Source of the DNA: a virus
Virus record (IMG/VR): IMGVR_UViG_3300030116_004577
Span: 1 to 34,674 of that record
Length of the DNA: 34,674 nt
Strand: one strand, 5' to 3'
Below are positions 1 through 34,674 of this stretch, piece by piece. The stretch's first letter is position 1, and each line of letters starts with the position of its first letter. A program made the translations under genes and the position numbers. The notes beneath the pieces were generated by a model, which saw only the letters and a list, made by a program, of their open reading frames with translations, searched no databases and had not been told where the DNA came from.

Positions 1-113
1 AGTGTATTTGATGATTGACTTACTGCATTTGCTTTTTCAACAATAGCGTGTCCCATACGAACAGCATTATTACCAGTTGACTCTGATATGGCATCTACTT
101 TTAATTCACTCAT
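1..113 (-). CDS. Virion structural protein, N-terminal fragment (runs off left edge)
   Basis: Only the first 37 codons are present and the gene continues past base 1. The visible protein begins MSELKVDAISESTGNNAVRM and continues with an AIVEKANAV segment. This opening, in which a 'VDAISE..' phrase introduces later beta-rich repeats, is typical of phage fibre or tail-surface proteins with a short N-terminal adaptor. The start at 113 is supported by a GGAGAAG ribosome site just upstream. It lies 15 bases after a 43-codon membrane-protein gene and downstream of two fibre genes, so it is most likely another tail or fibre component. Family-level recognition is weak because so little is visible. 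Confidence 0.6.
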   Translation of the reverse strand, partial: MSELKVDAISESTGNNAVRMGHAIVEKANAVSQSSNT

Positions 114-128
114 ATCTTCTCCATTACT

Positions 129-260
129 TTATAGTAGATCATAATCGTTACTTTCCAGACTATTGATCGCCAATCTATCATCTTTTGATACTTTCTTGGC
201 GACAAGAGTCAATAGTATTGACATATAAGCTACTGACATTCCCCATAAAAAATCTATCAT
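129..260 (-). CDS. Small single-span membrane protein (43 aa)
   Basis: The ATG at 260 overlaps the TGA of the large fibre gene as ATGA (257-260), so it is probably translationally coupled. The 43-residue product has a hydrophobic N-terminal helix (about residues 3-21, FLWGMSVAYMSILLTLVA), then a KKVSKDDR basic/acidic turn and a polar C-terminus. This fits a one-span inner-membrane protein with the tail inside the cell. I do not recognise the family. Small membrane proteins beside fibre genes are sometimes holins or spanin-like lysis factors, but nothing here proves that. Confidence 0.6.
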   Translation of the reverse strand: MIDFLWGMSVAYMSILLTLVAKKVSKDDRLAINSLESNDYDLL

Positions 261-3200
261 AATATTACCAAACTTCCCTGAACATCTACTGTTCCTTGAA
301 CATCTAGTGGTCCAGCAGCTACTGTACCTTCTGTTGAAGCAATCGTAAATGTTTCTGATGAGTGCATTGTTAAATTATGTGTAAAGAAACCACCTCTTGA
401 TGACATAGAAACATTGTTGTCAATTGTGACCCTTTCTTGTCCACCAGTATCTGCTCTAATAATATCTTCATCAGATCCTTCTTCTACTTGTATTTTAGTA
501 TCACTATCTGCGTCAGATATTGAATTAGAACTTAAATTACCTACTGCTGTATCAACATATGCAGTAGTAGCAACTTTTGTTGAGTTATCATTTTGAGATT
601 GAGTTGCTGCTTTTAGTGTTGCCTCTGTAACAGTTAAGTTACTAGATGCTGATCCATCCGTTGCAGTTGTACCAGCTACAAAAGAGTCTGTTGATTCGTC
701 CCAAATAAATGCTGCATTATCACCAGTAGATCCTCTTTCTATGATCATACCTGCGTCTGTTGTTAGAGAACCACCATCTGCATTTAATTCAAATAAAGTA
801 TCTGTAATTTTTAATTCGTTTGCTTGTGTAGTTGTACCACTGACTGTAAGGTTTGTTATTGTGACACCTGAGCTTGTAGCAGTTATGACATCTGTACCAC
901 CAGCTTTGATATGTACTGTATCGTTGTCTGAAGTTCTTTCTACCTCTACTTTTGTGTCACCATCATCATCTGCGTAAGAAGTTAGTGTTTGAGTAGTAGC
1001 AGTCATATTGATTGGATCTGATGTACCACCAGCTAATGTAACTGGTAAAGCACCACCAGTAGAAGCAGAACTTAAAGTTATGTTATCTGTACTTCCATCA
1101 AAAGCAGTGAATGGCATAGTACCGCCACCAGAAGCAGCTGAAGTAAATGTAATACTATCTGCACTTGCATCTGTTGTAAGTGTCATTCCTGTTCCAGCTA
1201 CAAGGGTTAAAGTATCAGTAGCAGCGTCAGCTACAACATTTGATTGTCCAGCAACTGCTAATGTTGAGAAAGCATTTGCTGCACCACCAGTTGCTGCAAT
1301 AGTAACTGTATCTGTAGAGTCATTTGTAGTAAGAGTAATATTTGCACCAGCTGCAAAAGTAAGAGTATCTGTTGCGCTATCAGCAACAATATTGTTCTGT
1401 CCAGAAACTGCAACAGTCTTAAAAGTTTCTGTTACAGAACCAGAAGATACTAAATCTATAGTTCCATCTGAGTCTTGATAAGTAGCAGTAATGTTAGTTT
1501 CTGTATTAGAACTAAACATTGCTCCAACAATATCTTGGACTGCTTCTGTGTTAAGAGCTACAGTAACTTCATCTGTACCGCCCACACTTGTGTCAATGCC
1601 AGCTCCACCAGTTATTGTAAGTGTATTATTATTTGCAACAACTTGAGAAGATCCACTATCGGCAGCTATATTAAATTGATCCATAGTTCCTGTACCACCA
1701 GCAGCAAGAACAGAGGATACATCAACCTTTTTAAGTGATGTAGTTGAGTTATCGTATATTAAAAGTAAATCGTTTCCAGTGTCAACAGATCCTGATAAAG
1801 CACCTTGACCTGTTATAGCAGTTGCGTCTAATGAAACTGTTACAGTATCAGTAGCTCCTGCTACCGTTGATATACCTGTTCCACCAGCTATTTCTAAAGT
1901 ATTACCATCTGTAATTGTTTGATCTGAGCCACTATCTGCAGATAAAGTAAAGTTGCTAAATGTTCCTGCATTTGCAAGAAGATTACCAACAGTCATCTTC
2001 CTTAATGCTGAGGCACTATCGTCATATATAATTACTAAGTCAGCATTGTTTTGTGAAGTTTCTGCTGTAAGACCAGTTACTGCTGTAGCTGCAATACCAG
2101 CAGCAGTCGTAGCAGTACTTGCAGTACCAGTAAGATCACCTGTTACATTACCCTCTATATTTGCAACTAATGTACCAGTAGTTATAGAAAGGTTGCCAGT
2201 TGAAGCACCTGTGAAAGATCCAGTTCCAACAATGAATTTATCTGCACTTTCATCAAAACCTATGAAAGCATTATCACTACTTCCTCTTTCAATGACAAGA
2301 CCTGCATCATTGCTTGGAGATCCTGAAGTACCATTTGCAAGTTCGATAATAGAGTCAGTAACAGTAGTATTTGTTGTATCGATAGTCGTAGTAGTTCCGT
2401 TGACATCTAAGTTTCCTGAAACTACTAAATTATTAAATGTTACATTATCAGTTGTTCCTACGGCCTGACCAATACTTATTTGGCCTGATCCTCCAAGTGT
2501 TACACCTGTTCCAGCTGATAAGTAACTTTGTACATCACTATCAGCGTATTGGGTAATAGTAGAAGATATTGTTTCACCAGATATTGATATACCTGTACCA
2601 GCAACAAAACTACTTCCTTGTACAGATATAACAGCATCTCCACCCATACCAGAGTGAGATGAACAATAATAATATAATTTATCAGCAGTAGCTGCGTTGA
2701 CAACAATTTGTGTGTAACCACCTGAACTACCAGCTGATCCTGCAATTGTTACACCAGTTGTGTAAGCTGATCCACCTCCGTGAGTACCATTTTTAGTAGT
2801 TGATAATCTAAGTGGGTGTCCTGAGTTTGAGTTATCTGATTGATCAAATCTATATGTGACACCTGGTATAAGTTGTACATTTGCAGCAAGCTCACCATCA
2901 AGATAAAATTTATTACCTGAACCAGGGTTCGCTACAGTTACAGCAAATTCAATGATTGCAGTATTATTTTCAAAATTAATTGTTTTATTAGTAAGTGTGT
3001 CTGTAGAGCTTTCGGTAACGACTGTTGAATCAATTGCAAATGTGACTGTATTTCCAGATCCAGAAGTATCAATACCTGTGCCACCTGTAAATGTAAGAGT
3101 TTCACTATCTAAGTCAATTGATAAAGCACCACCACTATCTGCTTGGAAATCTAAATCTTCTGCTGTAATTTGTGAATCTACATAAGCCTTTATTGATTGT

Positions 3201-5494
3201 TGTGTAGCTAAATGGCTAGCAGAGTCTGAAGCCATATTATCTTCATCTTTAACTGGTACTGTAAAGTCTATGTTTCCGTCTGTGTCATCGTAAGATACTG
3301 AAATAAATGTCTCATCACCATCTAACATACCGCCCACAAAATCTTCCACTTGTTCTTGTGTAAGTTGTGTATTTGTGTCAGTAGAAGTTATTGTTAAAGT
3401 GTTTGCTGCGTCATCGTAAGTAATAGAAACATTTGTACCTGCCTGTAAAAGTGCATTGACACGATCATCTACTCTTTCGTCTGTAAAATAAAGATTTGAA
3501 CCTTCTGATAAATCACCAGTATCAAAGTTTGAAATGCTTGATACTGTACCTGTAACATTTCCTGTAACATTACCTTCTAAGTTTGCAATTATTGTACCTG
3601 TTGTAAAACCTGTAGCGCTTGTATCTACTGTAGTAGTTGGTTCTGATTGAGATCCATGAAACAATCTAAACTTATCTGATTGTGAAGCGTCCCATACTAA
3701 ACCACCAAATTTAGTGGTAGATGACTGAACATACTTACCATAAAAACCAAAGTCAACAGAGTTTCCAGAGTTATTATCTGCATAACGAACCATTGGATCA
3801 TCAATAGTTACGGTGGTTGAATCTACGGTAGTTGTAGTACCACTTACAGTTAAATTACCTGCAATAGTTACATCATTGGGTAAACCTACAGTTATTGTTC
3901 CAGAACTTTCTGATACTTCAACTTCATTAGCAGTACCAGAAAAAGTTATAGTTCCACCTAAAGCTGTAGCTGTAGAGTTTGATCCATCAGTGACAGTTAT
4001 AGATGAATTTGTTAGTGATGAGTTAGCAATATTTGATAAAGTATTATCTGCACCACTTATAGTTTTGTTTGTTAAAGTTTGTGAACCTGTAAGTGTTGCT
4101 ACTGTACTATCTATAGCAAAAGATACATCATTTCCACTACCAGTTGTATCGATACCAGTACCACCAGTGAAAGTTATTGTTTCGCTGTCAAGATCTATTG
4201 ATAATGCACCACCAGAGTCTGCTTGAAAATCTAAATCAGCAGCAGTGAGTTGTGCGTCAACATATGTTTTGATTGCTTTTGCAGAGGCTATGGTTGTGTC
4301 AGTTCCAGCGACTGATGAAATATCAGTGTCTAAGACGCCTGATTTAAGATTATCTAATTCGATATTAGTTACTGTATTGTTATCTACATCTATTGATTTA
4401 TTGCTTAATGTATCTGACGATGAAGCAGTTATAAAAGCTGAATTAGTATTTGAGTAGTTTGCTAGATCATTATCTACAACAAAGTCTATAGTTCCATCAG
4501 AGTCCTGGTATGAAACAGTTATCAAAGTTTCAGTATTACCAGTAAGCATACCGCCTACAAAGTCTTCTACCTCTTCCTCAGTTAACTGAGTGTTAGTATC
4601 TGTCGAAGCAACAGTCAATGTTCCAGCAGCGTCATCATAAGTCAAGCTAACATTTGAACCAGCAGTGAGCATAGTTCCAACTCTGTCATCAACTCTTTCA
4701 TTGAAATCTGTAAGAATTTCAGAAAGATCAGCTGTAAATGTTAAAGTACCTGAACTTTCTGCAATATCTACACCAGCACCACCAGTAAAGGTTACTGTGC
4801 CACCAAGTGCTACTGCTGAAGAGTTAGATCCGTCAGTGACTGTAAAGCTAGAGTTTGATAAAGAACTATTGCCAATATTTGTTATAGTGTTTGATGATCC
4901 ACTGATTGTTTTATTTGTAATTGTATCTGTAGAAGTTTGTGTTAATAGTTCATCGTAAGAGTTGTTTTCGCCAGCAACCCAGCGATTGTTAGATACATCA
5001 TAAAATAGTCTTGCGTCATTAGTGTCGCTTGTTTCTACAATAATACCTGAGTCAACCTCTGAGTTACCAGTATTTAACTTTACAAATGCGTCGTCAATAG
5101 TAATTACTTCTGATACCGTACTTACTACTTCACCTCTTACATCAAGATTGCCAGTCAGTGTAAGGCTTGTGAATTGTGGACTATCGCCAGTTCCCAAGCC
5201 AAGAGATGTTCGTGCAGTTGAGCCACTTTCTAAAACAAATTGTGTTCCGTCTGAAACGATGAAAGACCCATCAGCATGAGTCATATTAGATAATGTTGTA
5301 AGATCAGCATCAAATGCTTGTACATTTGTGCCAATAGCAAGACCTATTCCTGTTCTAAGGGCAGCTAAAGATCCATAAGAAGCTCCAGTACCACCGTCTG
5401 CTAAACTTATAAATTCACTAGATTGAAATTCAGCAAAACCATCCAGATTACCTGAGTTATCAAAATTTAACCTAACTGGCGTTTTTTGTGACAT
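257..5494 (-). CDS. Large tail fibre protein with TLTNKTI repeats and cupredoxin-like domain
   Basis: This 1745-residue protein is rich in Thr, Ser, Gly, Asp and Asn and made of repeated beta-strand modules, the usual make-up of trimeric phage tail fibres. ITNKTI/LTNKTI phrases occur near residues 192, 474 and 835, and an identical DLDFQADSGGALSIDLDSE segment occurs at about 420 and 780, so a block of roughly 300-350 residues looks duplicated. Residues about 848-960 differ: they resemble a plastocyanin-like cupredoxin with possible copper ligands His893, Cys944, His947 and Met950 (YYYCSSHSGMGG). The start overlaps the stop of the preceding fibre gene by one base (TAATG). The role is probably host attachment or decoration of the tail tip; the receptor is unknown. 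Confidence 0.85.
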   Translation of the reverse strand: MSQKTPVRLNFDNSGNLDGFAEFQSSEFISLADGGTGASYGSLAALRTGIGLAIGTNVQAFDADLTTLSNMTHADGSFIVSDGTQFVLESGSTARTSLGLGTGDSPQFTSLTLTGNLDVRGEVVSTVSEVITIDDAFVKLNTGNSEVDSGIIVETSDTNDARLFYDVSNNRWVAGENNSYDELLTQTSTDTITNKTISGSSNTITNIGNSSLSNSSFTVTDGSNSSAVALGGTVTFTGGAGVDIAESSGTLTFTADLSEILTDFNERVDDRVGTMLTAGSNVSLTYDDAAGTLTVASTDTNTQLTEEEVEDFVGGMLTGNTETLITVSYQDSDGTIDFVVDNDLANYSNTNSAFITASSSDTLSNKSIDVDNNTVTNIELDNLKSGVLDTDISSVAGTDTTIASAKAIKTYVDAQLTAADLDFQADSGGALSIDLDSETITFTGGTGIDTTGSGNDVSFAIDSTVATLTGSQTLTNKTISGADNTLSNIANSSLTNSSITVTDGSNSTATALGGTITFSGTANEVEVSESSGTITVGLPNDVTIAGNLTVSGTTTTVDSTTVTIDDPMVRYADNNSGNSVDFGFYGKYVQSSTTKFGGLVWDASQSDKFRLFHGSQSEPTTTVDTSATGFTTGTIIANLEGNVTGNVTGTVSSISNFDTGDLSEGSNLYFTDERVDDRVNALLQAGTNVSITYDDAANTLTITSTDTNTQLTQEQVEDFVGGMLDGDETFISVSYDDTDGNIDFTVPVKDEDNMASDSASHLATQQSIKAYVDSQITAEDLDFQADSGGALSIDLDSETLTFTGGTGIDTSGSGNTVTFAIDSTVVTESSTDTLTNKTINFENNTAIIEFAVTVANPGSGNKFYLDGELAANVQLIPGVTYRFDQSDNSNSGHPLRLSTTKNGTHGGGSAYTTGVTIAGSAGSSGGYTQIVVNAATADKLYYYCSSHSGMGGDAVISVQGSSFVAGTGISISGETISSTITQYADSDVQSYLSAGTGVTLGGSGQISIGQAVGTTDNVTFNNLVVSGNLDVNGTTTTIDTTNTTVTDSIIELANGTSGSPSNDAGLVIERGSSDNAFIGFDESADKFIVGTGSFTGASTGNLSITTGTLVANIEGNVTGDLTGTASTATTAAGIAATAVTGLTAETSQNNADLVIIYDDSASALRKMTVGNLLANAGTFSNFTLSADSGSDQTITDGNTLEIAGGTGISTVAGATDTVTVSLDATAITGQGALSGSVDTGNDLLLIYDNSTTSLKKVDVSSVLAAGGTGTMDQFNIAADSGSSQVVANNNTLTITGGAGIDTSVGGTDEVTVALNTEAVQDIVGAMFSSNTETNITATYQDSDGTIDLVSSGSVTETFKTVAVSGQNNIVADSATDTLTFAAGANITLTTNDSTDTVTIAATGGAANAFSTLAVAGQSNVVADAATDTLTLVAGTGMTLTTDASADSITFTSAASGGGTMPFTAFDGSTDNITLSSASTGGALPVTLAGGTSDPINMTATTQTLTSYADDDGDTKVEVERTSDNDTVHIKAGGTDVITATSSGVTITNLTVSGTTTQANELKITDTLFELNADGGSLTTDAGMIIERGSTGDNAAFIWDESTDSFVAGTTATDGSASSNLTVTEATLKAATQSQNDNSTKVATTAYVDTAVGNLSSNSISDADSDTKIQVEEGSDEDIIRADTGGQERVTIDNNVSMSSRGGFFTHNLTMHSSETFTIASTEGTVAAGPLDVQGTVDVQGSLVIL

Positions 5495-6675
5495 TATTCA
5501 CCCATATCCAATTCTTTTGTAGTACTACTCCCATCTGATTGAGTTGCTGTAAATATTAATGTCTGATTATTTGTGCTTGGTGGCATAATCATCCTTTGTA
5601 ATGTGCTTCCATCACTTTGTAAAACCTCTACAGCTCTTGTACTCATACCTACTGTTGATCCACCACCATTAACAGTTGCTGTAGTAGTAACTGGTATAAA
5701 GTGATTTTTAAGTGGAACACCACTAGTAGATCCATCAGATGTTACTACTGGCATTTTACCACTGTGACTGTGAGTTATTGGTATCTTAGCTTTTAGAGTT
5801 ACTTTTCTCTGTGATGAGTCCGTTGTAATTTCCACATTACCGTCTCTTGTGATAATTCCACTTGGATCGGCAGACGACTCAATTGCTAGTGTATCACTAG
5901 TACTTGTAGCTGAAATAGTAGTTTGATTTGCTGATGATATGTTTCTAAATAGATTTTGAGAACCACTACCAGATCCAGAACTTGCAATAGTTATTTGATC
6001 ATTATTTGGATCAGATGTAAGTGTTATATTATTACCAGCAACAAGTGTCAATGTGTCAGTTTCACTATCTGCAACAGATCCAGATCCACTAGCAGAACCA
6101 CCGTTAGCTGCTACTGCAAATGTTGAAAACGCATTTGCTGCAGTATTTGAGTTAGCTATAGTAATTTTTTTTGGATTAGAACTTGAATTAGTTGTAATAG
6201 ATATTCCAGATCCAGCTTCAAACTCAACTGTTTCTGAAGTAGAGGATGCCTGGAGTGTTGTCTGTCCAGTTACAGAAAAATTAGCAAAAGCATATTGTGC
6301 TGTTGCAGGGGTAGTCCATGATATATTACCTAAACCATCAGTTGTTAAAACCTGTCCACTATCCCCATCATCTCCATTTATTAAAAGTTTGCCAGATAAT
6401 ATATCTAATCTACCAGTTCCGTCTATTTTAAAAGCAGCTGTTGCTGCTGTACCAAATACTATTTCTGTACCAGTAGCTGTTGTGCCGATAGAAAGGTTGC
6501 CGTCAGAAACTATAGTTCTACCGTCTAAATGCAGATTATGATTTAAAGAAACTAATTTAAGAGTTGCTTGTGATAGTGTATAACCTTCACCAGTATCTGA
6601 TGTATCAAAAAAGTTATCTTGAGTACTGAGATTTGCAATCTCTACCGTACTATTACTGTGAGTTGTTAATGACAC
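5494..6675 (-). CDS. Tail fibre-like structural protein
   Basis: The 393-residue product has the same Ser/Thr/Asn/Gly-rich beta composition as the larger fibre downstream. It shares phrases with it, such as AFSTFAVA and ADSETDTLTLVAGNNITLT, so the two are paralogous modules. A GQVLTTDGLGNISWTTPA segment near residue 105 is a phrase often seen in marine phage fibre proteins. The C-terminus carries a THSHSGKMP stretch with an HxH pair. The gene starts inside the end of the preceding 86-aa gene (23-base overlap) and ends in TAATG with the next fibre. It is likely a shorter fibre or an adaptor that docks the large fibre. No catalytic domain is visible. Confidence 0.75.
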   Translation of the reverse strand: MSLTTHSNSTVEIANLSTQDNFFDTSDTGEGYTLSQATLKLVSLNHNLHLDGRTIVSDGNLSIGTTATGTEIVFGTAATAAFKIDGTGRLDILSGKLLINGDDGDSGQVLTTDGLGNISWTTPATAQYAFANFSVTGQTTLQASSTSETVEFEAGSGISITTNSSSNPKKITIANSNTAANAFSTFAVAANGGSASGSGSVADSETDTLTLVAGNNITLTSDPNNDQITIASSGSGSGSQNLFRNISSANQTTISATSTSDTLAIESSADPSGIITRDGNVEITTDSSQRKVTLKAKIPITHSHSGKMPVVTSDGSTSGVPLKNHFIPVTTTATVNGGGSTVGMSTRAVEVLQSDGSTLQRMIMPPSTNNQTLIFTATQSDGSSTTKELDMGE

Positions 6676-6913
6676 GCTTTATCTCCTGTAGATCATAATC
6701 TCCACCAAGATCTTCGTATACTCCCATCAGCCTACTTATCGATTTTTTTATTTCCTCAAAGCTCCATTTCCACTCATCGTATTGTGGATCTTTTTCATCT
6801 AAAGGTGCAACCATCAAACTAAATAATTGAACTTCTTGTTCTAGTATTTGGTTTAACAAAAACTGTCTTTTCATATTGTCATCAAATACTTTGAATTCGT
6901 ATGATTCTGGCAT
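6653..6913 (-). CDS. Small acidic helical protein of the tail module
   Basis: I start this gene at the ATG at 6913 (MPESYEFKVFDDN) because GGAGGG lies just upstream. An earlier in-frame start at 6943 lacks a good ribosome site. The 86-residue product is charged and helical, with a DPQYDEWKWSFEEIKKSISRL segment. The same bases, GGAGGGATAATG, precede the small gene at 7918, so the two ribosome sites are identical. I do not recognise the family. Its position between an uncharacterised phage protein and the fibres suggests a fibre-assembly chaperone or minor tail component, by position only. Confidence 0.6.
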   Translation of the reverse strand: MPESYEFKVFDDNMKRQFLLNQILEQEVQLFSLMVAPLDEKDPQYDEWKWSFEEIKKSISRLMGVYEDLGGDYDLQEIKRVINNSQ

Positions 6914-6953
6914 TATCCCTCCAGTAAGCAGATTACCATACAATACTTAAATT

Positions 6954-7709
6954 TTAGTTCTTACTTCTACTGACTATATCTCTGTAAGCATTTTTAAATT
7001 TAGTGGAAAGCGCAGTCTTTTCAGTTTCATCATTTTTAAAATCAAGATCATTCATTTGTGATAAATCTAAGTTCCACTCATCTCTTTTAAAAGGTATTAC
7101 CTGTATAAACGGCGTGCCTCTTTCTATTACAGCGTCTTTTGTTGTATGCCATATACTAGGAAAATTTATGTGATGATAACTATCTGTTTCAACTATTCCA
7201 GGCAACACAGTAAATCTTTTTTCAAACTGATATGTAGGTGTAATAAACATTACTGAATAACCTTTTGGTGTATATATTCTCCATGGATTTTGAAATTTTA
7301 TACCTTCTTTAAAATCTGTTTTTTTTAAATTCCAACCTTTGATTTGTTCTTTACTATGAAAATCAATTCCATATTTAAAATTTTTATTATCCCATTCAAA
7401 TGTTTCCATATCTCTTTGTATAAGAAAATCACACCACATCGGTATGATAAATCCTTCAGTTATTAAATCTACAATTGCAGGACATCTTTTGACTGTACCA
7501 CTTGTATGTTTTTTGGCAGTTGTACCTTTCTTTCCAAAATAATCACGCTTACCTTTTTCATGTACTGCAGGTATTTCAATAGATTCAGGCATATCTTTAA
7601 ACCATCTAGGGAGAAAATACTTAGCTGGTTTTACAGGTGCTATTGATTCAAGACCTTTTACATCTGTCTTGAATTCTATAAATTGTTTACCTCCCAAAGA
7701 ATATTTCAA
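6954..7709 (-). CDS. Conserved phage protein of unknown function (251 aa)
   Basis: The 251-residue product contains KPAKYFLPRWFKDMP near residue 28, GTVKRCPAIVDL near 85, FQNPWRIYTPKGYSVMF near 140 and FPSIWHT/GTPFIQVIPFKR near 185-205. I recognise this pattern from uncharacterised proteins in cyanophages and other marine phages, in which a KPAKxFLPxWFK start is followed by GTVKxC and a GxPxxQVIPF end. It resembles the group sometimes labelled DUF6065, but I am not sure of that assignment. It overlaps its upstream neighbour by four bases (ATGA at 7706-7709). Position among tail genes makes a virion or fibre-modifying role possible; no catalytic motif is evident. Confidence 0.65.
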   Translation of the reverse strand: MKYSLGGKQFIEFKTDVKGLESIAPVKPAKYFLPRWFKDMPESIEIPAVHEKGKRDYFGKKGTTAKKHTSGTVKRCPAIVDLITEGFIIPMWCDFLIQRDMETFEWDNKNFKYGIDFHSKEQIKGWNLKKTDFKEGIKFQNPWRIYTPKGYSVMFITPTYQFEKRFTVLPGIVETDSYHHINFPSIWHTTKDAVIERGTPFIQVIPFKRDEWNLDLSQMNDLDFKNDETEKTALSTKFKNAYRDIVSRSKN

Positions 7710-7918
7710 TCGAAACTGCCTCCAGCTTCTGTATATTCTGTTTTTTTTGTAGTCAATTCATTTTCTAAAGAAATTAATAATTCATCATCTTTATCTTCTC
7801 TATTGTCAAAATTATAATATGTCATTTCTAATTCTTTTATTTCGTTTAACAATCTTTGTAGTTTTTCTTCTGTAGATTCTGGGTCTGGAATATTTATTGC
7901 TTCATATGTGATAGACAT
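7706..7918 (-). CDS. Small coiled-coil protein (70 aa)
   Basis: The 70-residue product is dominated by two charged helices, STEEKLQRLLNEIKELEMT and DDELLISLENELTTKK, with heptad-like Leu/Ile spacing typical of a short coiled coil. The ATG at 7918 overlaps the stop of the 1234-aa tail protein by one base and has GGAGGG six bases upstream. Its stop overlaps the next gene as ATGA. No family is recognised. Small coiled-coil genes directly after receptor-binding proteins are often fibre chaperones, which is a positional guess here. Confidence 0.6.
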   Translation of the reverse strand: MSITYEAINIPDPESTEEKLQRLLNEIKELEMTYYNFDNREDKDDELLISLENELTTKKTEYTEAGGSFD

Positions 7919-10900
7919 TATCCCTCCAACTCATCGATTCTTGCCTGCATAACATCAATCTTAGCTGATAATTGTTGTACTGATTTAACTAATGGTCCAA
8001 TAAATTGTTGTAAATCAAGGGTTTGTATATCATCAAATAAATCATTATCATCAGCATCTTTATAACCTAACCCACCAAAAGCATTATTTGAACTATGATT
8101 ATCTAAGGTAGTAGCTCTTACTTCTTGTGCTATAAAACCATGTTTAGTCTGTAAATATTTTGCTTTATTTGGGTCATCATCATTAAATAAATTATCTGCT
8201 GATTCACTTGTAAATTGAAAATCAACTGGTCTTAATGAATTTATATAGTCAAGACCAAAAGAAGTATCTGATATATTTTCTTTTAGTCTTTCATCAGAAC
8301 CACCATGATACAAATTTAAGTGTGCAATAAAGTCTGCACTATTAGCTTTATTACCAAGACTATGAGCATTATTACTATTTATATGACTGTTAATACCATG
8401 TGGGTTTGATGCGTTAAGAATATGATTATTTGAAAGATATTGATTATGGTTATGATTATTACCACTAAACCCTGTTATATCATTACCAAAATTATGATTG
8501 TGATTATTTGGTGTCATTGTATTACCGTGTGAGTGATTGTTATTTGTAAGATAATTACCATCAGCATGCTGACCATGTGCCGTGCTTACATTTTGATTTG
8601 TAACTAAAGTACCAGCATTTGGAAATACTAAATTACCATGTGAATGTCCAGATGTGCTTATCCACTCAACACCATTACCTGTTGACGCAAGAACTTGACC
8701 TGAATTTCCAGTACCACCACCAGCTTGTAATGTACCACCTAATGTGAGTTTATTTGGGACAGAAAAACTATCATCAGCAGTTGACCAACTAGCTACATTG
8801 TCGTCACCATTTGTAAGTTGCATTTGTGTAACTCCAGACAACGGATCATTAACAAAAAATCCCATCGTTGCATTTGTACCTTGTATTGCAATAGAAGGAT
8901 TATCTTCATCACCATCTGGCAAAACTAAAAACGATTTTGTTGTAGCTAAATAGTTTGTGCTACTTATATCTCTGTTGAACAAAACTGTATCACCAATTTT
9001 TAATCTATCACTCGAAGCAGTAGTAGGAACATCAGAGGCTGTATTTTTAGATAAAGTTATAGCTGGATTAGTAACAGTAGCTGTATTTATATTTCCCCCA
9101 GTAAGTGTATAATTTGTAGCTGTTACAACACCAGCATTTGTTACTTTAAATGGTGCTGATCCAATAGTACCTGCACCTAAAAACATATTGCCATCGCTGT
9201 CAACATGAAAGCTCGTAGAGTCTGATCCACCAATATTGATAGCATCACCAACATTTAATACACCAGATAGATCTAATGTATCAGCGTCAATTGTTATACC
9301 TTCAGATGAAGCATTTATCGTAGCAACAACATTTGATCCTGAAACAGGCGTAAAATTTAATTTTGAAGCGTCAATACTACCTGAAGCAATACGATCTGCA
9401 CTAATCGTTCCAGCATTTATTTTTGTTGCGTTTAAATCATTTATCTTTGCATTTGTTATTGCAGCGTCAGCTATATTTGCTGTACCAACTGCTAAGTTAG
9501 CTATCTTGGCTGTAGTAACTGCTGCATTTCCTATAATCGCTTCTGTAACAGCTAAGTTTGCTATGTGTGAAGTGTTTACTAATTCTGCATTACCAGATTG
9601 CTCATCTGATGGTTCTGACTCATTACCAGAACTATCTACAGCAGTACATCTAAAAAAATGGGTTGTTGCATTATCAAGATCAATGTAGCCAACAGTTGCA
9701 ATACCATTTGTTATATGAGCGTGTGAAGCTTTTAATTCACCTATTTTAAAACCAGAGTTTGTTACTTTTTTAGTTGTAGAGTTGTAACCTAAATCAAAAC
9801 CACTTGTAGTAGAAGCATATATGTTTAGATGATCAATGTCCTTAGCTAAAGTAAAATTGACAACTGGACTAACAGCATTACCGTCATCGTCTTTAGCTTG
9901 ACCTAGGTTATGTATAAATTGAACTCTAAGTGGATTACTAGCGATTGTAGAAAAACCAGCTGGCTTGTTAGGTGCGCTTGCGTCTCTTGGTGTTTGTACA
10001 GAACTTATACTTGCAAAAGCACTATCAAAGCCTGATTGATCTACAGCTTGAACTCCTACTTCATAGAAAGTATTTGGTGATAAATCGTATATAACAAAAT
10101 CTGTATCAGAGAACTGAACAGTTTGAAATGTATAATCTGTTACTTGCGCACCAGCAGAAGTATTTATATTGTTACTTCCAGAGTCTGCAATAGCTTTATA
10201 TCTTACCCTGTAATACGCACCATCAGTAATAGTAGATCCATCTGTATTTGTAGGAGCTGTCCAGGACAACTTTATAAATGCTTTTGAAACACCGTTACCA
10301 TCTGAGTATGTACCTGCTACTTGTGAAAGATTTGATGGTGAGTTAGGAACTGTTTTATCTTCTCCACCTACAGCGTCTAATGTGTAACCACTAAATCCTA
10401 AACTCTCTGTAAGCGATGGTGCAACATCACCTATTTCTAGTTGCACATCACCTGTTTCCCATAAAATATAGTCAGTAAGTTCTATATAACTTCCGTCAGA
10501 TTTTCTATAGAACACACCATAACCATTTTTGATAGGCCAGGTAAGTCCTAATATTCTGATTTTTGTTGGATTAAGTATTTGACCTTGATATACAGTTTCA
10601 AACAAATTATTTCTACTGTCTGATATACGATCTGCTTCTGTGTCAACAAAACCAATATCTGGATCGTGAATAAATATTTTATCACCTACTGAAAAATCAC
10701 CTGCTATGTCGTACTCTTCTAAAGACACATTTAAAGTTTTCTTTATTTCATTTAGTTCATTTAGATAAGCAGTAGCTCTAGTAGTTTTACTAGTAGCTGG
10801 TGTTTGAGGATCAGAAATATATTGTGTTCTTTTTAGTGGATTACCAAATATATCTTTATAAGGATTAGATGATGCAGTTGCTTGTCCATAGTTAGCCTCA

Positions 10901-11622
10901 AAACCATATTTACTTGCAACAAGTTCTACTTTATTTACAAACTCTGAAGCGTCATACTGGGCGACAAGACTCGTTGTTGTTAGACCTGTTATATTTGGAT
11001 CTTCACCGCTTTGATTTCTAACAATAATAGATGTTGGGTCTGTACCGTGTCCAGCAAATAAAGATGAGCTTGGACCAGCAGAAAGTAAACCAGTAGTGCT
11101 TATTTTAAACTCTGCACCTACCTCTTGACATACATATTTAATAGCTTTTAGTGCAGACTCTGTGTAATGTGTACCTGTATAATTTGTACCAGTTTCAGTA
11201 ATAGTACCTTTTCTTATAGGACCTTGACTGCCACTTTCATCTCTTAAAAGACCTTTAGGTGTACCAGTAGTATCTAAAACATTTTCAAGTGTTTCATTTG
11301 TATATGATCTAACACCTGTTGGACCACCAGTTTCAGCTATAGGCATACCTGTAGAGTCACTACTACCAAGATATGCAACCATACCTTGTCCGTTGAGAAC
11401 TACATTTTCTTCATCACCAATTTCCAAAGCATATAAGATACCAACATAACTTGCAGCACCTAAAAGTGTTGCGTCTGAAAACTCTGTAACATTTAAATCT
11501 GCTGGGACAATAACTATGTTTCCCCAAGCGTCTAGCTGATTAATTATTGTATTTGGAGTAATAGTTTTATCTAACTGGACATTAAATTGTCCAGGAGCCA
11601 TTAACTTTTCAGTAACGCTCAT
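7918..11622 (-). CDS. Tail-tip protein with FN3 domains and S74 chaperone C-terminus
   Basis: This 1234-residue protein combines several modules. Residues 1-410 resemble a tail hub or tail-associated protein. About 425-545 and 550-680 look like two fibronectin type III domains (APTNTDGSTITDGAYYRVRY; PNTFYEVGVQAVD). Residues 690-780 are an AKI/NLAV repeat stalk. Residues about 990-1065 are His/Asn-rich with HSH and NHNHN motifs. The last ~125 residues match the peptidase S74 intramolecular chaperone domain of endosialidase-type tailspikes: SDERLKENI near 1107 has the Ser and the Lys five residues later that form its self-cleavage dyad, then HGFIAQEV and a C-terminal coiled coil. The protein probably trimerises, cleaves off its own C-terminus and forms the tail tip or central fibre. 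Confidence 0.85.
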   Translation of the reverse strand: MSVTEKLMAPGQFNVQLDKTITPNTIINQLDAWGNIVIVPADLNVTEFSDATLLGAASYVGILYALEIGDEENVVLNGQGMVAYLGSSDSTGMPIAETGGPTGVRSYTNETLENVLDTTGTPKGLLRDESGSQGPIRKGTITETGTNYTGTHYTESALKAIKYVCQEVGAEFKISTTGLLSAGPSSSLFAGHGTDPTSIIVRNQSGEDPNITGLTTTSLVAQYDASEFVNKVELVASKYGFEANYGQATASSNPYKDIFGNPLKRTQYISDPQTPATSKTTRATAYLNELNEIKKTLNVSLEEYDIAGDFSVGDKIFIHDPDIGFVDTEADRISDSRNNLFETVYQGQILNPTKIRILGLTWPIKNGYGVFYRKSDGSYIELTDYILWETGDVQLEIGDVAPSLTESLGFSGYTLDAVGGEDKTVPNSPSNLSQVAGTYSDGNGVSKAFIKLSWTAPTNTDGSTITDGAYYRVRYKAIADSGSNNINTSAGAQVTDYTFQTVQFSDTDFVIYDLSPNTFYEVGVQAVDQSGFDSAFASISSVQTPRDASAPNKPAGFSTIASNPLRVQFIHNLGQAKDDDGNAVSPVVNFTLAKDIDHLNIYASTTSGFDLGYNSTTKKVTNSGFKIGELKASHAHITNGIATVGYIDLDNATTHFFRCTAVDSSGNESEPSDEQSGNAELVNTSHIANLAVTEAIIGNAAVTTAKIANLAVGTANIADAAITNAKINDLNATKINAGTISADRIASGSIDASKLNFTPVSGSNVVATINASSEGITIDADTLDLSGVLNVGDAINIGGSDSTSFHVDSDGNMFLGAGTIGSAPFKVTNAGVVTATNYTLTGGNINTATVTNPAITLSKNTASDVPTTASSDRLKIGDTVLFNRDISSTNYLATTKSFLVLPDGDEDNPSIAIQGTNATMGFFVNDPLSGVTQMQLTNGDDNVASWSTADDSFSVPNKLTLGGTLQAGGGTGNSGQVLASTGNGVEWISTSGHSHGNLVFPNAGTLVTNQNVSTAHGQHADGNYLTNNNHSHGNTMTPNNHNHNFGNDITGFSGNNHNHNQYLSNNHILNASNPHGINSHINSNNAHSLGNKANSADFIAHLNLYHGGSDERLKENISDTSFGLDYINSLRPVDFQFTSESADNLFNDDDPNKAKYLQTKHGFIAQEVRATTLDNHSSNNAFGGLGYKDADDNDLFDDIQTLDLQQFIGPLVKSVQQLSAKIDVMQARIDELEG

Positions 11623-12854
11623 GACTTAACTAATCGGACAACCTCAAAGATATTATCAAGATACTGATCTCTAACTTTTGTAGCTTGATCTTCAGAAGTA
11701 GCCGAACTCCCATTAAATTCATATCCTATAAAAGCTTTTAGTGTGGCAGTATTTGCAGTTGAATTTATACCACCATTTGATGTATCAACATCAAAGTTTT
11801 GCGGTGATCCTAGAATTATTTTATTACCATCAATGTCGTTACTTGTTGTAATAGCATAACTTGTATTGTCTGTATATGCAGTAGTAGTAGTTGGTCTTAT
11901 ATTAAATTGTGCTGATGAATATTGTGTAGCAACAATAGAAAAATGCCTGGCACCCCTTCTAAGTGTTACATCGAAAGTAAGTCTTTTATCTTTTGCTGTT
12001 GCATCGTAATAACTACCTAACCTAACAGTGCAAACTTCTGGATCATTTTTTAAGATTTGTATAGATCTCCAACCTTGCCACTCAGTAGCACTTGCACCAC
12101 GAGAAACTGCAAACTCTGTAGATGATTTATAACCATCAGTATCATAAGACTTGATAATAAATCTTGATTGTGCAGTATTGTTTACAAAAGTCATTTGAAC
12201 TAAACCATTTTGTATTTTTGTAGAGGATGGTGATCTATTAGGCGATTCCATACCGCACCTTAATCTGTTTATATCACCTACATCATCAGTAAAGACTTCA
12301 CAAGCATTTTTATAGTAATCTGCTGGATCTGTCAGATACTTTGCATTATGATTTTTTAAACTTGATGAGAATCTAATAAATGTCGTCCCATCTTCGCCTA
12401 CTCTTGCAAAAGTACTTGGTAAAGATCCGTGTTCGTGAGAAAAAGAATCAACAGGTCCAGCATAAAATTGACTTGTTGTTGAGGTTATACTGTGATCATT
12501 TTGTATTAGACCACCAGAAAACTGACTTTCAAATTCTACCTCACCCATGTTACCTAGAAACTCTAATTCTATTGAGTACTGATAACCACCAATTATTACT
12601 TTATTGGTATTAACTGAAGCTCCTAATACTTTTACATATCCAGAAACCGATGTGTCACCTTGCCAAATAAAAGGGACAGTATAGTAACCATTAGCACATG
12701 CAATCAATTCATCTCTGATGTACTTTGCTTCTGCTAATGTATCTGGTGCTAATACACCGTTTATATTCATTGTATGTGTATTTCCAGATCTGCTATCAGA
12801 TAAAGAAGCTGGTGATGTAAATGTTAATCTACCTATAGTTATTGTATTTGACAT
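11619..12854 (-). CDS. Distal tail / minor tail protein
   Basis: The 411-residue product starts MSNTITIGRLTF at the ATG at 12854. A TTG three codons upstream is less likely because AAAGGA sits nine bases before the ATG. The early segment (VLAPDTLAEAKYIRDELIA, YYTVPFIWQGD, YQYSIELEFLG) is the shape expected of a distal tail or baseplate adaptor that binds the tube. The rest is beta-rich without recognised motifs. It lies between the tape measure gene and the hub/FN3 protein, the normal place for a Dit-like protein in siphoviruses. It overlaps the next gene by four bases. The assignment rests mainly on gene order. Confidence 0.65.
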   Translation of the reverse strand: MSNTITIGRLTFTSPASLSDSRSGNTHTMNINGVLAPDTLAEAKYIRDELIACANGYYTVPFIWQGDTSVSGYVKVLGASVNTNKVIIGGYQYSIELEFLGNMGEVEFESQFSGGLIQNDHSITSTTSQFYAGPVDSFSHEHGSLPSTFARVGEDGTTFIRFSSSLKNHNAKYLTDPADYYKNACEVFTDDVGDINRLRCGMESPNRSPSSTKIQNGLVQMTFVNNTAQSRFIIKSYDTDGYKSSTEFAVSRGASATEWQGWRSIQILKNDPEVCTVRLGSYYDATAKDKRLTFDVTLRRGARHFSIVATQYSSAQFNIRPTTTTAYTDNTSYAITTSNDIDGNKIILGSPQNFDVDTSNGGINSTANTATLKAFIGYEFNGSSATSEDQATKVRDQYLDNIFEVVRLVKS

Positions 12855-12976
12855 TAGCACCAATCCTTTGCTCTACATTGTTCACAATATCTGTATTTTG
12901 TATGATAAAAATAATTACCACAATTAAAATCTGATTGACAAGCTTTTAAATAACTTTTTTCTTTATTATCTATCAT
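12854..12976 (-). CDS. Cysteine-rich micro-protein (40 aa)
   Basis: This 40-codon gene fills the gap between the tape measure and distal tail genes. The product has five cysteines, with CGNYFYHTKYRYCEQCRAKD in the second half and a final WC, suggesting a small zinc-binding knuckle. A GGAAGAAG ribosome site precedes the ATG at 12976. The start overlaps the upstream micro-gene as ATGA and the stop overlaps the downstream ATG as TAATG, so three genes are chained. It resembles no family I can name. Candidate roles are an assembly factor or metal-stabilised minor tail piece. Confidence 0.65.
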   Translation of the reverse strand: MIDNKEKSYLKACQSDFNCGNYFYHTKYRYCEQCRAKDWC

Positions 12977-13047
12977 TCTTCTTCCCATTCAACATATTCG
13001 TTATCGTGAGTAGCTTTGTGATATTCACCATGATAATTTGCGTGCAT
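12973..13047 (-). CDS. Micro-protein (24 aa), His/Glu-rich
   Basis: The ATG at 13047 overlaps the tape measure stop by one base (TAATG) and has an AGGAAG ribosome site three bases upstream. The product, MHANYHGEYHKATHDNEY followed by VEWEEE, has four histidines and an acidic tail. The stop overlaps the next ATG as ATGA. Exact chaining at both ends and a good ribosome site support real translation. The function is unknown. It could also serve to pass ribosomes from the tape measure gene to the genes beyond. Confidence 0.5.
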   Translation of the reverse strand: MHANYHGEYHKATHDNEYVEWEEE

Positions 13048-16000
13048 TATCTTCCTCTAATTCCTGTTCCTATATTTCCCTCACTATCAAGTCTTGCAAG
13101 TTCTTTTTTAATTTGTATTGCTGCTTTTCTAGCTTGCATTGGGTCACTTGGTACACCAGTAACATTTACATTCAATTCATTGACTACAACACTAGATGGA
13201 TTTTTATTACCTATAGGTGTTATATCCACACCACCACCAGGTATTGCTCTAATTAATTCTGGTCCTGCTTCACCAACAATTCCATATCCAGAACCAAGAG
13301 TTCCTCCTTTTGCATACATAGGTATTCTTCCACCCCCTGCAAGGAATGGTATATTTTGACCTGGTAAACTCATACCTGGTGTAATAGTTGGAGTAGTAGT
13401 AGGTGGTACAAATTGTTTCATAAATTCATCAAAATCAAACTGTGCTTTGCTTGTATCCATTTGTAATGTAATTTTTTCTTGCTCAACTTTCATTTGAAAA
13501 TCAAAGTATCCTTGTGCAACATCATTTATTGCATTACCAAAATCTACTCCTAAAGTTTGTGCTAATTCTTCTGTTTTACCTACAACTGTGTTAATTATGT
13601 TTTCATCAATACCGAGAACTCTTCCAAATTCTTTAAATTGAGCTACAGCTTCTGGACCTGCTTGTAGTAAACCAAAAGCGTCTTTACCAAGTGAAAACTG
13701 CGATTGTGCAAGATTAATTTGTGCATCTTCTATTTGTTCATTTATATTTATAAGTTCTTGTGCATTAGCATTTCTAGCGTCTGCTAATTCTTGCTCTGCT
13801 ATTTCTAACTCATATAAAGGAGCTGTACCCTCAGCAACTGCTAATCTTAAAAATTCAACTCTATCTTCAGCTTCTGCAATAGCTTTTCTTTGTTGTGCTG
13901 TATTACCTTGTAAAAGTTTTGTTTGTTCTTTAATTAGGTCATTAAGACTTCTTGTTTCTCTGTTAATATTTCTTATACTTCCAAAAGCTCCAAACTGATC
14001 ACCAAAAGCACTAGATACTGATGAAACTGCTTGATTAACACTTGACTCAATGACATCTGCTAAATCAATCATTGTTCCCTTGAATTCTCTTTCTAATGTT
14101 GGGTAACCTTTTTTAATTCCTTGTACAAAACCAAGCATGATAAATTTACCAAGCTGTTCAGTTCTTTTTGAAGGCGATCCAGTATCAAATATCGTCTCTG
14201 CTATTTGTGCAATGCCTTCTAATTTTTTAGATAATTCCTCACTTGTTTCTGGTTGACCAGCTTTGAAACCTTCAACAAGACCTTGCATATAATCAATACC
14301 TGACTCCTTACCAGCCTGTGCAAACTCCTCTCCCATAACACTAGTAACTTTTTCTGAATTCTTTTTTAACTCTTCGACTGCTTGACTTTGTTGCGCTTCC
14401 AAACCTGCTTCTAATTCTGCCATCGCTTCTGGATTTGCAAGTAAATTAGCTAAGCTAGGTGCTGCTTCAGGACCTAATTGAGAAAAGAATAGTGCTAAAT
14501 CATCGTTTCCAAGTCTTTTCAGTTCTTCTATCTGTGCTTTGAAAACTTCAGCTAGTAAAAATCTTTGTTGAAAATTTTTCACCATTTCATCTGCTGACAT
14601 AACAACAATATCTGGCAATGCCTGGAAACTATTTGTAAAAGCATGAGTTGATTTTCTTACACTTTCACCAATCCTGTCAAACATTGTTTCAAGACCCATC
14701 ATTTCATCTCGAAGTGCTTGTTGTTCTTGATTATATTTTGCTACTGCGTCACCTTGTTTTATATAATTTTCTATTTCTCTTTCTTGTTCGTCTCTAAAAC
14801 TTGTACCAAGATCTGCTAGTTCTTTTATACCTAGAGCTCTCATAGCATCTGATCTAATTCTTTCTTTAGCAAGTTTTTCATTAGCTGTCATAGCTTTGCT
14901 CATTTGTTGCATGATGTCTAAAGTTGTAAGCATATTGTTACGATCTTCGGCAAGTGCATTTGCTGCGTCTATATTACCTAACTGCATTTGATCAGCTATT
15001 AATTGATCTTGTTTATCTATCAACTCTTCAAGATCACGAATAGCAAATGACCTTTCAGCTGGTGTGCCTGTCAAACCTTCAATTAATGTTCCCTCTGCAA
15101 AAGCTCTTTGTTGTGGTGTCATACCTTCTAGCTCTTTGCTAAATTCTCTAGTTACATCTAACACAGATTGTATTGTTCCTGCTGTCACTTCACCATTTTG
15201 TGCAAAAGCGTCAAAAGATCTTTGTAATTGTACAGTTTCACCTTTTGCATTTGTAGCAGCAGCTGTAAATCCAGCTACCGCAGTGCTTAATACAAGCAAT
15301 CCCCTTATAAATGGATGATTAGCTAAAAATGTTAAAGCCCCTGTAAAAACACCAGTTGCACCAGCTGCAGCAACCATTGCAGTTGTAAATAAACCTAATG
15401 CACCAGTTAGAATTCCCATAGCTAATCCACTTTGTGTAATACCAAGTACAGTTTCTTGTACTACATCTAAAAATCCCCTGAAGGCAGGTAAAGTTTGTGT
15501 ACCAATCTGCACACCTAGTTCTCTAAAAGCATTACCAGTAATAGTTATTTGTGAAGCTGTAGTTGTATATCTTTTTACTGCCTCTTCTAATGCAGCATTG
15601 TTTTCTTCAAAAGCTACTCTTGCTGTATCAACTGCGTCAGCTAATACACCCTCAGCTTCTGCTAAACCAAGGATTGCAAGCATTGTTCGTCTTTGTTTTA
15701 GATCTAGGTCATCTAAGAACTGAATTATATTTACACCTGCTTTATTAAGTTCATTAAGTCCTTCAATAAAAGCTACTGTAGCCATAGTTGGATCATCACC
15801 AAAAGCTTCAGCAAAATTTTCTGCTGTTATTCTTCCTGAAGCTTCTGCTATATTTCCAAATTTTTGTAAGTTTTCGCCACCAGTTATTACCGCTTCATTT
15901 ATAGATTGGAAAACACGAGCTACTGCTGTACCACCAGCTTGAGCTGGAACACCAATAGCCTGTAATGCAGCAGCAAATGCTAGAGCATCTTGTGTTGTAG

Positions 16001-16607
16001 CACCAACCTGAGCTGCAGCCTGTTGAATACGCAAAACTGTAGTCATGATCTCAGATTCAGTTGCTGCAAAGTTGTTACCAAGTTCAACAATTACTGACGA
16101 CACATTTTCAAATGTCTCACCATTTGTCTGTGCAATAGCATCTAATCTTGCAAGACCTAATGCAGCATTTTCTACTGTTAAGTTAGTTGTTGTTGCAAGA
16201 GTAGAAACAGTTTTTATAAAGCTAGGTAGGTTTTGTACGGCTATACCTAACTGACCACCAAGTTCACCAATTCTGTTTAATTCATCGGCACTTACAGGTA
16301 TAGCTGTACTAAGTTGTAAAATTTGATCTGATAGTCTTTGAAATTCTTGTTCTGATGCATCAACTGTTTTTCTGATCCCAGCAAAACTCTCTTCAAATGC
16401 TATAGCTGTTTGTGCTGCTTTAAATAAACCAACTGCTACTGCACCTATACCAATTAAAGCACCACCTGTTATTGCAGCAGATCTAGCTTGGATCTCTTTC
16501 ATAGATCTAGATGTATCTTTAACTATATTGTCTGCTTGTTTTTGAACAGCTTTTAGATCTGGGGATACACCCATGACCATTTTTACGAAACCTTGTAATG
16601 GACCCAT
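13047..16607 (-). CDS. Tape measure protein
   Basis: At 1186 residues this is the length-determining tail protein, threaded through the tube and ejected with DNA. After a short basic N-terminus comes a hydrophobic GGALIGIGAVAVGLF segment (about 48-62). Next is the TP901-type tape measure domain, with AFEESFAGIRKTVDA, TAIPVSADELNRIGELGGQL and AALQAIGVPAQAGGTAVARV. A second hydrophobic region, near 395-440, contains MGILTGALGLFTTAMVAAAG. Long amphipathic helices fill residues 600-1090, and the end is Gly/Pro-rich with a GIVGEAGPELI phrase common to tape measure C-termini. It follows the tail chaperone genes by a one-base TAATG overlap, as expected. The length would correspond to a tail of roughly 150-180 nm if about 1.5 angstrom per residue applies. 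Confidence 0.93.
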   Translation of the reverse strand: MGPLQGFVKMVMGVSPDLKAVQKQADNIVKDTSRSMKEIQARSAAITGGALIGIGAVAVGLFKAAQTAIAFEESFAGIRKTVDASEQEFQRLSDQILQLSTAIPVSADELNRIGELGGQLGIAVQNLPSFIKTVSTLATTTNLTVENAALGLARLDAIAQTNGETFENVSSVIVELGNNFAATESEIMTTVLRIQQAAAQVGATTQDALAFAAALQAIGVPAQAGGTAVARVFQSINEAVITGGENLQKFGNIAEASGRITAENFAEAFGDDPTMATVAFIEGLNELNKAGVNIIQFLDDLDLKQRRTMLAILGLAEAEGVLADAVDTARVAFEENNAALEEAVKRYTTTASQITITGNAFRELGVQIGTQTLPAFRGFLDVVQETVLGITQSGLAMGILTGALGLFTTAMVAAAGATGVFTGALTFLANHPFIRGLLVLSTAVAGFTAAATNAKGETVQLQRSFDAFAQNGEVTAGTIQSVLDVTREFSKELEGMTPQQRAFAEGTLIEGLTGTPAERSFAIRDLEELIDKQDQLIADQMQLGNIDAANALAEDRNNMLTTLDIMQQMSKAMTANEKLAKERIRSDAMRALGIKELADLGTSFRDEQEREIENYIKQGDAVAKYNQEQQALRDEMMGLETMFDRIGESVRKSTHAFTNSFQALPDIVVMSADEMVKNFQQRFLLAEVFKAQIEELKRLGNDDLALFFSQLGPEAAPSLANLLANPEAMAELEAGLEAQQSQAVEELKKNSEKVTSVMGEEFAQAGKESGIDYMQGLVEGFKAGQPETSEELSKKLEGIAQIAETIFDTGSPSKRTEQLGKFIMLGFVQGIKKGYPTLEREFKGTMIDLADVIESSVNQAVSSVSSAFGDQFGAFGSIRNINRETRSLNDLIKEQTKLLQGNTAQQRKAIAEAEDRVEFLRLAVAEGTAPLYELEIAEQELADARNANAQELININEQIEDAQINLAQSQFSLGKDAFGLLQAGPEAVAQFKEFGRVLGIDENIINTVVGKTEELAQTLGVDFGNAINDVAQGYFDFQMKVEQEKITLQMDTSKAQFDFDEFMKQFVPPTTTPTITPGMSLPGQNIPFLAGGGRIPMYAKGGTLGSGYGIVGEAGPELIRAIPGGGVDITPIGNKNPSSVVVNELNVNVTGVPSDPMQARKAAIQIKKELARLDSEGNIGTGIRGR

Positions 16608-16930
16608 TAATCTTTACCTATTCCATAATTACTTTGATCTTGTATCATTTCATCTATACTCGTTGCAGTTCTCATCTTAGGAGATCTGCCCATTCTTCTA
16701 TCAAGTTCCTCTTTATACCAATTATGATCATTGTCTTGGTTTGCTTCTTGCTCTGCTAATTCATTTGAATAGGGGGCAAAAAATAAAGAACTCTCTAATG
16801 GCATTGTACTAAGTAATCTGTAAAATTTGCGCCATTCCAAATCTAACGGTTCTAGGATCGAATATATTTTGTTGAAGTCGGACTCTACATAAGACCACCG
16901 CTCAACGATATCGGTGACCTTAAAAGTTAT
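16607..16930 (-). CDS. Tail assembly chaperone, frameshifted C-terminal part (GT-like)
   Basis: This reading frame has no convincing start of its own. It is open from the slippery site at 16930-16936 to a stop at 16607 and lies exactly in the -1 frame of the upstream chaperone. Slippage at CCCAAAA would join 107 residues (starting ITFKVTDIVERWSYVESDFN) to the 116-residue upstream protein, giving a 223-residue fusion. Sequences such as LEWRKFYRLLSTMPLESSLF and a polar, charged C-terminus fit the T domain that binds the tape measure in lambda gpGT-like systems. It overlaps the tape measure start by one base. In that family both products coat the tape measure during tail assembly and are absent from the virion. 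Confidence 0.85.
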   Translation of the reverse strand: MTFKVTDIVERWSYVESDFNKIYSILEPLDLEWRKFYRLLSTMPLESSLFFAPYSNELAEQEANQDNDHNWYKEELDRRMGRSPKMRTATSIDEMIQDQSNYGIGKD

Positions 16931-17277
16931 TTTGGGGTATCACCCTCATCCTCTGATAGCCCACCTGATAATTCTTGGTTTGTATCTGTAAGTCCGTATT
17001 GTTCCATCAGCCAAGTTGATATTTCTTGTAATTTATTGAAATCAACTTCTTTTGCTATCTTTGTATAATTATCTTTTCCAAAAACGGTTACAAACCATCT
17101 TGGAAGATTTGAAGCTGCAACAGCACCGTCATCCCCAATCCAAGTCAATTGTTCTAAAACAATTGATGCTGATAAAAATGGTGGAAACTCATATTCATTT
17201 CCATTTACTTTTATCTTGATCGGCTCAGGGTTTTTAGAGTCCTGTGCAGCATCAAAATCTTTAAATCGTTTACTCAT
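16927..17277 (-). CDS. Tail assembly chaperone (G-like)
   Basis: The 116-residue product begins MSKRFKDFDAAQDSKNPEPI and contains VNGNEYEFPPFLSASIVLEQL, then WFVTVFGKDNY and an acidic end. I recognise this layout from actinophage tail assembly chaperones: a short N-terminal 'F..D.A' stretch, then the substrate phrase 'V.G..YEFP....' and a GLxEDEGD tail. It lies between the tail tube protein and the tape measure, the standard position. The stop codon immediately follows the CCCAAAA slippery site, so a fraction of ribosomes is expected to read on in the -1 frame. The ATG has a GAGGAAT ribosome site upstream. Confidence 0.85.
   Translation of the reverse strand: MSKRFKDFDAAQDSKNPEPIKIKVNGNEYEFPPFLSASIVLEQLTWIGDDGAVAASNLPRWFVTVFGKDNYTKIAKEVDFNKLQEISTWLMEQYGLTDTNQELSGGLSEDEGDTPK
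16930..16936 (-). promoter_or_regulatory. Programmed -1 ribosomal frameshift site CCCAAAA
   Basis: On the minus strand the codons ACC CCA AAA TAA end the first chaperone, so C-CCA-AAA is a canonical X-XXY-YYZ heptamer one codon before the stop. Slipping back one base puts ribosomes into the frame of the 107-residue extension. After a ten-base spacer, GGTCACCG (16912-16919) can pair with CGGTGGTC (16893-16900) across an 11-base loop, an 8-bp stem with two G-U pairs that could stimulate slippage. Confidence 0.85.
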
Positions 17278-17303
17278 TATTCCTCCAATCGTTATGAGTT
17301 AAT

Positions 17304-17954
17304 TTAGTTTACACTTCCTTCAGTTGTTGCATTTGTGTTATCCACAATTCTAAAAATGTTCTTTTTACCGTCAGTTGTTCCTACAGATGCAGAAGCACTA
17401 TCTGGTACAAGAAGTTTGAACTCAGTGGCTAAAAGCACTTTTTGAGGTGCTTTTTGTTGTGCCATTGAGAAAGCTCCAACATTAATAGCTCTAGGGATTT
17501 GTAAATGCCTGATAGCACCGCTTGGTCCTTCAGTTACCAACAAAAGTGATTTCTCAGTAAAGCCATCTGTTGCTGGTGGTACTAAGGAATCGAAACCAGA
17601 CGCAAAGTCTGTATCATTTTCTGTGATTGTACCGCCACCAAAGGCTTCTTTAATATTGGTCAAACTTGCTTGTGCAAGAGTACCAGTAAGTCTTATCTCT
17701 TGAGCAGATTTAACTGATTTAATTGGATCAATCTCTTCTGCAACCATGATATCTTCGAAAGTTTTATCATATTCTAGAGTCCAACCGTCTTCTGAGAAAC
17801 CAACATCAGTCCATCCAGATGGATTAGCAGCCCATTGGGTTGCAGTACTAGAGTCCTGTGCAGGAAATGCAGTACCTTTTGCAGCAACATAAAGAACACC
17901 TGTTCCTATGAGTACATCAGATACTGTACCTGTTGTATTATATGTCGTTGGCAT
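17304..17954 (-). CDS. Major tail tube protein
   Basis: The 216-residue product starts MPTTYNTTGTVSDVLIGTGV, with AGGAG seven bases upstream. VLIGTGVLYVA, GWTDVGFSEDGWTLEYDKTFEDI and VAEEIDPIKSVKSAQEIRLTGTL match the pattern of siphovirus tail tube proteins, in which a 'T.DG.....' beta hairpin is followed by an 'E...P......E..I...L' strand pair. It precedes the chaperone pair and tape measure, the expected order. It is probably the most strongly expressed tail gene; a perfect palindrome just upstream (17975-17992) may shape its mRNA. It would polymerise as rings to form the tail tube. Confidence 0.85.
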   Translation of the reverse strand: MPTTYNTTGTVSDVLIGTGVLYVAAKGTAFPAQDSSTATQWAANPSGWTDVGFSEDGWTLEYDKTFEDIMVAEEIDPIKSVKSAQEIRLTGTLAQASLTNIKEAFGGGTITENDTDFASGFDSLVPPATDGFTEKSLLLVTEGPSGAIRHLQIPRAINVGAFSMAQQKAPQKVLLATEFKLLVPDSASASVGTTDGKKNIFRIVDNTNATTEGSVN

Positions 17955-17974
17955 ATATTTCTCCTAACTTATTA

Positions 17975-17992
17975 ATTAGTTGTACAACTAAT
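17975..17992. promoter_or_regulatory. Perfect 18-bp palindrome upstream of tail tube gene
   Basis: ATTAGTTGTACAACTAAT is its own reverse complement and fills most of the short gap between the tail tube gene and its upstream neighbour. It is not followed by a T-run on the minus strand, so a terminator is unlikely. It could be an RNA hairpin that stabilises or processes the tail tube mRNA, or a protein-binding operator. Confidence 0.6.
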
Positions 17993-18004
17993 CTTTTGAC
18001 TAGT

Positions 18005-18313
18005 TTATTCTTCTTCAGTTCCATACCAATCTTCAGAAGAGTCGTCAGCTTCCTCATCGCTTTCTATAATTGAATTGTCTTCATTTATATCAGTCTGAAC
18101 GACTGGTTTTATCTCCCAATCTGATCCTTCTTCGATAAGCATTGGTATAGAATACTCACCGTTCCACATACGACCAGTTGATTCTTGGAGTCTTTTCCAG
18201 TCACTCCCATTAACTTCCGTCCATTCGTTTTTGGTAAATGTTACACCCAATATCTCATCGCCGACTGCGTCAGCTTCGTACACTGGGTTAACTTTAACTT
18301 TTATTTTTGCCAT
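18005..18313 (-). CDS. Small acidic protein of the neck/tail region
   Basis: The 102-residue product starts MAKIKVKVNPVYEAD with an AGAGGT ribosome site. The N-terminal 70 residues look folded (ILGVTFTKNEWTEVNGSDWKR). The last 30 are very acidic (IIESDEEADDSSEDWYGTEE), giving a disordered, negatively charged tail. It sits between the tail completion protein and the tail tube. Short proteins with the 'EW..V' phrase at this position occur in other phages without a known function. It might act in neck assembly or as a DNA-mimicking acidic tail, but neither is shown. Confidence 0.6.
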   Translation of the reverse strand: MAKIKVKVNPVYEADAVGDEILGVTFTKNEWTEVNGSDWKRLQESTGRMWNGEYSIPMLIEEGSDWEIKPVVQTDINEDNSIIESDEEADDSSEDWYGTEEE

Positions 18314-18369
18314 AATTTACCTCTGAGATAATATTAGATGATAATTTTGCAAATTAGTGTTATTCACAT

Positions 18370-18846
18370 TTAAGCAGAAGCTCTATATGTCATAGATGCG
18401 CTTAGTGAAAAATTAGCGATTAATAATTCAGGTTCTTCAATTCTTGCAGGCGTACTTCCGACTTCATAACCGTAGATTAAAGCTTTTGTACCACCAGATG
18501 TAGTTACTTGATTATTAGATTCTATAAACAACTCTTTCATTACTGCATTAGCTAAATTACTTGCTGTTGTGTAGTCTGGTTCACCTTTATTTCCAGATCC
18601 ACCCCATCTACCTGCATAACAATTAAAATTTATGACTGATGTAACAATAGCAGTTTGTGATCCTTGTCCCTCAAAAAAACCACCTTGATTTGTAATAACT
18701 AAAAAAGGTAAAGTTGGATTTTGAGGCAATCTTGTTGCTATTCTTGTACCCACGATGTCAGTAATTGAAGTTTTCTCTAAACACCAGGCTCTTACAATAA
18801 TTTCTGCGTCAGGTGGAAAATTGGAAGCACTTGATATACCTGTCAT
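18370..18846 (-). CDS. Tail terminator/completion protein
   Basis: The 158-residue product begins MTGISSASNFPPDAEIIVRA. IVGTRIATRLPQNPTLPFLVI is the hallmark of tail completion proteins of the gpU/DUF3168-like type, where a 'V..RI....P.....P...' start is followed by a beta sheet. It lies between the HK97 gp10-like protein and the tail tube, the normal location for the terminator that caps the tail tube and joins it to the head. The start overlaps the stop of its upstream neighbour by one base. No catalytic residues are expected. Confidence 0.7.
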   Translation of the reverse strand: MTGISSASNFPPDAEIIVRAWCLEKTSITDIVGTRIATRLPQNPTLPFLVITNQGGFFEGQGSQTAIVTSVINFNCYAGRWGGSGNKGEPDYTTASNLANAVMKELFIESNNQVTTSGGTKALIYGYEVGSTPARIEEPELLIANFSLSASMTYRASA

Positions 18847-19832
18847 TACTCACCCTCTCCATAATTACTTGGTAACGGATATTTGTTTCTCATACTTATC
18901 TCTTCTGCATCGTCTTTTGGTCTTGGTGGTTGTAATTTCATATAATTTACCTGAGTACCTATTTTTACATTAGTTTCCTCTTGTCCATTATCTACAATTA
19001 CTTCTGCACCATTTGGTAATGATAAAGCTAAACCCTGACCTACAGATTTTCCAAACCAACCAAACTGTCTTGCAGGTGAAAAGTTATTAGGAGTTCTTGG
19101 CTTGTAATAACCACCATAAACAGTTTTCCACCAGTAGGGTGCTTCATCTGCTTCACCACCAATTGGTGAACTTTCAGATCCACCTATAGTCAAATCACCT
19201 TCAATTAGACCCTCGCCACCAGACTTAAAACCTCTTAAAATTATTGAAGATCTTAATCTACCTGTTTGTATTGGTGCAGCGCTTGTCCCCATACCAGAGC
19301 CAATCATTTGTAATTGTATTTTTCTTAAAACTGCAGCTGGGTTAAATTCACCTAAATTTATACCCAATTGTCCTAAATCATTTTTCGCAGCTTTGTATTG
19401 TCTAGAAGTACTTTTTTTTAAATTTTTACTAAGATTTGCTTTAGTTGTAGCAGTCATTCTTGAACCATCAAGTCTCATCTGATATCTAACTTTATCATTA
19501 AAATAATTATTCAAAGATTTTGTTAGAAATCTTCCATAATATTTATTCATCAAACGAGAAGCAAAACCCATATTTTGTGGTATTAAAATGTGACCCAAAC
19601 GACCTGCAATCCTACCAGATACCCTCCTCCTTACACGCATTGAAAGTCCTTGACCACCTGGAGTAACAGACTTTAAGTCTCCAAACAACCTTGCTGTTGC
19701 AAGTGCTGGTATACGAATACTTTGTGCTGTACCTCTTAAAATATCTAAAGAAATTAAATCACCAGTTGTAAAAGGTCTTGCAGATGAATTATATAGAACA
19801 GTTCTAAATTTATTACCAAAACTTCTCGCCAT
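18846..19832 (-). CDS. HK97 gp10-like head-tail protein
   Basis: The 328-residue product has a very basic first half (SMRVRRRVSGRIAGRL; LSKNLKKSTSRQYKAAKN). Later it contains AAPIQTGRLRSSIILRG and EADEAPYWWKTVYGG, resembling the 'TG.LR.S' and 'YA..VEfG' phrases of HK97 gp10-family neck proteins. It is about twice the usual length of that family, mainly through the basic N-terminal extension. Its place between the head closure and tail terminator proteins supports a role in the head-tail joint. The ATG is poorly preceded by a ribosome site, so translation is probably coupled to the upstream gene, which ends one base away. Confidence 0.65.
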   Translation of the reverse strand: MARSFGNKFRTVLYNSSARPFTTGDLISLDILRGTAQSIRIPALATARLFGDLKSVTPGGQGLSMRVRRRVSGRIAGRLGHILIPQNMGFASRLMNKYYGRFLTKSLNNYFNDKVRYQMRLDGSRMTATTKANLSKNLKKSTSRQYKAAKNDLGQLGINLGEFNPAAVLRKIQLQMIGSGMGTSAAPIQTGRLRSSIILRGFKSGGEGLIEGDLTIGGSESSPIGGEADEAPYWWKTVYGGYYKPRTPNNFSPARQFGWFGKSVGQGLALSLPNGAEVIVDNGQEETNVKIGTQVNYMKLQPPRPKDDAEEISMRNKYPLPSNYGEGE

Positions 19833-19833
19833 T

Positions 19834-20169
19834 TTACAAACTCTTTCTAAGTCTCAATCTTTTTATTGGTACTGATCCAAATCTATCTTTATTTTCCAAA
19901 ATCCCTAATACATCAAAATAATCAGAACCTTTTGCAATTCTATCTGATGTTTTGATAGTTGTTGATCCTGGAATGTATAATAAAAATTCACCAACATCTA
20001 ATTCTGTTCTGTCTTCACCTTCTAAAGATTCTCTAGAAACTAAACGACCTTTTACAGTGCTACTTGTTGACCAATCAGAATTATATAAACCACGCTCATC
20101 AACACTACTTGTTGACATTGTTTGTATGTTTATATCTTCTTTTAAATAGGCTTGATAATCATACGACAT
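19834..20169 (-). CDS. Head closure / head-tail adaptor protein
   Basis: The 111-residue product contains STVKGRLVSRESLEGEDRT, GEFLLYIPGSTTIKTSDRI and SDYFDVLGILENKDRFG. That is the small beta-barrel pattern of SPP1 gp16-like head closure proteins, with an oxidised-sounding 'G.Y.V.G.......' strand near the end. It is the right length for that family. It lies between connector genes and the gp10-like protein, although whiB and a zinc-finger gene separate it from the connector. It probably closes the portal after packaging and offers the docking surface for the tail. Confidence 0.7.
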   Translation of the reverse strand: MSYDYQAYLKEDINIQTMSTSSVDERGLYNSDWSTSSTVKGRLVSRESLEGEDRTELDVGEFLLYIPGSTTIKTSDRIAKGSDYFDVLGILENKDRFGSVPIKRLRLRKSL

Positions 20170-20199
20170 ACTTACACTTTAGTAGAAATTTTTTTGAGT

Positions 20200-20733
20200 T
20201 CAGTTATCTAATTTGTTCTTTAACTCTTGTAATTTTTTTTGTTTTTCTTGAATTTTACTTAATTTTTCTGATGGATTTTTAACACATAGTTTACAAATTT
20301 TTTGTAATCCATCTTTATACTTTTGTGTTTTACCAAAAGATTCAGGTTTTAAAACCTCTCCACATTTTCTACATTGTTTAGTTTCTGGTGACCAGGACTG
20401 TTTTTCTACCCACTGTTGTGCTTCTAGTATTGCAAGATAGATTGATGGATCTTCTTTCATCCAGGTTAAAAACTTTTCAAGACCAATAGGTAAATCTTCG
20501 TATAATTGTCTTACAGTTAAAGAATATTCGCCGTTTCTGACACGATCAATAACTGTCCTGGCAATGTCTCTATCTATACTTGATATAGGATCAAAACCAG
20601 CTTGTTCTCTAAGTTGCCTAACTCTTTCGTGTGAACAGTCCCATTCTTTAGCCCACTCAGATAATGGTCGCCAAGGATCTTCACTAAATAATTCGTAAGC
20701 TTGTTCTACAGACGGAATACTTCTACTAGGCAC
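20200..20733 (-). CDS. Putative DNA-binding protein with HTH and zinc ribbon
   Basis: The 177-residue product starts at a GTG at 20733 that overlaps the end of whiB by eight bases. Residues about 20-50 (RPLSEWAKEWDCSHERVRQL) look like a helix-turn-helix of the sigma region 4 type. Residues about 120-150 hold two CxxC pairs, CRKCGEVLKPESFGKTQKYK and later CKLC. This is a zinc ribbon with the 'C..C...K....F.......DGL...C..C' layout seen beside phage HNH nucleases, but no HNH catalytic motif follows. The last 25 residues are a lysine-rich helix. Being next to whiB within the head-tail module, it is most likely a transcription regulator; the targets are unknown. Confidence 0.65.
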   Translation of the reverse strand: MPSRSIPSVEQAYELFSEDPWRPLSEWAKEWDCSHERVRQLREQAGFDPISSIDRDIARTVIDRVRNGEYSLTVRQLYEDLPIGLEKFLTWMKEDPSIYLAILEAQQWVEKQSWSPETKQCRKCGEVLKPESFGKTQKYKDGLQKICKLCVKNPSEKLSKIQEKQKKLQELKNKLDN

Positions 20734-21013
20734 TGTTTCTCTTTCTTGTTAAGCCTCGATCTTTTCTTATTTTTCTACGCTCTCTTTCAGAAAGGCCACC
20801 CCATATTCCGAACTTTTCTGCGTTTACTATAGCATACTCTAAACAATGCTCCTGGACTGTACATTCTGAACAAATTTGTTTTGCTTTTCTAGTTGAGGCT
20901 CCACGATTAGGAAAAAAGAGGTCAGGATCTTTATCTTTACAATTTGCGTCTACTTGCCACCATAGTTCTTGTAGTCTTAATAAATTGTTTAGGGATTCCT
21001 CTTTGTATTCCAA
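20726..21013 (-). CDS. whiB: WhiB-family iron-sulfur transcription regulator
   Basis: The 95-residue product has the four WhiB cysteines C25, C48, C51 and C57, the DPDLFFP phrase after the first cysteine, and the diagnostic GIWGGLSERERR turn at 69-80, followed by a basic KIRKDRGLTRKR tail that would contact DNA. Proteins of this family bind a 4Fe-4S cluster and act with the primary sigma factor. The start is a TTG at 21013: TGA lies in frame two codons upstream, and AGGTGAG is close by. The start lies inside the end of a 57-codon gene in another frame, so it is probably coupled. Phage WhiB proteins such as TM4 gp49 interfere with host WhiB2 and division. Here the gene sits within the structural operon and would be expressed late, which is unusual. 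Confidence 0.93.
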   Translation of the reverse strand: MEYKEESLNNLLRLQELWWQVDANCKDKDPDLFFPNRGASTRKAKQICSECTVQEHCLEYAIVNAEKFGIWGGLSERERRKIRKDRGLTRKRNSA

Positions 21014-21162
21014 TTCTCACCTGCAATGATTTCGCTGAACTTCGCATTTACTAGTTCCTCTTGATATACACTTTCTCGTGCATACTCATTTAGGTGTACA
21101 GATAATAGACCGTGGTAATTTAGAAAACCGATCAAGTAAACATAAGTTACGAGATCGATCAT
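20989..21162 (-). CDS. Small protein (57 aa) between connector and whiB
   Basis: The ATG at 21162 overlaps the connector's TGA as ATGA and the stop lies 25 bases inside whiB, so it is chained at both ends. The product has a hydrophobic start (MIDLVTYVYLIGFLNYHGLL) and a polar, partly acidic second half. A short membrane-anchored or hydrophobic-core helix is possible. I do not recognise a family. The gene accounts for what would otherwise be an unexplained gap and supplies a coupling route for the TTG start of whiB. Confidence 0.6.
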   Translation of the reverse strand: MIDLVTYVYLIGFLNYHGLLSVHLNEYARESVYQEELVNAKFSEIIAGENWNTKRNP

Positions 21163-21797
21163 ACCAGCACCTGTTTCTTGTAAGGTGATAGCAGTAACTT
21201 GTCTGATTGTTTTAATAACTCGCCATCGAAGTAAGCAAGTGGATCAGCAAACTGAACAGTAAGATCTCCTATTCTTTCTTGCAATACTATTGACATATCA
21301 GCCCCATTTGTTGAGTCTGCTAAATGTGTGTCAACCGCACCAGCTTTGGCTTGGCTTCCCAAATTTAAAGCAGACAGAACCATTCTTGCAGATATTCTTG
21401 CACTTGTAAATCTTATGTCGTCAGGAATTGTTGAGTATCCAGCGTTATAAACTACTGTAATATTTCTTGGTTTAGCACCTGACCATCTAATACCAACTCT
21501 TTCTAGTCGTCCATTTGGGTGAAATACAAAATCATCTTCATTACCCTCAGTAAGTGTTTGTCCATCCTCAGTAATTGATGTGATTGAGTTTACTGGTATA
21601 TGCTTCAAACTAAGTTCACGCATATTATTACCAAAAAGAACTTCTGTTTGATTTGCTTGTTCTATGTCATAACCTAAATAGGTTTTGATGATCTTATCAG
21701 AATATGATATAAAATTGTTTGTTATTGATGTCTGTACCGTAGAACTAAAGTCGATACCAACAATAGCTTCGACATCGGAAAAAGAGCAAAGAGCCAT
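21159..21797 (-). CDS. Head-tail connector protein (gp6-like adaptor)
   Basis: The 212-residue product begins MALCSFSDVEAIVGIDFSST with a perfect AAGGAG ribosome site. SDKIIKTYLGYDIEQANQTEV, SLKHIPVNSITSITEDGQTL and GAKPRNITVVYNAGYSTIPDD are the familiar phrases of HK97 gp6-like connectors: an early helical bundle, then 'L...PV.SI.SV...G', then 'V.Y.AGY..IP.D'. These form a 12- or 13-fold ring under the portal. The position after the capsid gene and before the head closure protein fits. Confidence 0.85.
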   Translation of the reverse strand: MALCSFSDVEAIVGIDFSSTVQTSITNNFISYSDKIIKTYLGYDIEQANQTEVLFGNNMRELSLKHIPVNSITSITEDGQTLTEGNEDDFVFHPNGRLERVGIRWSGAKPRNITVVYNAGYSTIPDDIRFTSARISARMVLSALNLGSQAKAGAVDTHLADSTNGADMSIVLQERIGDLTVQFADPLAYFDGELLKQSDKLLLSPYKKQVLV

Positions 21798-21806
21798 TTA
21801 AACTCC

Positions 21807-22064
21807 TTACTTGTTATCAGATGGTTTTACTGCTTTGGTTTCTACTTTTTTCTTTGGTGCTGCTTTTTTTGCAGGAGCTTTTTTCTTAGCAGGAGCTTTT
21901 TTACCCCAACCTTGCTCTTTTAAGAAGGACTCTGGGTATTCCCATCCTGCTTTTGCAATTAGATCAGCGTTAGCTTTTGGTAGTTCAGAAACAGGACCTT
22001 CCCAAATAGTTCCATCTTGTAACTTCCAAATAGACTTTTCTGGCTTAATAAATTTTTCACTCAT
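21807..22064 (-). CDS. Small protein with lysine/alanine/proline-rich tail
   Basis: The 85-residue product has a folded-looking first half (EKSIWKLQDGTIWEGPVSEL, then GWEYPESF). The second half is made of KKAPAKKKAPAKKAAPKKK, like histone H1 or bacterial histone-like tails. It lies between the capsid and connector genes. Such tails bind nucleic acid or acidic surfaces, so it may be a head decoration, a DNA-condensing factor or an assembly protein; this is inference. The start at 22064 has AGGA nine bases upstream. Confidence 0.65.
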   Translation of the reverse strand: MSEKFIKPEKSIWKLQDGTIWEGPVSELPKANADLIAKAGWEYPESFLKEQGWGKKAPAKKKAPAKKAAPKKKVETKAVKPSDNK

Positions 22065-22083
22065 AATTAATTATCCTAATCTA

Positions 22084-22146
22084 CTATTTCTTTTTCTTTG
22101 GTTTTTTCTTTTTCTTTGGTTTTCTCATTCCGTAATGAGCTGGCAT
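22084..22146 (-). CDS. Lysine-rich micro-protein (20 aa)
   Basis: The 20-residue product begins MPAHYGMRKPKKK and continues as lysine with one further proline. AGAGGA precedes the ATG by six bases. It sits directly after the terminator that follows the major capsid gene and ahead of the 85-aa lysine-rich gene. Tiny basic ORFs starting MPxxYG are common next to capsid genes in marine phages, which supports it as a real gene. It may neutralise DNA or bind the capsid interior. Too short for most automatic annotation. Confidence 0.5.
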   Translation of the reverse strand: MPAHYGMRKPKKKKKPKKKK

Positions 22147-22229
22147 AATCTTGTCCTCTCTAGTCGTGGTAGGTGGCTTAAATATGCTCTTATTTTATAT
22201 CGCTTTGAAACCTACCGATTGTTAACTCT

Positions 22230-22263
22230 AAAAAATATGGGGGCTATTGCTAACCCCCATATT
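22230..22263 (-). terminator. Rho-independent terminator after major capsid gene
   Basis: A perfect 10-bp stem (AATATGGGGG with CCCCCATATT) around a ten-base loop is followed on the minus strand by a run of Ts. It lies sixteen bases past the capsid stop. It would cap a high-level capsid transcript, with partial readthrough feeding the connector and tail genes. Confidence 0.9.
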
Positions 22264-22278
22264 CCAAATGTAAATTTA

Positions 22279-23517
22279 TTACATATTTGTGACTTTGTGG
22301 AAAGCTGCTTGTCTATAAACAGGGAATCCAACACGCATTGTAGCTCTAATCACCATGATGTTCTTTGTAAAGTTCTCACCGTGACTATCACTTACTGCGA
22401 TATCCATTCCTTGTCTCATGACAACATGTGCTGCTTCACCGCCACCGAACTTACCAATTAACACTGTGTTATTTGGTATAGCTGTTGTAGGTATGACAGT
22501 TAGACCCCAGAGTTGGTTAGCGACACCGCCACCATAACCTCCAGCAGTTGTGAATACGCCTCTTTTAGCTGCGTATCCTGCTGAAGCTGTTCCTGCGAAA
22601 TCTGCGTCAACCTGTGTAACAACTTGCGCCCAGTCATTTGGGTTCATAATAATTGCGTCTGGCTCTGTAAAGGCGTTTACTCTAATATCAGTAATACCAT
22701 TATAGATTGCACCAATTCTTCCTAAGTTACCACTGTAACTGTTGAAGTCTGATGATCCAACGCTTGATTTACCAGCATCTAATAAACCTTCTAGGTTAGG
22801 TGATGTACCGTCTCCAGAAAGTAATTGACTGTCTAATCTTAATCTGACCATTGTTTGTAGTCTAGAGTTCAAATATCCCTCTAAACCTGCAACATCTTGC
22901 ATAAGTTCATCAGTCACTGGTATATTAACACCAATTTTTGATATGGTTGCTGTTCTTTCGGTGAAAGCGAGTGCTGCTTCACCAACTGCTGCTGCCTCTG
23001 CGGCTTCTGCTGCGTTATTGGTGAAAGTAGTTTCCTCAAGGTACACGAAAGCGTTTTGATCAGTTTGAAGCTGATCAAACAAATTAATAACAGTATTTGG
23101 ATCTCTTAAAGCTGTCTCTAAGATACCTGGTTGTCTTAATGACTCAGGTGGATATCCAGTTGTTGTTAAGTTTGTTTTCATTTCAAAAGGAATTGTGCTT
23201 TGAATATTCTTGGCACCATTCTCTGTGTAAGCTTTGTAAGCTGCTGACTTTAGTACTTCTGCACCAAAAGATCCAGCTTGTGGCTGTTCTGATGGGGTAG
23301 GAATACTTGCAACTGCTCCGTCAGAAGCGTCTAATTTAGACTTTGCTTCTGCAACTTTAAGATCATCTCTTAAAGATGCTAACTCTTCATTTCTATCAAT
23401 GACAGCGTTTTTTTGCTCTGGAGTAGATGGTCCTTCTTGCTCACCAATCTCTGTAAAGAGACCTTTGAGTTCTTCGGACTTTGCAACTATTTGCTCACGA
23501 ATTTTTTTGACTTCCAT
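22279..23517 (-). CDS. Major capsid protein, HK97 fold
   Basis: The 412-residue product starts MEVKKIREQIVAKSEELKGL with AGGAG upstream. The first ~100 residues are a charged coiled coil, the delta scaffold domain normally removed by the prohead protease. The mature part shows the N-arm and E-loop region (IPFEMKTNLTTTGYPPESLR; NAFVYLEETTFTNNAAEAAE), the spine helix (ISKIGVNIPVTDELMQD), the A-domain (DAIIMNPNDWAQVVT) and the C-terminal strand (IMVIRATMRVGFPVYRQAAF). These match HK97-type capsid proteins in order and length. It directly follows the protease/scaffold gene and ends in a strong terminator. Confidence 0.95.
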   Translation of the reverse strand: MEVKKIREQIVAKSEELKGLFTEIGEQEGPSTPEQKNAVIDRNEELASLRDDLKVAEAKSKLDASDGAVASIPTPSEQPQAGSFGAEVLKSAAYKAYTENGAKNIQSTIPFEMKTNLTTTGYPPESLRQPGILETALRDPNTVINLFDQLQTDQNAFVYLEETTFTNNAAEAAEAAAVGEAALAFTERTATISKIGVNIPVTDELMQDVAGLEGYLNSRLQTMVRLRLDSQLLSGDGTSPNLEGLLDAGKSSVGSSDFNSYSGNLGRIGAIYNGITDIRVNAFTEPDAIIMNPNDWAQVVTQVDADFAGTASAGYAAKRGVFTTAGGYGGGVANQLWGLTVIPTTAIPNNTVLIGKFGGGEAAHVVMRQGMDIAVSDSHGENFTKNIMVIRATMRVGFPVYRQAAFHKVTNM

Positions 23518-23535
23518 TCGTTTCTCCTAATTAAA

Positions 23536-25011
23536 TTACTCGTCTTCTTCTATTTCTATGTCGGTTAATATTGCATCAGTAACAATCTGTTGACTTTCAA
23601 GCCATAGATCGTCAAGTTCACTATCAACTTCTACTTCGGAAACTTGATCTTCTACTACAGCTTCTGCTTCAGCCTCAACTTCTGCTTCTGCTTCTGCTGG
23701 AGCTTCAACTTCTTCAGCAGGTGTTTCTGTAGCTTCAGCTTGCGCTTCTTCTACTACATCTGCTTCTTCTGTTTGTACTTCAGCTTCAGCTTCTACTTCT
23801 GTTTCTGCTTCAACTTGCTCTGTAGCTTCTGATTCAATAATCTCTTCTACTTCTGTTTCCAATGCACCCTCCGTTCCAAATTCGTCTACGAATTTATCTA
23901 GTTCATCAAAAGCATCTGCGACACTTTCTTGAACTGCTCTGAGAGCCTCTGTTGCTGACGCCCCCAACTTCCTTCCATTTTTTTTCCTGAGTTCGCCTAT
24001 AGATTGAACTCTGGCAACGAGGTTATTTAATGCTGCAAGCACATCTTTTACCTCATCAGAAAAGCGTTTACCTTGCACGCTGGCACTCTTTTCTGAAACC
24101 TTTTCTTGATCCTCTGCTTTAGGTTTTGGATCAATTAATAAATCTCTAATTTCATTTACTTCTTTTGCTACATCTGTTAATTTGTCAACCCACCAACTTG
24201 GTAGCTCTGCATTTTCGTCTGTAGGCATATTAGCTAAGATCTCTTTCATATCTTCAGCTATTTGCCCTAATGCTTGCATTGATGTGTGTTGTGGTGTGTG
24301 ACCTTTATTATCTTTGATAGCTTCTTCATATTCTGCATGAGTTTTACAAGGCATAAAGACCGTATTACCGTCAACTTCTGTTGTGTGTATACCAGTAGGA
24401 CAGCTCATTTCTTTAGCTCTTTCCATTGCTTCACCAGGATTATCAAACATATCTTTTGCTAAAGCTGCTTTTTCCTCTTGATCAAACTCAATAGATTGAA
24501 CTATTTTTGCTTCTGTTTCTTTATCACTTTTAATAGCCATTGTAAAAGTATCTTGATTAGCACCAACTAATACTGGGCTAACTTCATAAACAGATAAATC
24601 TTTTAGGTATCTTACATCTGTTTCATCGTCTGAGCCATCTTTTTTATATTTACCATATTCTGAATCGTTTACTTTAAAACCAAAAGACCATTGTTGTAGA
24701 TCTCCCATACTTTTTACAAGGTTGTACGCTTCTTTACCAGACTCTGTGTCCATAAAGAAATTACCTTCAAAAGTTGCTTTATCTTTATCTTTATTTATTT
24801 TACCTTTACCGATAGGCATATCCCATTTGTGTGACCACACCATTGGAACATCACCTGATTTAAAACCTGATCTAACAGCGTCTGGTAATACAACATCACC
24901 ATCACTGTCTAATGTATTGAAAACTGAAAATACAGCTTTGACTTGACCTTTTGTTTCACCATCACCTTTGAGTTCGAACTCAATATTTTTTACTTCTTTT
25001 TCTTCAGACAT
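23536..25011 (-). CDS. Prohead protease with long scaffold-like C-terminal extension
   Basis: The 491-residue product starts MSEEKEVKNIEFEL, six bases after AGGTAG. Residues 1-165 are the HK97-type (U35) prohead protease: AVFSVFNTLDSDGDVVLP, VWSHKW with His61, LQQWSFGF with Ser109, and DLSVYEVSPVLVGANQDT with Glu143 as candidate triad members. Residues about 200-240 hold a CPTGIHTTEVDGNTVFMPC module with paired cysteines. The remainder is coiled coil and then an extremely acidic Glu/Ala/Val repeat (EAEAEVEAEAEA), ending in IEIEEDE. The extra ~300 residues over a plain protease suggest a fused internal scaffold. It would cleave itself, the scaffold part and the capsid delta domain. Confidence 0.9.
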   Translation of the reverse strand: MSEEKEVKNIEFELKGDGETKGQVKAVFSVFNTLDSDGDVVLPDAVRSGFKSGDVPMVWSHKWDMPIGKGKINKDKDKATFEGNFFMDTESGKEAYNLVKSMGDLQQWSFGFKVNDSEYGKYKKDGSDDETDVRYLKDLSVYEVSPVLVGANQDTFTMAIKSDKETEAKIVQSIEFDQEEKAALAKDMFDNPGEAMERAKEMSCPTGIHTTEVDGNTVFMPCKTHAEYEEAIKDNKGHTPQHTSMQALGQIAEDMKEILANMPTDENAELPSWWVDKLTDVAKEVNEIRDLLIDPKPKAEDQEKVSEKSASVQGKRFSDEVKDVLAALNNLVARVQSIGELRKKNGRKLGASATEALRAVQESVADAFDELDKFVDEFGTEGALETEVEEIIESEATEQVEAETEVEAEAEVQTEEADVVEEAQAEATETPAEEVEAPAEAEAEVEAEAEAVVEDQVSEVEVDSELDDLWLESQQIVTDAILTDIEIEEDE

Positions 25012-25036
25012 ATAGCGCTACCTACTCCTCATAATA

Positions 25037-25066
25037 ATATTATTTAATTCGATGCGCACAATTCAA
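25037..25066 (-). promoter_or_regulatory. Possible promoter for protease/capsid operon
   Basis: On the minus strand TTGAAT (25061-25066) lies 18 bases before TAATAT (25037-25042), about 25 bases upstream of the protease ATG. The region is AT-rich and sits in the gap created by the inserted plus-strand cassette, so a separate start for head genes would be reasonable. The match is only moderate. Confidence 0.3.
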
Positions 25067-25135
25067 TAATAACGAACTTTAAAAAAAATTAGCGTATTTA
25101 CGATTGCCAATAAAGAAAACATTTTTGCATATCTG

Positions 25136-25150
25136 TGGTATACTTTTTAT
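25136..25150 (+). promoter_or_regulatory. Extended -10 promoter, probably leaderless
   Basis: TGGTATACT (25136-25144) is an extended -10 box. Only six bases separate it from the ATG at 25151, so transcription should begin at or next to the start codon. No Shine-Dalgarno sequence is present. Together these point to a leaderless mRNA for the two plus-strand genes. Confidence 0.65.
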
Positions 25151-25384
25151 ATGGAAAAAGATGTGGTGATGATTTCGACTTTGCATATCTCATCTGGAAG
25201 CTTTACTCTAGAAAAGTATGTAGACAAATCAGGTGAGGTAGAAATTTTTGGCAAATCTTTTCTCATAAAGCTACAAAACAATAAACTTAATATATCAGAG
25301 AAACTACCTGCAAAAAGTTTTAAAGGTGGTGCTGAAGAAAGAGATTATTTATACAAATGGTTGAAAGAAGAACTACAAGAGTAG
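25151..25384 (+). CDS. Unknown small protein of plus-strand cassette (77 aa)
   Basis: The 77-residue product starts MEKDVVMISTLHISSGSFTL and ends in a charged helix (ERDYLYKWLKEELQE). I do not recognise a family. The middle is short beta strands (GEVEIFGKSFLIKLQNNKLN). It opens a two-gene cassette placed against the transcription direction of the surrounding head genes, behind an extended -10 promoter that would give a leaderless message. It overlaps the ribbon-helix-helix-like gene by 28 bases. Possible roles are an early regulator, a host-takeover protein or one half of a toxin-antitoxin-like pair. An alternative start at the Met at residue 7 has no better ribosome site. Confidence 0.6.
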   Translation: MEKDVVMISTLHISSGSFTLEKYVDKSGEVEIFGKSFLIKLQNNKLNISEKLPAKSFKGGAEERDYLYKWLKEELQE

Positions 25385-25566
25385 ACAAAGAATTTGTCGC
25401 TTTTATGGATCATATTGCCAAGTCAGATAGACCAAACAGAAATAAAATAATTACTGATTGGTTAGCATTTTTAGATGATGAAGGCCAAGCAAGACTAATT
25501 AACAAATTAAAAGTAAGGGGTATTGATTATATCCCTAGCGAAAATCGGCGATTTTTCGAAGTTTAG
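25357..25566 (+). CDS. Ribbon-helix-helix-like regulator (69 aa)
   Basis: The 69-residue product has an RTTRVDKEFVAFMDHIA segment, a beta strand then a helix, followed by RNKIITDWLAFLDD, a second helix. This is the arrangement of Arc/MetJ ribbon-helix-helix repressors, where 'R.t.rv......l' forms the DNA-contact strand. The rest (RLINKLKVRGIDYIP) is basic. It probably autoregulates the cassette or controls the head operon. It overlaps its upstream partner by 28 bases and runs 32 bases into the 3' end of the portal gene on the opposite strand. The fold assignment is by pattern only. Confidence 0.6.
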   Translation: MVERRTTRVDKEFVAFMDHIAKSDRPNRNKIITDWLAFLDDEGQARLINKLKVRGIDYIPSENRRFFEV

Positions 25567-28207
25567 ATACAGGCTGAATTACTGATCTATCAGTTTTAGT
25601 ATGTGATCCATCTTCGTTGATTGCCCAAACAGCTATCTTAGCAACAGGCTTTTGTGGTGTTGCTTCAATTGACTCTTGACCAGCGGTAGCTTTACCACTT
25701 GTCTTAACACTAGTGACAATACCGTTTGCAGTTGATGGTGGATCAGGATCTTTATTTATTTTCCAAGATACAGCGTCACCAGCTTTTATTGAACCAGCTG
25801 GTGCTTTTTCTTCTGGACTATAAAGATCATCACCTCTCTCATTCATTGTTTCTGCTTCTTCTGTAGAAACTTTAAGCTCATCAATTATTTCTGTCGAATT
25901 TTTCTTAGAACTTAATGGATGGTTGCTAGGCAATAGATCTCGATCATAAGGTGTTCTCTTGAACTTACCTGTTCTTAAAGCTCTTAATAGGCCATTCACC
26001 CTGGCCATTGCCCACTGGGATGGTCCAGCTACATTACCTCTTACCGATCCAGGATTATTTCTGTAAGCGGCCAATCCTCTGTTATAACAAGCAGTAAGCA
26101 TTCTTAGTGTTGCTCTATATCTTGGGTTTTTTGCATTATGAGCTTCTACTTTTTTCTGAAGTGCTTTCTTAGTTGCTGCACTTAAAGCTTTAGCTTCAAT
26201 ATCAGCTAGCAATTCATCTTGTATCTTTCTTCTCTCTCTAATAACTTTTTTGTAATCATTTACAAGACTTTTCATTTTAGATACACCAATATTTGCTACG
26301 CCACCCCACTTCATAACAGCTATAGCACCGTTTAGTCTATTATCACCTTTGTGTCTACTCATAAAACTTTCACGCCTTTTGACCCAATTAAGTACACTCT
26401 CTGATCTTTCACCAGCTCTATATTTTGTCCACCTGTCAAAAGCATCGTTACCAGTAAATGATGTTGGTGGGTTTCCACCTGTTCCTGCTCTTCGCCATAT
26501 CTCAGGCCAATTATCTTTAAGATCTTTTACATAGTTGTAATCTGGGAATTGTTTGAATTTTGAATTTGAAATAGATATTGTTTGGTTGTCACCAGAAGAT
26601 GGAAAGTTTGTAATCTTAGGAGCTTTAGCATCCTTTTTCATATTTGCTAATGCTCTTTCTGCTTCTTCACGAGTTTTAAAACATTCTATTACTTTATTGT
26701 CCTCGTGATCAAGAATACAAAATGCACCATTAGGCATTTCAGCAACATATTTTTCTTCGTTCATTGCTGTAGGTGTTGGTTTTATAATACTTTCTCTTAC
26801 AGAATCTACAGCTGCTGCCGTTGATGTTAATACTTTTTCTTGAAGATCTTTTATCATATTTTTAAGATCTTCTATTTCATTATTCTTTTCGTCCTCTTCT
26901 TCTACTGGTGCGCTAGAACCATCGACTGGGCGTTCAACCATATTCATTGGTCTTAAATATAAATCATGTGTTTCGTCAGTATTGAGGCCTGCTTGTTTCC
27001 TGGCTTCAGCTATTGTAATCCAACCACCTTGTACAGCTGTATTCATTCTCTTGTAAATATCATCTTTATCTTGCGATAACGCCCTTACATCTTCAAGATT
27101 GTATTGAACAAAAAAATCATCAGCAGGAAAATCTACTTTTAGTAATTGATGTGTTAATTCAGAAGCAACTGCTTTCCATAAAGGTACAAGCTTTTGTTCT
27201 GTGAAAAATTCTCTAAGTTCTCTTGTGTTGTTATAAGTTGCAGCATCAAGACCAGCTCCAAGACCTGCAAGTATAGCTGGCACACCTAATACAGCAGATA
27301 CTCTTTCTTCAGGTATTTTTCTTAGCTCACTCAAGTTCATTTGATCTGGTGAAAAAGATACAACTTCTACATTCATTGCGCCAGACAAGATCATAGGCGC
27401 ACCACGATTCTTACCACCAAACTTCTGCTTATACATAGCAGAGATTGCTTCTGCTTCTTCTTTCGAAGGACCACCCATTGCATCATCTTTAGGTGAGAGG
27501 ATGACACCTGGTACAGCCATGTTATGTAAGAGTGCTGCTGCATATTGTCCTGCGGCCTCATCACCTAAGATTTCTCTTAGTACTGATTTTAGAGGAGCAA
27601 ACCCACGCCTATGGTTATTAGGGTCAATACCGTTTCTAATATGCACAACATCTTCTGTTTTAAGTGTTATACTATTACCTCCGAGTCCACCATAAGGACT
27701 GTATTTAAAATTATTGATCAACTGATTTTCATCACCTTTTGGTTCGACCATATCAGGCATTAGAGGTACTAGCTCTACCACACTTCCATCTGCATTACGG
27801 TTTTTGTATAAGAAAGCATCACCGTGTGCTGATAAGGCCGTGACAATATAATGTGCTAATAAGTTTCCTGAAGTAAAAGGATTAGGCCTATCTAGTAGTT
27901 GTGTAACAGGATGTTTTTTTACTGTTTCAATATCACCGTCATCTGTTTCAAAACAGACTTTTACTTTTGGCTCTGCAAAAGATGTTGCTAAAACATTTAA
28001 ACAAGCTACAACTGCTGAGTTGTTAGATCCATCTCCAACATCATCAAGCATACTTGTTGGAAAATATCCAGACTCAGTATTGTAACCATAAACAGCACGA
28101 TCAAGACTAGTTTGTTGATTATATCTAGAAATTTTTTGTTGTTGTCTTTGTGTTGGTGCGTTTAAAAAATCTAACGCTCTTTGAAACCTTGATTTATTCT
28201 CTGCCAT
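25535..28207 (-). CDS. Portal protein (HK97 type) with multi-module C-terminal extension
   Basis: The 890-residue product is about twice the normal portal length. Residues 1-430 are a typical HK97 portal: SAVVACLNVLATSFAEPKVK, HPVTQLLDRPNP, DVVHIRNGIDPNNHRRGFAP, SELRKIPEERVSAVLGVPA, TYNNTRELREFFTEQKLVPL. After an acidic coiled-coil linker come three further modules. Residues about 560-680 (FPDYNYVKDLKDNWPEIWRR; ESVLNWVKRRESFMSRH) and about 700-775 (ATLRMLTACYNRGLAAYR; PSQWAMARVNGLLRALR) recur in marine phage structural proteins. Residues about 815-890 (GDAVSWKINKDPDPPSTANG to KLRKIADFR) look like a small Tudor-type barrel. The gene starts one codon after the large terminase stop (TAAATG). Confidence 0.88.
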   Translation of the reverse strand: MAENKSRFQRALDFLNAPTQRQQQKISRYNQQTSLDRAVYGYNTESGYFPTSMLDDVGDGSNNSAVVACLNVLATSFAEPKVKVCFETDDGDIETVKKHPVTQLLDRPNPFTSGNLLAHYIVTALSAHGDAFLYKNRNADGSVVELVPLMPDMVEPKGDENQLINNFKYSPYGGLGGNSITLKTEDVVHIRNGIDPNNHRRGFAPLKSVLREILGDEAAGQYAAALLHNMAVPGVILSPKDDAMGGPSKEEAEAISAMYKQKFGGKNRGAPMILSGAMNVEVVSFSPDQMNLSELRKIPEERVSAVLGVPAILAGLGAGLDAATYNNTRELREFFTEQKLVPLWKAVASELTHQLLKVDFPADDFFVQYNLEDVRALSQDKDDIYKRMNTAVQGGWITIAEARKQAGLNTDETHDLYLRPMNMVERPVDGSSAPVEEEDEKNNEIEDLKNMIKDLQEKVLTSTAAAVDSVRESIIKPTPTAMNEEKYVAEMPNGAFCILDHEDNKVIECFKTREEAERALANMKKDAKAPKITNFPSSGDNQTISISNSKFKQFPDYNYVKDLKDNWPEIWRRAGTGGNPPTSFTGNDAFDRWTKYRAGERSESVLNWVKRRESFMSRHKGDNRLNGAIAVMKWGGVANIGVSKMKSLVNDYKKVIRERRKIQDELLADIEAKALSAATKKALQKKVEAHNAKNPRYRATLRMLTACYNRGLAAYRNNPGSVRGNVAGPSQWAMARVNGLLRALRTGKFKRTPYDRDLLPSNHPLSSKKNSTEIIDELKVSTEEAETMNERGDDLYSPEEKAPAGSIKAGDAVSWKINKDPDPPSTANGIVTSVKTSGKATAGQESIEATPQKPVAKIAVWAINEDGSHTKTDRSVIQPVSKLRKIADFR
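25539..25558. terminator. Hairpin within the convergent portal/RHH gene overlap
   Basis: CGAAAATC and GATTTTTCG pair around a GGC loop with one bulged base. The element lies inside the 32-base tail-to-tail overlap of the portal gene and the plus-strand ribbon-helix-helix gene. Ts lie in the stem on either strand rather than after it, so it would be a weak bidirectional terminator at best. Confidence 0.4.
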
Positions 28208-29443
28208 TTAGTAAGCTGTCCATTCTCTTTTAGCTTGTGCGCTCAAAACTCCATAACCGATTGCGTCCACAATGTCATCATGATGACCTACTGGAAAACT
28301 CATAAGTTCTCGCTCTACTTCTACTAACCAAGGTGCGCCTTGTCTAAAAAAGATATCACCTGCTTCCATGCGAGCAGCGAGTGGCATAGCTCGTGAAACT
28401 TTATCTTTATCTGCTCTAAGCTCTTTCACAGCTAGGCCATCCCTTTTAGCAAATTGTATGAGCGAAAGCTGGAAACCAGCTCGTTCCATACCTACCCATT
28501 GTAAATCATATTGTGCCATTTTTTGTCTTATTTTAGGTATTATATCTGGTGCTTCCATGCGTTCACGAACAACATCTAACACCAATACTTTACCCTTTGG
28601 CGTTATTGCAAAACTTGCTATTACAGTATAGTCAGCTCCTTCTTGAATTGAGGTAGCGAGGTCAACGGTACAAAATCTAGTGCAATCATATAAATTTACA
28701 TTTTCGCCACTAGCAAATAAAGTGCCACCTTTTTCTTTAAAATACTTAATCCACTCTGGTTTGAGTAATCCTTGACCTGCCTCAACAAATTCAGCTAAAT
28801 ACTCTTGGGCAAAAACAATAGACCCAACTTCATTTTTAGCTTGATCTACTTCTTCTTTATCAATAGCTGGATTATCGTATGTTGCAAATTGGAACTTTTC
28901 CCAATCATCTTTATCTTGTGCAAACTCCCATAGTTCGTAAAACCAATTATTCATACCCATAGGTGTAGATATAAATAAAGCTCCACCTTTTCTCTCTGTA
29001 AGAGTAGGCCTTAACACCTGGTGCCATACATCTTCTTTAACAAAAGCAGCTTCGTCCATAACTAAAAAATCTAAACCTTCACCACGAAGTCTATGCGGAC
29101 TATCTGCTGATCTTACAGCGATTGATCCGCCAGACCAGGGAAACTTTACTTCCATATTTACTAATGATATTGTTGGCTCTAAACTTTCAGGAAAAGATCT
29201 CGCAGCTTCTTGTATATCTCGCCAACCAACTCTTGCAATAGTATATGTAGGTGCAACCCACCAAGCTCTTTTACCATTTAGTGCCATTTCAAGACACATT
29301 TGTACGCCAAGTCTTGTTTTACCAAAACGCCTACCTGCACATAGAATTTTCCAACGAGCTTCAGAATTAGCTACTTTTAATTGTGCTGGGTGTAGATCAG
29401 GAAAAAAAGTTTCTACAGGTTTTTTTATATTATTTGCCATCAC
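28208..29443 (-). CDS. terL: Terminase large subunit
   Basis: The 411-residue product is the packaging motor ATPase and nuclease. Walker A is AGRRFGKT (36-43) and Walker B LDFLVMDEAAF (124-134, acidic pair D130/E131). The coupling segment is ALFISTPMG. The nuclease domain shows TVDLATSIQEGADYT with Asp261 and the C-terminal HHDDIVDAIGYG with Asp389/390/393 as metal ligands. The length is standard. The numbering uses a GTG at 29443; the adjacent ATG at 29440 is equally possible, and neither has a clear ribosome site beyond a close AGG. It is followed by portal without a gap, but its small subunit lies about 4.7 kb upstream rather than next to it. Confidence 0.95.
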   Translation of the reverse strand: MMANNIKKPVETFFPDLHPAQLKVANSEARWKILCAGRRFGKTRLGVQMCLEMALNGKRAWWVAPTYTIARVGWRDIQEAARSFPESLEPTISLVNMEVKFPWSGGSIAVRSADSPHRLRGEGLDFLVMDEAAFVKEDVWHQVLRPTLTERKGGALFISTPMGMNNWFYELWEFAQDKDDWEKFQFATYDNPAIDKEEVDQAKNEVGSIVFAQEYLAEFVEAGQGLLKPEWIKYFKEKGGTLFASGENVNLYDCTRFCTVDLATSIQEGADYTVIASFAITPKGKVLVLDVVRERMEAPDIIPKIRQKMAQYDLQWVGMERAGFQLSLIQFAKRDGLAVKELRADKDKVSRAMPLAARMEAGDIFFRQGAPWLVEVERELMSFPVGHHDDIVDAIGYGVLSAQAKREWTAY

Positions 29444-29466
29444 CTAAAGTGTAGCAAGGATATTAC

Positions 29467-30543
29467 CTATTCTGTTTCGTTTTCTAGAACTAATATATAA
29501 GCTAGTTTATTTAGAAGTATTTTTTCTTTTATAAATAAAGCTTCTTGATCTTTATCATACACTTGTTTATTTGTTGTAGATATAAACTCATTTAAGGCAA
29601 AATCCTCTTCACCATAAATTAAAGAAAACAAGTTTTCAATTTTCATATCTTCTAAATCTTGAGTAATGACAAAAAGCTTAGAACCTCTCTTCATCATTAC
29701 ACCTAAGTCAATAATCATCTGTCTTTGAAAACTAGCTGGATCTAGATCTTCTGGATCATCTAAGAAGTCAAGCATATTTAAAATAACAATATCTGCTTCT
29801 GTAAGTTCTTTAGGCAACTTACCAACAGACAGATCTTGAGGCATAACCTTGTTAGTTCCTCTTTCTGGTATCAAATCAAAACTTGTAACTTCATAACCTA
29901 GCTCTGTTCCTAAATCATATGTGACTTGGTACTTGTCTGTAAGATCTACAATTTTACTTTCATTTCCATCTGTAAACCAATAAAGTAAATTAGCTATCAT
30001 TTGCGGTGGTGTTTTGAATGGAACATCTAAACCATACTTTTCATCTGGTTTACCAAAAGACCAAACATTAGAAGTTTTTAAATTTACACCAGCTTTTTCT
30101 ACTAAGTTAAAACTTTCATTATCAAAATTTAATTCTTTTATTTTATTTTTCTTGACTGTTGCTCTTAAATCTCTTACAGAATAATTATTGTCATAGGCTT
30201 CTTTTAACAAAGAGTCTATCTTTTTATCATCTTCTAAATATGCAACTTCGTGATGATGTGTCCAGGACAATTCTGGAACTCTTCTTTCTAAAGGTATCTT
30301 GTTGGCAACATAAGCTGCATTACTAAATGTAGAATATGGTATTCCAAAGTCTAAGGCCTGAGAGGCTAGTTCCCCATACTTACGATCTCCATAGTTCCAC
30401 CAATCACCAAGCCACCACATAATATGTTTTGCTTGATTTGTTAAAGCTTCACCGATTTCAACCCACTCTTCGTATTCAAGATCATCTCTCAAATCCAAAC
30501 TAATAGATTGTACTTTTGATAATTCTATCTCTCCCATATCCAT
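29467..30543 (-). CDS. HTH protein with degenerate DNA-methyltransferase-like domain
   Basis: The 358-residue product has two parts. Residues about 20-125 (EEWVEIGEALTNQAKHIMWW, LGDWWNYGDRKYGELASQAL, PELSWTHHHEVAYLE) match a helix-turn-helix domain found in phage ParB-like and methylase proteins, usually reading 'W..G..L........W..GDW...GE..YG', then 'LS..HH..VA.L'. Residues about 160-300 line up with N4/N6 DNA methylases (VWSFGKPDEKYGLDVPFKTP, then PQMIANLLYWFTDG). However, the SAM-binding DPFAGSGTT is replaced by IVDLTDKYQVTYDLG and the catalytic DPPY by NMLDF. It is therefore probably catalytically dead and acts as a DNA-binding or packaging-associated protein. It lies directly upstream of terL, has no Shine-Dalgarno site, and may be leaderless behind TATAGT. 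Confidence 0.7.
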   Translation of the reverse strand: MDMGEIELSKVQSISLDLRDDLEYEEWVEIGEALTNQAKHIMWWLGDWWNYGDRKYGELASQALDFGIPYSTFSNAAYVANKIPLERRVPELSWTHHHEVAYLEDDKKIDSLLKEAYDNNYSVRDLRATVKKNKIKELNFDNESFNLVEKAGVNLKTSNVWSFGKPDEKYGLDVPFKTPPQMIANLLYWFTDGNESKIVDLTDKYQVTYDLGTELGYEVTSFDLIPERGTNKVMPQDLSVGKLPKELTEADIVILNMLDFLDDPEDLDPASFQRQMIIDLGVMMKRGSKLFVITQDLEDMKIENLFSLIYGEEDFALNEFISTTNKQVYDKDQEALFIKEKILLNKLAYILVLENETE

Positions 30544-30563
30544 ATTCTACTATATTAAGGTTT

Positions 30564-30573
30564 ACATGTGACA
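30564..30573. promoter_or_regulatory. Motif TGTCACATGT shared with 32149-32158
   Basis: ACATGTGACA followed by an A-rich run occurs here, about 20 bases upstream of the HTH/pseudo-methylase gene, and again at 32149-32158 upstream of the small gene trio. On the minus strand both read TTTTTATTTTTT, a few bases, then TGTCACATGT. Both sit just before minus-strand genes, so a shared regulator is possible. Confidence 0.4.
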
Positions 30574-30616
30574 AAAAATAAAAAAGCTCCAGGAAAAACT
30601 ACAAACCCAGAGCTTT
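30574..30616 (-). terminator. Terminator after thioredoxin gene
   Basis: AAAGCTC (30610-30616 read on the minus strand) pairs with GAGCTTT (30583-30589). The stem extends through four further pairs including two wobbles, and is followed by TTTTTTATTTTTT on the minus strand. It lies eleven bases past the thioredoxin stop and would isolate that gene from the terminase operon. Confidence 0.75.
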
Positions 30617-30626
30617 CTTATTTGCG

Positions 30627-30947
30627 TTATCGTATATGCTTTTCGAAAGTCTTTCTTATGTTTGGTTCATTAATTTGTGAACGCACTTCAGAAACTGGTT
30701 GACCATTTCTATAAGCTATAAAAGTTGGCACAGAATATATGCTATATGTAGTAGCTATATTAGTTGCCTGATCTACATCTAATGAAACAAACTCGACTTC
30801 TTTATCAGACCACTCATCTGAGATTTTTTCTACTGATGGCATAATCGCTTTGCATGGACCACACCAATCAGCTTCAAACTTGACTATTGTTGTAATGTCT
30901 CGATTGATTGCCTCCGAAAACTCATTTTGTTGAATTTGTCTAATCAT
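30627..30947 (-). CDS. trx: Thioredoxin
   Basis: The 106-residue product is a complete thioredoxin. It has the redox-active WCGPC at 28-32 after IVKFEAD, a cis-proline SVPTFIAYRNG at about 73-83, and the usual EFVSLDVDQ strand. It would be a cytoplasmic disulfide reductase, kept reduced by host thioredoxin reductase. In phages it may support ribonucleotide reductase or DNA polymerase processivity, or remodel host redox state, which could matter to the phage's WhiB iron-sulfur protein; the link is speculative. It stands alone between a divergent plus-strand pair and its own terminator. No Shine-Dalgarno site precedes the ATG. Confidence 0.95.
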   Translation of the reverse strand: MIRQIQQNEFSEAINRDITTIVKFEADWCGPCKAIMPSVEKISDEWSDKEVEFVSLDVDQATNIATTYSIYSVPTFIAYRNGQPVSEVRSQINEPNIRKTFEKHIR

Positions 30948-31010
30948 AGTTCTAATACAATATCATAAAACAAAACTTATAAGTTGCAATAAGATATATA
31001 AAATTAAAAA

Positions 31011-31139
31011 ATGGATAAAATATTTACAGTAAAAAAAGAACACGCAAAAAATTTAAATAGAAAACAAAGAAGGCAGTTAGCTAAAAAAATAAGAAAAGAT
31101 TTGGCTTTTGAAAAAAGAAAGATTAATAAACAAGCTTAG
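31011..31139 (+). CDS. Small basic protein (42 aa)
   Basis: The 42-residue product starts MDKIFTVKKEHAKNLNRKQR and continues as one very basic helix (RQLAKKIRKDLAFEKRK). Such a short polybasic helix could bind RNA or DNA. The upstream sequence shows TATAAA about eight bases before the ATG and no ribosome site, again consistent with a leaderless message. It overlaps the following membrane-protein gene by 32 bases. No family is recognised. It is on the plus strand, opposite to the flanking genes, and divergent from thioredoxin. Confidence 0.5.
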   Translation: MDKIFTVKKEHAKNLNRKQRRQLAKKIRKDLAFEKRKINKQA

Positions 31140-31335
31140 AAAATATGTTGCATATTCTCTAACAATAGGTGGGCTTGCTCACTTTATTGAGTTTGGTTTT
31201 GCACTTTATGAAAAGGCCTATATAACTTCCGTCATTACAATTGTGTTTGGAATACTTGATTTACTTGCTGCTTATATTGTAAAAGAAAAGGCTGAACCTT
31301 TCGATTCAGCCGATGATGGGAGGAAGTCGGTTTAG
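31108..31335 (+). CDS. Small two-span membrane protein (75 aa)
   Basis: The 75-residue product begins at a TTG at 31108 and has a basic N-terminus (KKERLINKLRKY). Two hydrophobic segments follow, roughly residues 13-33 (VAYSLTIGGLAHFIEFGFAL) and 38-60 (YITSVITIVFGILDLLAAYI), and then a polar tail. The topology is that of a small holin or membrane effector, but nothing distinguishes these. It overlaps the 42-aa basic gene by 32 bases in another frame and its stop lies in a hairpin that looks like a terminator. No ATG exists in frame before the first membrane segment, so the TTG is the likely start. Confidence 0.6.
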   Translation: MKKERLINKLRKYVAYSLTIGGLAHFIEFGFALYEKAYITSVITIVFGILDLLAAYIVKEKAEPFDSADDGRKSV

Positions 31336-31347
31336 TAGCCGACCTTT
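31324..31347 (+). terminator. Possible terminator overlapping the membrane-protein stop
   Basis: GTCGG (31326-31330) pairs with CCGAC (31339-31343), flanked by a weak AA/TT extension and followed by CTTTATA. The TAG stop is in the loop. The stem is short, so the call is tentative. Confidence 0.4.
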
Positions 31348-31393
31348 ATACTATAAAGCATCAAAGTTTGATTTAAGGTTTTTCATATACATA

Positions 31394-31455
31394 AAAAAAA
31401 GGACTTACCTGTCCCAGTAAATCCTTTTTCTATTCTTGCTATGGTTTTACCATAG
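31394..31455. terminator. Bidirectional terminator plus second hairpin between convergent operons
   Basis: AAAGGACTTAC and GTAAATCCTTT (31397-31428) pair with one mismatch and have A/T runs on both sides, giving a terminator in either direction. A second, perfect 7-bp hairpin, CTATGGT with ACCATAG around TTT, lies at 31439-31455. They separate the plus-strand pair from the minus-strand small gene trio, which converge here. Confidence 0.75.
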
Positions 31456-31472
31456 ACGATTACAAATTAATT

Positions 31473-31670
31473 TTAACCTTCGTCAAAAGCTTTGCAAATC
31501 TTTAAATATAAATTAACAAGATCATCAGCGTCTTGAACTAAATTGATACCCTTGATCCTCATGTAGTTAAATTGTTTTAAAACAACTTCTTTTAGATCAC
31601 CATCAGATATTAACTCGTCAATAGCGTCTTCTCTTTTTGTTCCTGGTGGAAACGCAAATTCATCTGCCAT
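31473..31670 (-). CDS. Small acidic protein (65 aa)
   Basis: The 65-residue product (MADEFAFPPGTKREDAIDEL, VVLKQFNYMRIKGINLVQDA, DLVNLYLKICKAFDEG) is acidic and helical. Its start overlaps the stop of the neighbour by one base (TAATG), so it is the last gene of a three-gene operon. I recognise no family. It is possibly a modulator of a host protein; early phage operons contain many such genes. Confidence 0.6.
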   Translation of the reverse strand: MADEFAFPPGTKREDAIDELISDGDLKEVVLKQFNYMRIKGINLVQDADDLVNLYLKICKAFDEG

Positions 31671-31852
31671 TACTCTGTCCCTTCTGGTTTTATGCCTGTG
31701 TATGCTTCATAATTTAAATCACGAATAACTCTTATCGTTGGTGTTATGTAGTCAGCAGTTCCTAACATCATATCTTGGAATTTTTCAAAAGCTTCATCTT
31801 CGTCTTTTGCTGTAATTTCAAATATTACTTGATAATCAAATTCTTCGTCCAA
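31670..31852 (-). CDS. Small protein with a DEDEAFEKF helix (60 aa)
   Basis: I start this gene at the TTG at 31852, because AAGGA lies five bases before it and the next gene upstream ends two bases away. The 60-residue product (YQVIFEITAKDEDEAFEKF, then TPTIRVIRDLNYEAYTG) is a beta strand, a 'DEDEAxxxF' helix and a second strand. That layout also appears in the adjacent 65-aa gene (VTREITEDYIIPADNEKEAL), so the two look like diverged paralogues. The fold resembles small phage proteins with a ferredoxin-like beta-alpha-beta unit. Function unknown. Confidence 0.6.
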   Translation of the reverse strand: MDEEFDYQVIFEITAKDEDEAFEKFQDMMLGTADYITPTIRVIRDLNYEAYTGIKPEGTE

Positions 31853-31853
31853 C

Positions 31854-32051
31854 TCAATCCTTAATTTCTTCTACTGGTTTGTATTTTAATATATCTGTAT
31901 GTAAATCAATGTTATATTGTAAAATAAGATCACTAATTGAACTATCTTTATAATTAACTATTTGATTGAATATTTTTAAAGCTTCTTTTTCATTATCTGC
32001 TGGAATTATATAATCTTCTGTTATTTCTCTTGTTACTAGATATTTTTTCAT
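31854..32051 (-). CDS. Small protein, first gene of the trio (65 aa)
   Basis: The ATG at 32051 has a perfect AAAGGAG ribosome site five bases upstream. The 65-residue product (MKKYLVTREITEDYIIPADN, then EKEALKIFNQIVNYKD) has the strand-then-'D.E.EAL..F' helix seen in the next gene. It is the first gene after a leader with a pentamer repeat and a 14-bp palindrome, so its operon may be specifically regulated. No known family. Confidence 0.65.
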   Translation of the reverse strand: MKKYLVTREITEDYIIPADNEKEALKIFNQIVNYKDSSISDLILQYNIDLHTDILKYKPVEEIKD

Positions 32052-32065
32052 TTTTCTCCTTTAGT

Positions 32066-32126
32066 TCTCTAGTCTACTCTACTCTATTCTAGTCTTATCT
32101 ACTCTACTCTTCTCTACTCTACTCTA
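32066..32126. repeat. Pentamer repeat tract (TCTAC/GTAGA) in the trio's leader
   Basis: About 60 bases consist of imperfect TCTAC and TCTAT units on the plus strand, i.e. GTAGA repeats in the minus-strand transcript, giving a purine-rich leader just upstream of the AAAGGAG ribosome site of the 65-aa gene. The tract starts and ends at CTAGAG-type sequence. Confidence 0.8.
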
Positions 32127-32130
32127 GGGC

Positions 32131-32158
32131 GTGACAGTCACAAATGTCACATGTGACA
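32131..32158. promoter_or_regulatory. Operator-like palindrome cluster
   Basis: TGTCACATGTGACA (32145-32158) is a perfect 14-bp palindrome. Immediately before it GTGACAGTCAC forms a second inverted repeat (32131-32141) around the same GTCAC half-site. Three GTCAC-type half-sites in 28 bases suggest cooperative binding by a dimeric regulator upstream of the small gene trio. No clear promoter hexamers could be placed with it. Confidence 0.55.
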
Positions 32159-32227
32159 TAAAAAAATAAAAAGTCAATGAAATTAGGCTTTTAGCTTTTT
32201 TCTTGGCGACTAGAATCGTGTTTTTTA

Positions 32228-33709
32228 TCATTTGGATATCCGCATTTTGTTAAAATTTTCAACAATTTCATCATTAAAAACAAGTTTATCTTCTATTAAT
32301 GATCTAATAATTAACCTACCGACAAGCTCCATAAACTGTGGTACAACTGCATTTCCAAGTGCTTTTAGTCGATCAATATCATTATCTTGTCTTATTCTTA
32401 CTCTAGATATACCATCTTCCCATTGATTATCTACACCCCAAGAATTAGATAGGCCTAATTCAGCCACCCATCTGGGAAGCCCATAAGTCTGTTTACCCAT
32501 TCTGGATTCAGCCTTTGACCAATCAACTCTGGATTCCGTTCCCCAACATCCATTTCCAGAGTAGATCCGTGAGATCCACTCGCTGCCGATGGTGCTTTCT
32601 TGTTCACTGGTTTTGTTGCTTGACTTGCTCTTGGGGTTGACCAACTCTCTTTCGCAGATGACCACTCTATCACTTCCACTGTCGTCAGCTCCTTGTCGTA
32701 TTTTATTTCCGTCAAGTGAGGTTTGATCTTGCTCCAATCCTCCAGGCTCGGATAACTGAAACCTTTGTCGTCCCTCCTGAACCAATGATCCACTGTTGAC
32801 TTCTTTATCTTCGTTAATTTTGCTAGCTCTGTTGCTGTTGTCTGGCTTCTCAGATATGTCACCCAATCCTGTTGATCTGGTAGTAGAGGTCTGTTTACCA
32901 TTTCGTGATCTTGATAAAATCTCATCAGTGTCGGATCCTCCTCTATCATTTCCATCCACACTTGATCTGATAAAGTCCTCTGTACTCTCTGACCTGAACT
33001 CCTTATTGTTTTCCCCTGCATTAGTTTTGTTGCGTGTTTCAGTGAGTCGTCCTTCTTGTCCATCGTTGTCGGTGTTAACCATAGTTTTGGATTTTCTCTC
33101 AAGTTGCCAGTACTTTTTCTTTTGCTCTTCTTCTCTGGATCTCCACGATACAAGGCTCTCTCCAAAGCTTCGCCTGATCTCGGTTCTAAGTAGTCCATAG
33201 TGTTTGGAGTCTCCCACGATTCCAACTCCCACCCATCTTTGTCTTTTGTGCCTTGCTCCAATGAATTTTGCTGATATAAGTTGCCACTCGAATCTATAAT
33301 ACCGCATTTCGGCCACACCTTTGAGGACACGGTTAATGGCTTCTCCGTTGCTTGCTCTGAGGATGTTTGGGACATTTTCCAGGACGAAGATTGGTGGTCG
33401 TATTTCATTAATAAATCTTTCGACTTCATCCCATAACCATCTTTCATCTAAAACTCCTTTCTGGTTTCCAGCAACACTTACTGGCTGACAAGGAAACCCT
33501 GCTGTGATGATATCTACCTTTGGTAAATATTTAGTGCTTATGTTTTCTACTTTTTTATTTAATACTAAAGAATTAGGAAATCTTTTCTCTATGATTTGTG
33601 TACAGAATTCATCCGTGTCAATTTGCCAGGCAACATCTGTGACCAGGCCTGATTTCATAAGGCCTAACTCTATACCACCAATACCTGAAAACATACTTCC
33701 AAGTTTCAA
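32228..33709 (-). CDS. C5-cytosine DNA methyltransferase
   Basis: The 493-residue product methylates cytosine at carbon 5 in a DNA target, probably protecting phage DNA from host restriction. Motif I is FSGIGG (7-12), motif IV GFPCQP with catalytic Cys74 (71-76), motif VI ENVPN (111-115), motif VIII near GARHKRQRWVGV (151-162) and motif IX/X RLKALGNAVVPQ (447-458). Between about 165 and 390 lies an unusual Ser/Asn/Asp/Gly/Arg-rich linker without recognisable fold, where a target recognition domain is expected. Codons 88-418 also encode a second protein in the +1 frame (32455-33447). The ATG overlaps the upstream gene's stop (ATGA). A promoter lies 33898-33926, upstream of the 61-aa gene. No partner endonuclease is visible, so it looks like an orphan methylase. 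Confidence 0.95.
   Translation of the reverse strand: MKLGSMFSGIGGIELGLMKSGLVTDVAWQIDTDEFCTQIIEKRFPNSLVLNKKVENISTKYLPKVDIITAGFPCQPVSVAGNQKGVLDERWLWDEVERFINEIRPPIFVLENVPNILRASNGEAINRVLKGVAEMRYYRFEWQLISAKFIGARHKRQRWVGVGIVGDSKHYGLLRTEIRRSFGESLVSWRSREEEQKKKYWQLERKSKTMVNTDNDGQEGRLTETRNKTNAGENNKEFRSESTEDFIRSSVDGNDRGGSDTDEILSRSRNGKQTSTTRSTGLGDISEKPDNSNRASKINEDKEVNSGSLVQEGRQRFQLSEPGGLEQDQTSLDGNKIRQGADDSGSDRVVICERELVNPKSKSSNKTSEQESTIGSEWISRIYSGNGCWGTESRVDWSKAESRMGKQTYGLPRWVAELGLSNSWGVDNQWEDGISRVRIRQDNDIDRLKALGNAVVPQFMELVGRLIIRSLIEDKLVFNDEIVENFNKMRISK
32455..33447 (-). CDS. Overprinted gene nested in the methyltransferase (+1 frame, 330 aa)
   Basis: This 330-codon frame lies wholly inside the C5 methyltransferase gene, one base downstream in frame. 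The ATG at 33447 has AAAGGAG six bases upstream, as good as any ribosome site in the window. The protein has WPKCGI near 45, then WETPNTMD at 79, LWLTPTTMDKKDDS at 122 and WSTPRASQATK at 269. These are three repeats of a TP-x-x-x-D/Q type that I recognise from phage methylase-associated proteins, which end in a 'LNPxWVxxLMGFPxGW' motif. Ours ends LNPEWVNRLMGFPDGWLN. Residues about 194-240 (TTATELAKLTKIKKSTVDHW, FRRDDKGFSYPSLEDW) look like a helix-turn-helix. It is probably a partner of the methylase, perhaps supplying target recognition. Function unproven. Confidence 0.8.
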   Translation of the reverse strand: MKDGYGMKSKDLLMKYDHQSSSWKMSQTSSEQATEKPLTVSSKVWPKCGIIDSSGNLYQQNSLEQGTKDKDGWELESWETPNTMDYLEPRSGEALERALYRGDPEKKSKRKSTGNLRENPKLWLTPTTMDKKDDSLKHATKLMQGKTIRSSGQRVQRTLSDQVWMEMIEEDPTLMRFYQDHEMVNRPLLPDQQDWVTYLRSQTTATELAKLTKIKKSTVDHWFRRDDKGFSYPSLEDWSKIKPHLTEIKYDKELTTVEVIEWSSAKESWSTPRASQATKPVNKKAPSAASGSHGSTLEMDVGERNPELIGQRLNPEWVNRLMGFPDGWLN

Positions 33710-33891
33710 TCGTCACCAGCCCAGTTTGGATTTCCTCTATACTCATCAAAAAATCTTTTGTCGTATAAATCAGCCATTGTTAGATATATTTTTTCAGATA
33801 TATCCATTACTGTTATCAAGCCTTTTTTTAACAACCATCTGTAAGGAGCTGTAAATAATTTATTTTCTACTTTTTTGAATTTTTCCCACAT
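33706..33891 (-). CDS. Small basic protein upstream of the methyltransferase (61 aa)
   Basis: The 61-residue product (MWEKFKKVENKLFTAPYRWL, then LKKGLITVMDISEKIYLTMA) has a basic amphipathic first half and a short polar end. It is the first gene after a near-consensus promoter whose -10 box ends six bases before the ATG; there is no ribosome site, so the message is probably leaderless. Its stop overlaps the methyltransferase ATG (ATGA), so it may act as a translational leader for it. No family is recognised. Confidence 0.6.
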   Translation of the reverse strand: MWEKFKKVENKLFTAPYRWLLKKGLITVMDISEKIYLTMADLYDKRFFDEYRGNPNWAGDD

Positions 33892-33897
33892 AAAATT

Positions 33898-33926
33898 AGT
33901 TTACAATATGTTTGCATATAAGTCAA
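33898..33926 (-). promoter_or_regulatory. Near-consensus promoter of the methyltransferase operon
   Basis: On the minus strand TTGACT (33921-33926) is followed after exactly 17 bases by TAAACT (33898-33903). The ATG of the 61-aa gene starts six bases later, so transcription should begin at the start codon. This is the best-looking promoter in the window. Confidence 0.75.
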
Positions 33927-33951
33927 TAGATGCTAATATTTCTATATACAT

Positions 33952-33999
33952 AAAAAGAGTCCTACTTCGGTCTTTCTAGATCAAGGGACGACTCCTTTT
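33952..33999 (-). terminator. Terminator hairpin A downstream of the small terminase
   Basis: AAAGGAGTC and GACTCTTT pair with one bulged G, and the minus strand continues in a run of five Ts. It lies after the small terminase gene and before the methyltransferase promoter, so it separates the two units. Confidence 0.55.
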
Positions 34000-34020
34000 G
34001 TTTGTTTAATACTAAGTACA

Positions 34021-34044
34021 GCCCCTACTGGCAACAGCAGGGGT
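34021..34044. terminator. Hairpin B (CCCCT-A-CTG stem)
   Basis: CCCCTACTG and CAGCAGGGG pair with one mismatch around a GCAA tetraloop. A TTTT run follows on the plus strand, not the minus, so this one is oriented against the surrounding genes. It may be part of a folded non-coding RNA or stop antisense transcription. Confidence 0.55.
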
Positions 34045-34068
34045 TTTACTTTTTCCAGACAAAAGAAA

Positions 34069-34096
34069 AAACCGCATTGTCTTGGCAACACGGTTT
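34069..34096 (-). terminator. Terminator hairpin C directly after the small terminase
   Basis: AAACCGTGTTG and CAATGCGGTTT pair (ten to eleven bp, two wobble pairs), and the minus strand continues TTTCTTTT. It lies about 55 bases beyond the small terminase stop and is the most likely main terminator of that transcript. Confidence 0.7.
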
Positions 34097-34151
34097 AATC
34101 TTTTCAGTGTTCTCACAGAAAGGCATATTTCCTATGAATATTTAAAGATTA

Positions 34152-34674
34152 CTATGAACTGTATCTTATGTAAACCTTGATAGTGTCTTCATCATCCCCA
34201 CCATCGTCAAGAACATTTCTTTCTCTTTTTGACCACTCTTCTGGATTAGATCTCTCTAAATACCAAGCAGAAGCTTGCCAAACACCATTACTGGCTGCTT
34301 TATTGATCACTGCCAAATGTCCAAGCTCCCCCTCAATCTTTGCTTTTTTTATAGACTGCCAAAACTCCCATAAATCCAAATCATCGGCGTTTTTTATAGC
34401 GTCTGGGTTACCCCCACACTCCTCGTCTATCTTTTTATAGGCTCTCTGCCATCTATAAAAGGTAGTTTCACCTATCCCTGCATAAACAGAAGCCTTTTTC
34501 TGTGATAATCCACCCTTTAAACTAGTAACAAGCTTTTCAACTGTTTCTTCGTCTAATTTACTAGGTCGTCCTAATTCATTAGGATCTTGTACTATTTCGA
34601 CTTCTACTTCATCAACATTCTCGTCAACCAGTATGTCTGCGGCAGGAACTTCATTATTCCCGCTTCCATCGATC
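34152..34674 (-). CDS. terS: Terminase small subunit-like HTH protein (partial, runs off right edge)
   Basis: The frame is open from the window's right edge to a stop at 34152; no start is visible. After an acidic N-terminal stretch (PAADILVDENVDEVEVEIV) come GRPSKLDEETVEKLVTSLKG and LSQKKASVYAGIGETTFYRW, a homeodomain-like helix-turn-helix. Then follow KKAKIEGELGHLAVINKAAS, VWQASAWYLERSNPEEW and SKRERN. This order, 'GRP.K......V...L..G.....A...AGI...TFY.W' followed by 'A.WYLER..P..W..R', is the standard layout of phage small terminase subunits. It would bind the packaging site and feed DNA to TerL. A 25-residue insertion (residues around DEECGGNPDAIKNADDLDLW) separates the HTH from the oligomerisation part. 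Confidence 0.8.
   Translation of the reverse strand, partial: IDGSGNNEVPAADILVDENVDEVEVEIVQDPNELGRPSKLDEETVEKLVTSLKGGLSQKKASVYAGIGETTFYRWQRAYKKIDEECGGNPDAIKNADDLDLWEFWQSIKKAKIEGELGHLAVINKAASNGVWQASAWYLERSNPEEWSKRERNVLDDGGDDEDTIKVYIRYSS

Follow-up and report, generated by a model that had tools for sequence, protein, structure and literature searches.

In C5 DNA methyltransferases (MTases) of the M.HhaI kind, motif IX lies in the small, DNA-recognising domain, and the multispecific enzymes of the Bacillus phages SPR and phi3T carry arrays of short exchangeable recognition domains ahead of this motif. The site of M.EcoHK31I is YGGCCR, and Lee, Kam and Shaw reportedly found in 1995 that the small open reading frame (ORF) of this enzyme is embedded in the large one in a different frame. 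Long genes that lie completely within another gene are considered uncommon in bacteria and their phages. M.EcoHK31I occurs naturally as two polypeptides: its large chain contains motifs I-VIII and X and, as predicted, the recognition domain, while its small chain contains motif IX; in M.AquI, the small subunit contains motifs IX and X and part of the variable region (PMC3404938). An example of an out-of-frame ORF in a phage methylase is the HNH element of ShiLan, for which no ribosome-binding site was detected (PMC11855218).

Here, we analyzed a window (the whole stretch of DNA under study, 34,674 nucleotides) that is a virus record of 34.7 kb (IMGVR_UViG_3300030116_004577) and that encodes a tape measure, major tail and major head proteins, a head protease and a terminase. 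It contains a C5-MTase ORF (the outer frame, alpha) in which a second ORF (the nested frame, beta) sits entirely, in the +1 frame relative to alpha. A first-pass annotation made from the sequence alone had described the nested ORF as 330 codons that begin with ATG six bases behind AAAGGAG, which we confirmed at 32455-33447(-), and the WPKCG (residues 45-49), the three TP-type repeats (W-x-TP motifs at residues 78-81, 123-126 and 269-272) and the C-terminal LNPEWVNRLMGFPDGW that it had listed are all present in beta. The features of the pair are the following:

32228..33709 (-): putative alpha subunit, C5 DNA MTase of 493 aa (PF00145, E=2.3e-44); TTG start, not certain
33674..33700 (-): alpha motif I, FSGIGG, AdoMet site (invariant columns G9-G12 in alignment A3)
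33467..33499 (-): alpha motif IV, GFPCQPVSVAG, with the catalytic Cys (invariant G71, P73, C74, Q75, S78, G81)
33454..33460 (-): AAAGGAG, ribosome-binding site of the beta gene, six bases ahead of the ATG
32455..33447 (-): putative beta subunit, nested gene in the +1 frame, ATG start, 330 aa (phrog_1008, E=6e-8)
33371..33379 (-): alpha motif VI, ENV, within the overlap (invariant E111, N112)
33221..33274 (-): alpha motif VIII region, SAKFIGARHKRQRWVGVG, within the overlap (invariant H154, R156, R158)
33223..33447 (-): beta N-cap, residues 1-75, overprinting motifs VI-VIII; selection on both frames
32390..33196 (-): alpha linker opposite beta, predicted disordered (pLDDT mostly <50; dNN/dSN 2.39)
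33082..33216 (-): beta W-x-TP module 1, WETPNTMD..., residues 78-122 (alignment A1)
32644..33081 (-): beta W-x-TP module 2 with a helix-turn-helix (HTH), residues 123-268 (from relatives; 58% identical outer-frame copy)
32698..32874 (-): HTH segment of module 2, residues 192-250 (pLDDT about 80-89; XRE-type fold matches, weak E-values)
32515..32643 (-): beta W-x-TP module 3, WSTPRASQ..., residues 269-311 (alignment A1)
32464..32514 (-): beta motif IX, RLNPEWVNRLMGFPDGW, residues 312-328 (23.1 bits)
32336..32368 (-): alpha motif X, ALGNAVVPQ, past the stop of the nested ORF (invariant L451, G452, N453, P457)

The first-pass annotation had also proposed that the MTase frame keeps all catalytic motifs, and this part has to be corrected for motif IX. 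With a motif IX profile derived exclusively from ten phage MTases of the single-chain type, the best score in alpha was -2.5 bits, whereas beta reached 23.1 bits at RLNPEWVNRLMGFPDG (0/2000 shuffles as good), so that the motif IX missing from alpha resides in beta: the motifs are divided between the two proteins. The alignment of alpha with M.HhaI covers residues 12-176 (motifs I-VIII) and, more weakly, a separate stretch at motif X; the M.HhaI small domain, located between motifs VIII and X, had no counterpart in alpha. The structure model of alpha was confident at residues 1-170 and for the motif X helix, with a pLDDT below 50 across most of residues 172-440, and its fold matches were M.HhaI and M.HaeIII.

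This organization resembles that of M.EcoHK31I, since the motifs are split over two polypeptides with motif IX in the small subunit and since the gene of the small subunit is nested in that of the large one in another frame. The window differs from it by a module array, including an HTH, that is located in the nested beta, and by the predicted disorder of the stretch of alpha from motif VIII to motif X; this difference holds for the window, and some other relatives do have a module in alpha. Because the putative recognition modules are in beta and not in the large subunit, we consider the window as a variant of M.EcoHK31I rather than a plain member of its kind. Beta is, we presume, nearly twice as long as the M.EcoHK31I small subunit. 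As in M.AquI, the motifs are shared by two polypeptides, but motif X of the window is in the outer frame, past the beta stop; an M.AquI-like division combined with a long overlap was found at three other loci (L068, L069 and L239), where the overlapping beta ORF carries motif X as well as motif IX. Unlike in a single-chain C5-MTase, motif IX is absent from the chain that carries motifs I-VIII, and the enzymes of SPR and phi3T differ from the window in being single chains with no known overlap.

To evaluate the nested frame as a gene, we used synonymous-codon shuffles of the outer gene, in which the longest +1 run was 77 +/- 21 codons (maximum 214) and never reached 330 codons (0/5000); the reciprocal synonymous shuffle gave 0/5000 likewise. 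A scan of IMG/VR with the nested protein identified 50 relatives, of which 48 were examined: the nested ORF was always in the same relative frame, the outer frame remained open, and a Shine-Dalgarno-like sequence preceded the beta ATG in all 47 that had upstream sequence. Codon-position variability was then compared over 19 close sequences (18 relatives plus the window). The outer frame varied most at its third codon position outside the overlap (0.39), all codon positions were quiet over motifs VI-VIII, and over the modules the variability shifted to the outer first position, which is the nested third position (0.28-0.39).

The overlapping-gene dN/dS check that the first-pass annotation had suggested was carried out with our own simplified version of a published approach, an overlap-aware count in which pairwise counts are non-independent. 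The nested frame is under purifying selection over the whole overlap (dNN/dNS 0.24, CI 0.20-0.29), and the outer frame is so over motifs VI-VIII (dNN/dSN 0.10); in the beta N-cap region, both frames are under purifying selection (outer 0.10, nested 0.18), while opposite the beta modules the outer frame is not (dNN/dSN 2.39). For comparison, the shadow +1 frame of a control stretch outside the overlap gave 0.67 (0.42-1.13). Within the overlap, motifs VI-VIII are the only part of the outer frame under constraint, the linker being free except for stop avoidance; the relaxed outer linker facing a nested frame under purifying selection fits the earlier idea that the second frame constrains the linker sequence. 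The nested gene is real and evolves as a protein, so that both frames are genes; the nested product is unmeasured. A lack of homologues other than translated shadows, or stops in the nested frame of close relatives, had been named as outcomes that would refute such a gene: homologues were found at the 50 related IMG/VR loci, in cultured phages and in bacterial contigs, and stops were not seen, with both frames open and a conserved ribosome-binding site.

The compositional bias of the alpha linker could nevertheless suggest a nested ORF without coding function, as a shadow of the outer sequence, or else an assembly artefact. The shuffles, the substitutions in the linker that land on nested codon position 3, the purifying selection on the nested frame and the many independent contigs and cultured phage genomes that carry the overlap all argue against it, so that we consider this explanation as refuted and give it practically no weight. 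The ShiLan precedent of an out-of-frame ORF in a phage methylase (PMC11855218) raises another explanation, which is that the nested gene is a similar homing endonuclease hidden in the methylase. Nevertheless, searches of Pfam, PHROGs and NCBIfam gave no match to an HNH domain in the nested protein, its ORF begins over the motif VI region and provides the motif IX missing from alpha, and its ribosome-binding site is conserved when none was detected for ShiLan; we thus find a homing endonuclease hardly conceivable here.

Both frames may also be read into a single polypeptide through ribosomal frameshifting from the outer to the nested and back to the outer frame, and the order obtained if the pieces were joined (motifs I-VIII, modules, motif IX, motif X) would indeed be that of a normal C5-MTase. 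Two shifts would however be required, beta has its own conserved ribosome-binding site and ATG and a conserved N-cap decoded alongside motifs VI-VIII, and some cultured-phage records annotate the two as separate genes, which makes frameshifting very improbable in our opinion. In contrast, we consider it very likely that this DNA segment encodes a C5-MTase made of two subunits, alpha for catalysis and beta for motif IX and the recognition modules.

The W-x-TP modules of beta are exchangeable: among relatives, they are gained, lost and reordered between a near-fixed N-cap and a fixed motif IX (alignment A1), with 0 to 6 W-x-TP-like motifs per beta among the loci listed from the IMG/VR sample. 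A model of beta alone was mostly of low confidence (pTM 0.29) and gave no usable fold assignment outside the HTH; the low confidence is expected if beta folds on alpha, even if it is no proof of it. The exception was the HTH (pLDDT about 80-89 over residues about 191-250), and the best fold matches of the model were dominated by XRE-type HTH proteins, with weak E-values throughout; the HTH-like segment mentioned in the first-pass annotation is thereby backed by the model and by weak fold matches. Searching solved structures with a beta profile gave no match, even at E=10, so that the proposal that the modules are recognition domains rests on their position, their modularity and the HTH homology. 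All 49 of the 49 aligned nested proteins matched PHROG 1008 ("DNA methyltransferase"), indicating that the beta family is already catalogued, under a name that hides that nested members lack catalytic motifs and overlap their catalytic partner.

Considering that the HTH segment resembles XRE-type proteins that include the restriction-modification control proteins C.AhdI and C.BclI (weak E-values), beta could be a regulator of the MTase gene, a repressor similar to C proteins, instead of an enzyme subunit. Such a regulator is difficult to reconcile with relatives in which the HTH is absent (10/48) or in the outer frame (16/48) while the cap and motif IX hardly vary, and with an alpha that lacks motif IX in loci possessing beta, and we judge it improbable. 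As for beta as an enzyme subunit, the most fitting interpretation of the window pair is a split C5-MTase similar to M.EcoHK31I, in which recognition is probably a function of beta. The suggestion of two cooperating proteins with recognition in the nested frame, made in the first-pass annotation, fits a beta that carries motif IX and the modules and an alpha without motif IX or small domain; counting against recognition by beta, the predicted recognition domain of M.EcoHK31I was assigned to the large subunit (PMC3404938).

In our working model, alpha would be translated from the outer frame as a domain for AdoMet binding and catalysis (motifs I, IV, VI and VIII) followed by a long disordered tether and a motif X helix. 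Beta would be translated in the nested +1 frame from its own ribosome-binding site, with a cap at its N-terminus, then one or several exchangeable W-x-TP modules (one with an HTH) and finally motif IX. Alpha may bind beta, which would take the place of the missing small domain, the W-x-TP modules being most likely target-recognition domains and the alpha linker a tether whose sequence would be dictated mainly by beta. Phage MTases generally serve to protect phage DNA from host restriction, and because of this general role we propose that the enzyme probably marks phage DNA against it. The alpha-beta complex, the module-based recognition, the methylation activity and the biological role are inferred, with no expression, complex or methylation data at hand.

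The HTH module was found in the nested frame in 22/48 relatives, in addition to the outer-frame and module-free relatives counted above. Compared with the nested HTH module of the window, the outer-frame module of one relative (L025) shows 58% identity over 164 residues (1e-61) and that of a second one (L043) 47% identity; there, the nested ORF has already ended where the outer-frame module lies. Staphylococcus phage Alsa_4 also has an N4/N6 MTase (PF01555) that contains a homologue of the HTH segment (47% identity over 76 residues), indicating a recognition-type module that is common to C5 and N4/N6 MTases. It is therefore conceivable, at slightly less than even chances in our estimation, that recognition modules are independent of the frame, being found in a nested subunit, in an outer subunit and as an HTH segment in an unrelated N4/N6 MTase, and that a phage can move them from one overlapping gene to the other to change or add specificities. 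If this was the case, the number of W-x-TP modules would set how many sites are methylated; a module in either frame is a rare case of the same domain visible on both sides of an overlap. The Alsa_4 enzyme (L055:1922-3064) holds the HTH segment in its variable region. Motifs can switch sides too, as with motif X at the three loci mentioned above, and at one locus the beta-type motif IX is in the alpha frame: L230:3423-4439 is a single-chain MTase whose own frame includes this motif, with what resembles the remains of a beta N-cap in its +1 frame, possibly a refusion of alpha and beta.

To estimate how common the nested design is, we collected loci from IMG/VR with a motif IV DNA pattern, which favours neither design, and obtained at least 69 scorable loci among the matches listed. 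Motif IX was only in a +1 nested ORF in 50 of these 69 and only in the alpha frame without nested ORF in 12, while 2 scored both and 5 neither (Fisher p = 5e-8 for exclusivity). After reading the exceptions by eye, the nested count was about 55 of the 69 listed and both "both" calls were removed; the count of the script was lower because it missed nested loci with a variant motif IX (L180, L220 and L221, for example) and because RLQG in the alpha linker caused false "both" calls (L204 and L219). With a motif IX pattern, 56 of the 81 IMG/VR sites among the matches listed were in an ORF nested in the +1 frame inside a full outer MTase, 14 further sites were partial with an identical relative frame, and several of the remaining ones were also overlaps by eye, including L081, L089, L093 and L129, which are nested despite being labelled "single" by the script. 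As judged from such sequence patterns, phage C5-MTases in the IMG/VR sample listed appear to be usually built with a nested beta subunit.

Proteins of the nested family were also found in cultured phages of Paenibacillus, Mycobacterium, Gordonia, Salmonella, Escherichia, Lacticaseibacillus, Synechococcus and others. For Harrison and C75C1, the frame was confirmed by reading and the annotation contains the outer gene only, as it does in many other records; in Paenibacillus phage Shelly, gp56 is a "g55 internal gene" and the overlapping pair is annotated as DNA methyltransferases, and Mycobacterium phage Catdawg has two overlapping annotated MTase genes (gp5/gp6). In a scan of bacterial genome contigs, 28/35 sites were full nested cases, on contigs with Bacillota-type, actinobacterial, proteobacterial, Bacteroidetes, spirochaete and other bacterial titles. 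The arrangement has a known precedent in M.EcoHK31I and is common. Considering this precedent and PHROG 1008, neither the kind of enzyme nor the beta family is new as such; the new elements here are the prevalence of the arrangement in phages, the location of modules in the nested subunit and the presence of a module in either frame. A literature search, which did not reach the primary M.EcoHK31I reports of 1995 and 2010, found no description of a nested beta as a general feature of phage MTases, nor of recognition modules in a nested subunit or of one module in either frame. Since the nested subunit is often unannotated, many of the phage MTases recorded as one gene may represent only half of an enzyme, with consequences for annotation, for tests of phage MTases expressed from the outer gene alone and for predictions of anti-restriction specificity.

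Two nested-type MTases are in tandem on a single contig (L133:133-1952), and beta-family sequences without a listed gene were seen on large plasmid replicons of Shinella sp. PSBB067 (H133) and Methylorubrum extorquens AM1 (H136). In the window, the alpha TTG start shares TTGA (33706-33709) with the stop of the upstream ORF 33706-33891, an overlap that suggests translational coupling of alpha with this ORF. The ORF at 29467-30543 (358 aa) adjoins the large terminase gene and had no PHROG match, and that at 30627-30947 is thioredoxin-like (WCGPCK, by eye). Immediately downstream of the alpha gene, the pentanucleotide CTCTA is repeated 12 times (32067-32126), and an inverted repeat, TGTCACATGTGACA, was seen by eye near 32145-32158, after the CTCTA copies.
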